In this document: piece after piece, positions 1 through 64,000 of the stretch
Layout of the letters: each line of letters opens with the position of its first letter
Position numbering within the stretch: position 1 is the stretch's first letter
Origin: Aquirufa antheringensis
GTDB taxonomy: Bacteria > Bacteroidota > Bacteroidia > Cytophagales > Spirosomataceae
NCBI RefSeq assembly: GCF_004307425.1
Contig: NZ_SEWZ01000004.1
Coordinates: 62,001-126,000, forward strand
Direction: 5' to 3'
Length of the DNA: 64,000 nucleotides
Program-made: the position numbers and the translations under genes
Notes under the pieces: model-generated
What the model was told of the DNA's origin: nothing
What the model saw: the letters and a program-made list of their open reading frames with translations, nothing else
Database searches by the model: none

Positions 1-550
1 TTTGGTAGCCATATTTATGTCCTGACCAGTTGACGATAGCTCCGTGTACAGGTCCCATCAAAAAATGAACCGGTAATAAGAAGAAAAAGGCCCAGTGCAT
101 ATCGAAATATACGTATCCTACGATGTATAAAGAGGCATAAGCCACTCCCCATCCTAAACGGGAAATCCAAGAATCACCAATTTTCTCAATCGTTTTAGAT
201 ACGGGGTAATCATGTTCAAAACGTTCTTCCACCTTTTGCTCTCTATTCAAGACCGCATTATAGATGTTTTTGGTCTTCCACATCATCGTAAATACGTTGC
301 TTGAGAACATCGGAGAGTGTGGATCTTTTTTTGTGTCAGAAAATGCATGGTGCATTCTGTGTAAAATCGCGTAAGCACGAGGGCTTAAAAAGGATGAACC
401 TTGCGATAAGTAAGTCAAGAAATAGAAGAATTTTTCCCAAAACTTGCTCATCAAAAACATCTTGTGAGCGGAGTAACGGTGAAGGAAAAAAGTTTGGCTA
501 AACAAAGAAACATACCAATGTATGAAGAAAGCCGGCAGTACTAATTGCAT
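1..550 (-). CDS. Acyl-CoA (delta-9 type) fatty acid desaturase, 3' end outside window
   Basis: Membrane di-iron desaturase that would introduce a cis double bond into acyl chains for membrane lipids. I translated the minus strand from the ATG at 550; 183 codons stay open to the left edge, so only the N-terminal half is present. The first two histidine clusters are visible: HRYSAH near residue 24 and HRMHH near residue 64. Hydrophobic stretches follow, and a GHKYGY segment lies at the cut end, as in the stearoyl-CoA desaturase family. The third histidine box should lie beyond the edge. A TAACTTTG -7 box on the minus strand at 578-585 would give a leader of about 20 nt. It is unrelated in sequence to the desaturase at 50400. 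Confidence 0.85.
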   Translation of the reverse strand, partial: MQLVLPAFFIHWYVSLFSQTFFLHRYSAHKMFLMSKFWEKFFYFLTYLSQGSSFLSPRAYAILHRMHHAFSDTKKDPHSPMFSSNVFTMMWKTKNIYNAVLNREQKVEERFEHDYPVSKTIEKIGDSWISRLGWGVAYASLYIVGYVYFDMHWAFFFLLPVHFLMGPVHGAIVNWSGHKYGYQ

Positions 551-577
551 AATAGAGAGATAAATTTAATGTTCTAA

Positions 578-585
578 CAAAGTTA
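578..585 (-). promoter_or_regulatory. -7 promoter element of the acyl-CoA desaturase
   Basis: TAACTTTG on the minus strand matches the Bacteroidota -7 consensus TAnnTTTG, 27 nt before the ATG at 550. No convincing -33 TTG at the usual 17-21 nt spacing. Confidence 0.5.
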
Positions 586-634
586 CGAAGCAAATGTTTC
601 TTTTTTAAGCTCCATCTACGTTAAATAACTGATT

Positions 635-1339
635 TTAGTCAGCATTCAAAATATGTAGGCCAAGGCAAACCGCGATTCCAGCCGTCTCCGTACGTAAAAT
701 GGACTTTCCAAGACTAAAAGGTTTCCAATTATTTTTGGACAATGTATCAGATTCCTCTGGGGTAAAGTCTCCCTCTGGTCCTACGATTACGTGGTATTCT
801 TTATTTTTTGCGGCTGTTTTCATTAACACAGAAACCGGCGGGTTCGAAATAAAGGCAAATAATTTTTCTCCTCCCTCCTTATCAGCAATTTCCTTAAACG
901 TATGTAAGCCCGTAATTTCAGGCAAATACAAGTTCTTGGATTGCTTCAAAGCAGAGATGGCAGTTTTCTCCAAACGCTGGAGTTTGATCTCTTTCCTTTC
1001 CGAATTCTTGGAGGCAAAGAAGTGAATCCCATGTATACCAAATTCCCCGCATTTCTCCACCATCCATTCCATTCGCTCCATTTGCTTGGTGGGTGCGACA
1101 TAAAGATGAATTTTATAAGAAGGTGACGGTTCTGATTCGACCACTTCTAAAGGGCCGAAAGCGACTTTTTTACCTTCAATCGAAGAAATGGACGTACTAA
1201 ATTTAGAGCCACGACCATCTAACAGATGGATCGTCTCTCCTACTCTTAAACGCAATACCCGTATAGCATGAAAGGATTCCTCTTCAGATAAATAAGAGGA
1301 ATCCTTAGCATTAGGAGCGTAAAATACGGCTATACTCAT
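635..1339 (-). CDS. rsmE: 16S rRNA (uracil-1498-N3)-methyltransferase RsmE
   Basis: SPOUT-family methyltransferase that methylates U1498 of 16S rRNA using SAM. At 234 residues it is of normal length. The N-terminal part has the PUA-like fold signature (SYLSEEESFHAIRVLRLR, then LLDGRG). The C-terminal SPOUT knot has GPEGDFTPEES near residue 190 and LGKSILRTETAGIA near residue 210, both diagnostic SAM-binding segments. It lies 3 nt downstream of the acidic protein gene and is probably the last gene of a leftward operon with that gene and the GSIII gene. Confidence 0.95.
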   Translation of the reverse strand: MSIAVFYAPNAKDSSYLSEEESFHAIRVLRLRVGETIHLLDGRGSKFSTSISSIEGKKVAFGPLEVVESEPSPSYKIHLYVAPTKQMERMEWMVEKCGEFGIHGIHFFASKNSERKEIKLQRLEKTAISALKQSKNLYLPEITGLHTFKEIADKEGGEKLFAFISNPPVSVLMKTAAKNKEYHVIVGPEGDFTPEESDTLSKNNWKPFSLGKSILRTETAGIAVCLGLHILNAD

Positions 1340-1342
1340 TGA

Positions 1343-1918
1343 TTATTCTTCGTCCTCCTCGTCCTCATCATCTGAGTTAAAGGTATAAAGAGATGGATCT
1401 AAACTTAAGGTGTTGCCATTAAAGTCCTGAACAAATTGGGATAACATCTCATCATCTAAGGCCGGCACATATAGGGCTGCTTCTATGCTAACGCCATATT
1501 CGAATTCTGGATCGATTTCGATGTATTCTGCTACCTTTATTTCTTCGTTTTCCTCTAGGTCTTCAATCACCTCTAGGATTAACATTTCTACCTCCTCGTC
1601 TAATTCCTCATTAGGCTCGTAATTTTCATCACGGTTCTCTAAAGGAACATACAAGGGATATTGCTGAATGATTTCTCTTTCAGCTGCTTCATATAATAAG
1701 CTGGAGTAATGTAGTTGCAGGGTGCATACTATGGCATCATAAATGACTTCTTGCTTCTCGTATTGACCCACAAATTGGATGTGAACCATTTCTCGTTCGT
1801 TTCCAGAAGGCAAATCCTCATCTAAAATGTAGACAAATGAACGTTTCTCTGCTTCACATTGCTTTTTTAAGGCTGCAATTTCTGCTGGGTCAAAGCCTGG
1901 GTTGGTGTTAGTTGACAT
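1343..1918 (-). CDS. Highly acidic protein of unknown function
   Basis: A 191-residue protein that I do not assign to a named family. There is no signal peptide or membrane segment, so it is probably cytoplasmic. It is strongly acidic, with Glu/Asp runs around residues 100-130 and a C-terminal tail made almost only of D and E. The middle contains an ordered-looking segment (residues 45-90, rich in Q, Y and hydrophobics). The gene sits 6 nt after the GSIII gene and 3 nt before rsmE, so co-transcription is likely. A role near GSIII is possible only by association. Confidence 0.75.
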   Translation of the reverse strand: MSTNTNPGFDPAEIAALKKQCEAEKRSFVYILDEDLPSGNEREMVHIQFVGQYEKQEVIYDAIVCTLQLHYSSLLYEAAEREIIQQYPLYVPLENRDENYEPNEELDEEVEMLILEVIEDLEENEEIKVAEYIEIDPEFEYGVSIEAALYVPALDDEMLSQFVQDFNGNTLSLDPSLYTFNSDDEDEEDEE

Positions 1919-1924
1919 TTAGGA

Positions 1925-4132
1925 TTATTTGATTAACAATAGTTCACGGTATTTTGGTAATGGCCACTCATCATCGTCGATAATTAGTTCTAATTTATCG
2001 ACACTATAGCGAATTTCTTCAAAATAGCCTTTTACTTTCGTGCTATATAAGACGGCTCTCTCTTCTAAATCTTCTACGTTGTTAGCCTCTTTACGTGCTT
2101 CAGTCATTTCGTTTTGTAAGCGAACGATCGATGAGGTGTACTCTGAGATTTTTTTAATCATTTCGATCGTAGGCGCATAGTACTGAGGATCGATGCCGAT
2201 TTCTTTTTGGCCTTTCACATTCTCTACTAATTGCGTTTGGTATTTCAATGAAGTCGAAACGATATGGTTGATTGCCATATCCCCTATCACACGTGATTCG
2301 ATTTGGATCTTCTTCACATAGTTTTCTAATTCGATCTCATGACGCGCATGCATCTCTTCTTTCGAATAGATACCATGTTTCGTGAATAATTCGATCGATT
2401 CAGGACGAGCATATACCGCTAAAGCCTCAGGCGTTGTCTTTAAATTAGACAAACCACGACGAGCAGCTTCTTCTACCCATTCGTCTGAATAACCATTACC
2501 CTCAAAACGGATATTTTTCGACTCTTTCACGTAGCGCTTTAACACCTCCATGATGGCTAATTCTTTCTTTACTCCTTTCTCCAATACCTCTTCCACTTCC
2601 TTGCGGAATTTGATGAGTTGGTCAGCCACAATCGTATTTAATACGGTCATCGGTGCTGCAGAGTTAGCAGAAGATCCTACCGCACGGAATTCGAATTTAT
2701 TACCTGTAAAGGCAAACGGAGACGTTCTATTACGATCTGTATTATCAAGGATTAACGATGGAATTTTGTTGATACCTAATTTAAGGTACACATTGTCCCC
2801 TTTTTCTAATTGAATTTCATCCAGACCATCCATGTTTTCCATGTCGTCCAAAACTTGGCTCATCGTACTCCCCAAGAAAGCAGAAACGATGGCCGGAGGC
2901 GCTTCATTTGCTCCTAAACGGTGCTCATTACCGGCTGAAGCGATAGAAGCACGCAATAAATCGGCGCGATCATGCACCGCTTTTAGTGTGTTAACAAAGA
3001 AAGTTAAGAAACGTAAGTTTTCTTTCGGTTTAGAAGAAGGTGCTAATAAATTGATACCCGTATCTGTCGCTAAAGCCCAGTTATTGTGTTTACCGGATCC
3101 ATTGATACCAGCAAAAGGTTTTTCGTGGAAAAGGACCTTGAATTTGTGCTTAGAGGCCACTTTGGACATCAAATCCATCAATAAAGCATTGTGGTCGCAG
3201 GCTAAGTTCGCTTCCTCGAAGGTGGGCGCTACTTCAAACTGAGCTGGAGCCACCTCATTGTGACGCGTTCTCACTGGCATACCTAATTTAAGTGCCTCGA
3301 TTTCGAAGTCTACCATGAAGGCATTCACACGATTTGGAATAGATCCAAAATAATGATCTTCTAATTGCTGTCCTTTCGCTGGAGCATGGCCGAAAACCGT
3401 ACGTCCTGCCATCACTAAATCTGGACGCGCATTAAATAAGGCCTCGTCCACGACGAAATATTCTTGCTCCGCTCCTAGTGTCGGGATGACCTTGCTGACA
3501 TCGCGGTTAAAAAACTCTTTAATGACAGCAGTGGCCGCTTTATCAACTAACTCGATCGATTTTAGTAAGGGAGTTTTATAGTCCAACGCCTCTCCTGTGT
3601 AGGAAACGAAGACGGAAGGAATACATAAAGTGGCTGTTCCTGCCGCGTTTTCCATAATAAAGGCTGGAGAAGATGGATCCCAACCGGTATATCCGCGTGC
3701 TTCGAAAGTAGAACGAATACCTCCATTAGGAAAGGAGGATGCATCCGGTTCTTGTTGAACGAGCGCAGATCCTTTAAACTTCTCCACTGCTTTTCCATTG
3801 CTTAAATCAATGTCAAAGAAGGAGTCGTGTTTCTCTGCCGTGGTACCAGTTAGAGGTTGAAACCAGTGTGTATAGTGGGTTGCTCCTTTCGATATAGCCC
3901 AAGATTTCATTGCCGCAGCTACCTCGTCTGCCGCATCGCGGTCGATCTTAGAACCCGTTTGGATAGCGGTATTTATCTTTAAATAAGCCTCTGGTGATAA
4001 AAGGGAGCGCATCACTTCATCACTGAAGGTCATGCTGCCATAATAGTCCGAAACCTTTTCTGTAGGAAGCTTTACGGGAGTTCCTGTGCGGGATTGAGCT
4101 AACTCAAGAGCCTTAAATCTAGTAATTGCCAT
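1925..4132 (-). CDS. glnN: Glutamine synthetase type III
   Basis: ATP-dependent ligation of ammonium to glutamate, in the large dodecameric GSIII family found in Bacteroidota and cyanobacteria. At 735 residues it has the expected length, about twice GSI or GSII. Visible signatures are GAEQEYFVVD near residue 218 (metal-binding glutamates), the NEVAPAQFEVAP block near residue 290 and the GSGKHNNWA segment near residue 345. It is divergent from the GSII gene at 4371, sharing a 238-bp AT-rich intergenic region. It heads a leftward group with the acidic protein and rsmE. Confidence 0.96.
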   Translation of the reverse strand: MAITRFKALELAQSRTGTPVKLPTEKVSDYYGSMTFSDEVMRSLLSPEAYLKINTAIQTGSKIDRDAADEVAAAMKSWAISKGATHYTHWFQPLTGTTAEKHDSFFDIDLSNGKAVEKFKGSALVQQEPDASSFPNGGIRSTFEARGYTGWDPSSPAFIMENAAGTATLCIPSVFVSYTGEALDYKTPLLKSIELVDKAATAVIKEFFNRDVSKVIPTLGAEQEYFVVDEALFNARPDLVMAGRTVFGHAPAKGQQLEDHYFGSIPNRVNAFMVDFEIEALKLGMPVRTRHNEVAPAQFEVAPTFEEANLACDHNALLMDLMSKVASKHKFKVLFHEKPFAGINGSGKHNNWALATDTGINLLAPSSKPKENLRFLTFFVNTLKAVHDRADLLRASIASAGNEHRLGANEAPPAIVSAFLGSTMSQVLDDMENMDGLDEIQLEKGDNVYLKLGINKIPSLILDNTDRNRTSPFAFTGNKFEFRAVGSSANSAAPMTVLNTIVADQLIKFRKEVEEVLEKGVKKELAIMEVLKRYVKESKNIRFEGNGYSDEWVEEAARRGLSNLKTTPEALAVYARPESIELFTKHGIYSKEEMHARHEIELENYVKKIQIESRVIGDMAINHIVSTSLKYQTQLVENVKGQKEIGIDPQYYAPTIEMIKKISEYTSSIVRLQNEMTEARKEANNVEDLEERAVLYSTKVKGYFEEIRYSVDKLELIIDDDEWPLPKYRELLLIK

Positions 4133-4288
4133 ATGAAGATTATATTTCTAGGTAAAAATAGCGAATTGTGATGGGATAAAAAATGGCAATAATTGAAAAA
4201 TGGGATTGAATTTTCCGATTTTAATTTGGATTTTTTGAGTTTTTGCGAAATCGTCGATTGTTTTTGTAGGTTTTTTTGGGCTAAACTA

Positions 4289-4318
4289 TTGTTTTTTCTA
4301 AAAAGTGGTATATTTTTG
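4289..4318 (+). promoter_or_regulatory. Promoter of the GSII gene
   Basis: TTG at 4289-4291, a 19-nt spacer and TATTTTTG at 4311-4318 fit the Bacteroidota -33/-7 arrangement. The predicted start near 4325 gives a leader of about 45 nt. This is one of the two best spaced promoters in the window. Confidence 0.65.
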
Positions 4319-4370
4319 CTACACGAATTCCTAAAAAAGTATTTTTGTTTCAAAATCAAGTTTAAAAATC

Positions 4371-5384
4371 ATGGCTAAATCAAAATTAGAGTACATTTGG
4401 TTGGATGGCTACAAGCCAACGCAAAGTTTACGTTCTAAGACTAAAATTGAGAACAATTTTAGCGGCAAATTAGAAGACCTAGATATGTGGTCTTTCGATG
4501 GTTCTTCTACTCAGCAGGCCGAAGGTGGTTCTTCTGACTGTTTATTGAAGCCAGTGTATGTTTGCCCAGATCCAGCACGCCGTGATGGTTATTTAGTAAT
4601 GTGCGAAGTATTAAACGCAGACGGAACTCCGCATGAGTCTAATGGTCGTTCTACGATTGATGATGATGATAACGATTTCTGGTTTGGTTTTGAGCAAGAG
4701 TATTTCCTTTGGGATCCAGAAACAAATAAGCCTTTAGGTTTCCCAGCAAACGGGTTTCCAGAGCCACAAGGACCTTACTACTGTTCAGTAGGTGCAAAGA
4801 ATGCATACGGTCGTGAGATAATTGAAGAGCATATGGACTTGTGCATAGATGCAGGTTTAAATATTGAAGGTATCAATGCTGAGGTAGCAGCTGGACAATG
4901 GGAATTCCAAATGTTCGCAAAAGGTGCTAAGCAAGCAGGTGACGAAATCTGGTTAGGCCGTTATATTTTAGAGCGTTTAGGTGAGAAATATGGTGTTGCG
5001 ATCAACTGGCACTGCAAGCCTTTAGGTGAATTAGATTGGAACGGTTCAGGAATGCACGCGAACTTCTCTAACACCGTTTTACGTACGGCAGGAAATAAAG
5101 CTGCTTACGATACAATTTGTCAATCATTCGCTCCATTTGTGAAAGAACACATTGAGGTGTACGGTGCAGACAACCATATGCGTTTAACGGGTAAGCACGA
5201 GACAGCTTCGATCCACGATTTCTCTTATGGAATCTCTGATCGTGGCGCATCAATTCGTATCCCTATCGCAGCAGTAGAAAAAGGATGGAAAGGTTGGTTA
5301 GAAGACCGTCGTCCGAACTCAGCGGCAGATCCATATAAAGTGGCTGCGCGTATTATCAAGACGGTTAAAACAGCCAAATTATAA
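4371..5384 (+). CDS. glnA: Glutamine synthetase type II (eukaryote-like)
   Basis: Second glutamine synthetase, 337 residues, of the short GSII class typical of eukaryotes and some bacteria. Visible: the beta-grasp N-terminal part, WSFDGSSTQQA near residue 41, FGFEQEYF near residue 102 (metal glutamates), NAEVAAGQWEFQ near residue 165, GSGMHANFS near residue 225, and the SIRIP and EDRRPNSAADPY segments near residues 300-325 that bind ATP and glutamate. No regulatory adenylylation segment as in GSI. It is followed by a strong terminator at 5421. With GSIII facing away on the other strand and amt 1.6 kb downstream, this forms an ammonium-assimilation block. Confidence 0.95.
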   Translation: MAKSKLEYIWLDGYKPTQSLRSKTKIENNFSGKLEDLDMWSFDGSSTQQAEGGSSDCLLKPVYVCPDPARRDGYLVMCEVLNADGTPHESNGRSTIDDDDNDFWFGFEQEYFLWDPETNKPLGFPANGFPEPQGPYYCSVGAKNAYGREIIEEHMDLCIDAGLNIEGINAEVAAGQWEFQMFAKGAKQAGDEIWLGRYILERLGEKYGVAINWHCKPLGELDWNGSGMHANFSNTVLRTAGNKAAYDTICQSFAPFVKEHIEVYGADNHMRLTGKHETASIHDFSYGISDRGASIRIPIAAVEKGWKGWLEDRRPNSAADPYKVAARIIKTVKTAKL

Positions 5385-5420
5385 TACTTTATTAAGCATT
5401 TATATACTTTTATAGACAAG

Positions 5421-5449
5421 ATGGCGGGTTTTCCCGCCATTTTTGTTTT
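5421..5449 (+). terminator. Rho-independent terminator of the GSII gene
   Basis: An 8-bp stem (ATGGCGGG / CCCGCCAT) with a TTTT loop at 5421-5440, followed by a T-rich tract to 5449. The T-tract runs directly into the -7 box of mtaB. Confidence 0.85.
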
Positions 5450-5456
5450 ACCTTTG
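5449..5456 (+). promoter_or_regulatory. -7 promoter element of mtaB
   Basis: TACCTTTG followed by C, a full match to TAnnTTTG(C), 16 nt before the ATG at 5473. It overlaps the end of the GSII terminator T-tract. No clear -33 TTG. Confidence 0.6.
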
Positions 5457-5472
5457 CATCCTGATTTCAGGT

Positions 5473-6783
5473 ATGAAAAAAGTCGCTTTTTACACTCTTG
5501 GTTGCAAATTAAATTTTGCGGAATCCAGCTCCATCGCTCGGTCTCTCGAACCGATGGGTTTTGTTCGCGCGGAGTTTCAGGATCAACCGGATTTGTTTGT
5601 CATCAATACCTGTAGCGTAACGGAACAGGCGGATAAGAAGTGTAAGAAAGTCGTTCGAGAAGCGAAGAAAGTTAATCCGAATTCGACTGTTGTGATTATT
5701 GGCTGTTATGCCCAATTGAAACCAGAAGAAATTTCGGCTATTCCAGGCGTTGATTTAGTATTAGGTGCGAATGAAAAGTTTCAATTGCCTGCGCTTCTTC
5801 CCCCCTATTTACATCGTGAATCTGCGGATTTACCGAAGCTAATAGCGTCTGAGATTCGTTATGATCTCGATTACCATGCGTCCTATTCTGTGAATGATCG
5901 CACCCGTACTTTCTTGAAGGTGCAGGATGGTTGCGATTATCCTTGTTCATATTGCACGATTCCTTTGGCTCGTGGCCAGTCCCGTTCGGATACGGTGGAG
6001 AAAGTATTGGGTTTAATTGAGGAGATTTCTGCCAAAGGTGTCAAGGAAATTGTCCTGACCGGAGTGAATATCGGGGATTTTGGCATTCAAAATGGTAAGC
6101 GAGTAGAAACATTCTTTCAGCTCGTTCAAGCGATTGAAGAAAAGTCATCCATTCAGCGATTTCGTATTTCATCCATCGAGCCTAATTTACTGACTTCGGA
6201 GATGATTGCCTTTCTAGGTTCCTCTACTAAGTTTGTTCCTCATTTCCATATACCCTTGCAATCTGGGTCGAACGCTGTTTTGCGTTTGATGAAACGCCGC
6301 TATCAGCGAGAATTATACGTGGACCGCGTAACGTCTATTAAAGAAGTGATGCCTAATGCGTGTATCGGAGTCGATGTGATCGTGGGTCATCCAGGTGAAA
6401 CTCCTGAATTATTTTCAGAGACCTATGAATTCTTGAATGGGTTAGATATCTCCTATCTACATGTTTTTCCTTATTCCGAGCGCCCTAATACTTATGCGGT
6501 AGATATCCAGCCTAAAGTGGATGGTATGCAAAAAGCGGAGCGGTCGAAAATGTTGCATATTTTATCGGATAAAAAGCGTCGGGCTTTTTATGAATCCCAA
6601 GCCGGTTTAAAAGGTCAGGTTTTGTTCGAGGAATCTGCATCGCCGGGTACGATGGAGGGTTTTTCTGAAAATTACGTTCGGGTAGTGGTCCCTTTTGATC
6701 CTTTGCAAATCAATACCGTTCAGCAAGTTCGATATAAAAACTTGAATGAGACGGGTGAGATGTTGGGGGTAGTTTTAGAGTAA
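5473..6783 (+). CDS. mtaB: tRNA t6A37 methylthiotransferase MtaB
   Basis: Radical-SAM enzyme that adds a methylthio group to N6-threonylcarbamoyladenosine 37 of tRNAs. The product is 436 residues from the ATG at 5473. I chose this start because the protein then begins MKKVAFYTLGCKLNFAES as in the family, and the promoter lies between the upstream in-frame ATG (5443) and it. The N-terminal UPF0004 domain has the three cluster cysteines (TLGCK, NTCSV, IGCYAQ). The radical-SAM motif CDYPCSYC lies near residue 150, and a TRAM-like C-terminal region follows. It is monocistronic, with a heptamer array starting 3 nt after its stop codon. Confidence 0.93.
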   Translation: MKKVAFYTLGCKLNFAESSSIARSLEPMGFVRAEFQDQPDLFVINTCSVTEQADKKCKKVVREAKKVNPNSTVVIIGCYAQLKPEEISAIPGVDLVLGANEKFQLPALLPPYLHRESADLPKLIASEIRYDLDYHASYSVNDRTRTFLKVQDGCDYPCSYCTIPLARGQSRSDTVEKVLGLIEEISAKGVKEIVLTGVNIGDFGIQNGKRVETFFQLVQAIEEKSSIQRFRISSIEPNLLTSEMIAFLGSSTKFVPHFHIPLQSGSNAVLRLMKRRYQRELYVDRVTSIKEVMPNACIGVDVIVGHPGETPELFSETYEFLNGLDISYLHVFPYSERPNTYAVDIQPKVDGMQKAERSKMLHILSDKKRRAFYESQAGLKGQVLFEESASPGTMEGFSENYVRVVVPFDPLQINTVQQVRYKNLNETGEMLGVVLE

Positions 6784-6785
6784 AT

Positions 6786-6813
6786 TTCAAAGATCAAAGT
6801 TAAATGTTCAAAG
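6786..6813 (+). repeat. Heptamer array, left arm (4 units of 7 bp)
   Basis: Four tandem 7-bp units resembling TTCAAAG (variants ATCAAAG and TTAAATG), beginning 3 nt after the mtaB stop codon. An inverted array of the same family lies at 6846-6873, so the two could form an imperfect hairpin of about 28 bp. Confidence 0.75.
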
Positions 6814-6845
6814 TTGGTTTTTAGAGTTATGATGATTGATTATTT

Positions 6846-6873
6846 CTCTGATCTTTGGTCTTTGAACTTTGTT
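6846..6873 (-). repeat. Heptamer array, right arm, inverted
   Basis: Four 7-bp units that on the minus strand read as variants of TTCAAAG (AACAAAG, TTCAAAG, ACCAAAG, ATCAGAG). They are complementary, unit by unit and with mismatches, to the array at 6786-6813 across a 32-nt spacer. A small hairpin, GCGCC-ATC-GGCGC, follows at 6883-6895. Confidence 0.75.
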
Positions 6874-6901
6874 TTTTGTTTTGCGCCATCGGCGCTAAAC
6901 A

Positions 6902-6934
6902 AAAAAGTCGGAAACCATAGGCCTCCGACTTTTT
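6902..6934. terminator. Bidirectional terminator between mtaB and amt
   Basis: An 11-bp perfect stem (AAAAAGTCGGA / TCCGACTTTTT) with an 11-nt loop. It has A/T runs on both sides, so it can serve both convergent genes. Confidence 0.88.
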
Positions 6935-6985
6935 GATTGAAACAAAACCACAAGAACCATTACTTGCGGCTTTGCTGTTGTTGAA

Positions 6986-8332
6986 TTACTCAGCTAACGA
7001 CTCGTCGTGTTGTGAGATATCCAAACCTAATCTTTCTTCTTCTTCATTAACGCGTAACGGAATGATTTTGTCCGTGATCACTAAAAGGATATAAGAAGCG
7101 CCAAATGCAAAAGCGGAAACGATTGCTAAGGCTAATAAGTGCTTTAAGAATAAGGCAGTTTCTCCGTAGAATAAACCTTGCTCTACAACAGCTGCGTTCA
7201 CTGCAGATGTTGCGAAAATACCCGTCATCAACATACCTACCATACCACCTAAACCGTGGCAAGGGAACACATCTAATGTATCATCTAGGTTAGAAGATGC
7301 TCTCCAGTGTGCAGCAATGTTAGAAACGATCGCAGCAACAACACCGATGAAGATCGCTACAGGTACCGTTACGAAACCAGATGCTGGTGTAATAGCGACT
7401 AAACCTACGACCGCACCGATACAGAAACCTAAGGCAGAAACTTTCTTACCACGAGTTACATCAAATAAGATCCAAGATAATCCAGCTGCTGCTGCTGCCA
7501 CGTGTGTTGTAGCGAAAGCGGTTACTGCTAATCCATTCGCTCCTACTGCAGAGCCTGCATTGAAACCAAACCATCCGAACCACAATAAACCAGTTCCCAA
7601 TAACACGTAAGGGATGTTAGCTGGAGGCAAGATGTTAGACTCGATGTGAGACTTACGGCGACGTAAGTATAAAGCACCTGCTAAGGCAGCCCAACCAGCC
7701 GACATGTGTACTACCGTTCCTCCTGCAAAATCCAAAACGCCTAAGTTAAACAAGAAACCATCTGGGTGCCATGTCCAGTGTGCTAATGGAGCATAAACGA
7801 TCACACAGAAAAGAACCATGAATAGAACAAACGCACGGAAGTTAATACGCTCAGCTAATGCACCAGAGATTAACGCTGGAGTGATAACGGCAAACTTCAT
7901 TTGGAAAAATGCGAATAAAGCGAAAGGGATAGTGAATTTCAATTGATCAGCAGATCCTAAAGATAATTTGTGATCAAAAACGCCATTGAACATAAAGAAA
8001 GTTCTAGGGTCACCGATCCAGCCACCTAACGAGTCACCGAATGCTAAAGAGAAACCGAATACAATCCAAATCACCGAGATAACTCCCATTGCGATAAACG
8101 ATTGTAACATCGTTGAGATCACGTTTTTGTGGTTAACCATTCCACCGTAGAAATAAGCTAATCCCGGTGTCATTAATAATACTAAGCCAGAGGCTACAAT
8201 CATCCAGGCAGTATCGCCGGTGTCTAATCCCTCTGTAGGCATAGCGCCAGGAACTGAGGTTGTGAACAATGCAAGGACGGCTACCGCTAATAAAACTAAT
8301 AACGGAATCCAGGTTGGTTTTTGTGTCGTCAT
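6986..8332 (-). CDS. amt: Ammonium transporter, Amt family
   Basis: Inner-membrane ammonium channel of 448 residues with an N-terminal hydrophobic helix and about eleven further membrane segments. The two pore histidines of the family are visible in GGTVVHMSAG (near residue 208) and CHGLGGMVG (near residue 361). The GLAYFYGGMV motif of the first helices is present. The gene is 27 nt downstream of the porin gene and probably shares its transcript. No PII (GlnK) gene is adjacent, unlike in many bacteria. The short cytoplasmic C-terminus is acidic. Confidence 0.95.
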   Translation of the reverse strand: MTTQKPTWIPLLVLLAVAVLALFTTSVPGAMPTEGLDTGDTAWMIVASGLVLLMTPGLAYFYGGMVNHKNVISTMLQSFIAMGVISVIWIVFGFSLAFGDSLGGWIGDPRTFFMFNGVFDHKLSLGSADQLKFTIPFALFAFFQMKFAVITPALISGALAERINFRAFVLFMVLFCVIVYAPLAHWTWHPDGFLFNLGVLDFAGGTVVHMSAGWAALAGALYLRRRKSHIESNILPPANIPYVLLGTGLLWFGWFGFNAGSAVGANGLAVTAFATTHVAAAAAGLSWILFDVTRGKKVSALGFCIGAVVGLVAITPASGFVTVPVAIFIGVVAAIVSNIAAHWRASSNLDDTLDVFPCHGLGGMVGMLMTGIFATSAVNAAVVEQGLFYGETALFLKHLLALAIVSAFAFGASYILLVITDKIIPLRVNEEEERLGLDISQHDESLAE

Positions 8333-8359
8333 GTTTTTAAATGTTAAGGGTGGATATAA

Positions 8360-9502
8360 TTAAAACTTATAGATGAAGTGCATTCCTAAAGTCGTTTGTG
8401 ATTTTTGCTCTTTGTCATCACCGTCTACGAATTGAGCTGTTTTGTATGAATCAGTACGTAATTCTGGTTTGATCAATAAGTGTCCTTCTGCCGCCGTGAA
8501 TGTAGCTGTTAAAGTGAAAGAGCTTACATCTGTGCCGGAGCCGTCTGCTGCGCGTAAAGCACGAGCGCCTGATGTGTTATCGAATACTTCGTAACGACCG
8601 CCTACACTAAATTTGTCTGTGAAAGCATAGTTAGAGTAAAGGGCAACACCACCCCATGTTTTGCTATCTCCTACGTTACCGCCACCTTGGAAATCACCTG
8701 TTTGTGATCCGTATGCTGCGTTTAACCCTAAAAGGTATTTAGGTGTGATTTGATAAGATGTAGTTAAGTCTAACAAGTTATAGCTACCTGAATCATCTTT
8801 TCCTGTAGATAAAGGAGCTGATTCGTTCGAGCTGATACCATTTACATATACATTCCAACCTGCTGCTGGAGAAGTGAATACTTGGTAGATAAATCCTTTA
8901 GACGCGTTGTTGTCATTTAAATTATCCACATTGTTGACCAATCCAACCATGGCAGAAAATTTGTCAGAGAATGCGTAATTCGCTTTAGCACCAATATGAT
9001 AGAACGGTCCATTATTGAAGAGGTTAGAAAGTGAATAGTTGTAGTTAATGGGAGCGTCAATTACTTCGTATCCAATGTGCGTACCAAATTGTCCTACTGT
9101 TAATGTTAATTTGTCGCTTGCTTTCCAGTTAAAATAAGCTTGTTTGATGGCCAAAGCTGTACTTGCTTTTCCTGCACCCAATGGTCCAATGACATTTCCA
9201 TATTGACCAAGGTCTGCATTAGGTCCGAATGTTAAATCCACCACCACATCAGCAGATTTCGTCGCATACCCAAATTTCGTCTGAACAAGTCCTAACGAAA
9301 ATTGATTTGATTTCTGGTCGAAAGCTCTTTCGTATCCAGAGGCACCTAGGTTACTTCTGCTAGAGGGGCTATTGAAATTCAACATATAGTATGAATCAAT
9401 GTAGCCTGAAAAAGTGAACTTCGGAGCTTCCGCTTCTTTTTCTTGGGAAAATCCACAAAATGCTGTTGCGGCAAAAAGGGCTGTTAGGATCGTTTTTTTC
9501 AT
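8360..9502 (-). CDS. Outer-membrane beta-barrel porin (bbp2/OmpL-like)
   Basis: A 380-residue protein with a clear signal peptide (MKKTILTALFAATAFCGFSQ), then FTFSGYIDSYYMLNFN, the usual opening of the putative beta-barrel porin-2 family. The rest is made of alternating amphipathic beta strands and ends in FIYKF, a C-terminal aromatic as expected for Bam-inserted barrels. Position directly before amt suggests that it admits ammonium or small nitrogen compounds across the outer membrane; the substrate is inferred from context only. Confidence 0.85.
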   Translation of the reverse strand: MKKTILTALFAATAFCGFSQEKEAEAPKFTFSGYIDSYYMLNFNSPSSRSNLGASGYERAFDQKSNQFSLGLVQTKFGYATKSADVVVDLTFGPNADLGQYGNVIGPLGAGKASTALAIKQAYFNWKASDKLTLTVGQFGTHIGYEVIDAPINYNYSLSNLFNNGPFYHIGAKANYAFSDKFSAMVGLVNNVDNLNDNNASKGFIYQVFTSPAAGWNVYVNGISSNESAPLSTGKDDSGSYNLLDLTTSYQITPKYLLGLNAAYGSQTGDFQGGGNVGDSKTWGGVALYSNYAFTDKFSVGGRYEVFDNTSGARALRAADGSGTDVSSFTLTATFTAAEGHLLIKPELRTDSYKTAQFVDGDDKEQKSQTTLGMHFIYKF

Positions 9503-9733
9503 GTGGGTTATTGTTTAAGAGTAAAAAATGCTTGATTACGATTCAAAGATGGAGCCTTAAATTGTACTTTCCAAATATTTACAACAAATTTTTAACCTAT
9601 TTTTCATCCTTTTGCAAAAAAATAGAGAAAAGTGGTTAAAAATTAAACCTAAAATTTAAGATTTTGCAAAAATGGAAATAAAATAGGGTAAAAATTGAAC
9701 TTGCAGATTTGGTTCTTGGAAAAATATAAAATT

Positions 9734-9768
9734 AGTCAAGAGTCGCTAGTCGGGAGTCGATTGTCTTT
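9734..9768. repeat. Heptamer array of AGTCGnn type
   Basis: Five 7-bp units: AGTCAAG, AGTCGCT, AGTCGGG, AGTCGAT and a degenerate TGTCTTT. The unit sequence differs from the neighbouring array but the period is again 7. Confidence 0.65.
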
Positions 9769-9803
9769 TTTAAAGAATAAAGCACAAAGCACAAAGAATA
9801 AAG
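9769..9803. repeat. Heptamer array, copy 1 (AATAAAG / CACAAAG units)
   Basis: Units TTTAAAG, AATAAAG, CACAAAG (twice) and AATAAAG in strict 7-bp register. It contains a 17-bp string, AAAGCACAAAGAATAAA, found again exactly at 9852-9868 and at 48275-48291. It forms the first part of a 66-bp tandem duplication. Confidence 0.75.
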
Positions 9804-9903
9804 TTGGAATCGCCTGCGGCGATGGTCTTCAGAAAGGAAAGAATAAAGCACAAAGCACAAAGAATAAAGTTGGAATCGCCTGCGGCGATGGTCTTCAGAA
9901 ATG
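9772..9903. repeat. 66-bp tandem duplication carrying heptamers and a hairpin
   Basis: Two adjacent copies (9772-9837 and 9838-9903), essentially identical until the last few bases. Each holds four heptamers (28 bp) and a 38-bp segment containing the perfect hairpin ATCGCC-TGC-GGCGAT. The near-identity points to a recent duplication. Confidence 0.85.
9842..9869. repeat. Heptamer array, copy 2
   Basis: Same four units as in copy 1, in the second half of the 66-bp duplication. Confidence 0.75.
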
Positions 9904-9910
9904 TATGGAC

Positions 9911-9935
9911 ATAAAAAATGGGGCCGAAGCCCCAT
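9911..9935 (-). terminator. Probable terminator of the ferredoxin gene
   Basis: On the minus strand, ATGGGGC-TTCG-GCCCCAT: a 7-bp stem closed by a C(UUCG)G tetraloop, followed by TTTTTTAT. It is about 65 nt beyond the ferredoxin stop codon. Confidence 0.8.
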
Positions 9936-9946
9936 CCTTATTTATA

Positions 9947-9974
9947 CTCTATGCTCTATGCTCTATGCTCTATA
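9947..9974. repeat. Heptamer array of CTCTATG type
   Basis: Three perfect CTCTATG units plus CTCTATA. On the minus strand, the direction of the ferredoxin gene that ends just before, it reads CATAGAG repeats. These put TAG codons at 7-nt spacing, hence in all three frames. Confidence 0.8.
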
Positions 9975-9979
9975 ATCTA

Positions 9980-10002
9980 AATTAAAAGCGCAGCTTTTAA
10001 TT
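9980..10002. repeat. Hairpin overlapping the ferredoxin stop codon
   Basis: A perfect 10-bp inverted repeat (AATTAAAAGC / GCTTTTAATT) with a 3-nt loop. Its right end includes the ferredoxin stop codon (10001-10003). It may protect the mRNA 3' end. Confidence 0.6.
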
Positions 10003-10348
10003 ACTCCGCATGCAACCACGCCTTCTTAGCTAATAAAGTCTCGTTATCTTCTTCGTGATCCGGATCCGGTACGCAGCAATCCACTGGACATACCGCAGCA
10101 CATTGTGGCTCCTCGTGGAAACCTGTACATTCTGTGCATTTATCAGGAACGATATAATAGAATTCTTCTGAAACAGGTTCTACGGGTGTTTTAGCATCCA
10201 TTGATGAACCATCTTCTAGTTCAATTGCTGTTAAAGCAGTACCGCCGGCCCAAGTCCATTCTACACCACCTTCATAAATAGCTGTATTAGGGCATTCTGG
10301 TTCACAGGCCCCACAGTTAATACATTCGTCTGTTATGATAATTGCCAT
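10001..10348 (-). CDS. 2[4Fe-4S] ferredoxin
   Basis: Small soluble electron carrier of 115 residues. The first cluster motif is CINCGACEPECP (C-x2-C-x2-C-x3-CP). The second is CTEC-x8-C-x3-CP near residues 74-90, the longer spacing seen in the Allochromatium/Chlorobium-type dicluster ferredoxins. A roughly 45-residue insertion separates the motifs, and the C-terminus is acidic. It is divergent from the acyl-CoA reductase at 10461 over a 112-bp gap, so that enzyme could be a redox neighbour, but the partner is not shown. Confidence 0.92.
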   Translation of the reverse strand: MAIIITDECINCGACEPECPNTAIYEGGVEWTWAGGTALTAIELEDGSSMDAKTPVEPVSEEFYYIVPDKCTECTGFHEEPQCAAVCPVDCCVPDPDHEEDNETLLAKKAWLHAE

Positions 10349-10460
10349 ACCAAAGTTTTTATTTGATTGTGCAATTTACGAACATAAATTTGAATAGTAT
10401 ATAATTTATATGGACTAATGGAAAATTTTTCGACCTTTGTAGGGTAAAATCTCTATAATT

Positions 10461-11456
10461 ATGCCAAAGGCTTCCTTTTTGCAGCTTATTTCTTTCTTAA
10501 AAGCTTTTTTTGCCGATGAATCGAATCGAGAAAAAATAGAACTATTTATAGATAGATCTGTAAATGAGAATCCTTGGTTTTCGGAAACCTTGGTTCGCCA
10601 TGCGATGCAGTCGATTGAAGAGCAATTCTTTTCGGTGCAAGCCTGGGAGGAATTTTATGCAAAACATCCTGTTCAAGCAGCTGAATCGAAGAATGTAGGG
10701 ATCGTTTTGGCGGGTAATTTACCTGCTGTGGGTTTGCATGACGTTTTAATGGTTTTAGCTTCCGGGCATCAAGCCTCCTTGAAACTGAGTTCGCAAGACA
10801 AGGCCTTAATGCAACTTTATGTGCTGGCGATGCAGTCGTTTGATACAGCGGTGCCAGTGAGCATTATTGAGCGGTTACAAGGAATGGATGCGGTGATTGC
10901 GACAGGAAGTGATTTCTCAGGAGGTTATTTTGCTCATTATTTCTCCACGATTCCACATATTATTCGGAAGAATCGCAGTTCATTAGCCGTTTTAAAGGGG
11001 AATGAGACTCAAGAAGATTTCAAGGGTTTAGCGCAGGACATTTTTACCTATTATGGTTTAGGCTGCAGAAATGTTTCGACGATAGCCGTTCCGGTGTCGT
11101 ATGATTTGACACCTTTATTCGATGAGTTGACGAAAGAAACGTGGGTTTTAGATCATTCAAAGTACTCCAATAACTTTCAATACCACCGGACTTTATTCTT
11201 GTTGAATCAGATTCCTCATTTTGATTTGGGAAATCTTTTAGTGACAGAGAATGATGATTTCGTTTCACCAGTGGGTGTTTTATACGTGCATCGTTACTTA
11301 GATGAAGCTTCCTTGCTAGCCTGGATTCAGGAGCGCGAGGATAAGATTCAATGTAAGGTAGGTTTAGATATCGGTTTTGGCCAAAGTCAACACCCAGCCC
11401 TCGATGATTTCGCTGATGGAATCGATACTTATGATTTCTTGATTAACCTTTCATAG
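10461..11456 (+). CDS. Acyl-CoA reductase, LuxC-like
   Basis: A 331-residue protein of the LuxC/acyl-CoA reductase family, which belongs to the aldehyde dehydrogenase superfamily and makes fatty aldehydes from acyl-CoA with NAD(P)H. Evidence includes the VGIVLAGNLPAVGLHDVLMVLASGH segment near residues 80-105 and a cysteine in YYGLGCRNVS near residue 195 that would be the nucleophile. Its 3' end overlaps the convergent PAP2 gene by 28 bp. A weak GACCTTTG box lies about 22 nt before the ATG. No luciferase genes are nearby. Confidence 0.8.
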   Translation: MPKASFLQLISFLKAFFADESNREKIELFIDRSVNENPWFSETLVRHAMQSIEEQFFSVQAWEEFYAKHPVQAAESKNVGIVLAGNLPAVGLHDVLMVLASGHQASLKLSSQDKALMQLYVLAMQSFDTAVPVSIIERLQGMDAVIATGSDFSGGYFAHYFSTIPHIIRKNRSSLAVLKGNETQEDFKGLAQDIFTYYGLGCRNVSTIAVPVSYDLTPLFDELTKETWVLDHSKYSNNFQYHRTLFLLNQIPHFDLGNLLVTENDDFVSPVGVLYVHRYLDEASLLAWIQEREDKIQCKVGLDIGFGQSQHPALDDFADGIDTYDFLINLS

Positions 11457-11974
11457 GCTTTAAATAGCCCCCACGCCCCTATTCCGCCCACTAAAGCTCC
11501 TACGATTACATCGAGCGGATAATGAGCGCCTAAATAGATTCTACTATAGGAGATAATCGATGCCCATAGAATCAGGGCTGTGCCAGCCAACTTATTTTTC
11601 GTCAACAAATAAAAACCAACGGCAATCGCAAAGGAATTGGCAGCATGCGAAGAACAAAAACCAAATTGTCCACCACAGCCTGCCGGCAAATGAATCCACG
11701 ATTGAAAGGACTCGACGTGACAGGGTCTAAGGCGTTTAAAAAGGGGTTTCAATAGACTGGAGCTGAATTGATCGGCAAAAATCACGGTAGAAACTAAAAA
11801 TAGCAGGGCTTTCCAGAAGGCTGATTTATACTGCTTGTACACTACGTAAATAAGTAGCCCATACAAAGGAATCCACGTCAATTTACCTGAAATGATTTCC
11901 ATCGGTCCGTCTAACCAAGGCTGGTGAGCCTCGTTAATCAGCTGAAATAAATGGGTATCCCAGGATGGAAACAT
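11429..11974 (-). CDS. PAP2-family membrane phosphatase
   Basis: A 181-residue membrane protein with about five hydrophobic segments. The phosphatase motifs are present: K-x6-RP in KPLFKRLRP, a serine-histidine motif in CSSHAANS (a variant of PSGH), and SRIYLGAHYPLDV matching SR-x5-H-x3-D. It would dephosphorylate a lipid phosphate or undecaprenyl pyrophosphate. It lies 3 nt downstream of trpS, in the same leftward unit. Confidence 0.88.
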   Translation of the reverse strand: MFPSWDTHLFQLINEAHQPWLDGPMEIISGKLTWIPLYGLLIYVVYKQYKSAFWKALLFLVSTVIFADQFSSSLLKPLFKRLRPCHVESFQSWIHLPAGCGGQFGFCSSHAANSFAIAVGFYLLTKNKLAGTALILWASIISYSRIYLGAHYPLDVIVGALVGGIGAWGLFKAYERLIKKS

Positions 11975-11977
11975 AGT

Positions 11978-12949
11978 TTAGAATTTAAATTCAGCGCGAA
12001 TGCGAGCGATGGTGGCTTCGGCGATAGGTTGAACTTTCTTTTCGCCGATGGCTAATTTCTCTTCAATAATCTCCGGATGTGCGATGAAATAGTCGAATTT
12101 CTCTCTCGCCTCTTTGAAATAACCTAGCATCAATTCGTGTAAGGCTTGTTTCGCATGTCCGTATCCATAACCGCCCGCTTCGTAATTCGCGCGCATTTCT
12201 GCTACCTGGGCTGGGGAAGCCATTAATTGATAGAGTTTGAACGTAATATCGTTATCTGGATTTTTAGGTTCTTCTAATGGAGTGGTGTCTGTGACAATCT
12301 TTTTGATCTGCTTCAATAAATCCTTTTCAGGCAAGAAGATATCAATGTAATTGTTCAATGACTTGCTCATCTTAGCTCCGTCTAGGCCCGGAATGGTCAT
12401 CACCTCTTCGTTGATGCGTGCTTCTGGTAAGACGAAAATAGCTTTGTTATAACGCTTATTTACGGAATTCGCGATGTCGCGGGTCATTTCGATGTGCTGT
12501 CTTTGGTCCTTACCTACAGGTATAATTTGCGCATCATACAAAACAATATCTGCCGCTTGTAAGACGGGATAGGTAAATAATCCGGCGTTCACATCCGATA
12601 ACTTATCTGATTTATCCTTGAAACTGTGTGCATTCGCCAGCATGGGAAAGGGCGTAAAGCAATTCAAATACCACATTAATTCGGTGTGGTAAGCAGCCAA
12701 TTTAGACTGGCGGTAGAAGTAATTTTTCTCCGTATCAAAGCCAAAAGCCAGCCAAGCTGCCGCAATCGACAAGGTGTTGCTTCGAATACTTTCCCCGTCC
12801 TTCAAGGAAGTTAAGGTGTGTAAGTCTGCAATAAATAAAAAAGAATCATTGCCGGGTTGCTTTGAAAGTTCAACCGCTGGAATAATGGCACCTAAAATAT
12901 TACCCAAATGGGGCTTTCCTGAGGCCTGAATGCCCGTTAAGATCCGCAT
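11978..12949 (-). CDS. trpS: Tryptophanyl-tRNA synthetase
   Basis: Class I synthetase that charges tRNA-Trp; 323 residues. I chose the ATG at 12949 because the protein then begins MRILTGIQASGKPHLGN, the standard N-terminus carrying the HIGH-equivalent motif; the ATG at 12973 would add eight unusual residues. The KMSKS signature is intact in DGAKMSKSLNN near residue 190. It probably starts a two-gene leftward operon with the PAP2 phosphatase. Confidence 0.95.
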   Translation of the reverse strand: MRILTGIQASGKPHLGNILGAIIPAVELSKQPGNDSFLFIADLHTLTSLKDGESIRSNTLSIAAAWLAFGFDTEKNYFYRQSKLAAYHTELMWYLNCFTPFPMLANAHSFKDKSDKLSDVNAGLFTYPVLQAADIVLYDAQIIPVGKDQRQHIEMTRDIANSVNKRYNKAIFVLPEARINEEVMTIPGLDGAKMSKSLNNYIDIFLPEKDLLKQIKKIVTDTTPLEEPKNPDNDITFKLYQLMASPAQVAEMRANYEAGGYGYGHAKQALHELMLGYFKEAREKFDYFIAHPEIIEEKLAIGEKKVQPIAEATIARIRAEFKF

Positions 12950-12997
12950 AGCTTGTCTAAATAATTTATGCAAAAATCAATAAAATAGACCATAACT

Positions 12998-13016
12998 CCA
13001 AGCGATTTGTGCTTGG
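12998..13016. repeat. Inverted repeat between trpS and the DUF2461 gene
   Basis: CCAAGC-7 nt-GCTTGG in the divergent promoter region. It has no T-tract, so it is more likely a regulator site or chance than a terminator. Confidence 0.35.
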
Positions 13017-13068
13017 GCATTCGAGCTAAATTCGCTAAATTCGTTTTTACAAATTCACCCCCTATTTG

Positions 13069-13752
13069 ATGTCCCTCTCTCCTAGCCTGTTGGCCTTTTT
13101 GCGTGAGCTCCGTGTGAACAACACGCGCGAATGGTTTGCGGAAAACAAAGCCGTATATGAGCAAGAGAAAAAAGGATTTGACGCCTGGACGACAGAGTTG
13201 ATTTCAGAGTTTGCGGATTTTGAGAATATGGATGGCGTTTTGCTGAAGCATTGCTGCTACCGAATTTACCGGGATGTCCGCTTCTCGAAAAACAAGGCTC
13301 CTTATAAAACGTGGTTTTCGGCCAGTTTTTCAGAAGGTGGTCGAAAGTCTGGCTTGATGGACTATTATGTACATATTGAACCTAATGGTGCGTCCTTTTT
13401 AGGTGGAGGTATGTATTCCCCTACGTCGGAACAATTAGCGGCATTTCGTCAAGAAGTCGATTATAATGCGGCTGGATTGCGTAAAATCATTCAGGATCCT
13501 ACGTTTGTTTCTGTTTTTGGTGAGGAAGTGGGTGAAAGTTTGGTACGAATACCTAAGGGATTTGATGCTGATCATCTAGACGCTGAATTGTTAAAGAAGA
13601 AACAATTGTTTTTTTGGAAAAAATACACGGATAAAGAGCTTTGCTCTCCGGGTTTTACTAAACAATTGATTGCGGATGCCAAGGTATTAAAGCCCTTTTT
13701 GGACTTCTTAAATGCCGTATTTTTTGAAAAAGAACCTTTTATAAAAGAATAA
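13069..13752 (+). CDS. DUF2461 family protein
   Basis: A 227-residue cytoplasmic protein of the DUF2461/TIGR02453 family, whose biochemical function is not established. Family hallmarks are LRVNNTREWFAENKAVYE near residue 15 and CCYRIYRDVRFSKNKAPYKTWF near residue 62. I start it at the ATG at 13069; the TTG immediately before is not needed. It lies 6 nt upstream of dnaE and is probably co-transcribed with it. Confidence 0.88.
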   Translation: MSLSPSLLAFLRELRVNNTREWFAENKAVYEQEKKGFDAWTTELISEFADFENMDGVLLKHCCYRIYRDVRFSKNKAPYKTWFSASFSEGGRKSGLMDYYVHIEPNGASFLGGGMYSPTSEQLAAFRQEVDYNAAGLRKIIQDPTFVSVFGEEVGESLVRIPKGFDADHLDAELLKKKQLFFWKKYTDKELCSPGFTKQLIADAKVLKPFLDFLNAVFFEKEPFIKE

Positions 13753-13758
13753 ACCCCT

Positions 13759-16700
13759 ATGCAATTTTCGCATTTGCACAACCATTCCCAGTTTTCCCTC
13801 TTAGATGGTGCGTCTAAGATTTCGTCTATGTTCAAAAAGGCGAAAGCAGATAATATGCCCGCTGTCGCGATTACGGATCACGGGAATATGTTTGGGGTAT
13901 TTCAGTTTGTGGCTGAAGCCGGAAAGCAAGGGGTGAAACCGATTGTGGGCTGTGAGTTTTATTTAGTGAATGATCGCCACAAGCAGGTTTTTACGAAAGA
14001 GTTAAAGGATAAGCGCTATCACCAATTGTTCTTAGCGAAGAATCCAGAAGGCTACCAGAATTTGGTCAAATTATGTTCTTTAGGCTTCATGGAGGGGATG
14101 TATTCCAAATATCCTCGGATTGATAAGGAGCTCGTTTTAAAATACCACAAAGGCCTAATCGCCACGACTTGTTGTTTAGGGGCCTCTGTGCCACAAGCGA
14201 TTTTGCGCGATGGCGAGGAAGCGGCGGAGAAGGAATTTAAGTGGTGGTTGGATTTGTTTGGCGAAGATTATTACATCGAAGTACAAAATCACTTTATTCC
14301 AGAGCAGCAGACGGTGAATGAAGTCTTGTTGCGTTTTGCGAAGAAGTATAATGTGAAGGTGATTGCGTCGAATGATAGTCATTATTTGGACCAAAAAGAT
14401 GCCAACGCACACGATATTCTCTTGTGTATTAATACCGGCGAAAAGCAGGCCACTCCTACTTACAAGGATATTGAGGGGGATTTTGATATGAAAGGAAAGC
14501 GTTTTGCTTTCTATAATGATCAATTTTACTTTAAGACGACGGAGGAAATGACCAAACTTTGGTCGCACGTTCCTGAGGCGATTGATAATACGAATGAGAT
14601 TGTGGGCAAAGTGGAGACACTGAAACTCACGAAAGACGTGATGTTGCCTAATTTCCAAATCCCGTCTACTTTCTTAAGTCAGGATGATTATTTGGAGCAC
14701 ATCACGATGGAAGGCGCTAAAAAGCGTTACATCGATATTGATCAGGTCGTAGAAGAGCGTTTGCGCTTTGAGTTACATACCATCAGAACGATGGGTTTTG
14801 CCGGTTACTTCTTAATTGTAGCCGATTTTATTAGTGCTGGACGTGATTTAGGCGTTTATGTGGGGCCAGGTCGTGGATCAGCGGCGGGTTCAGTGGTGGC
14901 TTATTGTTTGGGAATTACAAACATTGACCCCATTAAGTACAATCTCCTTTTTGAGCGTTTCTTGAATCCAGATCGGAAGTCCTTACCCGATATTGATACG
15001 GACTTTGATGATGAGGGCCGCCAAAAAGTGATCGACTACGTCGTAGATAAATACGGTAAAAACCAAGTAGCGCACATTGCAACTTATGGTACGATGGCCG
15101 CGAAAATGTCCATTAAGGATGTTTCTCGCGTTTTAGACCTCCCCTTGCAGGAATCCAATGCCTTAGCGAAACTGGTTCCAGAGAAACCGAAAATTACGCT
15201 AGACCGTATTTTCAATGCGGCTTTGACCGGAGATAAGAGTTTAGCAGACAAGGAAGGACTTAATCCGGAAGAATTAGAACAGGTAAAGGAATTGCGTCGC
15301 ATTAAGGAAGCTGGTGGTTTGCCAGCTACCGTAATCGAAAATGCGCTGATTTTAGAGGGTTCTGTTCGTGGAACAGGTATTCACGCGGCGGGTATCATCA
15401 TTGCACCTTCTGATTTAACCGATATTTTGCCGGTGGCTACTTCGAAAGACGTGAGTCTATTGATTACGCAATACGACGGTTCTGTGATTGAGAATGCGGG
15501 GGTAATTAAGATGGACTTTTTGGGATTAAAAACTCTCTCCATCTTGAAAGAGGCCGTTCGCTTGATCAAGCAGAACCACAATGAGACGATCATCTTGGAT
15601 GACCTACCTTTGGACGATAAAACAACCTACGAATTATACCAAAGAGCCGAAACGAACGGTACCTTCCAATTTGAATCCCCTGGGATGCAGAAACACTTAC
15701 GTGATCTGAAGCCCGATCAATTCTCTGATTTAATTGCGATGAACGCCTTGTTCCGTCCCGGTCCGATGGTCTACATTCCGAATTACATTGCCCGTAAACA
15801 CGGTCGCGAGAAGATTGAATACGATTTACCAGAAATGGAGGAGTATTTGAGCGATACGTACGGAATTACGGTCTACCAAGAGCAAGTAATGCTTCTATCC
15901 CAAAAGCTGGCGAATTTCACGAAGGGTGACGCTGATGTACTTCGTAAGGCCATGGGTAAAAAGGACAAAGCCACCATCGATAAGATGAAGGGTAAGTTCA
16001 TGGAAGGCGGCGCGGCGAATAATCATCCGGTGGACAAGTTGGATAAGATTTGGACGGACTGGGAAGCATTTGCTCAATATGCCTTTAACAAATCCCACTC
16101 AACTTGCTATGGTTTAGTGGCTTACCAAACAGGTTACCTGAAAGCAAACTACCCACCCGAGTTTATGGCGGCGGTACTTTCGAACTCTTTAGGTAACATT
16201 GAGAAGATCACTTTCTTCATGGATGAGTGCAAGCGGATGGGCTTATCTTTATTAGTTCCGGATGTAAATGAATCCTCTCGCTCGTTTGCGGTGAATAAGA
16301 AAGGCCAAATCCGTTTCGGACTAGGTGCGATCAAAGGTGTGGGTGATGCGGCGGTTGATGCAATTGTGGAAGAACGTCAGAAAAATGGCGAATACAAGGA
16401 TATTTTTGACTTCGTTTCTCGAATCAATGTACGTCAGGTAAACAAGAAGAGTTTAGAATCGCTTGCACTTGCTGGGGCATTTGATTGTTTTACTGAAGTG
16501 GCTCGATCTCATTATTTTGCTATCGATTCACAGGATAATACGAATTTTATTGAGAAAATTGTTCGCTATTCGTCCCGTATGGCAGAATTGAAGGCAGAAG
16601 CTACTGCTTCCCTTTTTGGTGAATTAGGAGCTGGAACGGGTAATGACATCGCTCAGCCTAAGATCCCTACTGCTGAACCTTGGTCTGTGATGGAGCAATT

Positions 16701-17325
16701 GAAGAATGAGAAGGAAGTGGTGGGCGTTTATATTTCTGGTCATCCTTTGGACGAATACAAAACAGAGATCGCTAATTTCTGTAATTCGAATACGGGTCAA
16801 TTAGAATTACGTCCGAATGTAGCACAGACTTTTGCCGGAATCGTTACCAAAGTAAACGTTAGAACCTCTGCGAACGGAAATCAGTTTATGATTTTCACTA
16901 TTGAAGATTATGCAGGTAACTACGAGTTTGCCTTATTCTCGAAAGATTACATCCAGTTTGAACGATTTATAGCACAGGATCGATTGTTATTCATTAATGG
17001 ATCGTATCAATTAAAGAATCGCCACATGGATCAAATGGTCTTCAAGATTCAATCCATCGAATTATTGTCAGAAATTTTATCGGATCGAACAAAAGAGATT
17101 AAATTGCGTTTAGACTTAAACCGATTGACACCTGCTTTATTAGATTTATTGCAAGAAACCTTGGAACGTAATAAAGGGGACAAGAAGTTAACTTTAGAGG
17201 TGTACGACGAGCAGGAGAAAATAGGAATGGACTTTTTATCGCGTAAAATGCAGGTTAGCATTGGTAAAGGCTTGATTTCTGAGCTTAAAGAGCTTGAAAA
17301 TGTGGGCTTTAAGTTAATTTCGTAA
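13759..17325 (+). CDS. dnaE: DNA polymerase III alpha subunit
   Basis: Catalytic subunit of the replicative polymerase; 1188 residues, normal for DnaE. The N-terminal PHP domain starts with HLHNHSQFSLLDG and has DHGNMFG near residue 41. The polymerase active-site aspartates are in PDIDTDFDDEGR near residues 413-424. A helix-hairpin-helix region (GAIKGVGDAAVDAI near residue 856) and a C-terminal OB-type region (residues about 1020-1110) follow. No 3'-5' exonuclease domain is inserted, so this is DnaE and not PolC. A hairpin just after the stop codon probably terminates it. Confidence 0.97.
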   Translation: MQFSHLHNHSQFSLLDGASKISSMFKKAKADNMPAVAITDHGNMFGVFQFVAEAGKQGVKPIVGCEFYLVNDRHKQVFTKELKDKRYHQLFLAKNPEGYQNLVKLCSLGFMEGMYSKYPRIDKELVLKYHKGLIATTCCLGASVPQAILRDGEEAAEKEFKWWLDLFGEDYYIEVQNHFIPEQQTVNEVLLRFAKKYNVKVIASNDSHYLDQKDANAHDILLCINTGEKQATPTYKDIEGDFDMKGKRFAFYNDQFYFKTTEEMTKLWSHVPEAIDNTNEIVGKVETLKLTKDVMLPNFQIPSTFLSQDDYLEHITMEGAKKRYIDIDQVVEERLRFELHTIRTMGFAGYFLIVADFISAGRDLGVYVGPGRGSAAGSVVAYCLGITNIDPIKYNLLFERFLNPDRKSLPDIDTDFDDEGRQKVIDYVVDKYGKNQVAHIATYGTMAAKMSIKDVSRVLDLPLQESNALAKLVPEKPKITLDRIFNAALTGDKSLADKEGLNPEELEQVKELRRIKEAGGLPATVIENALILEGSVRGTGIHAAGIIIAPSDLTDILPVATSKDVSLLITQYDGSVIENAGVIKMDFLGLKTLSILKEAVRLIKQNHNETIILDDLPLDDKTTYELYQRAETNGTFQFESPGMQKHLRDLKPDQFSDLIAMNALFRPGPMVYIPNYIARKHGREKIEYDLPEMEEYLSDTYGITVYQEQVMLLSQKLANFTKGDADVLRKAMGKKDKATIDKMKGKFMEGGAANNHPVDKLDKIWTDWEAFAQYAFNKSHSTCYGLVAYQTGYLKANYPPEFMAAVLSNSLGNIEKITFFMDECKRMGLSLLVPDVNESSRSFAVNKKGQIRFGLGAIKGVGDAAVDAIVEERQKNGEYKDIFDFVSRINVRQVNKKSLESLALAGAFDCFTEVARSHYFAIDSQDNTNFIEKIVRYSSRMAELKAEATASLFGELGAGTGNDIAQPKIPTAEPWSVMEQLKNEKEVVGVYISGHPLDEYKTEIANFCNSNTGQLELRPNVAQTFAGIVTKVNVRTSANGNQFMIFTIEDYAGNYEFALFSKDYIQFERFIAQDRLLFINGSYQLKNRHMDQMVFKIQSIELLSEILSDRTKEIKLRLDLNRLTPALLDLLQETLERNKGDKKLTLEVYDEQEKIGMDFLSRKMQVSIGKGLISELKELENVGFKLIS

Positions 17326-17335
17326 AAATTTTAAT

Positions 17336-17367
17336 CCGGGAACTAATTGTTCTGCCGGTTTTGTTTT
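17336..17367 (+). terminator. Imperfect terminator of dnaE overlapping the trxA promoter
   Basis: Stem CCGG-GAAC / GTTC-TG-CCGG with a 2-nt bulge and a 5-nt loop, followed by TTTTGTTTT. The -7 box of trxA begins at its last base. Confidence 0.55.
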
Positions 17368-17374
17368 AATTTTG
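17347..17374 (+). promoter_or_regulatory. Promoter of trxA
   Basis: TTG at 17347-17349, a 17-nt spacer and TAATTTTG at 17367-17374. The predicted leader before the ATG at 17398 is about 17 nt. Confidence 0.55.
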
Positions 17375-17397
17375 AATTTTATAAAATATATCAAACA

Positions 17398-17721
17398 ATG
17401 GGAAAATACGTAGAGGCAACAGATGCTAATTTTCAAGAGTTAATCGGCACTGATACACCAGTTTTAGTAGATTTTTGGGCAGAGTGGTGTGGCCCATGTA
17501 AAATGATCGGACCAATCGTGGAAGAATTAGCGGGAGATGTAGAAGGTCAAGCGATTGTAGCGAAAATGAATGTAGATCAAAATTCAGCAGTACCTGCTTC
17601 TTTAGGTATTCGCTCTATCCCTACTTTGATGGTATTCAAAAAGGGTGAAATGGTAGAACGTTTAGTAGGAGGAAATATCCCTAAGTCGGTTTTAGCTGAA
17701 ACTTTATTAAAGCACGCTTAA
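17398..17721 (+). CDS. trxA: Thioredoxin
   Basis: Cytoplasmic disulfide reductase of 107 residues. The catalytic motif WCGPCK is near residue 33, preceded by the buried aspartate segment VDFWAEW, and the cis-proline segment SIPTLMVF is near residue 75. The start at 17398 gives the usual length; the upstream in-frame ATG at 17347 lies within the promoter. The stop codon abuts the convergent aminotransferase gene with no gap. Confidence 0.95.
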   Translation: MGKYVEATDANFQELIGTDTPVLVDFWAEWCGPCKMIGPIVEELAGDVEGQAIVAKMNVDQNSAVPASLGIRSIPTLMVFKKGEMVERLVGGNIPKSVLAETLLKHA

Positions 17722-18924
17722 TTATTTAAGCGAATACACTTTATTCATAGCCTGTAACAAGATGTTGCAGGCTATTTTTATTTCCTCTTCTGTAATGGTC
17801 AAAGGCGGCGCAATGCGTAGTGAATTATCACAAAATAAGAACCAATCGGTTATTAGGCCATTCAGAATACATTCGTCTATCACGGCTTTCACGGTCTTAA
17901 AGTCCTGCATCTCCACCGCTAGCATAAATCCAATTCCCCGCACTTCGTGAATAATCGGATGTTGTAAAAGGCTTTTGAATTGATTGCTTTTAGCAGGTAT
18001 TTGAGCCATTAACTGTTCATCCATGATATAGCGGAGGGTAGCTAAGGATGCCGCGCACGAAACGGGATGTCCTCCAAAAGTGGTGATATGGCCTAATACG
18101 GGTTCGAAACTCAAGGTTTTCATCACTTCCTCATTGGCTAAAAAGGCCCCTATCGGCATTCCTCCGCCCATTCCTTTAGCCGTGAGAAGTATATCTGGAA
18201 CGATATTCATGGGCTGGAAAGCCCAGAATGTACCCGTTCTCCCAAAACCCGATTGGATTTCATCTACTATCAATAAGGTTCCGGTTTTGTCGCATCGCTT
18301 GCGTAGAGCTTGAAAATAGGCTGTGGGTGCCGTTTTAACACCAGCCTCCCCTGCTACGATCTCAATCACTACCGCAGCTGTTTTCTCGGTTATTTTAGTG
18401 AGATTAGCAATGCAACCATGGTGAATATGGCTGATACCGGGCAATAAGGGACGAAAGGCATTTTTGAAGTTTTCATCACCCGCGATGGACAAAGCTCCTT
18501 GACTTGCACCATGGTAAGCATTAAAACAAGAAATAAATTCAGTTCGGCCAGTATAGCGTTTAGCTAACTTCATGGCTCCTTCGACAGCCTCCGTCCCTGA
18601 ATTCGTGAAATAGACTTGATTTAAATGTTCAGTACCGGTAGATTTAACTAACGCTTCCGCGAGTTGCACTTGGGGGCTTTGTATGTATTCTCCGTAGACC
18701 ATCAAGTGCATATAGGCGTCTACTTGATCTTTTATGGCTTTTACGACGGCAGGATTTCGGTGTCCTACATTCGAAACAGCAATTCCAGAGATCAAATCCA
18801 GGTAAGATTTTCCCTTAGCATCGTACATATACACGCCTTCCGCTTTGGTTATTTCTAATGCCAAAGGTGCGTCCGAGGTGGGCGCCATAAATTTCTGGAA
18901 GAGCTGTCGATGCGTGAATCCCAT
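17722..18924 (-). CDS. Class III PLP-dependent aminotransferase
   Basis: A 400-residue aminotransferase of the ornithine/acetylornithine/4-aminobutyrate group. The PLP lysine is in LLTAKGMGGGMP, the cofactor aspartate in IVDEIQSGFGRTG, and the phosphate-binding NSGTEAVEGAMKLA segment is near residue 90. I start at the ATG at 18924 because the protein then begins near the usual N-terminus; the longer 424-residue frame would run into the divergent gene's promoter. The substrate cannot be decided from sequence alone, and no arginine or GABA genes flank it. Confidence 0.85.
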   Translation of the reverse strand: MGFTHRQLFQKFMAPTSDAPLALEITKAEGVYMYDAKGKSYLDLISGIAVSNVGHRNPAVVKAIKDQVDAYMHLMVYGEYIQSPQVQLAEALVKSTGTEHLNQVYFTNSGTEAVEGAMKLAKRYTGRTEFISCFNAYHGASQGALSIAGDENFKNAFRPLLPGISHIHHGCIANLTKITEKTAAVVIEIVAGEAGVKTAPTAYFQALRKRCDKTGTLLIVDEIQSGFGRTGTFWAFQPMNIVPDILLTAKGMGGGMPIGAFLANEEVMKTLSFEPVLGHITTFGGHPVSCAASLATLRYIMDEQLMAQIPAKSNQFKSLLQHPIIHEVRGIGFMLAVEMQDFKTVKAVIDECILNGLITDWFLFCDNSLRIAPPLTITEEEIKIACNILLQAMNKVYSLK

Positions 18925-18981
18925 AGCCCACAAAATTACGTTAATTCTTGTTAAGTGCTCGCCGTTCGTCAAAATATTCAA

Positions 18982-19009
18982 TTGAATTAGCGCCATTCGT
19001 TTACTTTTG
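18982..19009 (+). promoter_or_regulatory. Promoter of the first DUF5686 gene, probably leaderless
   Basis: TTG at 18982-18984, a 17-nt spacer and TACTTTTG plus C at 19002-19010. Only 4 nt separate the box from the ATG at 19014, so transcription would begin at or next to the start codon. Confidence 0.6.
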
Positions 19010-19013
19010 CCTT

Positions 19014-21536
19014 ATGAAATTATTTTTACTCCTTCTTACTACTTGCATAGGCCTTCAGGCACAGACACTTAGCGGAACTATTCGTTCGAATAAGGGCGAA
19101 TTGATGCCATTTTCAACGATTTGGGTGAGTGACTTGAATAAGGGGACTTTAGCGAATGAGGAGGGTAAATACGCCATTCAATTGCCTAAGGGAGAGCACG
19201 AGGTAGTTTTTCGCTTTTTAGGACATACACCCAAAGTGCATCAAGTTTCGAGTGCGGGAGATGTTTCACTCGATGTGGTACTTTTAGAAGAAGCCATCAC
19301 ACTTCAAGATGTCAATGTAGGAGGTTTAAAAGAGGATCCTGCCATTGGCATGATGCGTCGAATGATCTCTATGGCTCCTTTTCACTTAAAAGAGATTGAT
19401 CGATACACGGCCAAAGGCTATGTCAAAGGAGCAGGTAAAATTACTTCTATTTCTAAGGTCATGAATGCCCTTGTAGGTAAGAAGATGGAAAAGGAAGCAG
19501 GTATAAAAGTGGGCTCCACCTATGTATTAGAAGGAATTAATCAGATTACTTATACTCGACCCAATAAGATTGATGAGAAAGTTTTGTCGAATCGGAACAA
19601 CCTTCCCGCTGTGTTGAAAAACTCCGGGGCACCTAATTTACGAATCACGCAAACGAATTTTTATCAACCTAAGGTTTGGGGCTCTCTGGTATCCCCTATT
19701 TCCCCATCCGCTTTCTCCTTTTATAAATTCGCTTATTTAGGTAGTTTTCAGTTGAATGGTCAAACGGTCTCCAAGATTCAAGTCAAGCCTAAATCAACCT
19801 CAGATGATTTGTTTGAGGGTACTCTCTCCATAGTAGAAGATACTTGGAGTATTTATTCTTTCAGTTTAGCTTTCCGTAATTCCCAGGGTTATTACACGTT
19901 TCAGCAGCAGAATGCACTGTTTCAAGGTGTTTGGATGCCGGTTAATTATGACGTGAATGTCAATTTTGATGCGATGGGCTTTGGAGCCACATTTCGCTAC
20001 ATCACACAGGTGAAAGAATATTCGATTAAAGTGAATCCGGCATTTGTGGTTAAGCCTACCATCATCGAGGAACGCTTACATAAGGATTGGGCCAAAGAGA
20101 TCAATAAAGAGAAAATATCCTCCCCTAAACTGGCTTTGGGAAAAGAATTGACGCGTAAAAAGTTAAAGAAGGTGCTGAAAGAAATGGATAAGGAAGAGAA
20201 AAAGGAAGAGTTTAGTTCAGATTATACCATTACTGTTGATTCATCCGCCTCTATTAAAAAGGAGGAATACTGGGAGGCGGAACGTCAAGTTCCATTGACA
20301 GAGGCTGAAGCGAAAGGCTATAAAGAGGCTGATAGCTTATCTGTACAAGACGAAAAGAAACGCTTAAAGGACTCGGTGAATGCATTGCCAAGATTTCATT
20401 ATGGGGATATTTGGGGAGGTCGTGTATATAATTACGGTCAAAAAGGCTTAGGGGCTAGATTAACGCTCAGTGGTTTTCAGCCGGGTTATACGGCTGTAGA
20501 TGGATATTCAGTAGGCAGAGGTTTGCATTACCGACATACCTATCGCTTGGCGGATTATTGGGGGACAGGATTCGATGTTCGCTATGCTTTCTCTCGAAAA
20601 GCTTGGAACGGGATGGCCTATGTGGAGCGAAATTGGGATGAGAATCGCCAAAGAATGCAATTAGCCGGTGGTTCTACCATTGAACAAGTTAATTCAACAG
20701 AGCCCATTTCTTCCGCTGTTAATCTTTTCTATGCCTTATTCTTGTCACAGAATTATATCAAGTTATACCAAAAAGATTTCATTAAGGCCTCTTATGCACT
20801 ACAATTGAATGCTAAGTGGAATTTGAATACGGTTTTGGAGTTGCGATCTCGTACAAGTCTGGTGAATCAGGAGGAAAATGGATTGTTTCATAAAGAGCGT
20901 CAATTTGAGTCAAATGGACTCCCTTTTGCAACGAGTAAACAAGTGTATGGCTCCATTTTAATCAGATATCAGCCTTTCGCGACATGGAGAAGATACAATG
21001 GATCCAGGTGGTTATCGAACGAATCGGGGCCTACTATAACGAGCACCTTTGAGCAAGCACAGGGAGATGATGCCTATAGTAAAGTCTCATTTCAAGTTTC
21101 TCAACGAATTCCTTTAGCGAATTGGGGATCGATTAATTACCGTATTTCAGCTGCTCATTTCCTTCATAAGCCATCTATTTTAATCGATTACCAACATTTT
21201 AAAGGAAATGAGGTGCTAGTGTCTTCAGGTGAATCGAGTTTTTTAGCCTTACCCTACTATGCCCTTTCGAATCCTGGAGATCATCTAAAAGCATTCATAA
21301 CTTGGGAACCTAGGAAATTTATCCTCACTCAAAACCCTTTTTTATCGCTTTATGGCCTAAAGGAAAAAGTAGGTTATTCCTATCTTCAGACATCGTTGAA
21401 TTCTCAAACGATTCAGTACCAAGAGCTTAGTTATGGCTTGACTGGAATAGGGAAAATTTTGGGTTTGGATTTAGTGTATCCGATAGGAACGGTTGTGCCT
21501 GAAAAATGGAAAGTGTTGATCCGATTGCCTTTCTAA
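19014..21536 (+). CDS. DUF5686 / carboxypeptidase-regulatory-like outer-membrane protein
   Basis: An 840-residue protein, exported by a signal peptide (MKLFLLLLTTCIGLQA). A carboxypeptidase-regulatory-like beta-sandwich domain follows (residues about 18-105, LSGTIRSNKGELMPFSTIWV). The long remainder is of DUF5686 type and ends as a predicted beta-barrel (aromatic end VLIRLPF). It is typical of Bacteroidota and of unknown function. The start at 19014 is fixed by the signal peptide and the promoter. A highly charged Lys/Glu segment lies around residues 365-450. It is a paralogue of the protein at 27942. Confidence 0.82.
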   Translation: MKLFLLLLTTCIGLQAQTLSGTIRSNKGELMPFSTIWVSDLNKGTLANEEGKYAIQLPKGEHEVVFRFLGHTPKVHQVSSAGDVSLDVVLLEEAITLQDVNVGGLKEDPAIGMMRRMISMAPFHLKEIDRYTAKGYVKGAGKITSISKVMNALVGKKMEKEAGIKVGSTYVLEGINQITYTRPNKIDEKVLSNRNNLPAVLKNSGAPNLRITQTNFYQPKVWGSLVSPISPSAFSFYKFAYLGSFQLNGQTVSKIQVKPKSTSDDLFEGTLSIVEDTWSIYSFSLAFRNSQGYYTFQQQNALFQGVWMPVNYDVNVNFDAMGFGATFRYITQVKEYSIKVNPAFVVKPTIIEERLHKDWAKEINKEKISSPKLALGKELTRKKLKKVLKEMDKEEKKEEFSSDYTITVDSSASIKKEEYWEAERQVPLTEAEAKGYKEADSLSVQDEKKRLKDSVNALPRFHYGDIWGGRVYNYGQKGLGARLTLSGFQPGYTAVDGYSVGRGLHYRHTYRLADYWGTGFDVRYAFSRKAWNGMAYVERNWDENRQRMQLAGGSTIEQVNSTEPISSAVNLFYALFLSQNYIKLYQKDFIKASYALQLNAKWNLNTVLELRSRTSLVNQEENGLFHKERQFESNGLPFATSKQVYGSILIRYQPFATWRRYNGSRWLSNESGPTITSTFEQAQGDDAYSKVSFQVSQRIPLANWGSINYRISAAHFLHKPSILIDYQHFKGNEVLVSSGESSFLALPYYALSNPGDHLKAFITWEPRKFILTQNPFLSLYGLKEKVGYSYLQTSLNSQTIQYQELSYGLTGIGKILGLDLVYPIGTVVPEKWKVLIRLPF

Positions 21537-21602
21537 TTGTTTATTTGCACACATTTACCTAAATTGTGCTAAATTTTTTTGGAATAATCTAAATCAACCT
21601 TT

Positions 21603-23789
21603 ATGAATCAAATTGTTTACTTAGTTCCTGCTTTTGGTTTAGTAGGATTGCTGTACACAGCGTGGAAGTTTAATTGGGTATCTAAACAGGATGCCGGTAA
21701 TGAAAAAATGCAAGAGTTGGCTGGTTATATCGCAGATGGTGCGATTGCCTTCTTAAAAGCAGAATGGAAAATTTTAACCTATTTCGCGATCCCCACCGCT
21801 ATTTTATTAGCTTGGTTAGGTTCACAAGAGGGAACACCGGATAATCCGATTCACTCCTCCCCTCTAATTGCCGTTGCTTTTTTAATTGGAGCAGTTTTCT
21901 CTGCTACCGCAGGTTATATCGGTATGATCGTAGCTACAAAGGCGAACGTTCGTACGGCTGAAGCAGCTAGAACTTCTTTAGCAAAAGCCTTGAATGTTTC
22001 TTTTACAGGCGGATCCGTGATGGGAATGGGTGTAGCAGGTTTAGCTATCTTAGGTCTAGGCGGTTTATTTATTGCTTTCTATCAAATCTTCGCACAAGGT
22101 CAAGCATTGACTTCAGTAGAGATGAAAACGGCGATTGAAGTATTAGCTGGTTTCTCTTTAGGAGCTGAGTCTATCGCTTTATTTGCGCGTGTAGGTGGTG
22201 GTATTTATACGAAAGCAGCTGACGTAGGGGCTGACTTAGTAGGTAAAGTAGAAGCAGGTATTCCTGAGGATGATGTGCGTAACCCTGCCACTATCGCTGA
22301 TAACGTAGGTGATAACGTAGGTGACGTAGCAGGTATGGGAGCCGATTTATTTGGTTCTTATGTAGCGACTATCTTAGCGACGATGGTATTAGGTCAAGAA
22401 ATTTCGGTAACAGATAATTACGGAGGTTTCTCTCCAGTCTTATTACCGATGTTAATTGCAGGTGTAGGTTTACTAGCTTCGTTAGTTTCGACTTTCTTTG
22501 TTCGTATCTCTAGTGAAACTTCATCCGTTCAAAATGCATTGAACGTAGGTAACTACACTTCTATCGCGATTACTTTTGTAACATCGTACTTCTTAGTGAA
22601 GAACATCTTACCAGAATATTTAACACTTCGTGGTACCACATTCACTTCCATGGATGTGTTTTATGCGATTATCGTTGGTTTAGTGGTAGGTACTTTAATG
22701 TCCATCATTACGGAATACTATACGGCTATGGGCAAGCGTCCAGTCGATTCAATCGTTCAAAAATCAGGTACAGGTCATGCGACTAACATCATTGGTGGTT
22801 TAGCGGTAGGTATGGAATCAACGGTTTTGCCTATTTTAGTATTGGCAGCAGGTATCATCGGTTCTTATCACTTTGCCGGAATTTACGGTGTATCTATCGC
22901 TGCTGCAGGTATGATGGCTACAACAGCGATGCAACTAGCAATCGATGCTTTCGGTCCTATCGCGGATAACGCGGGTGGTATTGCAGAGATGTCTCAATTG
23001 CCTAGCGAAGTACGTGATCGTACAGATAACTTAGATGCGGTAGGAAATACAACAGCAGCAACGGGTAAAGGTTTTGCTATTGCTTCTGCAGCCTTAACTT
23101 CTTTAGCCTTGTTCGCAGCTTTCGTAGGTATCGCAGGTATCAGCCACATCGATATTTATAAAGCAGATGTTTTAGCTGGTTTATTTGTAGGTGGAATGAT
23201 TCCATTCATCTTCTCTGCTTTGTGTATCTCAGCAGTAGGTAAAGCAGCTATGGAAATGGTGAACGAAGTTCGTCGTCAATTCCGTGAGATTCCAGGTATC
23301 ATGGAATACAAAGCAAAACCAGAATACGAGAAGTGTGTAGCTATTTCTACAGAAGCTTCTATTCGCCAAATGATCCTTCCAGGTGCGATTGCCTTAATCG
23401 TTCCCGTGTTAGTAGGATTTACGATGGGACCAGAAGTTTTAGGTGGTCTATTAGCAGGTGTAACTGTTTCAGGTGTATTGATGGGTATTTTCCAATCAAA
23501 TGCAGGTGGTGCTTGGGATAACGCTAAAAAATCATTTGAGAAAGGTGTCTTAATCGATGGTCAAACGTATAAGAAAGGTTCAGAGCCACACAAAGCGGCT
23601 GTAACGGGTGATACTGTAGGTGATCCATTCAAGGATACGTCAGGTCCATCTATGAACATCTTGATTAAATTGATGTCCATCGTTTCATTAGTGATTGCTC
23701 CTTACATTCACGTGGGAGATAACGATCACGCTTCTGCAACGAAGATGGAGAAAGCTCCTATCGTGAAAGCGATGGTGGCGAAGAAATAG
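21603..23789 (+). CDS. hppA: Membrane-bound, ion-translocating pyrophosphatase
   Basis: Integral membrane enzyme that couples pyrophosphate hydrolysis to H+ or Na+ export; 728 residues, about 16 membrane helices. The catalytic loop [18 protein letters not shown] is near residue 235, and a second Asp-rich motif ([15 protein letters not shown]) near residue 455. [10 protein letters not shown] near residue 480, with alanine where K+-independent enzymes have lysine, indicates the K+-dependent subfamily. The residue after ADLF is glycine rather than the glutamate common in Na+ pumps, so the transported ion is uncertain. It is monocistronic and ends at a strong terminator. Confidence 0.95.
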
Positions 23790-23811
23790 TTTCCTATATC
23801 TATAGGCATTA

Positions 23812-23839
23812 AAAAAGCCCCGCATTTGCGGGGCTTTTT
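23812..23839. terminator. Bidirectional terminator between hppA and rplY
   Basis: A perfect 12-bp stem, AAAAAGCCCCGC / GCGGGGCTTTTT, with an ATTT loop. It serves both convergent genes. Confidence 0.93.
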
Positions 23840-23871
23840 CTTTATCTATCAATCTGTGAATCCGTTTGAAA

Positions 23872-24438
23872 TTAAGCGTTGATTTTACCTCTTAATGCTC
23901 TTGGGATATCGATTGTTGCTACTGGGTTAGACATTGGATTTAAGATCTCACATCCTTCCACTTGTAGTTTGTTTACTTTGACTGTTTGACCTAAGTCTAA
24001 ACCAGAAATATCAACTGTTACGAAATCAGGAATGTTTTCTGCTTGACCACGTAAAGTTACCTTACGTAATTTTTGCACCATTTTACCCCCTTTGATAACA
24101 CCTGGAGAATTTCCAGTTACTTTAATAGGCACAGCAATCTTGATCGCTTTACCTTTTTGGATTTCCAAGAAGTCTACGTGGTAGATCATCTCGTTTACAG
24201 GGTGGAACTGTGCATCTTGTAAGATCGCACGGTATTTCGTACCCTCAATGTTTAATTCAACTTCGTATACATCCGCTGAATATAATAATTCACGGAAAAG
24301 GATCATTGGAACAGCAAAGTGAACTTGCTCAGAACCACCGTATAATACACAGGGTGCCATTGCTTCGTTACGTAAATCATTTGCGCTCTTCGTACCGAGA
24401 TTCGCTCTTTTAAACCCTACAATCTCTAATTTTTTCAT
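23872..24438 (-). CDS. rplY: Ribosomal protein bL25 (CTC form)
   Basis: 5S rRNA-binding large-subunit protein, 188 residues, with the extra C-terminal CTC domain. The start at 24438 gives MKKLEIVGFKRANLGTKSAN, the usual N-terminus; an upstream in-frame ATG at 24471 would add eleven residues unlike the family. It lies 61 nt downstream of prs, a conserved pairing in many bacteria, and is probably co-transcribed. Confidence 0.93.
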   Translation of the reverse strand: MKKLEIVGFKRANLGTKSANDLRNEAMAPCVLYGGSEQVHFAVPMILFRELLYSADVYEVELNIEGTKYRAILQDAQFHPVNEMIYHVDFLEIQKGKAIKIAVPIKVTGNSPGVIKGGKMVQKLRKVTLRGQAENIPDFVTVDISGLDLGQTVKVNKLQVEGCEILNPMSNPVATIDIPRALRGKINA

Positions 24439-24499
24439 CTTGTTTTTGTTAATGCTTCTAGTCTTTCGCACATTGGCTATCCCCTAGAAACGGTTGAAA

Positions 24500-25441
24500 T
24501 TAATATTTAATAAATAATGAACTGATAGATTCGTGATCACGGATACGACCAATCGCCTTCGCAAAAAGCTCAGCTACTGAAAGTACCTTAATTTTGTCAC
24601 ACGTTTGTTTCTGAGGAATGGTATCTGTCACCAATAACTCTGTCAAAACAGAATTAGAAATGTTTTCATACGCCTTACCTGATAAAACGGGGTGGGTAAC
24701 AACCGCCCTTACTGAATTTGCTCCTTTATCCATAATTAATTGTGCGGCTTTGCATAAGGTACCACCAGTATCAATTAAGTCATCGACTAGGATTACATCT
24801 GCGCCTTTCACGTCTCCAATTAATTGCATGGAAGCAATTTCATTAGCGCGTTTACGGTGCTTATCGCAAATAACCATCTCCGCATTGAAGAATTTGGCCA
24901 TGTTACGTGTGCGAACAACGCCTCCCACATCGGGTGATGCGAAAAGAATGTTCTCTAAATTTAATGATTTCAAATAAGGAACGAAGATGGCATTTCCTTC
25001 CAAGTGATCCACTGGGAAGTCCATGAAACCTTGGATTTGACCAGCGTGTAAGTCAATCGTCATTAGACGATCAGCTCCAGCTGCTGTCAATAAATTACCC
25101 ACTAATTTAGCTCCAATGCCTACCCGTGGACGATCCTTCCGATCTTGACGTGAATACCCAAAATACGGAATTACAGCTGTTACATAGTGAGCAGACGCGC
25201 GTCTAGCAGCATCAATCATTAATAACAACTCCATTAAATTGTCCGCAGAAGGGAAAGTAGACTGAATGATAAACACATCACAACCACGCACTGATTCATC
25301 AAAACTAGGTGACATTTCACCATCTGAGAAGCGAAGGTTTGTTACTGCGCCCAAATCTTTTCCATAATACTTCGCAATATCCTTTGCTAAATAATTAGAT
25401 GCAGAACCAGAAAATATTTTAACTGCGTTAATCGCTGCCAT
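24500..25441 (-). CDS. prs: Ribose-phosphate pyrophosphokinase
   Basis: Makes PRPP from ribose 5-phosphate and ATP for nucleotide, His and Trp synthesis; 313 residues, as usual. Visible motifs: the flexible-loop region SRQDRKDRPR near residue 98, the DLHAGQIQGFMDFPVDHL signature near residue 128, and the PRPP-binding VDDLIDTGGT near residue 218. It is transcribed from a well-spaced promoter at 25476-25505 and followed by rplY. Confidence 0.96.
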   Translation of the reverse strand: MAAINAVKIFSGSASNYLAKDIAKYYGKDLGAVTNLRFSDGEMSPSFDESVRGCDVFIIQSTFPSADNLMELLLMIDAARRASAHYVTAVIPYFGYSRQDRKDRPRVGIGAKLVGNLLTAAGADRLMTIDLHAGQIQGFMDFPVDHLEGNAIFVPYLKSLNLENILFASPDVGGVVRTRNMAKFFNAEMVICDKHRKRANEIASMQLIGDVKGADVILVDDLIDTGGTLCKAAQLIMDKGANSVRAVVTHPVLSGKAYENISNSVLTELLVTDTIPQKQTCDKIKVLSVAELFAKAIGRIRDHESISSLFIKY

Positions 25442-25470
25442 GGGTTTGTTAGGGCTTATTTTAAATAATA

Positions 25471-25500
25471 AGGGGCAAAATTAAGCAATTTCGCCCCTAT
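25471..25500 (-). terminator. Probable aconitase terminator overlapping the prs promoter
   Basis: A 12-bp stem with one mismatch (AGGGGCAAAATT paired with AATTTCGCCCCT) and an AAGC loop, directly after the aconitase stop codon. The following T-run is weak (TTATTATTT). The prs -7 box lies inside the stem. Confidence 0.55.
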
Positions 25501-25505
25501 TTCAA
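25476..25505 (-). promoter_or_regulatory. Promoter of prs
   Basis: On the minus strand, TTG (25503-25505), a 19-nt spacer and TAATTTTGC ending at 25475; the -7 box TAATTTTG is at 25476-25483. The leader before the ATG at 25441 is about 28 nt. Confidence 0.65.
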
Positions 25506-25506
25506 A

Positions 25507-27771
25507 TTATTTTACGGATGCACGGATGATGTTTAAAGCACCACCAGCTTTGAACCATTCGATTTGTTGCTCATTGTACGTGTGGTTCACAGCAAAACTA
25601 TCTGTGCTACCATCCGCGTGAACTAATTCGATCGTCAATGATTTTTCAGGAGCAAAGCCTCCTAAACCTACGATGTTGATAGAATCATCCTCTTGGATTT
25701 TATCGTAATCAGCCTCGTTTGCAAAAGTTAAGGCTAACATCCCTTGCTTCTTCAAGTTGGTTTCGTGGATACGAGCAAATGACTTCACTAAAACGGCACG
25801 AACACCTAAGTGACGTGGTTCCATCGCAGCATGCTCACGAGATGATCCTTCTCCATAGTTTGTATCTCCTACTACAATAGTTCCTACACCAGCTGCTTTG
25901 TAAGCACGTTGAGTAGCTGGAACTGGACCATATTCACCAGTTAATGCATTCTTCACGTTGTCCGTCTTCTCATTATAGAAGTTCACCGCTCCGATTAACA
26001 TGTTATTCGAGATGTTATCTAAGTGACCACGGTATTTCAACCAAGGACCTGCCATCGAGATGTGATCCGTTGTACATTTACCTTTGGCCTTAATTAACAA
26101 TTTTAACCCTTTCAAATCAGAACCTTCCCATGCTGCGAATGGATCTAATAATTGTAAACGATCAGACGTAGCTGATACTTTCACTTGAACGCCTGAACCA
26201 TCAGCTGCAGGAGCTTGGTAGCCCGCATCTTCCGCAGCGAAACCTAATTTAGGTAATTCGTCTCCCGTAGGTGCGTCTAATTTTACTTGTTCTCCTTTTT
26301 CGTTTGTTAACGTATCCGTTAATGGATTGAACGTTAGGTCACCCGCAATCGCTAAAGCAGTGACCATTTCTGGTGAAGCTACGAAAGCAAACGTGTTCGG
26401 GTTACCATCTGCACGTTTTGCAAAGTTTCTGTTGAACGAGTGAACAATCGTGTTCTTCTCTCCTTTTTCTGCACCTGGACGAGCCCATTGGCCAATACAA
26501 GGTCCACAAGCATTGGAGAATACCGTGGCTCCGATAGAATCAAATGTCGAGATGAAACCATCACGCTCGATCGTGTAACGAACTAATTCAGAACCAGGAG
26601 TGATCGTGAATTGTGCTTTAGTCTTCAATCCTTTCGCAGCTACTTGCTTCGCTAAAGAAGCGGCACGCGCGATATCTTCATAAGAAGAGTTAGTACAAGA
26701 ACCGATTAAACCTACTTCGATTTTTGTAGGCCAGCCGTTTTTCTCTGCCATTTCTTTCATTTTTGAGATAGGCGTAGCTAAATCCGGTGTGAAAGGGCCG
26801 TTCAAATAAGGTTCTAATGTATCTAAATCGATTTCGATTACTTGATCAAAGTATTTTTCTGGGTTTGCATAAACCTCTGGATCTGCTGTTAAATGATCTT
26901 TAACACCATTCGCTAAAGCAGCGACATCTGCACGTCCTGTCGACTCTAAGTAACGCGCCATAGAAGCATCGTAACCGAAAGTAGACGTAGTAGCACCGAT
27001 TTCAGCACCCATATTACAGATAGTTCCTTTACCAGTACAAGACATAGAAGTTGCACCTTCGCCGAAATACTCAACGACTGCACCCGTTCCACCTTTTACG
27101 GTCAGGATACCTGCCACTTTTAGGATAACATCTTTAGGAGATGTCCAGCCATTTAATTTACCTGTTAACTTAACACCAATTAGTTTAGGGAACTTTAATT
27201 CCCAAGCTAAACCTGCCATGACATCGCAAGCATCTGCTCCACCTACACCGATGGCGATCATACCAAGACCACCCGCGTTAACCGTGTGTGAATCCGTTCC
27301 GATCATCATTCCGCCTGGGAAAGCATAATTTTCTAATACTACTTGGTGAATAATACCTGCTCCTGGTTTCCAGAAACCGATACCGTATTTGTCAGAAACT
27401 GACGATAAGAAGTCATAAACCTCTTTATTTTTATCCACTGCTACTTTTAAATCCGTAGTAGAGGCAACTTTTGCTTCAATTAAGTGATCACAATGCACGG
27501 TAGAAGGTACGGCCACTTGTGGACGACCTGCTTGCATGAATTGTAACAAGGCCATTTGAGCAGTTGCATCTTGCATCGCCACACGGTCTGGTGCAAAATC
27601 TACATAAGAAGCACCTCTTGCATACGCAGAAGAAGCTGTTCCTTCCCATAAATGGCTATAAAGAATTTTTTCAGTTAACGTAAGCGGTTTACCTGTTAAC
27701 GCACGAGCCGCAGCAATGCGAGCCGGCATGCGATCGTAAACAGCTTTAATCATTTCAATGTCAAAGGCCAT
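25507..27771 (-). CDS. acn: Aconitate hydratase (mitochondrial-type)
   Basis: TCA-cycle [4Fe-4S] enzyme that isomerises citrate to isocitrate; 754 residues, the length of the mitochondrial/AcnA-like subfamily. The cluster cysteines are in [10 protein letters not shown] near residue 355 and ACGPCIGQW near residue 419. The mobile C-terminal domain carries [17 protein letters not shown] near residue 640. A TAATTTTG box on the minus strand at 27800-27807 is its likely -7 element. It is monocistronic. Confidence 0.96.
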
Positions 27772-27799
27772 GGTAAAAGTGTTTGGTAAAAAATGTTTA

Positions 27800-27807
27800 C
27801 AAAATTA
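27800..27807 (-). promoter_or_regulatory. -7 promoter element of acn
   Basis: TAATTTTG on the minus strand, 28 nt before the ATG at 27771. No good -33 element. Confidence 0.5.
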
Positions 27808-27941
27808 ATAGATTAGCTTCAATTTTGCCACTATTTTATAAGAACATTTCCTTTGTTAGGGAATTATTAGGAACTTTGTTTTATTGCTTGATTTAACCTA
27901 TTTATAATAGGACTATTTGAACATTTTAAGATCCACATCGC

Positions 27942-30239
27942 TTGAACTATTTGAAAATATTGCTTTTGATTGGATGTTTTTTTCATTTTGATCCAAATGA
28001 AAGTCAAGCGCAATCCCTCACTCCTGCTTCCATACTAGACAGAGCTTTGAGTTCCGCTGAGGAACATGGTAAGTCCATTGGTTCTTTTAAGATGCGTGTT
28101 AAGGTGCAAGAAAAGGCACGATTTAATCAGGTTATTGGTATTGCTCGCAAGCGACTAGTCGCTAAAGAAGGGATTCAAATGGGGCAATGGTATGGGAATC
28201 AAACCATGTCAGAAGTGCAAGTGGGTCATTTGAATCAATTAATCCACGGTATTGAATCTGTTCAGACTTTTCATAAGAAGTATACGAAACCTACGCTTTT
28301 TCTTTGGCCTGATTTTTACCAAGATTATGTGGGAACGTCCTGCGTCTCACCTTTGAGTTATCAAGCGAAATCCTATTACCATTTTAATTTTAAAGGAGAC
28401 ACCTTAGTCGAAGGTAAAGCTTGCTATCAATTTCAAGTAGAGCCTAAAATACGTCGCGACCGTTTATTTAAGGGAACATTAACCTTAGATGAAGCGGGTT
28501 GGTTGGTGCGATTTGAAGGGGCTGTATTTGCAGATGCAATCGATTATTCTTTTGATTTGCAAAATCAAAACTTTCAAGGAAAATGGATTCCTAAAAAGGG
28601 GCAAATTCGACTCTTAGCGGGTTTATTAGGAAGTGATGGCGAATATGTATGGGATCAAGAAACGATAGGGAAACCGTCAGAATGGAAATTTGAAGCTAGC
28701 CTATTTGAAGAGCCCAAAAATGCCAAAGAAACATTAAATATCTCTGCCGTTGCTTTTGATGAAACCTATGCAAACCAGTTTTTGACCAATTTACACGGAT
28801 CCTTATTACGAAAGTGGAAGCAACGTCCCACCTCTAATTTAGTGATGATTGATTCAGTCTATTATAAAACGGCTGAAACAAATACAGTATTGGATCCCGC
28901 ATTTTTCACAGAAGTTCCGGGAATGAAGAATCGCGAGGTGGTGATTGATAGTTTTAAAGTAACCCCTTTTAATCCATCTCAGTTGATTTTAAGTAAGTCC
29001 TTTTATTTTGGGGAATTCAAGCGTGATTATTATCCATTTGAAATCTATTATAAATCGCCGATTTTTGATTCCAATTTTAATACGGTAGAAGGATTTGTAG
29101 CTAATACAGCTTTAGTTTTCAGAAAGCGTTGGTCGCGTTACCATATGTTAGAGGCAGAAGTTTTAGGACGGAGAGCTTTTGGCATAAACCGAAACTCGGG
29201 TCTAGTTAGATTACGCTATCGAGGTGATTCTTTCGATCTAACCGTGACTAATGGGGATTTTGTGGCGCAGTATAATCCGGAGAATACGATCTCTCCCGAG
29301 ATGAATTCACTGTCAACGCTGTTGTTGAAGAACAATCAGATGAAGATTTATCGTTCTAAATTCACTTCGCTGAATTTCACTAAACGCTTCTCTGCTCGCT
29401 TCTTTTTGAAATCGTTAATCGAATATTCGGAACGTTCACAGATGGATAACACAACGGATTATTATTGGATTAACTTCTTGAATCGCGACTTTAAGCCGAA
29501 TAATCCGACGAATTCAGAGTATACCCAGGAAGGATTTGCGACCCATCAATCTTTTATTACTCAGTTACAAGTGGGTTTTAGGCCCTTTTTGACTCAAAGT
29601 TACCGAGCGAATACGCGTCTGACGGATTGGGGTTCCTCTCCCCTGTTATTAGCGAAATACCGGGCTGGGTGGAAAGACGTGGGTGGATCTTTGACTGATT
29701 TTAATCAAGTGGAATTGTCTTATCTACATAATATTGAAGTGAACCCTTGGATTAAGATGGGCTTATTAATTAATGCAGGGACTTTTATTGGAAATAAACC
29801 AGCTTATTTTATCGATTTTAAACATTATAATGGTTCGTTAAACTTAATTCAGGCGGGGGAAATGTTAGCTTCGGAGCGTTTAGTCGGTTATTACCAAAAC
29901 TTTACTTCTGGTACAAATCAGCGATTGAATGTGAATCATTATGCAAATTCCACAGCCGGAGCTTATGTCGAAGCACTGAGCTTCTTTCAATTTTCTAATC
30001 TATGGTTAAAGCCTTTATTAGGAATGAAAAAATTGTACGTAAAGGAAGTGTTAATTGCTAACGCTAATTATGTTCAGAATCAGAATTTACTCTATAATGA
30101 GGTTGGATATGGTCTTGATGGGGTGTTCAAGATCTTTCGATTAGAGGCGATTGCTAACTTTATTAATGGTCAATTTAGTTACATCGGATTTCGAGTAAAT
30201 ATTAATTCAAGAATTCGCATTGGAAATATTCCAGAATAA
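27942..30239 (+). CDS. DUF5686 family outer-membrane protein with a TTG start
   Basis: About 765 residues: an N-terminal signal peptide (core LKILLLIGCFF, cleavage near SQAQS), an export-type N-terminal region and a C-terminal beta-barrel-like part. It shares its architecture with the DUF5686 protein at 19014 (for example IDFKHYNG here and IDYQHFKG there) but lacks the regulatory beta-sandwich domain. Function is unknown. No ATG precedes the signal peptide in frame: a TAA at 27927 closes the frame upstream, so translation must begin at TTG, either 27942 or 27951. The latter gives MKILLLIG, the more typical signal peptide. Confidence 0.75.
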   Translation: MNYLKILLLIGCFFHFDPNESQAQSLTPASILDRALSSAEEHGKSIGSFKMRVKVQEKARFNQVIGIARKRLVAKEGIQMGQWYGNQTMSEVQVGHLNQLIHGIESVQTFHKKYTKPTLFLWPDFYQDYVGTSCVSPLSYQAKSYYHFNFKGDTLVEGKACYQFQVEPKIRRDRLFKGTLTLDEAGWLVRFEGAVFADAIDYSFDLQNQNFQGKWIPKKGQIRLLAGLLGSDGEYVWDQETIGKPSEWKFEASLFEEPKNAKETLNISAVAFDETYANQFLTNLHGSLLRKWKQRPTSNLVMIDSVYYKTAETNTVLDPAFFTEVPGMKNREVVIDSFKVTPFNPSQLILSKSFYFGEFKRDYYPFEIYYKSPIFDSNFNTVEGFVANTALVFRKRWSRYHMLEAEVLGRRAFGINRNSGLVRLRYRGDSFDLTVTNGDFVAQYNPENTISPEMNSLSTLLLKNNQMKIYRSKFTSLNFTKRFSARFFLKSLIEYSERSQMDNTTDYYWINFLNRDFKPNNPTNSEYTQEGFATHQSFITQLQVGFRPFLTQSYRANTRLTDWGSSPLLLAKYRAGWKDVGGSLTDFNQVELSYLHNIEVNPWIKMGLLINAGTFIGNKPAYFIDFKHYNGSLNLIQAGEMLASERLVGYYQNFTSGTNQRLNVNHYANSTAGAYVEALSFFQFSNLWLKPLLGMKKLYVKEVLIANANYVQNQNLLYNEVGYGLDGVFKIFRLEAIANFINGQFSYIGFRVNINSRIRIGNIPE

Positions 30240-30270
30240 TTTTTTTTAGCTTTTCGTCAAATTTTGCCTC

Positions 30271-30298
30271 TTTGTTAAATTTAGAGCCCTTATATTTG
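30271..30298 (+). promoter_or_regulatory. Promoter of topA
   Basis: TTTG at 30271-30274, a 16-nt spacer and TATATTTG at 30291-30298, about 36 nt before the ATG at 30335. Confidence 0.55.
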
Positions 30299-30334
30299 AG
30301 GTCATTTTAAGAATTTCATTTTTTAACCAGCATA

Positions 30335-32824
30335 ATGGCAAAAAATTTAGTCATCGTTGAGTCTCCAGCGAAAGCGAAGACCATAGAAGGATATTTGGGA
30401 AAGGATTTCGTGGTGAAGTCTTCTTTTGGTCACGTACGCGATTTGCCTATTAAAGGAGATAAGGCTATTGATGTGGAGAATGATTTTGCTCCTACTTATG
30501 TGGTGTCTGCAGATAAAACCAAAGTCATTTCTGAGTTAAAAAGTCTAGCGAAATCATCTGAGGAAGTCTGGTTAGCGACGGACGACGACCGGGAGGGAGA
30601 AGCGATTTCGTGGCATCTAAAAGAAGCATTAGGATTAAAGGATAACGCGAAGCGCATTGTTTTCCGCGAAATTACGAAGCCTGCTATCTTACAAGCCATC
30701 ACCCAGCCACGTACCATTGATATGGATTTAGTGAATGCACAGCAGGCGCGTCGGATTATGGATCGCTTGATTGGATTCGAATTATCGCCGGTTCTTTGGT
30801 CTAAAGTGCAAAAAGGTTTGTCTGCTGGTCGTGTACAATCGGTAGCGGTTCGGTTAATTGTAGAACGCGAGCGTGAAATCGAAAATCATGAGGCGGTGGC
30901 CACTTTTAAAGTAGTCGCTCATTTTGATTTACCGGGTAAAAAAGTGTTGAAAGCAGAATTATCGAAGGCTTTTGCCAAAGAAAATGATGCATTAGACTTC
31001 CTGAAAAAATGTGTAGGCGCTGCGTTTAGCATCAAAAGCTTAGAAACGAAACCGGCGAAAAAATCTCCTGCACCTCCATTTACAACTTCTACCTTACAAC
31101 AAGAGGCATCTCGTAAACTAGGTTTTGCCGTGGCGACTACGATGTCTGTCGCCCAAAAACTCTACGAATCAGGTCGCATTACTTATATGCGTACCGATTC
31201 TACGATGTTATCGCAAGAAGCGCGTGATAAGGCGAAAGCGGAAATTGAATCAGCTTATGGCGCTAAATTCCACTACAGTCGTCAATTTAAAACCAAATCA
31301 GAAAGTGCGCAAGAGGCTCACGAAGCCATCCGTCCGACGGATTTTGCGAACCACAGTATCACAGGTGATGCACGCGAGAAGCGTTTATATGAATTAATTT
31401 GGAAGCGGGCGATTGCGTCGCAAATGGCAGACGCCTTGATTGAGCGTACGACCGCTTTGATCGATATTTCAACCACTCCAGAGCTTCTATCTGCTCAAGG
31501 AGAAGTGATTGCTTTTGAAGGTTTCTTGAAGGCCTATTTAGAAGGCAAGGATGACGAGGAAGAGGATGAGAACAAAGATATGTTGCCTCCTTTGAACGTC
31601 GGTCAAGTATTAGCATTAGATGAAATGAAGGCGCAAGAGCGTTTCACTCGTGCTGCGCCACGTTATACGGAGGCAAGTTTAGTGAAGGCTTTGGAAGAAA
31701 AAGGGATCGGTCGTCCTTCGACCTATGCCCCTACCATTTCCACCATCATTAAGCGTGCGTATGTGGTGAAAGAAGATCGCCCAGGAAGGGAGCGTGAATT
31801 CCAAACTTGGGTCCTTTCGAACAACGAAATTGCTGGGAATAAGGCAACGGAGACGGTGGGTACGGAAAAAGCGAAATTATTCCCTACACATATCGGAACT
31901 CTCGTAACGGATTTCTTAGTCGAAAACTTCGAAAACGTGGTCGATTATACGTTTACCGCGGAGATGGAGGATGAATTTGATAACATCGCTAAAGGTAAAT
32001 TAGAGTGGACCGTCTTAATGAAGAATTTCTATAAGTCTTTCCACCAAACGATTGAAGATTCTAAATCTATCAACCGCAGTTCTGTGGGTGGTGGACGTGA
32101 ATTAGGTGTAGATCCGAAAACGGGACGATTAGTGTCTGTTCGTTTAGGGAAATTTGGTCCATTTGTACAGTTAGGAGAATCTTCTGAGGAAGAAAAACCT
32201 GTCTTTGCGAATTTAACGAAGACGCAATCGGTGAGTACATTGACTTTTGAAGAAGCTTTGGCCTTATTAGAACGCCCTAAATTGCCTCGCGAAGTAGGTA
32301 TTCATAACGATATGCCGGTAATTATTGGTGCTGGTAAATTAGGTCCTTATATTAAATACGATGGTAAGTTTACGAGTTTGCCAGATACCCACGATCCCTT
32401 CACGATTGAAATGGATCAAGCGATTGCCGTGATTGCACAAGCCTTGAAAGATGCGGAAGCAGGTGGATTAGGGTATTTTGAGGATTCCTTGATTGAGACG
32501 GGTAAAGGCCGTTTTGGACCTTATGTAAAGCACAATGGCAAATATTATTCGTTAGCCAAAACGGATAATTTAGCTACCATTGATCAAGCTCGTGCGATTG
32601 AATTAATCGAAGCGAAGCGTAAAGTGGAAGCGAATAAGTTTATTAAGGAATTTGCGGAAAATGAAACGGTAAAAGTGGTAAATGGAATGTATGGGCCGTA
32701 TATCCAAATCGGTAAACGCAATGTAAAGATCCCTAAAGGAACCGAACCAGCAGATTTAACATTGGAGGAGTGTTTAGCGCTTGGCGACGCGGCTCCTGCA
32801 CCTAAAAAAGCACGTAAAAAATAA
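30335..32824 (+). CDS. topA: DNA topoisomerase I
   Basis: Type IA topoisomerase relaxing negative supercoils; 829 residues. The N-terminal TOPRIM domain has [14 protein letters not shown] near residue 86, and the active-site tyrosine is in ITYMRTDST near residue 288. Instead of zinc-finger cysteines, the C-terminus carries four TopoI_C-type repeats built on GxFGPFV/GPYIK (residues about 600-820), as in many Bacteroidota. It ends in a basic KKARKK tail. folD follows after 4 nt. Confidence 0.96.
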
Positions 32825-32828
32825 GCAT

Positions 32829-33719
32829 ATGAGTCAGATTATTGATGGAAAGATGGTCGCTGAAACGATGAAAGTCGCGATCGGTGAAGAAGTAAAACAA
32901 ATGGTCGCTGCGGGCCAAAAAGCCCCTCATCTCGTGGCTATACTCGTGGGTAACAACGGCGCCTCAGAAACCTATGTGGCCAATAAAGTGAAGTCATGTG
33001 AGGAACTAGGTTTTGCCTCTACCCTGTTGCGTTTTGATCCATCGATCTCTGAGGCTGATTTATTAGCGGAAGTACAAAAAGTGAACGACAATCCGGATAT
33101 GGATGGTTTAATCGTTCAATTACCACTTCCAAAGCACATTAATCCAGATAAAGTGATGGAAACGATTCATCCGTCTAAGGACGTTGATGGTTTCCATCCG
33201 ATCAATATAGGTCGCATGGCGAAAGGATTGCCGGCATATATCTCTGCCACTCCGCAAGGAGTGTTGGATTTATTAGCTTATTACAAGATTGAAACAGCAG
33301 GAAAGCATTGCGTGGTAGTAGGTCGTTCTCAAATTGTGGGTTTACCTATGTCCATCTTAATGCAGCGCAATCACCCGGTGGGTAACTGTACGGTTACCTT
33401 AACGCATTCTAGAACGACTAATTTAGCAGAAATTTGTTCTCAAGGGGATATTGTTATTGCGGCCTTGGGTATACCAGAGTTTATCAAAGCAGCACACATC
33501 AAACCGGGAGCCGTTGTGATCGACGTAGGTTTAACGCGAGTGGAAGATGCAACAAAGAAATCAGGTTTTGCTTTAAAGGGTGATGTGGATTTCGATGATG
33601 TAGCTCCTAAATGCTCATATATTACGCCTGTACCCAAAGGTGTAGGTCCTATGACCATCGTTTCCTTAATGAAAAACACGCTTTTAGCTGCTAAAGGCGT
33701 GATTTATCCGAAAAACTAA
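32829..33719 (+). CDS. folD: Bifunctional methylenetetrahydrofolate dehydrogenase/cyclohydrolase
   Basis: Interconverts 5,10-methylene- and 10-formyl-tetrahydrofolate; 296 residues from the ATG at 32829, which follows topA by 4 nt. A longer frame starts inside topA and is rejected. The catalytic lysine segment YVANKVKSC is near residue 47, the substrate motif [12 protein letters not shown] near residue 120, and the NADP-binding [12 protein letters not shown] near residue 162. The stop codon overlaps the convergent methyltransferase gene by 4 bp. Confidence 0.95.
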
Positions 33720-34621
33720 GACTGATATAGATAGCGATAAAAGACTCCTAAGGGGAGTTTTTTATCGTATTCATCGTTCAAATAGATCTCTCCTGATTCT
33801 GCCTTTTCTGGCACATTGAAAATACCTTTCATTAAATTTTCAACAACTAAGGTAGAAAAGCCTAAGGAATAGACATTCGTTAAAAGGATGTGTTCTTTCG
33901 GATCTAATATCTCCTTCACAGAACGTAACATATCATCGATTTGCTCTTCTAATACCCATTTTTCTCCTTCTGGACCGCGTCCATAGGCTGGAGGATCTAA
34001 CAGGATACCTTGATAGAAATTACCGCGTCTGGCTTCACGTTTCACGAATTTAAGCGCATCTTCAGCCATCCAACGGATATTGTCAAGCTTGGAGACTTCC
34101 ATGTTCTCTCTCGCCCAGGATAAAACGGGTTTTACCGAATCCACGTGTGTGACCTCAGCGCCCACCTGCTTGCAGGCTAAACTCGCACCGCCTGTATAGG
34201 CGAATAAGTTTAGGATTTTAGGTTTAGGTGTTTTTAACAAAGGAATGTTTTTTGCCAAAAACTCCCAGTTCGATGCTTGCTCCGGAAATATCCCCACGTG
34301 TTTAAAGGAAGACAAGGAAATCTTAAAATTTAGATCCAAAGTCTCCGATTGATACGGCATAAACCATTTATCCGGTACGCCTTTCTTTACTTCCCAAACA
34401 CCGCGTTCATTGCTTCCCTTTTCTTTTTTGAAATAAGCATTCGCCTTACTAGCCCAAAATTCTTCAGATAATGATTTTTGCCAAACAGCCTGAGGTTCAG
34501 GTCGTCTCACCACAAAAGCCCCAAATTGCTCGAGCTTTTCGAACCCACCGGAGTCAATTAATTCGTAATTTTTACCCCAAAATGCGGGTGTTTCAATGGC
34601 AATAGAAGCTGAATTTTTCAA
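33716..34621 (-). CDS. Class I SAM-dependent methyltransferase, RlmI-like
   Basis: A 301-residue enzyme of the Methyltrans_SAM family, related to the catalytic part of the 23S rRNA methyltransferases RlmI/RlmK. Motif I is [13 protein letters not shown] near residue 141, and the catalytic DPPAYGRG is near residue 211. The N-terminal half lacks a recognisable PUA domain, so the target (rRNA or other) is uncertain. It is the last gene of a leftward operon with the genes to 37918, and is 3 nt from its upstream neighbour. Confidence 0.82.
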
Positions 34622-34624
34622 ATT

Positions 34625-36229
34625 TTAGGGGTTCAATGGGATTTTAGTTAGGAAATAAACGGAGCGTCTTCCTTCCTCTGAATTGTTAATGGTTTGGTTG
34701 CCTGAAGCGATAAAGTGATTGCTGTACCAATAATGTAAATCTGATTTTTCTTGACGGCGGATTTTATCACCCTCATTTTGAGTACTTAATTCCTGTATTT
34801 TTTCATCGCCCGATTGACCCTCTGCGCTGATGTATTTAGAAATGATGTTGTTCCCTCTTTGGTAAGATAAAGTCAACATATCTCCATGTAAGGAGGTCTT
34901 TATTTTTTGAATCAACTTATCCTCTTTGATATTATTCAAATCGATGGATTGATCCCACAATACGTTACCTTTTTCATCTAATTCAGCGATGACTGCGTGG
35001 GTATAAATCCAACCATCAAATTGCTGTGAATTACTAAAGGAATTGTATCCTCTGTATCCCCAAGGGCTATAATAGCTGGAAAATGGCGAATACAATCCGT
35101 AATTTCCGTAGCCCCAACGATAGGGATTATAAAGCATATTCCATGGGGAATAAAGTCCACCACCTAGCATTCCTAAGGTTCCACCAAAAGGAGAATAATT
35201 CACATATTTATAATCCGGATAAAAGGCTTCCGCTACGACGATATAATGGTCCCCTTTTTTAATGATTTCATGCATTAATAAGCGATAATCCAATCGAAGC
35301 TCCTCCCCTTTTTCTTCTTTCGATTTAATCTTTTTCTCTTGTTTATTCTTTTGCTTTTCACCTAAGAAATTAAAGAAGTTCGTAAACTGGGTAAAGCTTG
35401 TAAACTTGGATTCCTGTAAATCACCATCCAGATAGGAACTGAAATACAATCCTTGAGAACTAGGTCCTTTAGAAGATCCAATAGATCCTTTGTGGCCATA
35501 GGTACCCACTACTACCTGCAAGGAATCGTTCAGTTGAGTGGATTTAGCATTCATTTGAGCGTACTCCTCTTTCGGGTTCATCGTAATTTGCCCTAATTGA
35601 TTCCCATCCTCATCAAAGGATTTCAAAATTAGTTGGTAGTTCTTTGCCTTTTTACCTACGGAATAGACCACATTGATTTGCTGCTGTGTCGTATCTAAAT
35701 CCATCGACTGGATTTCTGCTTGACCATTCACCACAGCTGGAAGTATGCGCGTTCTTTTTTCACTTAAATTGGTAAAAAGAATAACCGGGGTATTATTCAC
35801 AATTCCTCCGATAAAGAGCGATTGATTTAAAGCCTTGAAGTTTGAAATTTCCATTTTTTCTACGGAGAAAATTTGGAATTTTTCTAGTTTACCATCAGTC
35901 GGGTTAACACGAACGATGTAATAATTATTGCTTTTAAATCGACTGAATAGTAAGTATAGATTATTTCCATCGTAGCAATGTGTGACAAAATCAAGATTCC
36001 CTTCGATACTACCCTGGTTCATCCAAACCTGCTCTAAATTCGTGTTGAATTTTCGAATGTTGAATTCTGATTTGCCTACTTGTGTTAATACGATAACCCC
36101 TTTTTCCCCTAGAGGAATGGAAAAGGTTTCTAATTGTCCTGCGATAGGAATCTCAATTCGCTTGATTTCTTGAGCGTTTGCCGCTAGGCCACAAAGAAGT
36201 AAAACAATGAGTAGACGGATCGATTTCAT
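34625..36229 (-). CDS. Exported protein with a Tyr/Gly/Pro-rich insert, unknown function
   Basis: A 534-residue protein, not recognised. It has a clear signal peptide (MKSIRLLIVLLLCGLAANAQ) and then beta-rich sequence suggestive of a propeller-like fold (residues 25-290). A lysine/glutamate-rich linker follows (about 290-312). Residues about 340-400 are low-complexity, dominated by Y, G, P, S and W with repeated YSPF, YSPW and YNPY tetrapeptides; the sequence then returns to ordinary beta-rich composition. The insert resembles amyloid- or adhesion-type sequences, but that is conjecture. It is inside the menB-EVE operon. Confidence 0.75.
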   Translation of the reverse strand: MKSIRLLIVLLLCGLAANAQEIKRIEIPIAGQLETFSIPLGEKGVIVLTQVGKSEFNIRKFNTNLEQVWMNQGSIEGNLDFVTHCYDGNNLYLLFSRFKSNNYYIVRVNPTDGKLEKFQIFSVEKMEISNFKALNQSLFIGGIVNNTPVILFTNLSEKRTRILPAVVNGQAEIQSMDLDTTQQQINVVYSVGKKAKNYQLILKSFDEDGNQLGQITMNPKEEYAQMNAKSTQLNDSLQVVVGTYGHKGSIGSSKGPSSQGLYFSSYLDGDLQESKFTSFTQFTNFFNFLGEKQKNKQEKKIKSKEEKGEELRLDYRLLMHEIIKKGDHYIVVAEAFYPDYKYVNYSPFGGTLGMLGGGLYSPWNMLYNPYRWGYGNYGLYSPFSSYYSPWGYRGYNSFSNSQQFDGWIYTHAVIAELDEKGNVLWDQSIDLNNIKEDKLIQKIKTSLHGDMLTLSYQRGNNIISKYISAEGQSGDEKIQELSTQNEGDKIRRQEKSDLHYWYSNHFIASGNQTINNSEEGRRSVYFLTKIPLNP

Positions 36230-36232
36230 CTG

Positions 36233-36637
36233 TTATTCAGCTAGGCTTAAAATAATATCGAATTCTGCTTTTGCGACGGGCGTTACCGATAAACGGGATT
36301 GTTTGATGAGTGCTAGACCGGATAAGCGATCGTCAGCTTTCATCGTTTTCAGGGTTACGGTTTTAGCGAATTTTTTCACAGGAATTAATTCGACTACCAC
36401 CCAGCGCGGATCTTCTGTGGTCGGGTCTGGAAAATGTTCTTTTTGCACTTCGGCTAAACCTACTACTTCCATCCCTTCGTTTGAATGGTAAAAAAAGACC
36501 CAATCGCCCTTTTTCATCGCCATCATATTATTCCGGGCTTGGTAATTTCGCACCCCATCCCAAACAGATTTCCCCTCCTTAACGAAATCATCCCAAGAAT
36601 ATTTGAACGGTTCTGATTTAACTAACCAATAATTCAT
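36233..36637 (-). CDS. EVE domain protein
   Basis: A 134-residue single-domain protein of the EVE family (PUA-like fold), starting MNYWLVKSEPFKYSWDDF. It has the VWDGVRNYQARNNM and GDWVFFYHSN segments that line the pocket for modified bases in this fold. Stand-alone EVE proteins are thought to bind modified nucleotides in RNA or DNA. It lies 2 nt after menB and 3 nt before the exported-protein gene. No restriction or modification genes are nearby. Confidence 0.9.
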   Translation of the reverse strand: MNYWLVKSEPFKYSWDDFVKEGKSVWDGVRNYQARNNMMAMKKGDWVFFYHSNEGMEVVGLAEVQKEHFPDPTTEDPRWVVVELIPVKKFAKTVTLKTMKADDRLSGLALIKQSRLSVTPVAKAEFDIILSLAE

Positions 36638-36639
36638 AT

Positions 36640-37464
36640 TTAGGGGAATTTAGGGAATTTAGAGAAGTCTGGTTTACGCTTTTCGAGGAAGGCATTCTTA
36701 CCTTCTTTGGCCTCGTCAGATAAATAATACAAGAGTGTGGCGTTACCGGCTAATTCTTGAATACCCGCCTGTCCGTCTAATTCCGCGTTGAACGCAGATT
36801 TCAACATGCGAAGCGCTAAAGGACTTTTTTCCAAAATCTTCTCACACCACTCCACCGTCGTTTTTTCCAAGTCTTCTAAAGGAACTACTTTATTCACTAA
36901 TCCCATTTGAAGCGCGTCTGACGCGTCATATTGATCACATAGTAACCAGATTTCTCTTGCTTTCTTTTGACCTACTACTCGTGCTAAATAAGAAGCACCA
37001 AAACCTCCATCAAAAGAACCTACATTAGGTCCTGTTTGTCCAAAACGTGCATTTTCTGCGGCTATCGATAAGTCACAGATGACGTGTAAAACATGTCCGC
37101 CACCTATCGCCCAACCAGCCACCATCGCCACCACAGGCTTCGGAATGGTTCTGATTTGACGTTGAAGATCTAACACATTTAAGCGTGGTACAGCATCTTT
37201 CCCTACATATCCGCCGTCTCCGCGTACGCTTTGATCCCCACCAGAACAGAAGGCTTTGCCTCCCTCACCTGTTAAAATAATCACACCTACACGCGTATCT
37301 TGACGCGCTAACTCCATCGCTTCAGACATCTCCTGCACCGTTAATGGCGTAAATGCGTTGTGTTTGTGCGGGCGATTAATGGAGATTTTAGCAATTCCAT
37401 TATAGAATTGAAATAAGATATCCTCGTAGGTTTTAATGGTTTCCCAAGGAAAAGATGAGATCAT
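36640..37464 (-). CDS. menB: 1,4-dihydroxy-2-naphthoyl-CoA synthase
   Basis: Crotonase-fold enzyme of menaquinone synthesis that closes the naphthoquinol ring from O-succinylbenzoyl-CoA; 274 residues. I start at the ATG at 37464, which leaves 4 nt after the upstream stop codon; the ATG at 37494 would overlap DUF2452. Family signatures: [15 protein letters not shown] near residue 87, [11 protein letters not shown] near residue 122 and [13 protein letters not shown] near residue 155. menE, the preceding step, is divergently encoded 540 bp away. Confidence 0.95.
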
Positions 37465-37468
37465 AGAT

Positions 37469-37918
37469 TTACTGGTTTGATTCGTTGTATTCAACCTCCC
37501 ACGTATGGTCGGCTAATAAAGTTACTTTAGCTAAAAAACGGCTGTATTTGAATGAGCGGCCCCATTCTTCTGGTGCTACCAGAGAAAGCAGGTCTGCTCC
37601 ATTCTCTTTTTCGTATAAATAATAGGTCTCGCTAATGATGGGTTCGAAGCCCATGGCGGCATCATAAATGCGCTCGGATATTTCTTTTCGATCGGCTAAT
37701 AATTTCGCCTGACGTGCCAAAACCTCCATTTGTTCATACAACTGGTTCATTTGGCGATCCGTTTGCTGGCGCATGGCCAGCATGGAACGTCCTTTCACCT
37801 TACCCATGTCGTCCGGTTTAATAACCGCTCCTCCTGCTGTATGAGCATACGGTAGTAAACCAGGATTTTCGGCTACTTTATCAGGATTGATGGGATTAAA
37901 AAATGCTTCTTCTGACAT
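37469..37918 (-). CDS. DUF2452 family protein
   Basis: A 149-residue cytoplasmic protein matching the DUF2452 family as I know it ([24 protein letters not shown] at the N-terminus, then a helical Gln-rich middle). Function is unknown. It is the first gene of the leftward menB operon and is divergent from menE. No clear -7 box was found for it. Confidence 0.75.
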
Positions 37919-37977
37919 AAATGGGGCTTGCTAAAGGGTGTACCTTCATTAACCTACGAAATTAGAGAATGTTTGGT

Positions 37978-37985
37978 TAATTTTG
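37978..37985 (+). promoter_or_regulatory. -7 promoter element of menE
   Basis: TAATTTTG ending 18 nt before the ATG at 38004. It covers a TTG (37983) that could otherwise be taken as an earlier start codon, which argues for the ATG. Confidence 0.55.
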
Positions 37986-38003
37986 GAAAGATTCTCTAAT
38001 TAT

Positions 38004-39014
38004 ATGCGTCACCTGGCTTCACTCTTCTTGGATTTCCCTGTTGCTGAAACAGAATTTGAACAGCAAGTTTTTACTTTTTGTCAGGCTTGGCGAGCGGGTC
38101 AAACGGAATTTACCTTTCATACTTCAGGTTCAACGGGAGAACCAAAGCCCATTGTAATATCTCGCGAGCGCCTGTATGTTTCGGCGAAGACGACTGGAGA
38201 TTGGTTGAAATTAGAGAAAGGAGATGCGGCTTTGTTATCCCTTTCTCCTCTGTATATAGCTGGAGCAATGGTCTTAGTACGTGCTTTGGTACACGATTTA
38301 TCTTTGATTTTAGTCGAACCTTGCCAAAACCCCTTAAGCCAGATTCCTCCGACTGACATTCATTTAGCTTCTTTTGTTCCCACGCAATGGGCTACCATGC
38401 TCGATTCAGGAATTCACCTCAGCGACTATTTTAAACAGGCAAAAGGTGTGCTATTAGGTGGCGCCCCCTTACCTGACAGCTTGCGAAAAGACTACGGTTT
38501 TCCTGTTTATGAAACTTATGGTATGACCGAAACGGTTTCCCATATTGCCTACAGGACTTGGAATCAGTCCTATTTTCAAACATTGCCAGGTGTCCAAATC
38601 GCTCAGACTGACGAAGATTGTATATTGATTTGTGCTCCGACGACCGAAAACAAATGGATAGAGACAAGAGATGTGGTTGAACTGGTGGCCGCGGGTCAAT
38701 TTGTCTTAAAAGGACGTTTAGATCGTGTCATTAATTCTGGCGGTATCAAGTTACAACCAGAGAAAATAGAACAAGTATATCGTTCATTGACCTCCTTGCC
38801 CCTTTTTGTAGCGGGAATTCCGGACGCATTTTGGGGAAATAAATTGGTTTTGTTTTTGGAATCCTCCATGCCTATGTCATTTTCCGTAGAGCCGGGGCTG
38901 CTCAGTTCTGCAGAGATTCCCAAAGAAATCATTTGCCTTCCTTCTTTTATTAAAACCGCGAGTGCTAAAATTGATACGGCGAAAACCGTAGCTTTGTATC
39001 TTAATTCCCTTTAG
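38004..39014 (+). CDS. menE: O-succinylbenzoate-CoA ligase (AMP-binding)
   Basis: Adenylate-forming enzyme that activates O-succinylbenzoate with CoA for menaquinone synthesis. It is 336 residues, short for the superfamily but normal for Bacteroidota MenE. The phosphate loop is FHTSGSTGEPKPI near residue 37, the A5 motif YETYGMTETVSH near residue 170, and the A7/A8 region LKGRLDRVINSGGIKLQPE near residue 235. Start chosen from the promoter position. The next gene begins immediately after its stop codon. Confidence 0.9.
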   Translation: MRHLASLFLDFPVAETEFEQQVFTFCQAWRAGQTEFTFHTSGSTGEPKPIVISRERLYVSAKTTGDWLKLEKGDAALLSLSPLYIAGAMVLVRALVHDLSLILVEPCQNPLSQIPPTDIHLASFVPTQWATMLDSGIHLSDYFKQAKGVLLGGAPLPDSLRKDYGFPVYETYGMTETVSHIAYRTWNQSYFQTLPGVQIAQTDEDCILICAPTTENKWIETRDVVELVAAGQFVLKGRLDRVINSGGIKLQPEKIEQVYRSLTSLPLFVAGIPDAFWGNKLVLFLESSMPMSFSVEPGLLSSAEIPKEIICLPSFIKTASAKIDTAKTVALYLNSL

Positions 39015-39773
39015 ATGAACCCGAATAAATTATCCCGCAGCTTCAAACTATTCTATGAGTCGCCCATTAATGTGCCAGCGCCTTACCATTTAGAAGCTGT
39101 ATTTTCTTTTTTACAATTTGATACAGACAAGCCCTCGGTGGCGATTGAAATTCAATACATTGATCGCTCGGATTTTTCGCGCGAAGAATTAATTGCGGAT
39201 GGTTTAGTGCCTGATGATAGCTGGACTTATGAAGGTGAATTGCCTTTGGTTTGGCGAGATCGTTTGATGTCTGCGTTCCAAGAATATGTGACAGGATCTT
39301 GCTCACCTAAAGACCAGGAGCCTTTTATTACACTGGAAGCGAATGATACTACCCCTAATGTTCCCTTGTATTTAGAGCCTCAGGAATCGTTAATTCAAGA
39401 ATTCATGCAAGCGATGTTCGAAATCGATGGTCGCGAATTACCCCTTTATTTAGGATTTCAATTTATGGATCGCAAAGGTAATTGGCGCAAAATCGAAGGA
39501 GAAATGTCTTTTGCCTCCTTGAGTTTTACGTATCAAGACAGTGAAGAAGGACAGAAAACCTTTGCTAATTGGGATGAATTACAAGATTTAATGAACCACG
39601 TATTTATCGCAGAATTCTCTGCAGACAAGGCGAATCAGAACTGTAAATCGGCTAGTTTAGCTGTATATCCAGGGGATGGATTATGGTATGTAGCCGGACA
39701 TTCGCTACGTAAACCCAGTGGGAATAATTACTATTTTGACGAGTTAGAAGAAAAATTGCAATTCATTTTTTAA
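39015..39773 (+). CDS. Conserved-looking protein of unknown function
   Basis: A 252-residue soluble protein with no signal peptide or membrane segment and no motif I recognise. It looks like two beta-rich halves (residues about 20-130 and 130-250) that could be related to each other; each contains a DxxW-type turn and a helix rich in acidic residues. It starts directly after the menE stop codon and ends 2 nt before the aldehyde dehydrogenase, so it is in the operon. Confidence 0.7.
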   Translation: MNPNKLSRSFKLFYESPINVPAPYHLEAVFSFLQFDTDKPSVAIEIQYIDRSDFSREELIADGLVPDDSWTYEGELPLVWRDRLMSAFQEYVTGSCSPKDQEPFITLEANDTTPNVPLYLEPQESLIQEFMQAMFEIDGRELPLYLGFQFMDRKGNWRKIEGEMSFASLSFTYQDSEEGQKTFANWDELQDLMNHVFIAEFSADKANQNCKSASLAVYPGDGLWYVAGHSLRKPSGNNYYFDELEEKLQFIF

Positions 39774-39775
39774 CG

Positions 39776-41170
39776 ATGGAAAATCAAATTTTAGACGTTC
39801 TGAGCCTTCAGAAATCCGCTTTATTGCGTTTATCAACTTCATCTGCTACTGAGCGAATAGAGAAATTACGCAAAATCGAAAGCTATTTGATGCAACACAA
39901 GAACGAATTGTGTGACGCCTTATATGCTGATTTTAAGAAGCCAGCTTCTGAAGTGGTGATAGCGGAGATGTTAGGTGTAAAGCGAGAAATTAACCATACC
40001 ATTAAGCACTTGAAGTCATGGATGAAGCCTCAATCGGTTTCAACGCCCCTGATGCTTTTGGGAACGAAAGGATTAGTGCAGTACGAAGCTAAAGGGCTTT
40101 GTTTGATCATTTCTCCTTGGAATTACCCATTTAATTTGTCGATTTGTCCCTTGGTGCATGCCATTGCGGCCGGAAATGCGGTGATTTTGAAACCTTCAGA
40201 ATTGAGCCCTGCCACCGCGGCATTTATTCAAAAGATGATTTCATCCTTATTTGATCCGAGTGAAGTAGCTGTTTTTGAGGGGGATGCCTCCGTATCTACG
40301 TTTTTATTAGAGCAGAAATTTGATCATATTTTTTTCACTGGGAGTCCAGCCATTGGTAAAGTGGTCATGGCAGCGGCTGCCAAGCATTTGACATCCGTAA
40401 CTCTTGAATTAGGGGGTAAATCGCCTGCGATTGTGGGCCCTGATGTGAATGTGGAAGAGGCTGCAGCGAAAATTGCTTGGGGTAAGTTCTTGAATAATGG
40501 CCAAACCTGCATCGCCCCAGATTACCTCTATTTACATGAGAAGAATTATTATTCATTTTTGAAAGCGTTAGAGGCGACGGTTGAAACTTTTTACGGAAAG
40601 AACGTAGCCAAAAGTAAAGATTATGCGCGGATTGTGAATCGCCGTCATTTTGATCGCATCGTTTCGCTTTTAGAGGATGCGAAAGAGAAAGGGGCACAAG
40701 TGTTGTTTGGTGGAAAGACCGATGCGGACGATTGCTTTATTGAGCCTACTGTATTGATTAACTGCACTCCCGAGATGCGCATTATGCAGGAGGAGATTTT
40801 TGGCCCTATCTTACCGGTGATGTCCTATCAAGATGAATTACAAGTCACAGCAAGCATTCGTCAGGGAGATAAACCACTGGCTTTGTATGTGTTTTCAGCT
40901 AACGCGGAGTTTAATCACTACATTTTAGATCATACGAGTTCGGGGACGTCAGTCGTCAATGATTGTTTGATTCAATTTGGGCATAATGAATTGCCTTTTG
41001 GTGGAGTAAATCACTCAGGCATTGGTAAATCAGGTGGTCACTATGGTTTTGTGGAATTTTCTAACCAAAAATCAGTGGTCATTCAACGAACTAATTTACT
41101 GAAAAACTTCTATCCTCCTTACGGCGTGAAAGTACGTTGGATGATTGATTTTGTGTTAAAATGGCTATAA
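39776..41170 (+). CDS. Aldehyde dehydrogenase, ALDH3-like
   Basis: NAD(P)-dependent oxidation of aldehydes to acids; 464 residues. The catalytic cysteine is in FLNNGQTCIAPDYLY near residue 243, the general-base glutamate in TLELGGKSPAIVG near residue 210, and the family-3 EEIFGPILPV motif near residue 333. The C-terminal YGVKVRWMIDFVLKWL could be a membrane-associating helix, as in fatty aldehyde dehydrogenases. A fatty-aldehyde substrate is therefore plausible, and the window also encodes a LuxC-like aldehyde-producing reductase. Overlaps the next gene by 10 bp. Confidence 0.88.
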   Translation: MENQILDVLSLQKSALLRLSTSSATERIEKLRKIESYLMQHKNELCDALYADFKKPASEVVIAEMLGVKREINHTIKHLKSWMKPQSVSTPLMLLGTKGLVQYEAKGLCLIISPWNYPFNLSICPLVHAIAAGNAVILKPSELSPATAAFIQKMISSLFDPSEVAVFEGDASVSTFLLEQKFDHIFFTGSPAIGKVVMAAAAKHLTSVTLELGGKSPAIVGPDVNVEEAAAKIAWGKFLNNGQTCIAPDYLYLHEKNYYSFLKALEATVETFYGKNVAKSKDYARIVNRRHFDRIVSLLEDAKEKGAQVLFGGKTDADDCFIEPTVLINCTPEMRIMQEEIFGPILPVMSYQDELQVTASIRQGDKPLALYVFSANAEFNHYILDHTSSGTSVVNDCLIQFGHNELPFGGVNHSGIGKSGGHYGFVEFSNQKSVVIQRTNLLKNFYPPYGVKVRWMIDFVLKWL

Positions 41171-42051
41171 GAGTATTCTTTTTAGGGTGTTTGTTTTTAT
41201 GGTCTTGCCAAAGTTCCCCAGATTCTAAAGGAGAAAAGATACCAGATCGGCAAGCCATTTCCGTAGGTCAGCAAGCGGAAAAGAACATTCAATTTCTAAC
41301 CCTGCAACTGGAAGATCAGCCGAGTGCGAACTTGTATTATTTACGTGCGAAAAATTATGTGACTCTGCATGCCTATGGTTTAGCGGACCAAGATCTAGAG
41401 AAATCCTTGCGTGATAATCCCGGCGAGCCTGCCTATTTAGCACTTTCAGCCCAAATTAAGCAAAAAGTAGAGGATTATTCTACTTCGATTGATCGCGCGA
41501 AATTGGTTGAAATTACGGAATGGAATTCTCCCCAAAATAGTCTTTTACTGGCTCAAAATTATGTTGCCACAAAGCAAATGAGTTTAGGCCGCTATTATAT
41601 AAAGAAAATTAATGCCGAGCATTTGCCGACCCTTGATAAGGCCGTCTTTAAGGCTGTGAAAGAGTATGCCGTTTCAGATTCTGTTCGACTTTATACTTTG
41701 ATGGATACTAAGCCTGCAGATGAATCGCCTTTAGTCTATGTGTTTTATGATCAGGCTTTACAAAAGCTTGCCTCCTTGCGCTACCAGCAACTCATTTTAG
41801 CTAGTTTGAAGAAATACCCGATGGATCCCTATTTTATGCGGTATTGGGCTCGTTTTTTGGTTAAAATGAAAAAATATTCTCAGGCGGCTTTGGTCTATAA
41901 ACAGGTGCTTAAAGTATATCCTAAAACGAAATCCTTGCAAGCGGAATTGGTGTATTTTGATTTAGCCAAACAAGGTTTATTACCCATCAAGCGCGCAGAA
42001 TCTGCTTCAGATTCACTGGCTGTTTCGTCAGATTCTTTATCTCAAAATTAA
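41161..42051 (+). CDS. Lipoprotein with tetratricopeptide-like repeats
   Basis: A 296-residue exported lipoprotein. The signal ends in a lipobox, LFLWSC, with the lipidated cysteine near residue 16, followed by QSSPDSKG, a typical flexible tether. The rest is alpha-helical with TPR-like units (residues about 50-110 and 195-270, for example YLRAKNYVTLHAYGLADQDLEKSL). Function unknown; likely periplasmic scaffold. The C-terminal tail is Ser/Asp-rich. It overlaps the end of the aldehyde dehydrogenase gene. Confidence 0.8.
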   Translation: MAIRVFFLGCLFLWSCQSSPDSKGEKIPDRQAISVGQQAEKNIQFLTLQLEDQPSANLYYLRAKNYVTLHAYGLADQDLEKSLRDNPGEPAYLALSAQIKQKVEDYSTSIDRAKLVEITEWNSPQNSLLLAQNYVATKQMSLGRYYIKKINAEHLPTLDKAVFKAVKEYAVSDSVRLYTLMDTKPADESPLVYVFYDQALQKLASLRYQQLILASLKKYPMDPYFMRYWARFLVKMKKYSQAALVYKQVLKVYPKTKSLQAELVYFDLAKQGLLPIKRAESASDSLAVSSDSLSQN

Positions 42052-42087
42052 TCAGGTGCGCATTTCAATACATTGCGCCTTAATTTG

Positions 42088-42095
42088 TACCTTTG
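42088..42095 (+). promoter_or_regulatory. -7 promoter element of thrS
   Basis: TACCTTTG followed by CA, 15 nt before the ATG at 42111. No -33 TTG at normal spacing. Confidence 0.6.
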
Positions 42096-42110
42096 CACAA
42101 ATTTTTTAGA

Positions 42111-44051
42111 ATGATCAAAATTACATTTCCCGACGGACAAGTAAGAGAATTTGAAAATGGAATCACTCCTTTTCAAGTAGCCTTGTCTATTTCAGAAGGT
42201 TTAGCACGTAACGTGTTAGCGGCTAATTTAAATGGTGAAGTAGTGGATTCCTCCACTCCTATTGAAGCAGATGCAGCTTTACAATTGTTAACCTGGAATG
42301 ATGCAGATGGGAAAAAGACCTTTTGGCATTCATCTGCTCACTTATTAGCAGAAGCGATCGAGGCTTTGTATCCAGGTACCAAATTTGGTATCGGGCCAGC
42401 TATTGAAAACGGTTTTTACTACGATATCGACTTAGGAGAGCAAGAATTTGGTTCAGATCAATTCAAGGCGATCGAAGATAAAATGCTGGAATTAGCACGT
42501 ACGAAAAATGAATATGTTCGTACTTCTGTTTCTAAGGCTGATGCCATTTCTTATTTCCAAGAGAAGGGCGACGAATACAAATTAGAATTAATTGATGGTT
42601 TAGCTGATGGCTCGATCACCTTCTATAACCAAGGTAATTTCACGGATTTATGCCGTGGACCACACATCCCTAATACGGGTTTTATTAAATCCGTCAAATT
42701 ACTTTCTGTGGCTGGAGCCTACTGGCGCGGCGACGAAAAACGGAAGCAATTAACGCGTATTTATGCGATCACTTTCCCTAAAGCGAAAGAATTAGAAGAA
42801 TATTTGACCTTATTAGAAGAAGCTAAACGCCGTGACCACCGTAAACTCGGTAAGGAAATGGAATTGTTCGCTTTTTCTGAGAAAGTAGGCATGGGTCTAC
42901 CCTTGTGGTTGCCTAAAGGCACATTATTGCGTGAGCGTTTAGAAAACTTCTTACGTCGTGCGCAAGTAAGAGCAGGATATTCACCTGTAATCACTCCACA
43001 CATTGCGAGCAAAGAATTATATGTGACTTCTGGTCACTATGCGAAGTACGGAAAGGATTCTTTCCAACCCATTCGTACGCCGGATGAGAATGAGGAATTC
43101 TTCTTAAAACCGATGAATTGCCCTCACCACTGCGAGATTTACAAGACAAAGCCTCGTTCTTACAAGGATTTGCCTTTGCGTTTAGCGGAGTTTGGTACGG
43201 TATATCGGTATGAGCAAAGTGGTGAATTGCACGGTTTAACGCGTGTGAGAGGCTTTACTCAAGATGATGCGCACATTTTCTGTCGTCCTGATCAAGTAGA
43301 GGACGAGTTTATGAAGGTAATTGACTTAGTTTTATATGTGTTCAAAGCCTTAGGATTTGATTCCTATTCAGCTCAAGTTTCTTTGCGTGATAAAGAGAAC
43401 AGAGAAAAGTACATCGGTAACGATGAAGATTGGGATCGGGCTGAGTCAGCGATTATTCGTTCAGCAGAAGCCAAAGGTCTTCCTACCGTAATTGAATACG
43501 GCGAAGCGGCTTTCTATGGCCCTAAGCTTGACTTTATGGTGAAAGATGCCTTGGGTCGTAAGTGGCAGTTAGGTACCATTCAGGTAGATTATCAATTACC
43601 ACAACGTTTTGAATTAGAATATACGGGTTCAGATAATATGAAACACCGTCCAGTCATGATTCACCGTGCACCATTTGGTTCATTAGAACGTTTCGTTGCT
43701 ATTTTAATCGAGAATACTGCGGGTAATTTCCCTTTATGGTTATCTCCTGACCAAATTGCTGTTCTTCCTATTTCTGAGAAATACGAGGATTATGCGAACG
43801 AATTGTACTTACGCTTACAAGAGAAAGATTTACGTGGGTATGTAGATCACCGGAATGAAAAGATGGGGCGTAAAATTCGCGATGCGGAAATCGCTAAAGT
43901 GCCTTTCATGATTGTAGTAGGTGAAAAGGAACAAGCAGAAGGTATTGTCAGCGTTCGTAAGAAAGGTGACGGAGATGTGGGATCGATGACTTTGGACGCT
44001 TTCATCGCGATGGCACAAGAAGAAATCCAGTCCTTAACCTATGAAAAATAG
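42111..44051 (+). CDS. thrS: Threonyl-tRNA synthetase
   Basis: Class II synthetase charging tRNA-Thr; 646 residues. I start at the ATG at 42111 ([14 protein letters not shown]), after the promoter; the longer frame would begin at a TTG inside the -7 box. The N-terminal TGS domain is followed by the editing domain ([12 protein letters not shown] near residue 77, RGPHIPNTG near residue 182). The zinc-binding catalytic core has [10 protein letters not shown] near residue 336 and motif 3 [15 protein letters not shown] near residue 520. First gene of the thrS-infC-rpmI-rplT cluster. Confidence 0.97.
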
Positions 44052-44082
44052 GAGCTTATGCGCTTTTTGCTTGCAATTGCGT

Positions 44083-44090
44083 TAATTTTG
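44083..44090 (+). promoter_or_regulatory. Possible -7 promoter element of infC
   Basis: TAATTTTG 42 nt before the infC ATG. It suggests infC can be transcribed separately from thrS. Confidence 0.45.
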
Positions 44091-44132
44091 ATTTAGCTTT
44101 CGATTTAATCTATATTAAACCCATTTTATTTT

Positions 44133-44693
44133 ATGGCTTTACGCCCGAATAACAATTACAGAGGAAACAGAAGAGAAGAAGAGCCATACCGCATTAATCA
44201 GTTAATTCGTGGTGTAGAGGAGGTTCGTTTAGTAGGCGAGAATATTGAGGTGGGAGTTTATCCCTTTGCGAAGGCTTTGGAATTAGCTGGAGCTCAGAAT
44301 TTAGATCTTGTGGAGATTTCTCCTAAAGCAGTCCCTCCTGTTTGTAAGATCATCGATTATGCTAAATTCAAGTATGATCAAAAGAAGAAACAGAAGGAAA
44401 TCAAAGCCAATGCCACGAAAACGGTCATTAAAGAGATTCGTTTCGGTCCTAACACGGATGAGCATGATTTCAATTTCAAATTAAAACATGCCGTTAATTT
44501 CCTAAAAGAAGGTGCTAAAGTGAAAGCTTACGTGCACTTTGTGGGTAGAACGATTGTGTTTAAGGAGCGTGGTGAAATGTTGCTTTTGAATTTCGCTAAA
44601 GGTTTAGAAGATGTAGGTAAGCCAGACGATATGCCTAAATTAGAAGGTAAGCGTATGAGCATCATCTTCTCCCCTAAAGCTATCAAGAAATAA
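44133..44693 (+). CDS. infC: Translation initiation factor IF-3
   Basis: Binds the 30S subunit and checks the start codon; 186 residues. The N-terminal domain carries [19 protein letters not shown], the linker is Lys-rich ([14 protein letters not shown]), and the C-terminal domain starts with [21 protein letters not shown]. The ATG start is conventional here; in Proteobacteria infC often uses AUU. Followed by rpmI. Confidence 0.97.
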
Positions 44694-44731
44694 TTTTCAT
44701 ACGGATGCTGGAATTATAGGGTAATTTTCAT

Positions 44732-44739
44732 TACTTTTG
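44732..44739 (+). promoter_or_regulatory. Possible -7 promoter element of rpmI-rplT
   Basis: TACTTTTG followed by CA, 43 nt before the rpmI ATG. No -33 TTG. Confidence 0.5.
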
Positions 44740-44782
44740 CATTCCAAATTTCAAAATTTAATTTTTACATAATTATCAAACA

Positions 44783-44977
44783 ATGCCAAAAATTAAAACT
44801 AACTCTGGAGCGAAAAAACGTTTCAAAGTAACGGGAACTGGTAAGATTAAGCGTAAACACGCATTTCATAGCCATATCCTAACTAAAAAAACAACTAAAC
44901 AAAAGCGTAATTTAGTTCACGCTACTTTAGTTCACCCATCTGATATGGACCGCGTTAACTTATTGTTAGGTCTTTAA
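44783..44977 (+). CDS. rpmI: Ribosomal protein bL35
   Basis: Basic 64-residue large-subunit protein beginning [20 protein letters not shown], the family signature. It lies between infC and rplT as in most bacteria. Confidence 0.96.
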
Positions 44978-45057
44978 TTAGAATTTAAGTTATTGTTAAA
45001 CCAGAAAGAAGGCTCAAGTAATCAACCGATTCGCCTCATTTCAAAAAACAAAAAATT

Positions 45058-45402
45058 ATGCCAAGAAGTGTCAATCACGTAGCCTCAAGAGCTAGAAGAA
45101 AGAAAATCCTTAAGTTAGCGAAAGGATTCTACGGTCGCGGAAAAAATGTCTGGACAGTAGCAAAAAACAAAGTAGAGAAAGGTTTGCAATACGCATACCG
45201 TGATCGTAAAGTTAAGAAAAGAGATTTTCGTGGTTTATGGATCCAACGTATCAATGCAGCAGCTCGTCAAGAAGGTCTTTCTTACTCAGCGTTCATGGGT
45301 AAATTCAATAAATCTGGAATGACTTTAAATCGTAAAGTTTTAGCTGACTTAGCGATGAATCATCCTGAAGCTTTCAAAGCAGTTGTGAAGAACTTGAAGT
45401 AA
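45058..45402 (+). CDS. rplT: Ribosomal protein bL20
   Basis: A 114-residue basic protein that binds 23S rRNA early in 50S assembly. It starts [23 protein letters not shown] and contains [17 protein letters not shown] near residue 62. In some bacteria L20 represses this operon, but the 80-bp gap before it shows no leader structure I can defend. Confidence 0.96.
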
Positions 45403-45423
45403 TTCTTGTTTCAACAGAAAGAG

Positions 45424-45451
45424 AGCCTCGAATTTTTCGGGGCTTTTTTTT
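45424..45451 (+). terminator. Terminator after rplT
   Basis: A 9-bp stem with one G-T pair (AGCCTCGAA / TTCGGGGCT), a TTT loop and an 8-T tract. The -7 box of the next gene starts 6 nt later. Confidence 0.82.
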
Positions 45452-45456
45452 GTGCC

Positions 45457-45464
45457 TATATTTG
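45457..45464 (+). promoter_or_regulatory. -7 element of the cysteine desulfurase gene, probably leaderless
   Basis: TATATTTG ending 4 nt before the ATG at 45469, the same geometry as at 19002-19009. Transcription would start at about the initiation codon. Confidence 0.6.
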
Positions 45465-45468
45465 TCCT

Positions 45469-46542
45469 ATGATGCATCAGCCGATCTACCTTGATTATGC
45501 AGCGACTACTCCGGTTCACCCGGAGGTGCTTTCGGCTATGCTCCCCTATTTTACAGAAGTATTTGGAAATGCAGGTTCATCTGCCCATTTGTATGGTTGG
45601 AGAGCCGCAGAAGCGGTGGAGCAGTCTCGTGCAACATTAGCAACCTATTTTCAAGTAAAACCCTCCGAAGTCGTATTTACATCCGGCGCCACTGAATCTA
45701 TTAACTTAGCAATACGTGGTTTTCTGCAAGGAAAGCCGAAAGGACACCTCATTACGAGTGTTATGGAACACAAGGCTGTATTAGAGGTGTTTCATGCCTT
45801 AGAGGTCGAAGGTTGGTCGGTGACTTATTTGACGGATATTGCGGAACTTGAAAAAGCCATTCGTCCAGAGACGATATTCATTTCTCTAATGTTAGTCAAC
45901 AATGAAGTAGGGACTATTTTAGACTATGAGGAGGTATTGCGCCTTTGTGAAGCTCGAGGTATTTGTTTCCACACAGACGCAACTCAAGCCATAGGAAAAC
46001 TCTCGCTGACTAAATTGCCACATCTTCTAAGTTTTAGTGGACACAAGATTTATGGCCCTAAGGGAATCGGTGCTTTAATTGCTCGAGTTCCTTTACAGCC
46101 AATTCATTATGGTGGTGGGCAGGAACGAGGTTTACGACCTGGTACTTTACCAGTTCCGTTAATCGTGGGGTTGGCAAAGGCTGTGGAGATGATTCCTGAC
46201 TGGCTTTCTAAAGCTTCTTTTTACCAGGATGCCAAAGAGCGTCTTTCTAGTTACCTCCCATTGATTAATTCTCCTGAAAATTCCGTTCCATCCATTCTTA
46301 ATTTTACGCTAAAAGGGGCTGATTGGGAAAAAATGTTTCAAGTATTAAACGGCTTAGCGTTTTCGAATGGTTCAGCTTGTAATGCTAAAACTGAATTACC
46401 TTCGCATGTACTAAAAGCACTAGGGCACTCAGACGAAGATGCGTTAGCTAGCGGCCGTTTTAGTCTAGGTTATTTCACGACGAATGAAGAGATTGATCGC
46501 GTGTGTGATATCCTTTCTCACCATTTACCTACACTTCTATGA
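45469..46542 (+). CDS. Cysteine desulfurase (NifS/IscS family)
   Basis: PLP enzyme removing sulfur from cysteine; about 357 residues. It begins MMHQPIYLDYAATTP (ATG at 45469 or 45472). The longer upstream frame starts inside the rplT terminator and is rejected. Visible: HTDATQAIGK near residue 180, the PLP lysine in SFSGHKIYGPKGIGAL near residue 193, and the sulfur-accepting loop FSNGSACNAKTELP near residue 305. The overlapping xdhC gene suggests a dedicated sulfur donor for molybdenum cofactor sulfuration rather than the housekeeping IscS/SufS. Confidence 0.88.
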   Translation: MMHQPIYLDYAATTPVHPEVLSAMLPYFTEVFGNAGSSAHLYGWRAAEAVEQSRATLATYFQVKPSEVVFTSGATESINLAIRGFLQGKPKGHLITSVMEHKAVLEVFHALEVEGWSVTYLTDIAELEKAIRPETIFISLMLVNNEVGTILDYEEVLRLCEARGICFHTDATQAIGKLSLTKLPHLLSFSGHKIYGPKGIGALIARVPLQPIHYGGGQERGLRPGTLPVPLIVGLAKAVEMIPDWLSKASFYQDAKERLSSYLPLINSPENSVPSILNFTLKGADWEKMFQVLNGLAFSNGSACNAKTELPSHVLKALGHSDEDALASGRFSLGYFTTNEEIDRVCDILSHHLPTLL

Positions 46543-47507
46543 AAGAGCTTTATACGGTCATTCAACAAGTAAAAGACCTTCAAAAGTCAGGGTTAAAATT
46601 TGTCTTAGCAACCGTGGTTCGTGTGGAGGGTAGCGCCTACCGTCGTCCCGGAGCGAGAATGTTGATCGCAGAAGATGGAAACTGGTGGGGTGGAATTTCA
46701 GGCGGTTGTTTAGAGGGGGATATTTTAAAAAAGGCGCAATTGGCCTTGTTTTCGCAAAATTATAAAACGATTACTTACGACACTCGGGAGGAAGATCCGT
46801 TTGCCTTAGGTATTGGATTAGGTTGTCAAGGAGTCATTGAAATTCATATTAATCCATTTCAGGATCAAATTAATGCGCTGGTCGAAGCTTTAAAGAGTCA
46901 TTTAGAAGGAAATGTAGCTCATACTTTACAGATGCATTTATCGGCTAATTTTAAAATTGAATTAGATGATGCATTTGCTTCACATGGAAGTGAATGGTCG
47001 GATGGTGTCTTTACGGAGTATTTGCCAGCGCCTATGACAGTATGGGTCTTTGGGAATCAATTCGATGCGCAAGGATTTATTCAGCAAGCGAGTGGATTGG
47101 CTTGGCGCGTGAATTGGGTAGGGATATTGTCCAAAATGGCATCGCATCTTACTGTTCAGGGGCGCTATAGTTATGAGGATCTTTGGCCTATACAATCCTC
47201 CGATTTTCTGGTGATGATGACGCATGATTTGGAAAAGGATGTAAAGATTTTGGAAAAATTGCTCTCCGCTCCTATTACACCAGCCTATGTGGGAATTCTA
47301 GGGCCTAAAAAAAGATTTGAAAAGCTCCAAAACCATTTCAAGCAGGATTTAGTTACGCTATTACCTATTTCGACACCGATTGGTCTGGATATAGGTGCAG
47401 AAGGACCAGAAGAGATTGCGATCTCCATTATGGCCGAAATTTTAACCCTAAAAAATAACAGAAACGGTCAGCGATTGCATCTTCGAGATCGTGCCATTCA
47501 CGAATAG
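46539..47507 (+). CDS. xdhC: XdhC/CoxI family protein
   Basis: A 322-residue protein of the family that binds molybdenum cofactor and promotes its sulfuration for xanthine dehydrogenase-type enzymes. The N-terminal XdhC part has VVRVEGSAYRRPGARM near residue 28 and GGISGGCLEGDI near residue 49. The C-terminal Rossmann-like part has YVGILGPKKR near residue 250. Its ATG overlaps the desulfurase stop codon (ATGA), indicating translational coupling. The target molybdoenzyme is not in the window. Confidence 0.88.
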   Translation: MKELYTVIQQVKDLQKSGLKFVLATVVRVEGSAYRRPGARMLIAEDGNWWGGISGGCLEGDILKKAQLALFSQNYKTITYDTREEDPFALGIGLGCQGVIEIHINPFQDQINALVEALKSHLEGNVAHTLQMHLSANFKIELDDAFASHGSEWSDGVFTEYLPAPMTVWVFGNQFDAQGFIQQASGLAWRVNWVGILSKMASHLTVQGRYSYEDLWPIQSSDFLVMMTHDLEKDVKILEKLLSAPITPAYVGILGPKKRFEKLQNHFKQDLVTLLPISTPIGLDIGAEGPEEIAISIMAEILTLKNNRNGQRLHLRDRAIHE

Positions 47508-47508
47508 T

Positions 47509-48276
47509 ATGAGTACACAAATCAACCGCCTAAAAGAACAAATTTCCCCTTTACGTGATGCCTTAGTGCATCATCCAATCAATTCCTTTATTCAAAGTAC
47601 CGCAGAACTTGAGGTGTTTATGAAACACCACGTTTTTGCGGTATGGGACTTTATGTCCCTAGTAAAGAAGTTGCAACAGGAATTTACCTCTGTTGATGTG
47701 CCTTGGAATCCCAAAGGCCCAGCTGAGGTCCGTTATTTAATTAATGAGATCGTCTTAGGGGAAGAGTCCGATGTGGATCAAAATGGTGTTTACATCAGCC
47801 ATTTTGAACTTTACTTAAGAGCGATGGAGGAATTGTCGTTTATGCCCTCTCCTTTCTTACAGGAGTTAAGATCTTTTGCGAATTTGGATGAATTATTACT
47901 GGCTATCCCTAAAGCCAATATCCCTGAATCCGTTAAGGCTTTCTTAACATTTACTTTTTCATCTATTCAGAATAGAAGTATAGAAGAGATTGCGGCCATA
48001 TTTACTTTTGGTAGAGAGGACATTATTCCGGAGATGTTTCAAGTCATTGTTGATCAATTAAAAAGAGATTCACCGGATAAAGTAGAAACTTTAGTGTATT
48101 ACTTAGAGCGTCATATCGAAGTAGATGGTGGTCACCACAGTGAGTTAGCCTATAAGATGATGGAACATTTGTGTGGTAACGATGAGTCTAAGTGGAAGAA
48201 AGCGACTCAGGCTGCGGTGGAGTCATTGCAGGTGAGGCTGAAGTTGTGGGACGGGATAGTAGAGCATAAAGCATAA
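47509..48276 (+). CDS. DUF3050 family protein (heme-oxygenase-like fold)
   Basis: A 255-residue, mostly alpha-helical protein resembling the DUF3050 family. Its start at 47509 follows the xdhC stop codon by one base; a longer frame overlaps xdhC. Conserved-looking metal-type residues occur in FMKHHVFAVWDFM near residue 38 and IEVDGGHHSE near residue 206, the kind of His/acid pattern found in heme-oxygenase-like di-iron proteins. Function unknown. The last codons (EHKA and stop) are made by a heptamer array. Confidence 0.75.
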   Translation: MSTQINRLKEQISPLRDALVHHPINSFIQSTAELEVFMKHHVFAVWDFMSLVKKLQQEFTSVDVPWNPKGPAEVRYLINEIVLGEESDVDQNGVYISHFELYLRAMEELSFMPSPFLQELRSFANLDELLLAIPKANIPESVKAFLTFTFSSIQNRSIEEIAAIFTFGREDIIPEMFQVIVDQLKRDSPDKVETLVYYLERHIEVDGGHHSELAYKMMEHLCGNDESKWKKATQAAVESLQVRLKLWDGIVEHKA

Positions 48277-48292
48277 AGCACAAAGAATAAAA
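48265..48292 (+). repeat. Heptamer array across the DUF3050 stop codon
   Basis: Units CATAAAG (twice), CACAAAG and AATAAAA; a weaker unit, AGTAGAG, precedes. The stop codon (48274-48276) lies inside. It shares an exact 17-bp string with the arrays at 9786 and 9852. Confidence 0.75.
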
Positions 48293-48297
48293 ACGCA

Positions 48298-48328
48298 AAA
48301 AGCCCGATCCATCACAGATCGGGCTTTT
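48298..48328. terminator. Bidirectional terminator between the DUF3050 gene and dnaK
   Basis: A perfect 11-bp stem, AAAAGCCCGAT / ATCGGGCTTTT, with a 9-nt loop, between convergent genes. Confidence 0.9.
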
Positions 48329-48346
48329 CTACTTTACCGCTTAGGC

Positions 48347-50239
48347 TTATTTTACTTCTTCAAAAGAAACGTCTTCCGCTCCTCCGTCAGATCCATTTGA
48401 ATCTGCTGATTGAGTTGCTTGACCGCCTTCTGCTTCAGCTCCTGCCGCATACATCTCTTGAGATGCCGCTGTCCAAGCCGTGTTTAATTTTTCTAATCCA
48501 GCATCGATACCAGCTAAATCTTGAGAAGCGTGAGCCACTTTTAATTCTGCCAAAGCACCTTCGATCGCCGTTTTATTTCCTTCCGATAATTTTTCACCGT
48601 ATTCTTTCAATTGCTTGTCCGATTGGAAAATCAACGCATCTGCTTGATTGATTTTTTCTACTTTTTCTTTTTCTAATTTATCCGATGCTTCGTTTGCTTT
48701 CGCCTCGTTACGCATTTTTTCGATATCCGCGTCCGTTAAGCCACTAGATGCTTCGATACGGATTTTTTGTTCTTTACCTGTTCCTTTGTCTTTGGCAGAA
48801 ACGTTCAAGATACCATTCGCATCAATATCGAATGTTACTTCAATTTGAGGTACACCGCGTTGTGCAGGTGGCAAACCATCTAAGTGGAAACGACCTAATG
48901 AACGGTTATCTTTCGCCATTGGACGCTCTCCTTGAAGTACGTTTAATTCTACGGATGGTTGGTTATCCGCTGCCGTAGAGAATGTTTCAGACTTCTTCGT
49001 AGGAATCGTCGTATTAGCTTCGATCAATTTCGTGAATACACCACCCATGGTTTCGATACCTAATGAAAGTGGCGTAACGTCTAATAATAACACGTCTTTC
49101 ACCTCTCCTGTTAATACTCCACCTTGAATAGCAGCTCCGATCGCAACCACCTCATCTGGATTAACTCCTTTAGAAGGTTTTTTGCCAAAGAATTTCTCCA
49201 CTTCCTCCTGAATACGTGGAATACGCGTCGAACCACCTACTAAGATGACCTCATCGATATCCGAGTTCGTGTAACCGGCGTTTTTCATCGCACGCTTACA
49301 AGGCTCTAAGGTACGCTGGATTAAGCTATCGGCTAATTGCTCGAATTTCGCTTTTGATAAAGAGCGTACTAAGTGTTTCGGGATACCATCTACCGGCATA
49401 ATGTACGGTAAGTTGATCTCTGTAGAAGCACTTGAACTTAATTCAATTTTCGCTTTTTCAGCCGCTTCTTTTAAGCGCTGTAAAGCCATTGGATCTTTAC
49501 GCAAGTCGATATTCTCGTCAGCGATGAATTCTTCCGCTAACCAGTTGATGATTACTTGGTCAAAGTCATCTCCACCTAAGTGTGTATCGCCATCTGTTGA
49601 TTTTACTTCGAATACGCCATCGCCTAATTCAAGTACCGATACGTCAAACGTACCACCACCTAAGTCGAATACCGCAATCTTCATATCCTTACCACCTTTG
49701 TCTACGCCATAAGCAAGAGCAGCAGCCGTAGGTTCGTTGATGATACGTTTTACTTCTAAACCTGCGATTTGTCCTGCTTCTTTCGTCGCTTGACGCTCTG
49801 CATCATTAAAGTAAGCAGGAACAGTGATAACTGCTTCCGTTACAGTTTGGCCTAAATAATCCTCTGCTGTTTGCTTCATTTTTGTCAAAATCTGCGCAGA
49901 AATTTCTTGTGGCGTATATAAACGATCACCGATGCGAACACGTGGTGTATCATTATTTCCTTGCTCTACCGAGTAAGAAATCGTTTTTAGTTCAGAGCTA
50001 ACCTCTGAATATTTTTTACCCATGAATCGCTTCACAGATGAAATCGTATTCTGTGGATTTGTAATCGCTTGTCTTTTCGCAGGATCACCTACTTTACGTT
50101 CGCCGTTCTCTAAAAATGCAACGATCGATGGAGTCGTACGTCTACCTTCTGAGTTTGCAATAACGACTGCCTCGTTCCCTTCCATTACCGCCACACATGA
50201 GTTGGTGGTTCCTAAGTCAATTCCAATAATTTTTCCCAT
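48347..50239 (-). CDS. dnaK: Chaperone DnaK (Hsp70)
   Basis: ATP-dependent chaperone of 630 residues from the ATG at 50239 ([18 protein letters not shown]); the frame extends nine residues further upstream but the family start is clear. The ATPase domain has the phosphate motifs [10 protein letters not shown] and [13 protein letters not shown]. The substrate domain begins after [14 protein letters not shown] near residue 390. The C-terminal lid ends in an acidic tail, EEVK. No grpE or dnaJ is adjacent. Upstream lies a palindrome, GTGACATATTGTCAC, possibly a heat-shock control site. Confidence 0.97.
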
Positions 50240-50307
50240 GATTATTTTTAAATATTTTGACAGCATTTATACAAGGAATGTGCCATTTGAGATGGCCAAA
50301 GGCTTTT

Positions 50308-50322
50308 GTGACATATTGTCAC
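50308..50322. promoter_or_regulatory. Palindrome between dnaK and the desaturase gene
   Basis: GTGACA-TAT-TGTCAC, a perfect 6-bp inverted repeat with a 3-nt centre, flanked on both sides by CTTTTG. It lies 69 nt before dnaK and 78 nt before the desaturase, suitable as an operator for either. It is not the CIRCE element. Confidence 0.5.
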
Positions 50323-50370
50323 CTTTTGATTTAAAATCAGTGAGCTAACGGAAAAAATGGCGATATGTGG

Positions 50371-50378
50371 TATATTTG
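50371..50378 (+). promoter_or_regulatory. -7 promoter element of the DEGS1-like desaturase
   Basis: TATATTTG followed by CA, 21 nt before the ATG at 50400. No -33 TTG. Confidence 0.55.
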
Positions 50379-50399
50379 CATACTAAATAGTAGACAATT

Positions 50400-51398
50400 A
50401 TGTCCGAATCAAAAGATTTTAATTGGGTAGAAGGCCCAGAACCGCATAGAGCGCGTACACGTGCCATTGTGAGAGCACATCCTGAGGTGAAGAATTTAAT
50501 CGGAAAGAATCCGATGACCTTTGTTTGGATTTTAGCCTGTGTAGGTATGCAGATTGCCATGGCCTATTTCATTAAAGATTATCCATGGTGGGCGATTGTA
50601 GGTGTTGCTTGGGTTTTTGGGGCGTTTCCTACGCATACGTTGTTTGTGTGTATTCATGAATCAGCACACAATTTGATTTTCAAAAAGAATTCTTGGAATG
50701 TGTTAGCGGGAATCATCGCTAACTTCCCTTCCCTATTTCCTACAGCCATTTCTTTCAAGAATTTTCATTTAAAGCACCATGCTTTTCAGGGAGTTCATGA
50801 ATTAGATGCCGATTTACCGGATTATTGGGAGGCTAAATTGATCGATAATTATTTCATCGGAAAAATGATCTGGTTATTATTGTTCCCTTTCTTTCAAGGT
50901 ATTCGTACGATGCGCTGTATCGAACTAGCGGTGTTTGATCGTCCAGTGATCATGAATATTATCGCTCAAATAGCTTTTGATGCGGTCATTGTTTATTTCT
51001 GGGGTTGGTCAGCACTAGCCTATATGGGATTAAGCTTCCTATTTTCTGTGGGAATACACCCTTTAGGAGCACGTTGGATCCAAGAACATTTCTTAGTGTT
51101 AGACAAGAACCAGGAGACGTATTCCTATTATGGAAACTTGAATGGCATTAATATGAATGTGGGTTACCATAATGAACACCATGATATGCCCTCTGTTCCT
51201 TGGAATAATTTGCCAAAGTTAAAGGCAGCCGCTCCTGAGTTTTATGACAACTTGAAATACCATACGTCCTTTGTGAAGCTATTCTTCACCTTCCTATTCT
51301 CACAAGAAGTAGGCTTGTATTCTCGTATTGCGCGTAAAGAGCGTGACGGAGTTCCGTTGACGGATCAATCGATGCCGGATATAGAGCTAACTAAGTAA
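50400..51398 (+). CDS. Sphingolipid delta-4 desaturase-like fatty acid desaturase
   Basis: Integral membrane di-iron desaturase of 332 residues. The three histidine boxes are HESAH (86-90), HLKHH (123-127) and HNEHH (257-261). The N-terminal FNWVEGPEPHRARTRAIVRAHPE pattern resembles the DEGS family lipid-desaturase leader. The region DADLPDYWEA, and especially the stretch from ETYSYYGNLNG to VGYHNEHHDMP and on to YYDNL-like FYDNL, closely recall human DEGS1, which makes ceramide from dihydroceramide. Because Bacteroidota make dihydroceramides, a sphingoid-base desaturase is plausible. Other fatty amide substrates remain possible. It ends in a heptamer array. Confidence 0.8.
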   Translation: MSESKDFNWVEGPEPHRARTRAIVRAHPEVKNLIGKNPMTFVWILACVGMQIAMAYFIKDYPWWAIVGVAWVFGAFPTHTLFVCIHESAHNLIFKKNSWNVLAGIIANFPSLFPTAISFKNFHLKHHAFQGVHELDADLPDYWEAKLIDNYFIGKMIWLLLFPFFQGIRTMRCIELAVFDRPVIMNIIAQIAFDAVIVYFWGWSALAYMGLSFLFSVGIHPLGARWIQEHFLVLDKNQETYSYYGNLNGINMNVGYHNEHHDMPSVPWNNLPKLKAAAPEFYDNLKYHTSFVKLFFTFLFSQEVGLYSRIARKERDGVPLTDQSMPDIELTK

Positions 51399-51422
51399 TG
51401 GTAAATGGTCAGTGGTGAATGG
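51395..51422 (+). repeat. Heptamer array, left arm, across the desaturase stop codon
   Basis: Four units resembling TGAATGG (GTAATGG, TAAATGG, TCAGTGG, TGAATGG). The stop codon at 51396-51398 is within the first unit. It pairs with the inverted array at 51434-51468. Confidence 0.75.
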
Positions 51423-51433
51423 TAAATTAAAAA

Positions 51434-51468
51434 TCATTCACCATTCACCATTCATCATTTACCATTCA
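51434..51468 (-). repeat. Heptamer array, right arm, across the GH65 stop codon
   Basis: Five units (CCATTCA three times, TCATTCA, TCATTTA); on the minus strand they read TGAATGG-like. It encodes the last residues and stop codon (51455-51457) of the convergent GH65 gene. Confidence 0.8.
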
Positions 51469-53725
51469 GTTTGCGAGCCTCCCCATGCACAAACACCGTC
51501 AACTCCGGTCCAGCCAAGTTAGTGATATCCACTCCTGACTTTTTCACGGCAATGTTTAATTGATTCGCGCGGAAGTTGATTTTGAAGGAGAATTCGTTCC
51601 ATTGTTTTGGCAAGAATGGATTGAAATGCAAGGTGTGATCCTTTAAGCGCATTCCACCAAAACCTTTGATGATTGACATCCAGGTTCCTGCCATACTGGT
51701 GATGTGGCAACCATCTTCGGTATCATTATTATAATCATCTAAGTCTAAACGTGCGGCACGCGTGTAGAATTCGTACGATTTGTCTTCTTTGCCTAGTTTA
51801 GCGGCTAAAATGCTATGAACGCAAGGACTTAACGAGGATTCGTGTACCGTGATCGGCTCATAGAAATTATAATTGCGTTCTAATTCCTCAAGGCTAAAAT
51901 CGTCTTCAAAGAAATAAATCCCTTGTAATACGTCCGCTTGCTTGATGTAGCATGAACGAAGGATGCGATCCCAAGACCATTTTTGGTTGATTGGTCTTTC
52001 TGCCGTAATGGTATTTACGGGTGCGATTACCTTGTCCAAGAAACCATCTTGCTGCAAATAGATCCCTTGCTTTTCATCGCGTGGGAAATACATGTTTTCG
52101 ATGATGTGCTGGAATTGCGCTACTTCCTCTTTTGTGAAAGCTGTTGAAGTAATTTTAGCCGCAGCTTCTGCAGGGTAATTCTGTTGAATCTCTGCGTAAA
52201 CTTCAAGCGTGTATTTTAAACACCATGTGGCGATGTAGTTCGTATACCAGTTATTGTTAACGTTGTTTTCGTATTCGTTCGGGCCTGTTACGCCTAACAT
52301 GACGTATTTCTGCTTGTCTTCCGACCAGTTTACGCGTTGAGCCCAGAAACGTGCGATTCCGACCAACACTTCCCAGCCGTACTCTACTAAGTGTTTACGA
52401 TCGTCTGTGTAATTCACGTAGTCCATAATTGCGTAGGCGATGGCTCCGTTACGGTGGATTTCTTCAAAGGTGATTTCCCACTCGTTGTGGCACTCTTCTC
52501 CGTTCATCGTCACCATTGGATAAAGGGCTGCGCCTTTGTTGAAGCCTAGCTTACCTGCGTTTTCAATGGCGCGGTCTAATTGCTTCCAACGGTAGATTAA
52601 TAGGTTTTTAGAAACTTTAGCAGGAGCGGTTCCTAAATAGAACGGAATACAATAGGCTTCTGTATCCCAATAGGTCGATCCGCCGTATTTCTCACCAGTA
52701 AAGCCTTTAGGACCAATATTTAAACGATCGTCCTCCCCTGTGTAGGTTTGGTTCATTTGGAATATATTGAAACGAATGCCTTGTTGAGCGGATGCGTCAC
52801 CCGAGATGATGATGTCGTTAATCGCCCATTTGGTAGCCCAGGCTGCCGCTTGTTCTTGCAACATTTTGTCAAATCCTTTCGCTGAAATACGGGCTAAGTA
52901 GTCTGAGGCGATCTTTTCAAAGGACGCCGTTGGGTGATTCTCAGAGCTGATGTTAACCGCATACTTGATAAGGGTCAATTTTTCGCCTTGTTTTGCGGAT
53001 AGCGTGTAAGCCAGTTCGCTGTACTTTTCGCGGGTTGTTGAGGTAGCTTTTGCGTCTACTTTTTGACCATTAGCTTTAATCTCGATTTGTTGAGCTGTAA
53101 TGACTTCGAAGCCTGTTTTCTTGGTTTTGGACCAAACAAAATTCGAACCCACTTTTACCTCATCCCAGAATTTTTCATCGTAATTCGAGTCCTTATTCTT
53201 GATGTCTCCATCGATAAAGGCTTTTACTTGAATGTCTTCAGTGAAGTTTAATGGTGTAATAGAATAGGAAATAACACCTGATTCATCATCTGCCATGCTA
53301 TTTAGGCGAACGGATTCGATGGCTAAACGCTTTCCATTTTCTAGGGTGATTTCGCAGGTACGAAGGATATAACCCTCCTTCATGTTCAATTCACGGTAAA
53401 ATGAATGGATTTCACTTGTGTGTAAATCGACCTCTACTCCGCCGATCTGGATAGATAGACCATTCCAGTTAGCGGCATTTAATACTTTGGCAAAATATTC
53501 TGGATACCCATTTTTCCACCAACCTACACGAGTTTTATCTGGATAATAGACGCCCGCTACATAATTTCCTTGAAGGGTTTTACCTGTATAAGTTTCTTCA
53601 AATGAACCTCTTTGTCCCATTCGTCCGTTGCCGAGAGAAAAGATGGATTCGGTGATTTCGTTGTAGGCAGGATGGAATTGGTCTTCAATGACTTTCCATT
53701 CATCTATTTTAAGATATTGCTTCAT
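51455..53725 (-). CDS. Glycoside hydrolase family 65 phosphorylase (maltose phosphorylase-like)
   Basis: Inverting alpha-glucoside phosphorylase releasing beta-glucose 1-phosphate from a disaccharide; 756 residues, normal for GH65. The proton donor is in GVTGPNEYENNVNNN near residue 488. The substrate loops FWDTEAYCIPFYLG (here YWDTEAYCIPF) near residue 345 and ECHNEWEITFEEIHRNGAIAYA near residue 410 are intact. No signal peptide, so it is cytoplasmic. Beta-phosphoglucomutase follows the same pathway and is encoded just upstream. Maltose is the likely substrate, but kojibiose or trehalose cannot be excluded by sequence. Confidence 0.9.
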   Translation of the reverse strand: MKQYLKIDEWKVIEDQFHPAYNEITESIFSLGNGRMGQRGSFEETYTGKTLQGNYVAGVYYPDKTRVGWWKNGYPEYFAKVLNAANWNGLSIQIGGVEVDLHTSEIHSFYRELNMKEGYILRTCEITLENGKRLAIESVRLNSMADDESGVISYSITPLNFTEDIQVKAFIDGDIKNKDSNYDEKFWDEVKVGSNFVWSKTKKTGFEVITAQQIEIKANGQKVDAKATSTTREKYSELAYTLSAKQGEKLTLIKYAVNISSENHPTASFEKIASDYLARISAKGFDKMLQEQAAAWATKWAINDIIISGDASAQQGIRFNIFQMNQTYTGEDDRLNIGPKGFTGEKYGGSTYWDTEAYCIPFYLGTAPAKVSKNLLIYRWKQLDRAIENAGKLGFNKGAALYPMVTMNGEECHNEWEITFEEIHRNGAIAYAIMDYVNYTDDRKHLVEYGWEVLVGIARFWAQRVNWSEDKQKYVMLGVTGPNEYENNVNNNWYTNYIATWCLKYTLEVYAEIQQNYPAEAAAKITSTAFTKEEVAQFQHIIENMYFPRDEKQGIYLQQDGFLDKVIAPVNTITAERPINQKWSWDRILRSCYIKQADVLQGIYFFEDDFSLEELERNYNFYEPITVHESSLSPCVHSILAAKLGKEDKSYEFYTRAARLDLDDYNNDTEDGCHITSMAGTWMSIIKGFGGMRLKDHTLHFNPFLPKQWNEFSFKINFRANQLNIAVKKSGVDITNLAGPELTVFVHGEARKLNGK

Positions 53726-53755
53726 TCAGTTTATTAGGTAATTAGGATAATGTCA

Positions 53756-53763
53756 CAAAAATA
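53756..53763 (-). promoter_or_regulatory. -7 promoter element of the GH65 gene
   Basis: TATTTTTG on the minus strand, 30 nt before the ATG at 53725. Confidence 0.5.
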
Positions 53764-53787
53764 GAAAATTGTAAATTTTGGACATTT

Positions 53788-53803
53788 CTGTGCTAGGCTG
53801 TTT
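53788..53803. promoter_or_regulatory. Maltose-locus motif, copy 1
   Basis: CTGTGCTAGGCTGTTT, identical at 14 of 16 positions to 54524-54539. It lies 24 nt upstream of the GH65 -7 box, between that gene and pgmB, where an activator could bind. Confidence 0.5.
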
Positions 53804-53805
53804 CT

Positions 53806-54453
53806 TTAAAAAAGAAGCAAATCAGCCGATTTTATTCCGATAAAGTTCGGAATTACCTTGTTAGCATCGCTCAATACCGACGCTTCTCCTATTCCAATCA
53901 CTTTCATTCCTCCATTTATGGCAGCTTCTACCCCGGCTTGAGCATCTTCGAATACGATACATTCTGCTGGCGAAAAACCTAGTCCTTCGGCACCTTTTAA
54001 GAATACCTCTGGGTCTGGTTTGCTCTTGCTTACTTTATTTCCATCGATGATTAGATCAAACCAAGGCATTAATCCTGTCTTTTCTAGAATGATCTCCGCA
54101 TTTTTACTGGCGGAACCTAAGGCGATTTTATAGCCCTCTGCTTTAATTTGGCCTAAGAAATCCACCACACCTGGAAGGATTTCGGATGGATTCATATTCG
54201 AAATTAAGTGCAGGTAATTGTCGTTTTTCTCTTTCAACCAAGCTTCCTTTTGTTCCTCTGTAGCGGAATATGAAGCCCAATCTAGAATGCGATTCAATGA
54301 TTCTACTCTGGATACGCCTTTTAATTGTTCGTTTTGCTCTTCGGTTAATTGGTAGTTGAAATTCTCTCCTAGCATTTTCCAAGCTTGAAAGTGATAAATT
54401 GCTGTATCAACTAATACTCCGTCGAGATCAAAAAGGCAGGCTTTGTAAGACAT
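53806..54453 (-). CDS. pgmB: Beta-phosphoglucomutase
   Basis: HAD-superfamily enzyme converting beta-glucose 1-phosphate, the product of the GH65 phosphorylase, into glucose 6-phosphate; 215 residues. The catalytic DxD-type motif is FDLDGVLVDTA at residues 8-18, with the threonine/serine motif GSASKNA near residue 115 and the lysine/acid motifs KSKPDPEVF and FEDAQAGVEAA near residues 143-180. Cytoplasmic. It is divergent from the amylase gene and 80 bp before GH65, which has its own -7 box. Confidence 0.93.
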   Translation of the reverse strand: MSYKACLFDLDGVLVDTAIYHFQAWKMLGENFNYQLTEEQNEQLKGVSRVESLNRILDWASYSATEEQKEAWLKEKNDNYLHLISNMNPSEILPGVVDFLGQIKAEGYKIALGSASKNAEIILEKTGLMPWFDLIIDGNKVSKSKPDPEVFLKGAEGLGFSPAECIVFEDAQAGVEAAINGGMKVIGIGEASVLSDANKVIPNFIGIKSADLLLF

Positions 54454-54482
54454 ATTTAGGTAGGGATTGTTTTAAAGATTAG

Positions 54483-54509
54483 CAAAATTATTACATTTAC
54501 ATCTGCCAA
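54483..54509 (-). promoter_or_regulatory. Promoter of pgmB
   Basis: On the minus strand, TTG (54507-54509), a 16-nt spacer and TAATTTTG (54483-54490) followed by C, 29 nt before the ATG at 54453. Confidence 0.55.
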
Positions 54510-54523
54510 AAAACCTTTTTCTG

Positions 54524-54539
54524 CTGTGCTAGACAGTTT
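54524..54539. promoter_or_regulatory. Maltose-locus motif, copy 2
   Basis: CTGTGCTAGACAGTTT, with a palindromic core CTGT-5 nt-ACAG. It is 33 nt upstream of the pgmB -7 box and 12 nt before the amylase ATG, so it could control both divergent genes. Confidence 0.55.
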
Positions 54540-54551
54540 ATTTTAAATTAT

Positions 54552-56309
54552 ATGCGTAAATTTTATCTTGTTCTATTGTCCGCCTTCTTAATGTATCCTC
54601 TTATGGCTCAGAAATCCGTAAAAACTGATAAACATGTTGTGTACCAAATGATGTTCCATCTTTGGGGAAATCAAAATACCAACGTGAAAAGAAACGGTTC
54701 TGCTGCTGAGAATGGGGTAACTAAGTTCAAAGATATATCTACTAAGGGTTTACAGGCATTGAAGAAGAAAGGTTATTCTCATTTATATACGACGGGAATT
54801 CTAGAGCACGCGACGATGGAGGATTTTTCTGCTTTCGGATCGCCTTTAGATCATCCTCAGGTAGTCAAAGGTCGCGCTGGTTCGCCATTTGCGATTAAGG
54901 ATTATTATGATGTGAATCCTTTTTTAGCCGATAAACCGGCTGAACGGATGCAAGAGTTTTCTGCTATGTTAGATCGTGTCCATCAAGCAGATTTAAAATT
55001 AGTCTTAGATTTTGTACCAAATCACTTAGCCAGAGTATATCATTCGGATCAGAAACCGGCGGGAGTGGTTGATTTTGGCCAAAACGATAACAAAGACCTC
55101 TCCTTCTCTCCTTCCAATAATTTCTACTATTTACCAGGTACTCAGTTTACCATTCCTACGGGTGTGAATCCGCCAGTCCCTGTGACAGTTCCTTATATTG
55201 AAATTCCTGCGAAAGTGAGTGGTAACAACGTATTCTCCGCTCAACCTTCGATTCATGATTGGTTTGAAACGGTAAAGTTAAACTACGGTGTTGATCTTCA
55301 ACATGGAAATCAGACGCATTTTGATCCGATTCCGGATACTTGGTTGAAAATGACAGATGTGTTAGTGTATTGGACCAAAAAAGGAGTGGATGGTTTCCGT
55401 TGTGATATGGCGGAGATGGTACCTGTCGAGTTTTGGGCTTATGCTATTCCTAAGGTAAAAGCACTCAATCCAGAGGTAGTTTTTATCGCTGAGATTTATA
55501 ACCCACAAGAATACCGGAATTATATTTTCAAAGGAGGATTTGACTATTTGTATGATAAAGTGGGTCTTTATGACGGAATTCGTCATATTATGGAAAATAA
55601 ACCTGGCGCAACTACGGCTGATATTACCCGTGTTTGGCAACAGGAATCTGGTGATTTTGCGAACCATATGTTACGTTTCCTAGAAAATCACGATGAGACG
55701 CGTTTGAATTCACGTGGCTTTGCGGCTTCTAATTTTTGGTCGACTATTCCGGGTATGGTATTGACCGCGAGTATGCACGATGGACCTTTGATGATCTATT
55801 TTGGTCAAGAGTTTGGGGAGAAAGCGCAGGAAATCGAAGGATTTAATGAGGCAGACGATCGTACGACGATGTTTGATTTTTATCGCGTTGATACACACCA
55901 GCGCTGGTTAAATGGTGGAAAATTTGATGGAGGTAAATTAACGGCGGCTGAAAAAGAAATTGATTCTTTCTACAGCGAATTGTTAGTGTTGATTAATTCG
56001 AGCGAAGTCATTCAAAAAGGCAAGTTCTTTGATCTTCAATACGCTCAAAATGCGGCCTATCCAAAAGATAAAGTATATGCCTATTTACGCTATACAGATA
56101 AAGGTCGCAACTTAATCATTTGTAATTTTGATTCTGTGAGTCACGATTTCAATATCGAAATCCCTACGTTAGCCTTGGATATGATGGGAATAAAATCCTA
56201 CAGCCTAAAAACGTTCAAATCATTTGCACCTCCTGCAGCTCAAGCGAGTAAAGTTGAAGGAAATCGTATTCAAATACCCTCTAATTCCGCAATCGTTATT
56301 TCACTATAA
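54552..56309 (+). CDS. Alpha-amylase family (GH13) enzyme, exported
   Basis: Glucan-cleaving enzyme of 585 residues with a signal peptide (MRKFYLVLLSAFLMYPLMAQ), so periplasmic or outer surface. Catalytic residues are visible: the nucleophile aspartate in GVDGFRCDMAEM near residue 284, the acid/base glutamate in VFIAEIYNP near residue 316 and the transition-state aspartate in FLENHDETR near residue 380. The first conserved region is DFVPNHLA near residue 155. A beta-sandwich C-terminal domain covers residues about 505-585. It would produce oligosaccharides for the permease that follows after 6 nt. Confidence 0.9.
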   Translation: MRKFYLVLLSAFLMYPLMAQKSVKTDKHVVYQMMFHLWGNQNTNVKRNGSAAENGVTKFKDISTKGLQALKKKGYSHLYTTGILEHATMEDFSAFGSPLDHPQVVKGRAGSPFAIKDYYDVNPFLADKPAERMQEFSAMLDRVHQADLKLVLDFVPNHLARVYHSDQKPAGVVDFGQNDNKDLSFSPSNNFYYLPGTQFTIPTGVNPPVPVTVPYIEIPAKVSGNNVFSAQPSIHDWFETVKLNYGVDLQHGNQTHFDPIPDTWLKMTDVLVYWTKKGVDGFRCDMAEMVPVEFWAYAIPKVKALNPEVVFIAEIYNPQEYRNYIFKGGFDYLYDKVGLYDGIRHIMENKPGATTADITRVWQQESGDFANHMLRFLENHDETRLNSRGFAASNFWSTIPGMVLTASMHDGPLMIYFGQEFGEKAQEIEGFNEADDRTTMFDFYRVDTHQRWLNGGKFDGGKLTAAEKEIDSFYSELLVLINSSEVIQKGKFFDLQYAQNAAYPKDKVYAYLRYTDKGRNLIICNFDSVSHDFNIEIPTLALDMMGIKSYSLKTFKSFAPPAAQASKVEGNRIQIPSNSAIVISL

Positions 56310-56315
56310 AAACCT

Positions 56316-57641
56316 ATGAAAACATTTACTAAGCCGCGTTTAAGTATTGGCCAAATCTTTAATATGAGTGTCGGATTTTTAGGCATTCAATTTGGTTTTG
56401 CACTACAGAATGGTAATGCCTCCCGCGTACTTCAAAACTTCGGTGCAGATGTCGAGCAATTATCTTGGTTTTGGTTAGCTGCGCCTTTAACAGGGATGAT
56501 CATTCAACCGATTATTGGTTTTTATTCAGATCGTACTTGGAATGGATTGGGTCGTAGAAAACCTTTCTTCCTAACAGGAGCGATTTTAGCTGCGACAGCC
56601 TTGTTCTTTTTCCCTCATGCGGGAGCCTTAGCTAATTTTATCCCTCCGATGATCGTGGGTGCGGGTATTTTAATGATGATGGATGCTTCGTTTAACGTGG
56701 CGATGGAGCCGTTTAGGGCTTTAGTGGCGGATAATTTACCAGAAGAACAAAATACGCTGGGCTTTTCGATTCAGACCTTCTTGATAGGAATTGGAGCGGT
56801 AGTGGGTTCTTGGCTACCCTATATGTTTGGTAATTGGTTCGGTATTTCAAAGGATGCTGTGGAAGGCCAAATCCCAGACAACGTATTATATAGTTTTTAC
56901 GTAGGGGCAGCCGTGTTTATTACAGCGATTGTTTGGACGATTGCGACGACTAAGGAATATTCTCCAGCAGAGCGTGAGGCGATGGGTTTTGAGGAAGAAG
57001 GTAAACAGGATTCGATTTGGTCCGTATTCCGTTATATTAAGGAAATGCCTTTCACGATGCGCCAATTAGGTGTGGTGCAATTCTTTTCTTGGTTTGCCTT
57101 ATTCTCGATGTGGGTATTCTCCACTCCTGCCATTGCGCACCACGTTTACGGATTACCGATGGACGATCATAGTTCTCCTGAATTCCAAAATGCGGCCAAC
57201 TGGGTGGGTATTATTTTTGGCGTTTACAGTGCGGTTTCTGCCGTTTATGCCATCTTTTTGCCACGCATTGCCAAAGCAATTGGAAATAAAGCGACGCACG
57301 CGGTTTCTTTGATAGCCGGTGGTTTGGGATTAATTTCTATCTATTTCATTTCAGATCCTCAGATGCTGATCCTCAGTATGGTGGGTGTGGGAATGGCTTG
57401 GGCTTCTATTTTAGCGATGCCTTATGCCATTTTAGCTGGTTCCATTCCAATGTCTAAAATGGGTGTTTACATGGGTATCTTCAATTTCTTCATCACCTTA
57501 CCTCAAATCGTGAGTGGTATTATTGGAGGATCCTTGGTGAAACACGTGTACGGTGGTAATGCCATTTTCGCTATCGTGGTAGCGGGTTTCTTCTTTATCG
57601 CTGGTTCGATTAGCGTATTGTGGATTAAGGAAAAGGCCTAG
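56316..57641 (+). CDS. MFS sugar transporter, likely maltose/maltodextrin permease
   Basis: A 441-residue major facilitator protein with 12 predicted membrane helices. The loop after helix 2 carries GFYSDRTWNGLGRRKPFFL (near residue 67), the MFS motif A of sucrose/maltose (SLC45-like) permeases. Internal symmetry is seen with the FLPRIAKAIGNKATHA loop near residue 315. The neighbouring amylase and phosphorylase make maltose the probable substrate. There is no SusC/SusD pair in the window, so uptake across the outer membrane must rely on other proteins. Confidence 0.88.
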   Translation: MKTFTKPRLSIGQIFNMSVGFLGIQFGFALQNGNASRVLQNFGADVEQLSWFWLAAPLTGMIIQPIIGFYSDRTWNGLGRRKPFFLTGAILAATALFFFPHAGALANFIPPMIVGAGILMMMDASFNVAMEPFRALVADNLPEEQNTLGFSIQTFLIGIGAVVGSWLPYMFGNWFGISKDAVEGQIPDNVLYSFYVGAAVFITAIVWTIATTKEYSPAEREAMGFEEEGKQDSIWSVFRYIKEMPFTMRQLGVVQFFSWFALFSMWVFSTPAIAHHVYGLPMDDHSSPEFQNAANWVGIIFGVYSAVSAVYAIFLPRIAKAIGNKATHAVSLIAGGLGLISIYFISDPQMLILSMVGVGMAWASILAMPYAILAGSIPMSKMGVYMGIFNFFITLPQIVSGIIGGSLVKHVYGGNAIFAIVVAGFFFIAGSISVLWIKEKA

Positions 57642-57642
57642 C

Positions 57643-58413
57643 ATGAAAGTCTGGGTATTTTTGCTTTTCCCTTTCATCGCTTTTTCTCAGGTAATTCCTT
57701 CAGCAGTTTTGCTTCGGATTCAAGCAGCGCGAGAAAAGCGTAATCCCTTGTTGATTGCGGAGCAATTTTATGGCCTTCCCTATACCTCTCATGCTTTATC
57801 GAAAGAAAACCCGGAGAAGTTTGTGGTGGATTTTTCTGGTTTAGATTGCGTGACCTTTGTGGAGAATGTGTGGAGTTTATACCGGTCCAAAGGAGTTGAT
57901 TCTACATTCCTTCGTGAATTAGAGCGGATTCGTTATGCCAGAAAGCCTATCTCCTATGAAAATAGGAATCATTATTTGAGCGCCACATTTCTTCAAATGG
58001 AGGACAAAGGCTTGTTTAAACAGGTTATTCCTTCTTATTTTCGCGTTTTAGCGGTTAAAAAAGTGGAATTTTTGTCGCAATTTTTGGCTCCTAAAAAATG
58101 GATGATTGTGCTCCCTGACATTCAGAAAATGGAAAAAGATTTAGGGCCAATGACTTATGTTCCTAGCGCATCCTTTTCTAAGGTGTCATCTTTTCTTCAA
58201 TCGGGTGACGTTATAGCCTTCGTTTCAAAGCGGAAAGACCTTGATTACCAACATGTAGGCTTTATTCGCCAACAAAAGGGTCAATATTATTTAGTCCACG
58301 CTTCTCAAGATCGCCGAAAAGTGTGTCAATCAGTTGAATCAATTTCCGTATATTTAAAGAATCATCCTTCAATGATAGGATTTAATGTCTTTAGACCGGA
58401 ATATGCCCATTAA
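57643..58413 (+). CDS. DUF1460 family, amidase-like cell-wall protein
   Basis: A 256-residue exported protein with a short signal peptide (MKVWVFLLFPFIAFSQ). It matches DUF1460, an N-acetylmuramoyl-L-alanine amidase-like family with an NlpC/P60-related fold. The catalytic cysteine is in GLDCVTFVENVW near residue 69, and the histidine region LDYQHVGFI is near residue 206. The ENRNHYLSATFLQM segment near residue 106 is typical. It probably acts in peptidoglycan recycling. It starts one base after the permease stop codon and overlaps the next gene by 11 bp. Confidence 0.82.
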   Translation: MKVWVFLLFPFIAFSQVIPSAVLLRIQAAREKRNPLLIAEQFYGLPYTSHALSKENPEKFVVDFSGLDCVTFVENVWSLYRSKGVDSTFLRELERIRYARKPISYENRNHYLSATFLQMEDKGLFKQVIPSYFRVLAVKKVEFLSQFLAPKKWMIVLPDIQKMEKDLGPMTYVPSASFSKVSSFLQSGDVIAFVSKRKDLDYQHVGFIRQQKGQYYLVHASQDRRKVCQSVESISVYLKNHPSMIGFNVFRPEYAH

Positions 58414-59551
58414 ACAATACAATTTCGACCAAATTATTGATCGCCGTCAAACCCATTCGTTCAAATGGGATAATGTGACTTACCCTGCTCATCTAGATAT
58501 GTTACCCATGCCAGTGGCAGATATGGATTTTCCGGTGGCAGATGAAATTTTGCAGGCGTTGGATCGTATCACGGCTCATGGTATATTAGGTTACTCTATT
58601 GTTCCTGAAACGTTGAAAATAGCGGCTCAGCATAAAATTGAACTCGATTATGCTTGGACTACATCGTTTGATTCACAAGTTTGGATTCCTGGTATTGTTC
58701 CCGGCATTACTGCTGCCTGTGCGGCCTTAACCAATGAGAAGGAAGGAATTATTACCGCAGTTCCTGTATATCATCCCTTTCATTTAGTAGCTGGATGGGT
58801 TAATTGCCCACTGATTACGTTTGAAATGATTAAGGAAGGCGATCGCTGGACCTATGATTTTGAAGATTTCGAACGTGGTCTTCAAAAAGGGCCGAAAGTT
58901 TTTCTTTTGTGTAATCCGCATAATCCTGGTGGGACTGTTTTTAATGAAACAGAAATCTTGCGCATGGTGGAACTTTGTGCGAAATACAACGTAACCATCG
59001 TTTCTGACGAGATTCACGCTGATTTGCGCTTGTATCCTCAGTCGGAGCATATTTCGATTGGTCGATTTGAGAAACAGCCTATCATTAGTTTCTTCGCCAC
59101 CTCTAAGGCGTTTAATACAGCAGGATTAGGTGGTGCTGTTGCCGTTATACCTGATCCTATACTAAGAGATAAATTCACCAAAGCTTCCGCTGGCTTCTTC
59201 TCCATGCTATCCAGACATAGTATTGAAGTGATGTTAGCGACTTATGCTCATGGGGAAGAGTGGTTAGCGCAGCTTCTACCTTATTTACGTGCGAATCATG
59301 ATTTACTTTTGGATTTTGTTCGTTCTACTCCTGGTTTAGCTATGCAGCCTCTGGAAGGGACCTATTTAGCCTGGATTGAATATGATGAAGCTCTATGGGG
59401 TGATTTCCAAAAGAAATGTTGGGATGCCGGTGTTCACGTGTTACGTGGGGAGCAATTCAAGGGTCGGAATTTTATTCGGCTGAATTTTGCTTGTCCACGA
59501 GCAGTTCTAGAAAAAGCAATTGAACGCATGAAATCGATTACCAATGGCTAA
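58403..59551 (+). CDS. PatB/MalY-type aminotransferase (cystathionine beta-lyase-like)
   Basis: PLP enzyme of fold type I, 382 residues, resembling PatB/MalY C-S lyases. I start at the ATG at 58403 (MPIKQYNFDQIIDRRQT); an earlier in-frame ATG at 58385 adds six residues from the end of DUF1460. Visible: MPVADMDFPVADEI near residue 36, the cofactor aspartate in IVSDEIHADL near residue 195, and the PLP lysine in FATSKAFNTAGL near residue 228. It overlaps the next gene by 8 bp. Confidence 0.88.
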   Translation: MPIKQYNFDQIIDRRQTHSFKWDNVTYPAHLDMLPMPVADMDFPVADEILQALDRITAHGILGYSIVPETLKIAAQHKIELDYAWTTSFDSQVWIPGIVPGITAACAALTNEKEGIITAVPVYHPFHLVAGWVNCPLITFEMIKEGDRWTYDFEDFERGLQKGPKVFLLCNPHNPGGTVFNETEILRMVELCAKYNVTIVSDEIHADLRLYPQSEHISIGRFEKQPIISFFATSKAFNTAGLGGAVAVIPDPILRDKFTKASAGFFSMLSRHSIEVMLATYAHGEEWLAQLLPYLRANHDLLLDFVRSTPGLAMQPLEGTYLAWIEYDEALWGDFQKKCWDAGVHVLRGEQFKGRNFIRLNFACPRAVLEKAIERMKSITNG

Positions 59552-60182
59552 GTTGTTGAAGTTTTTCTTGTTCGTGCTATTGTTAGGTTTTTTGGCCTAT
59601 ATTTTCGTTTATATAGGAGAATTAGATGACAAGCCAGAGGAAACAGAGATAACAGATGTGGATGTGGTGAAGGCATATGGTGATTCATTGGCCCAGATAG
59701 CGGTGGATGACACCGTGTCGAAAACTAGGGCCTCTGAGTTGACATCTGCCTTCGAAGACTTTACGGTTACTGTAGATGCTGGAATAATTCGATTGGAGAA
59801 AAGCCACGCGGTTCTGTTAGAAAAAAATGTAGCTAATTTCAAAGCATCTTCAGTCTTGGCCACTGATTTGAATGGAAATGAGAAGCCAGAATTTTGGGTA
59901 GCTGGTTGGCAGGGTAAAAACTACCGAATTTTTGCTTTTGAATATGAAAGTGGGAAAATTCGGGCCATTCGATTTCCTTCGGTTATGGGCCGGCAGCGTT
60001 TAGGCTATGCGGGGGCAGATAGTTTGTATTTAGAAAAAGCGGCCATCGTGCATTCTTTTGGCTATGAAAATGATCCTTATGCGGAGATCTCTTCGGGGAT
60101 TCGCGCTTGTTATTATAAATATGGAGCGGACGGAAGTTTTGTTCTCTCTAAAACCTTAGACCTAGAAAAAGAAAATGAGTAA
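59544..60182 (+). CDS. Small membrane-anchored protein of unknown function
   Basis: A 212-residue protein not recognised. An N-terminal hydrophobic helix (residues 4-24, LLKFFLFVLLLGFLAYIFVYI) would anchor it, with an acidic region (residues 26-50) just outside. The remainder looks like a beta-rich domain with VLATDLNGNEKPEFWVAGW near residue 105, reminiscent of FG-GAP/VCBS-type calcium loops (D-x-N-x-N-x-x). Overlaps both neighbours slightly, so it is tightly held in the operon. Confidence 0.7.
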   Translation: MAKLLKFFLFVLLLGFLAYIFVYIGELDDKPEETEITDVDVVKAYGDSLAQIAVDDTVSKTRASELTSAFEDFTVTVDAGIIRLEKSHAVLLEKNVANFKASSVLATDLNGNEKPEFWVAGWQGKNYRIFAFEYESGKIRAIRFPSVMGRQRLGYAGADSLYLEKAAIVHSFGYENDPYAEISSGIRACYYKYGADGSFVLSKTLDLEKENE

Positions 60183-61890
60183 AGTTGAATTGCGTTCGCA
60201 GCAGTGGTTTGGAAAGACCGGTAAAGATGGATTTATCTACCGGGCATGGATGAAAAATCAAGGTATCCCAGATGATTATTTCCAAGGGAAACCGGTTATT
60301 GGTATTTGCAATACCTGGTCAGAATTAACACCTTGTAATGCTCATTTCAGGGAATTAGCGGAATTTGTGAAGAAAGGAATTATTGAGGCGGGTGGATTTC
60401 CAGTAGAGTTTCCGGTGATGTCTTTGGGCGAAACCTTAATCAAACCTACCGCGATGTTGTACCGCAATTTAGCGAGTATGGACGTGGAAGAATCCATTCG
60501 CGCGAACCCTATTGACGGTGTGGTGCTCATGTGTGGGTGCGACAAAACGACTCCTTCTCTTGTGATGGGTGCTTGTAGTGTCGATTTGCCTACCTTGGTT
60601 ATCTCGGGTGGACCCATGATGAAAGGGAAATTTAAGGGGAAGGAAATTGGAACATCTGATGTTTGGCGTTTCGCTGAAGCCTATAAACTAGGAGAGTTAA
60701 CGCAGAAAGAATTTATTGAAGCCGAAGCCTGTATGGCTAGAACGCCAGGTCATTGTGCGGTGATGGGTACGGCGTCTACGATGGCGACGATGGTGGAAGC
60801 CTTAGGTTTAAGTTTACCACAAAATGCGGCCATTCCAGCGGCAGATGTCCGTAGAAAAGTGCTTGCACAGCATTCTGGACGTCGTATTGTGGAGATGGTG
60901 AATGAGGATTTGAAGATGTCCAAAGTATTAACGCGTCCAGCCTTCGAAAATGCCATTCGCGTCAATGCAGCAACAGGTGGCTCGACCAATTTTGTGATTC
61001 ACTTAACGGCTATTGCGGGTCGATTAGGCGTAGATTTGAAACTGGATGATTTCGATGAATTCTCGCGTAACATTCCGCTTTTGGCTAATATTCAACCTTC
61101 TGGGGAGCATTTTATGGAAGACTTGTATTATGCAGGTGGACTTCCTGCTTTGATGAATCAAATGAAGGAACATTTACATACGTCTATCGTCACGGTAAAT
61201 GGAAAAACAGTGGGCGAGAACATTGAAAATACACCTATTTACGAGCCTTCCATCATTTCTACTTTTGATGCTCCGTTTAAACCGGATTCAGGAATAGCGG
61301 TGGTTCGTGGAAACCTAGCACCCAATGGTGCTGTCTTGAAACCATCTGCAGCCTCTAAAGCATTATTTAAGCACCGAGGAAAAGCCGTTGTTTTTGAAAA
61401 TATTGAAGATTACCACGCGCGAATTGACTCACCTGAATTAGAAGTCGATGAAAATTCGGTGATGGTCTTGAAAAATGTGGGGCCTAAAGGGTATCCAGGG
61501 ATGGCAGAGGTAGGTAATATGGGAATTCCGAAGAAGCTATTGGAAAAAGGAGTCAAAGATATGGTTCGTATTTCTGATGGTAGAATGAGTGGTACGGGTT
61601 TTGGTACGGTTATTCTTCATGTTTCTCCTGAATCCGCCGCTGGTGGACCATTAAATTGGGTGCAGAATGGGGATTACATTGCCTTAGATGTCGAAAATAG
61701 AACGATAAATTGGGAAGTTTCAGAGGAAGAATTAGCAGCTCGTAAAGTAGCACAACCTTTTGAAAAGCCTAAAACGATTCGTGGTTATGTAGGTCTTTTC
61801 ATTGATCATGTCGAACAGGCAGATCAAGGGGCTGATTTCGATTTCTTGAAAGGTGGATCAGGTTCGATTGTAACTCGCGATTCACATTAG
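60175..61890 (+). CDS. IlvD/Edd-family sugar-acid dehydratase (L-arabonate dehydratase-like)
   Basis: A 571-residue Fe-S dehydratase. Cluster cysteines are at residues 54 (TPCNAHFRELAE), 122 (MCGCDKTTP) and 194 (PGHCAVMGTASTM). The TPCNAH and GCDKTTP wording is that of sugar-acid dehydratases such as L-arabonate and D-xylonate dehydratase, not of dihydroxy-acid dehydratase IlvD, which typically has GCDKNMPG. It would dehydrate an aldonic acid to a 2-keto-3-deoxy acid. The SDR one base downstream could make or use that substrate. The exact sugar acid is unknown. Confidence 0.82.
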   Translation: MSKVELRSQQWFGKTGKDGFIYRAWMKNQGIPDDYFQGKPVIGICNTWSELTPCNAHFRELAEFVKKGIIEAGGFPVEFPVMSLGETLIKPTAMLYRNLASMDVEESIRANPIDGVVLMCGCDKTTPSLVMGACSVDLPTLVISGGPMMKGKFKGKEIGTSDVWRFAEAYKLGELTQKEFIEAEACMARTPGHCAVMGTASTMATMVEALGLSLPQNAAIPAADVRRKVLAQHSGRRIVEMVNEDLKMSKVLTRPAFENAIRVNAATGGSTNFVIHLTAIAGRLGVDLKLDDFDEFSRNIPLLANIQPSGEHFMEDLYYAGGLPALMNQMKEHLHTSIVTVNGKTVGENIENTPIYEPSIISTFDAPFKPDSGIAVVRGNLAPNGAVLKPSAASKALFKHRGKAVVFENIEDYHARIDSPELEVDENSVMVLKNVGPKGYPGMAEVGNMGIPKKLLEKGVKDMVRISDGRMSGTGFGTVILHVSPESAAGGPLNWVQNGDYIALDVENRTINWEVSEEELAARKVAQPFEKPKTIRGYVGLFIDHVEQADQGADFDFLKGGSGSIVTRDSH

Positions 61891-61891
61891 T

Positions 61892-62608
61892 ATGAAAGTG
61901 TATATTGTCACCGGAGCTGGCCAAGGGATCGGGCATCAAATTGTATTGCAATTGATGGCGGAGGGGCATTTAGTGGTCATGAATGACATTGATCCCACTC
62001 TTTTATCTGGACCCTACGCGAAGGCCGGTGACGTTAGTTCTTACGAGTTTATCCAAGAGTTAGTGGCTTATGCGCAAACATTACCAGGTGATTTAGCTGG
62101 TTGTGTTTGTAATGCGGGGGTTACTACCTTTGGGAGTTTTTGGGATTATAGTCCAGCTTCTATGAAGTCTTTATTGGATTTGAATATTCAAGGGACTTTT
62201 TTCTTGATTCAAGAAGTAGCAAAAGCCATTCGCAAAGCGGGTAATCCTGGTTCTATTGTGGTCACTTCTTCTGTTACGGGGCATCAAGCGCATCCAGATT
62301 TAGCGGCGTATGGGATGACAAAAGCGGCGTTAAATCAATTAGTCCAAAACTTAGTCATCGACCTCTCCCCTGTCCAAATTCGCATCAATGCGGTTTCACC
62401 TGGTGCTACCATGACAGAACGTACGGAGAAAGACGAAAACTATTTACTGGAATGGAGTAGATTGACACCTTTAGGGAAGCCTGCAGATGTTCAAGATATT
62501 TCAGAAGCGGTTTGTTTCTTTTTGAGTGACAAAGCAAAGCATATCACAGGTCAAACATTAATTGTGGATGGTGGCTGGACAAGCATAAGTCCTCCGCCAA
62601 AGGCCTAA
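61892..62608 (+). CDS. Short-chain dehydrogenase/reductase
   Basis: NAD(P)-dependent oxidoreductase of 238 residues. The cofactor motif is TGAGQGIG near residue 7, NAG in VCNAGVTTFG near residue 74, and the catalytic tyrosine and lysine are in YGMTK near residue 143. An aspartate after the second strand (NDID) suggests NAD preference. It probably works with the preceding sugar-acid dehydratase. It overlaps the convergent dipeptidase by 4 bp. Confidence 0.88.
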   Translation: MKVYIVTGAGQGIGHQIVLQLMAEGHLVVMNDIDPTLLSGPYAKAGDVSSYEFIQELVAYAQTLPGDLAGCVCNAGVTTFGSFWDYSPASMKSLLDLNIQGTFFLIQEVAKAIRKAGNPGSIVVTSSVTGHQAHPDLAAYGMTKAALNQLVQNLVIDLSPVQIRINAVSPGATMTERTEKDENYLLEWSRLTPLGKPADVQDISEAVCFFLSDKAKHITGQTLIVDGGWTSISPPPKA

Positions 62609-63663
62609 GACCAGGTCTTTTCTAAGAAATCAAGCCAGTTTTGGTGACAAAATTTGACGATATCATTATCCGAAAATCCTCTTTTCAATAGCAATTCAGG
62701 TAGTTTTTGTAAATCAGCAATCGTTTCAATATCGGCAGGACATTGCTCTCTACCGAACCCTCCATCTAAATCGGTGCCCAATCCCACATGATTCGTGTTT
62801 CCTGCTAGGTCGCAAACGTGCACTAAATGATCAATTAGCGTGTTTAGGGTTACATTTTTGTTTAGTGGTGTGGATTCCCCTCTCACCCAACCTGGAACCA
62901 TCATCCACGCATCCATCGGCATGCCAATCACTGCTCCTCGCGAAATAATCTCTTTCAATTGTTCATCACTGAATTGACGATTATGATCCACTAAGGCACG
63001 GCAATTTTGATGACTAGCCCAAACGGGACCTTGGTGGTATTCCATCGCCTCCCAAAAACTATCATCACATAAATGCGTCGCATCCAAAATGATCTGTAGA
63101 TCCGTCATTTTGTGCAATAAATCACGTCCCCTCGCTCCCATTCCGCCCTTGGCATTCGTACCTTGTGCATAACGTCCCGGACCATAATGAGCTGGACCTA
63201 AGGCACGTAAACCAAATTCATAGGCTATTTCTAAATACTCTAGTGAAATTATAGAATCAGCTCCCTCTAAACTTAAAATATAGCCGATGGTATGCCCATC
63301 AGCTTCCCATTGCGTTAAATGATCGTCTAATTCGGATCTATTTCGAATAGGACGAAGATCTCCTGTTCTCTCTAATGCTTTGTAATAGGCTAATTGGCCT
63401 TGCGTTTGTGCCCAGGCTTGATCGGGACTATTCCAACCGGGTAATGTGGAATCAGGTGCCACATAGCGAGCGATTTGAGTGGCCACGACGATGCCTATAT
63501 TCCCTTTTCGTAATTCGTCTAAACTTACGGTCGCATTGCCACGATCAGGTTTATCTGTTAAATGCTTCTCTCGATCATTGATTTCTTGAATGTTAGCGCG
63601 CAGGTCTCGATTCCACTCGAGCGCGTTCATACTTAAATCTAAATGGGCGTCGATTAATAGCAT
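62605..63663 (-). CDS. M19-family membrane dipeptidase homologue
   Basis: Zinc dipeptidase of the renal dipeptidase family, 352 residues; family members often cleave dipeptides with a D-amino acid at the C-terminus. Metal ligands are visible in IDAHLDLS at residues 4-11, the bridging glutamate in LSLEGAD near residue 131, and histidines in DATHLCDD and WASHQNCRAL near residues 195-220; an aspartate lies in GLGTDLDGGFG near residue 297. No signal peptide, so cytoplasmic despite the family name. It overlaps the preceding aldolase-like gene by 10 bp. Confidence 0.9.
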   Translation of the reverse strand: MLLIDAHLDLSMNALEWNRDLRANIQEINDREKHLTDKPDRGNATVSLDELRKGNIGIVVATQIARYVAPDSTLPGWNSPDQAWAQTQGQLAYYKALERTGDLRPIRNRSELDDHLTQWEADGHTIGYILSLEGADSIISLEYLEIAYEFGLRALGPAHYGPGRYAQGTNAKGGMGARGRDLLHKMTDLQIILDATHLCDDSFWEAMEYHQGPVWASHQNCRALVDHNRQFSDEQLKEIISRGAVIGMPMDAWMMVPGWVRGESTPLNKNVTLNTLIDHLVHVCDLAGNTNHVGLGTDLDGGFGREQCPADIETIADLQKLPELLLKRGFSDNDIVKFCHQNWLDFLEKTWS

Positions 63664-64000
63664 AGTCTGCGATTTCTAGCTTTCACTTCCCATAAACCAC
63701 CATCAATGACTTGAAGATGGGAATGTAGATTAACTGTAGGGCAAATATGATAAGGAATCATTCGGACGATTTCACCAATAGTGTAAGCTGAGTTATCACC
63801 TACTTCCACGATGCCATGTTCTTCGCTTTGGGACTTTAATACCCAATTTGGATGATCCAGGAAGCGAACGCGATTATCTATCGGATTTTCAGCCGCCACC
63901 GATTTATGACCTAAATCAAGACAAATAGTGGTATCGGTAGGTTTTGAAATGATTCTAGCGATAATCTCTACTCCAAATTCAAAGGTGTTTTCTGGAAATA
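63654..64000 (-). CDS. D-threonine aldolase/D-serine dehydratase-like PLP enzyme, 5' end outside window
   Basis: C-terminal 115 codons of a gene running leftward from beyond the right edge; the frame is open to 64000, and a GTG at 63899 is internal. The sequence DTTICLDLGHKS-V then VGEIVRMIPYHICPTVNLH-type wording (here IGEIVRMIPYHICPTVNL) is the C-terminal domain of the alanine-racemase-fold D-threonine aldolase family. The His and Cys of YHIC are the expected metal ligands. Together with the M19 dipeptidase it suggests use of D-amino acids. Confidence 0.78.
   Translation of the reverse strand, partial: FPENTFEFGVEIIARIISKPTDTTICLDLGHKSVAAENPIDNRVRFLDHPNWVLKSQSEEHGIVEVGDNSAYTIGEIVRMIPYHICPTVNLHSHLQVIDGGLWEVKARNRRLCY

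Follow-up and report, generated by a model that had tools for sequence, protein, structure and literature searches.

A maltose-phosphorylase-type gene cluster with two upstream sites

We analyzed a window of 64,000 nucleotides, the whole stretch of contig NZ_SEWZ01000004.1 considered here, from Aquirufa antheringensis, whose source genome comprises 2.5 Mb in 11 contigs. The window contains a GH65 and a pgmB-type gene on one strand and a divergent GH13 gene with a transporter on the other, and a 16-letter word precedes a promoter box at both GH65 and pgmB. The names maltose phosphorylase and beta-phosphoglucomutase are predictions from protein family plus gene context. The features are as follows.

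51455..53725, minus strand: GH65 phosphorylase gene (Pfam PF03632/PF03636/PF03633), putative maltose phosphorylase by context
53756..53763, minus strand: -7-type promoter box of GH65, TATTTTTG, 24 nt after site 1
53788..53803, minus strand: site 1, AAACAGCCTAGCACAG, upstream of GH65 (forward-strand reading CTGTGCTAGGCTGTTT)
53806..54453, minus strand: pgmB-type HAD-family gene (Pfam HAD_2), putative beta-phosphoglucomutase by context
54483..54490, minus strand: -7-type promoter box of pgmB, TAATTTTG, 33 nt after site 2
54524..54539, minus strand: site 2, AAACTGTCTAGCACAG, upstream of pgmB (forward-strand reading CTGTGCTAGACAGTTT), 12 nt from the start codon (ATG) of the divergent GH13
54552..56309, plus strand: GH13 alpha-amylase family gene (Pfam PF00128), divergent from pgmB
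56316..57641, plus strand: MFS transporter directly 3' of GH13 (Pfam MFS_1/MFS_2)

An earlier note on this DNA had described two copies of the word in the same orientation, and both were found exactly where it had placed them; its spacings to the GH65 and pgmB boxes and to the GH13 ATG were all correct when remeasured. The two sites lie 736 bp apart. If the last G of the box is placed at -7, the sites would occupy about -54 to -39 (site 1) and about -63 to -48 (site 2). Both would then be next to the -33 region or slightly above it, a place typical for an activator. In several genomes, the -7 box reads TAATTTCG or TAATTTAG, short of the full consensus. The note had further held that the regulator is not encoded in the window; this stands as far as a Pfam scan of 24 window proteins reaches, among 53 listed open reading frames of which the others are mostly larger or overlapping. 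None of the 24 showed a transcription-factor domain, and three had no match at all.

Frequency of the word in the genome, genus, and family

Comparison with relatives yielded a sharper word, AAACnnnnTAGCACAG, read on the GH65/pgmB strand. It occurs exactly only twice in the source genome, both times in the cluster, against 0.36 matches expected from base composition; the motif is therefore not frequent elsewhere in the genome and passes a check by which the earlier note had said it could be refuted. Searches allowing three mismatches were not informative (3 matches versus 1.39 expected in the window; 37 versus 49 for the reversed pattern in the genome). Up to one mismatch, the genome holds 9 matches versus 16 for the reversed pattern.

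Across 38 genus genomes, we counted 48 exact matches in 23 genomes, 31 in the cluster and 17 elsewhere, versus 14 for the reversed pattern, indicating that the cluster matches are specific and that those off the cluster are overall at background. The regulon hence looks narrow, and we rejected a large one on both the single-genome and the genus counts. The off-cluster exact matches that were read include five in mreB-araC or adk-susC gaps, two in a single repetitive open reading frame (G021), and one in an array of hairpins (G039). This array (L064; G039:C31, about 276440-277540) is built of units of about 70 bp with hairpins such as AGCACTGGGTTTAAACCCAGTGCT.

When the word was searched together with a TAnnTTTG box within 12 to 36 nt in 222 family genomes, 37 matches were obtained in 23 genomes, versus a single match for the reversed pattern. 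Thirty-four of the 37 belong to this cluster (31 in Aquirufa clusters and three in the pgmB-GH65 gaps of G054, G057, and G134); of the other three, those in G106 and G208 lie beside other genes, and the third is at G134:C12. As exact copies in the source genome occur only in the cluster and their position is conserved across genera, we consider the word to be above chance; positional conservation can establish a short motif without a genome-wide excess. A decayed mobile or repetitive element without function, which could have left two copies 736 bp apart and which has a look-alike in the G039 array, is extremely improbable, given that the source genome shows no genome-wide family at up to one mismatch and that position and spacing are kept over six genera, a conservation that already contradicts it.

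Conservation in front of GH65

Conservation was counted in an unforced comparison of 48 GH65 genes, for which 300 nt of upstream sequence was taken on one strand, with the motif not forced, and a tree was built. The genus sample comprised 16 of the 18 Aquirufa genomes with GH65 (G003 and G015, with the gene split or cut, were omitted), and 34 of the 222 family genomes were chosen, returning 30 loci; all but G056, which is truncated ahead of its start, were retained, leaving 29. Genomes G039 to G051 lie outside this comparison, and five of them (G041, G042, G043, G046, and G047) have the site.

The site falls within one clade of the GH65 tree, which holds 31 rows from six genera (Aquirufa, g45 with G188, g16, g25, g26, and g32) and whose fork support of 90/89 is just below the starred level. 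In 25 of these 31 members, the word is followed by TAnnTTnG at 24 to 25 nt; 22 are exact, G135 has one mismatch, and G141 and G188 have two each. A two-mismatch match in G053 is doubtful because no TAnnTTnG box stands at the expected distance. The site is absent from GH65 in the Aquirufa nivalisilvae-type genomes (G005, G016, G018, G020, and G024; four to five mismatches), and none of the 17 GH65 genes outside the clade has it (best, three mismatches; range, three to five). The conservation upstream of GH65 and pgmB orthologues on which the earlier note had staked its proposal is thus borne out, in 25 of 31 members of the GH65 clade and at 17 of 22 Aquirufa pgmB genes. Within the GH65 promoters, the sequence varies at the center of the site and over most of the spacer. 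An A flanks the word at -3, -2, and +17 in 27, 27, and 28 of 29 distinct rows (out of 31), which were picked by a pattern fixing most of the motif, so that perfect columns are partly circular.

Site 1 lies 2 nt past the pgmB stop, and the word might belong to the 3' ends of genes such as pgmB, as an RNA element or terminator, rather than to promoters. A near copy lies 3 nt past a glucokinase stop (see below), and in two genomes of the Arcicella genus (G054 and G057; L295 and L296, at about 1501) the word in the pgmB-GH65 gap falls within an inverted repeat resembling a terminator, AAAAAACACCTT-AGCACAGC-AAGGTGTTTTTT. However, site 2 follows no gene on its own strand, and the inverted repeat is absent by eye from all other aligned rows, these two genomes being the only ones with an inverted repeat over the site; the hairpin and U run of an intrinsic terminator were thus not recognized as a feature of the site. 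Moreover, the -7 box is always 24/25 or 33 nt away, whereas the distance to the pgmB stop varies, from 2 nt in the window to 54 nt in G134. We therefore regard a terminator as very unlikely.

The second site and a clade without either

The pgmB site stands at exactly 33 nt in 17 of the 22 Aquirufa genomes read, 14 of them exact and three (G012, G019, and G046) with one mismatch each, and is absent from the five A. nivalisilvae-type genomes. G188 (g45) has a weaker pgmB site, AGAGAGTGTAGCACTG, 33 nt before TAATTTTA. In g25, GH13 and pgmB are in line, and GCACAGTTTAGCACAG lies upstream of the operon in all three genomes that this reading covers (L367, L369, and L373; G132 and G133 fall outside it); in L369 and L373, TTTG ends 42 nt beyond the site, and L367 has a degenerate sequence there. 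The spacing difference of about one helical turn pointed out in the earlier note recurs, with 24/33 nt in Aquirufa and 25/34 nt in a second genus (G130), and the Aquirufa and g25 readings together indicate that a difference of about 9 nt between the two sites is kept in both genera. In three g16 genomes (L161 and L372, of the same species; L368; L374) and in g26 (L371), the GH13 gap revealed no such second site, the best matches having five to six mismatches. An Aquirufa-type cluster including both sites is also present in a MAG labelled Spirosoma fluviale (L159), a label that looks wrong.

The five A. nivalisilvae-type genomes carry the same genes with no site. Their pgmB-GH65 gap is short, roughly 25 to 50 nt, with no full TAnnTTTG by eye, which is consistent with a switch to transcription as an operon, but the same loss would be expected if the site were dispensable. 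Dispensability is suggested by this clade, which lacks the site despite having the same genes, and by G053, in which no site followed by a box is present. The GH65 clade also offers a natural comparison between species that have the site and species that share the genes but lack it. The GH13 matches of three genomes of the site-free clade (G024, G020, and G018; L132, L133, and L134) contain one stop codon each, possibly reflecting gene decay or alignment overrun.

Symmetry of the site and a possible repressor

The site is asymmetric, and its orientation to the -7 box is always the same. The palindromic core CTGT-N5-ACAG described in the earlier note is found in copy 2 only and is not a property of the site. 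It depends on a T at the fifth base, present in 8 of 17 Aquirufa copy-2 sites, all from near relatives of the source genome. Among 15 distinct variants tested, the best was copy 2 of the window clade (4 of 6 pairs), no other came closer, and the rest had two to three of five to seven pairs; the palindrome was therefore rejected as the site design and is peculiar to copy 2 of close relatives.

In g25, the site is a perfect head-to-tail repeat, TTAGCACAG-T-TTAGCACAG, with a period of 10, and in the three operon sites of that genus the half-site recurs in 8 of 8 letters at offset -10. Self-similarity was scored over 26 chosen sites; at offset -10 it reached 3.9 of 8 for 17 GH65 sites and 3.5 of 8 for six pgmB sites, with a mean of 2.0 to 2.1 and values not above those at -5 and +5, so only g25 gives the tandem reading a firm footing. 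The same 26 sites gave 1.5 to 3.1 of 8 at offsets of +/-67 and +/-77, within 2 standard deviations of the mean, and 1.3 to 2.7 of 8 at +/-21.

LacI-family operators are palindromes, a design that differs from the site described here. A repressor, LacI/MalR-like or other, might nonetheless occupy the same site, block RNA polymerase, and be released by maltose. The genome's single LacI gene (G000:C3:599449) encodes a protein 41 to 45% identical to LacIs on the GH65 locus of five other Bacteroidota (L196, L201, L206, L215, and L223); by pattern search, a LacI gene is present on 14 of 80 GH65 loci, including these five, and absent from this cluster. However, that only LacI gene lies on another contig (C3), beside gyrA, with none next to the cluster genes, and the site, fixed in orientation, precedes the -33 region and does not cover the promoter core. 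We consider a repressor unlikely. With the palindromic core unsupported and none of the 15 variants closer to a palindrome than copy 2, the MalR/LacI-type regulator named in the earlier note is itself unlikely, and we set the LacI/MalR architecture aside, finding neither a palindrome nor a LacI beside the genes. The relevant passage of PMC4052901 names a MalR of the LacI family for Firmicutes; control of maltose genes is what the two systems would share.

Occurrences at other loci

A near copy, AAACAGCCTAGAACAG, lies at G000:C1:554399-554414 (L003:1501-1516), between a ROK-like glucokinase gene, whose stop precedes it by 3 nt, and acpP, whose TAATCTTTG box follows 43 nt further on. By eye, like words occupy the same place in G007, G021, G023, G008, and G015, with AAAGACCCTAGCACAG in G019; the word is degenerate in G013, G002, G006, G003, G011, and G022 and was not seen in the other 12 of the 25 genus genomes extracted. 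This near copy is a lead only. The glucokinase would take glucose released by the phosphorylase.

In the adk-susC/susD gap, the exact word occurs in G011 and G041 (L269:5060-5075 and L270:5690-5705), 14 nt before TATATTGG; there is one mismatch in G022 and three to five in 12 others, among the 15 of 30 loci scored, the remaining 15 being those where the pattern missed the start codon. Measured from the site, the box ends at 22 nt for susC (in one subclade), 32 to 33 nt for GH65, 41 to 42 nt for pgmB or GH13-pgmB, and 52 nt for acpP. Such helical stepping of promoters is no more than suggestive, as chance may account for the susC and acpP sites.

The gap between mreB and an AraC-type gene (G000:C2:71625) raises the alternative that the switch is this AraC-type protein, which would also regulate its own gene by way of the word. 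The word is exact there in G022, G041, and G011 (L074:1501, L076:1501, and L240), has one mismatch in G003, is degenerate in G006, G012, and G019, and is absent from the five genomes without the GH65 site. Yet orthologues of the protein at at least 93% identity are present in 22 of 25 genus genomes, including those five; the source genome's own clade shows no good match in the gap; the word sits 125 nt from the araC -7 box; and off-cluster exact matches in the genus (17) are on a par with the control (14). We hold this alternative to be quite unlikely. Five further AraC-type matches of the source genome were read, and none lies beside GH65 or pgmB. One of the five (L273:2629-3474) stands between two MFS transporters, one of them sugar-porter-like by eye; in L273:2629-5865, it is followed by the sugar-porter-like MFS gene and then a GntR-type gene (names by eye), and the AraC-type and GntR-type genes may be sugar regulators.

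A candidate tandem-site activator of maltose phosphorolysis

The 16-letter word is probably the landing site of a candidate gene switch for genes that split and use maltose among related environmental bacteria, and the control site is solid but of an ordinary kind. From the sites and their conservation, orientation, and spacing, all of which are observed, we infer protein binding, activation, a tandem mode of reading, and an inducer (maltose or a maltodextrin), and we favor, with reasonable though not strong confidence, the reading that the two copies are sites of one transcriptional activator that reads them in tandem and coregulates GH65 and pgmB. Such an activator would recognize a head-to-tail tandem, (A/G)(A/C)ACA(C/G)-N2-TAGCACAG, whose half-sites are 10 bp, or one helical turn, apart. 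From a position directly 5' of the -33 region, and in one orientation to the -7 box, it would aid the primary sigma factor at the GH65 and pgmB promoters, and the divergent GH13-MFS operon may be under the same control. The maltose phosphorolysis pathway would thereby be switched on as a unit by maltose or a maltodextrin.

MalT boxes of the Escherichia coli maltose regulon are asymmetric activator sites near the -35 region that are used in direct repeats; the site resembles them in its asymmetry, its place at maltose genes, and the direct repeat proposed for it and differs in sequence and core promoter type. Boxes of the OmpR/PhoB family are tandem 6-bp half-sites with a period of 10 to 11 bp that lie beside the -35 region in fixed orientation and serve activation. 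The place near the -35 region and the fixed orientation are alike here, and the half-site period, clear in g25, and the proposed activation would be so too, whereas no response regulator is linked to this cluster. AraC-type activator sites are asymmetric, about 16 to 20 bp long, and fixed in orientation and position upstream of the promoter, a description that the site fits. The likeliest protein families would be OmpR/PhoB-type winged-helix or AraC-type proteins, which fit an asymmetric site of fixed orientation with a repeat period of 10 in g25 better than a palindrome-reading dimer does.

As described in PMC3878776, the SusR sites of Bacteroides, at starch/maltose genes, consist of direct repeats spaced by 67 or 77 bp and serve an activator, and those of HTCS (AraC-type hybrid two-component) regulators are direct repeats about 21 bp apart on one helix face. 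SusR thus shares with our proposal the phylum, the class of genes, the direct-repeat design, and activation, and HTCS would share a direct repeat read from one helix face, but no second copy stands out here at 67 or 77 bp, and the repeat proposed here is 10 bp, with nothing at 21. Both architectures were set aside, as these offsets score near background. A literature search that stopped short of the full text of Aquirufa papers found no sugar regulator named for Aquirufa or its relatives. That the activator belongs to a family new to maltose in Bacteroidota, with a 10-bp head-to-tail site and promoters stepped by the helical turn, is a tentative and rather doubtful proposal. The favored reading, a single activator acting at both promoters, offers a regulatory site of maltose phosphorolysis that can be tested in Aquirufa and related bacteria.
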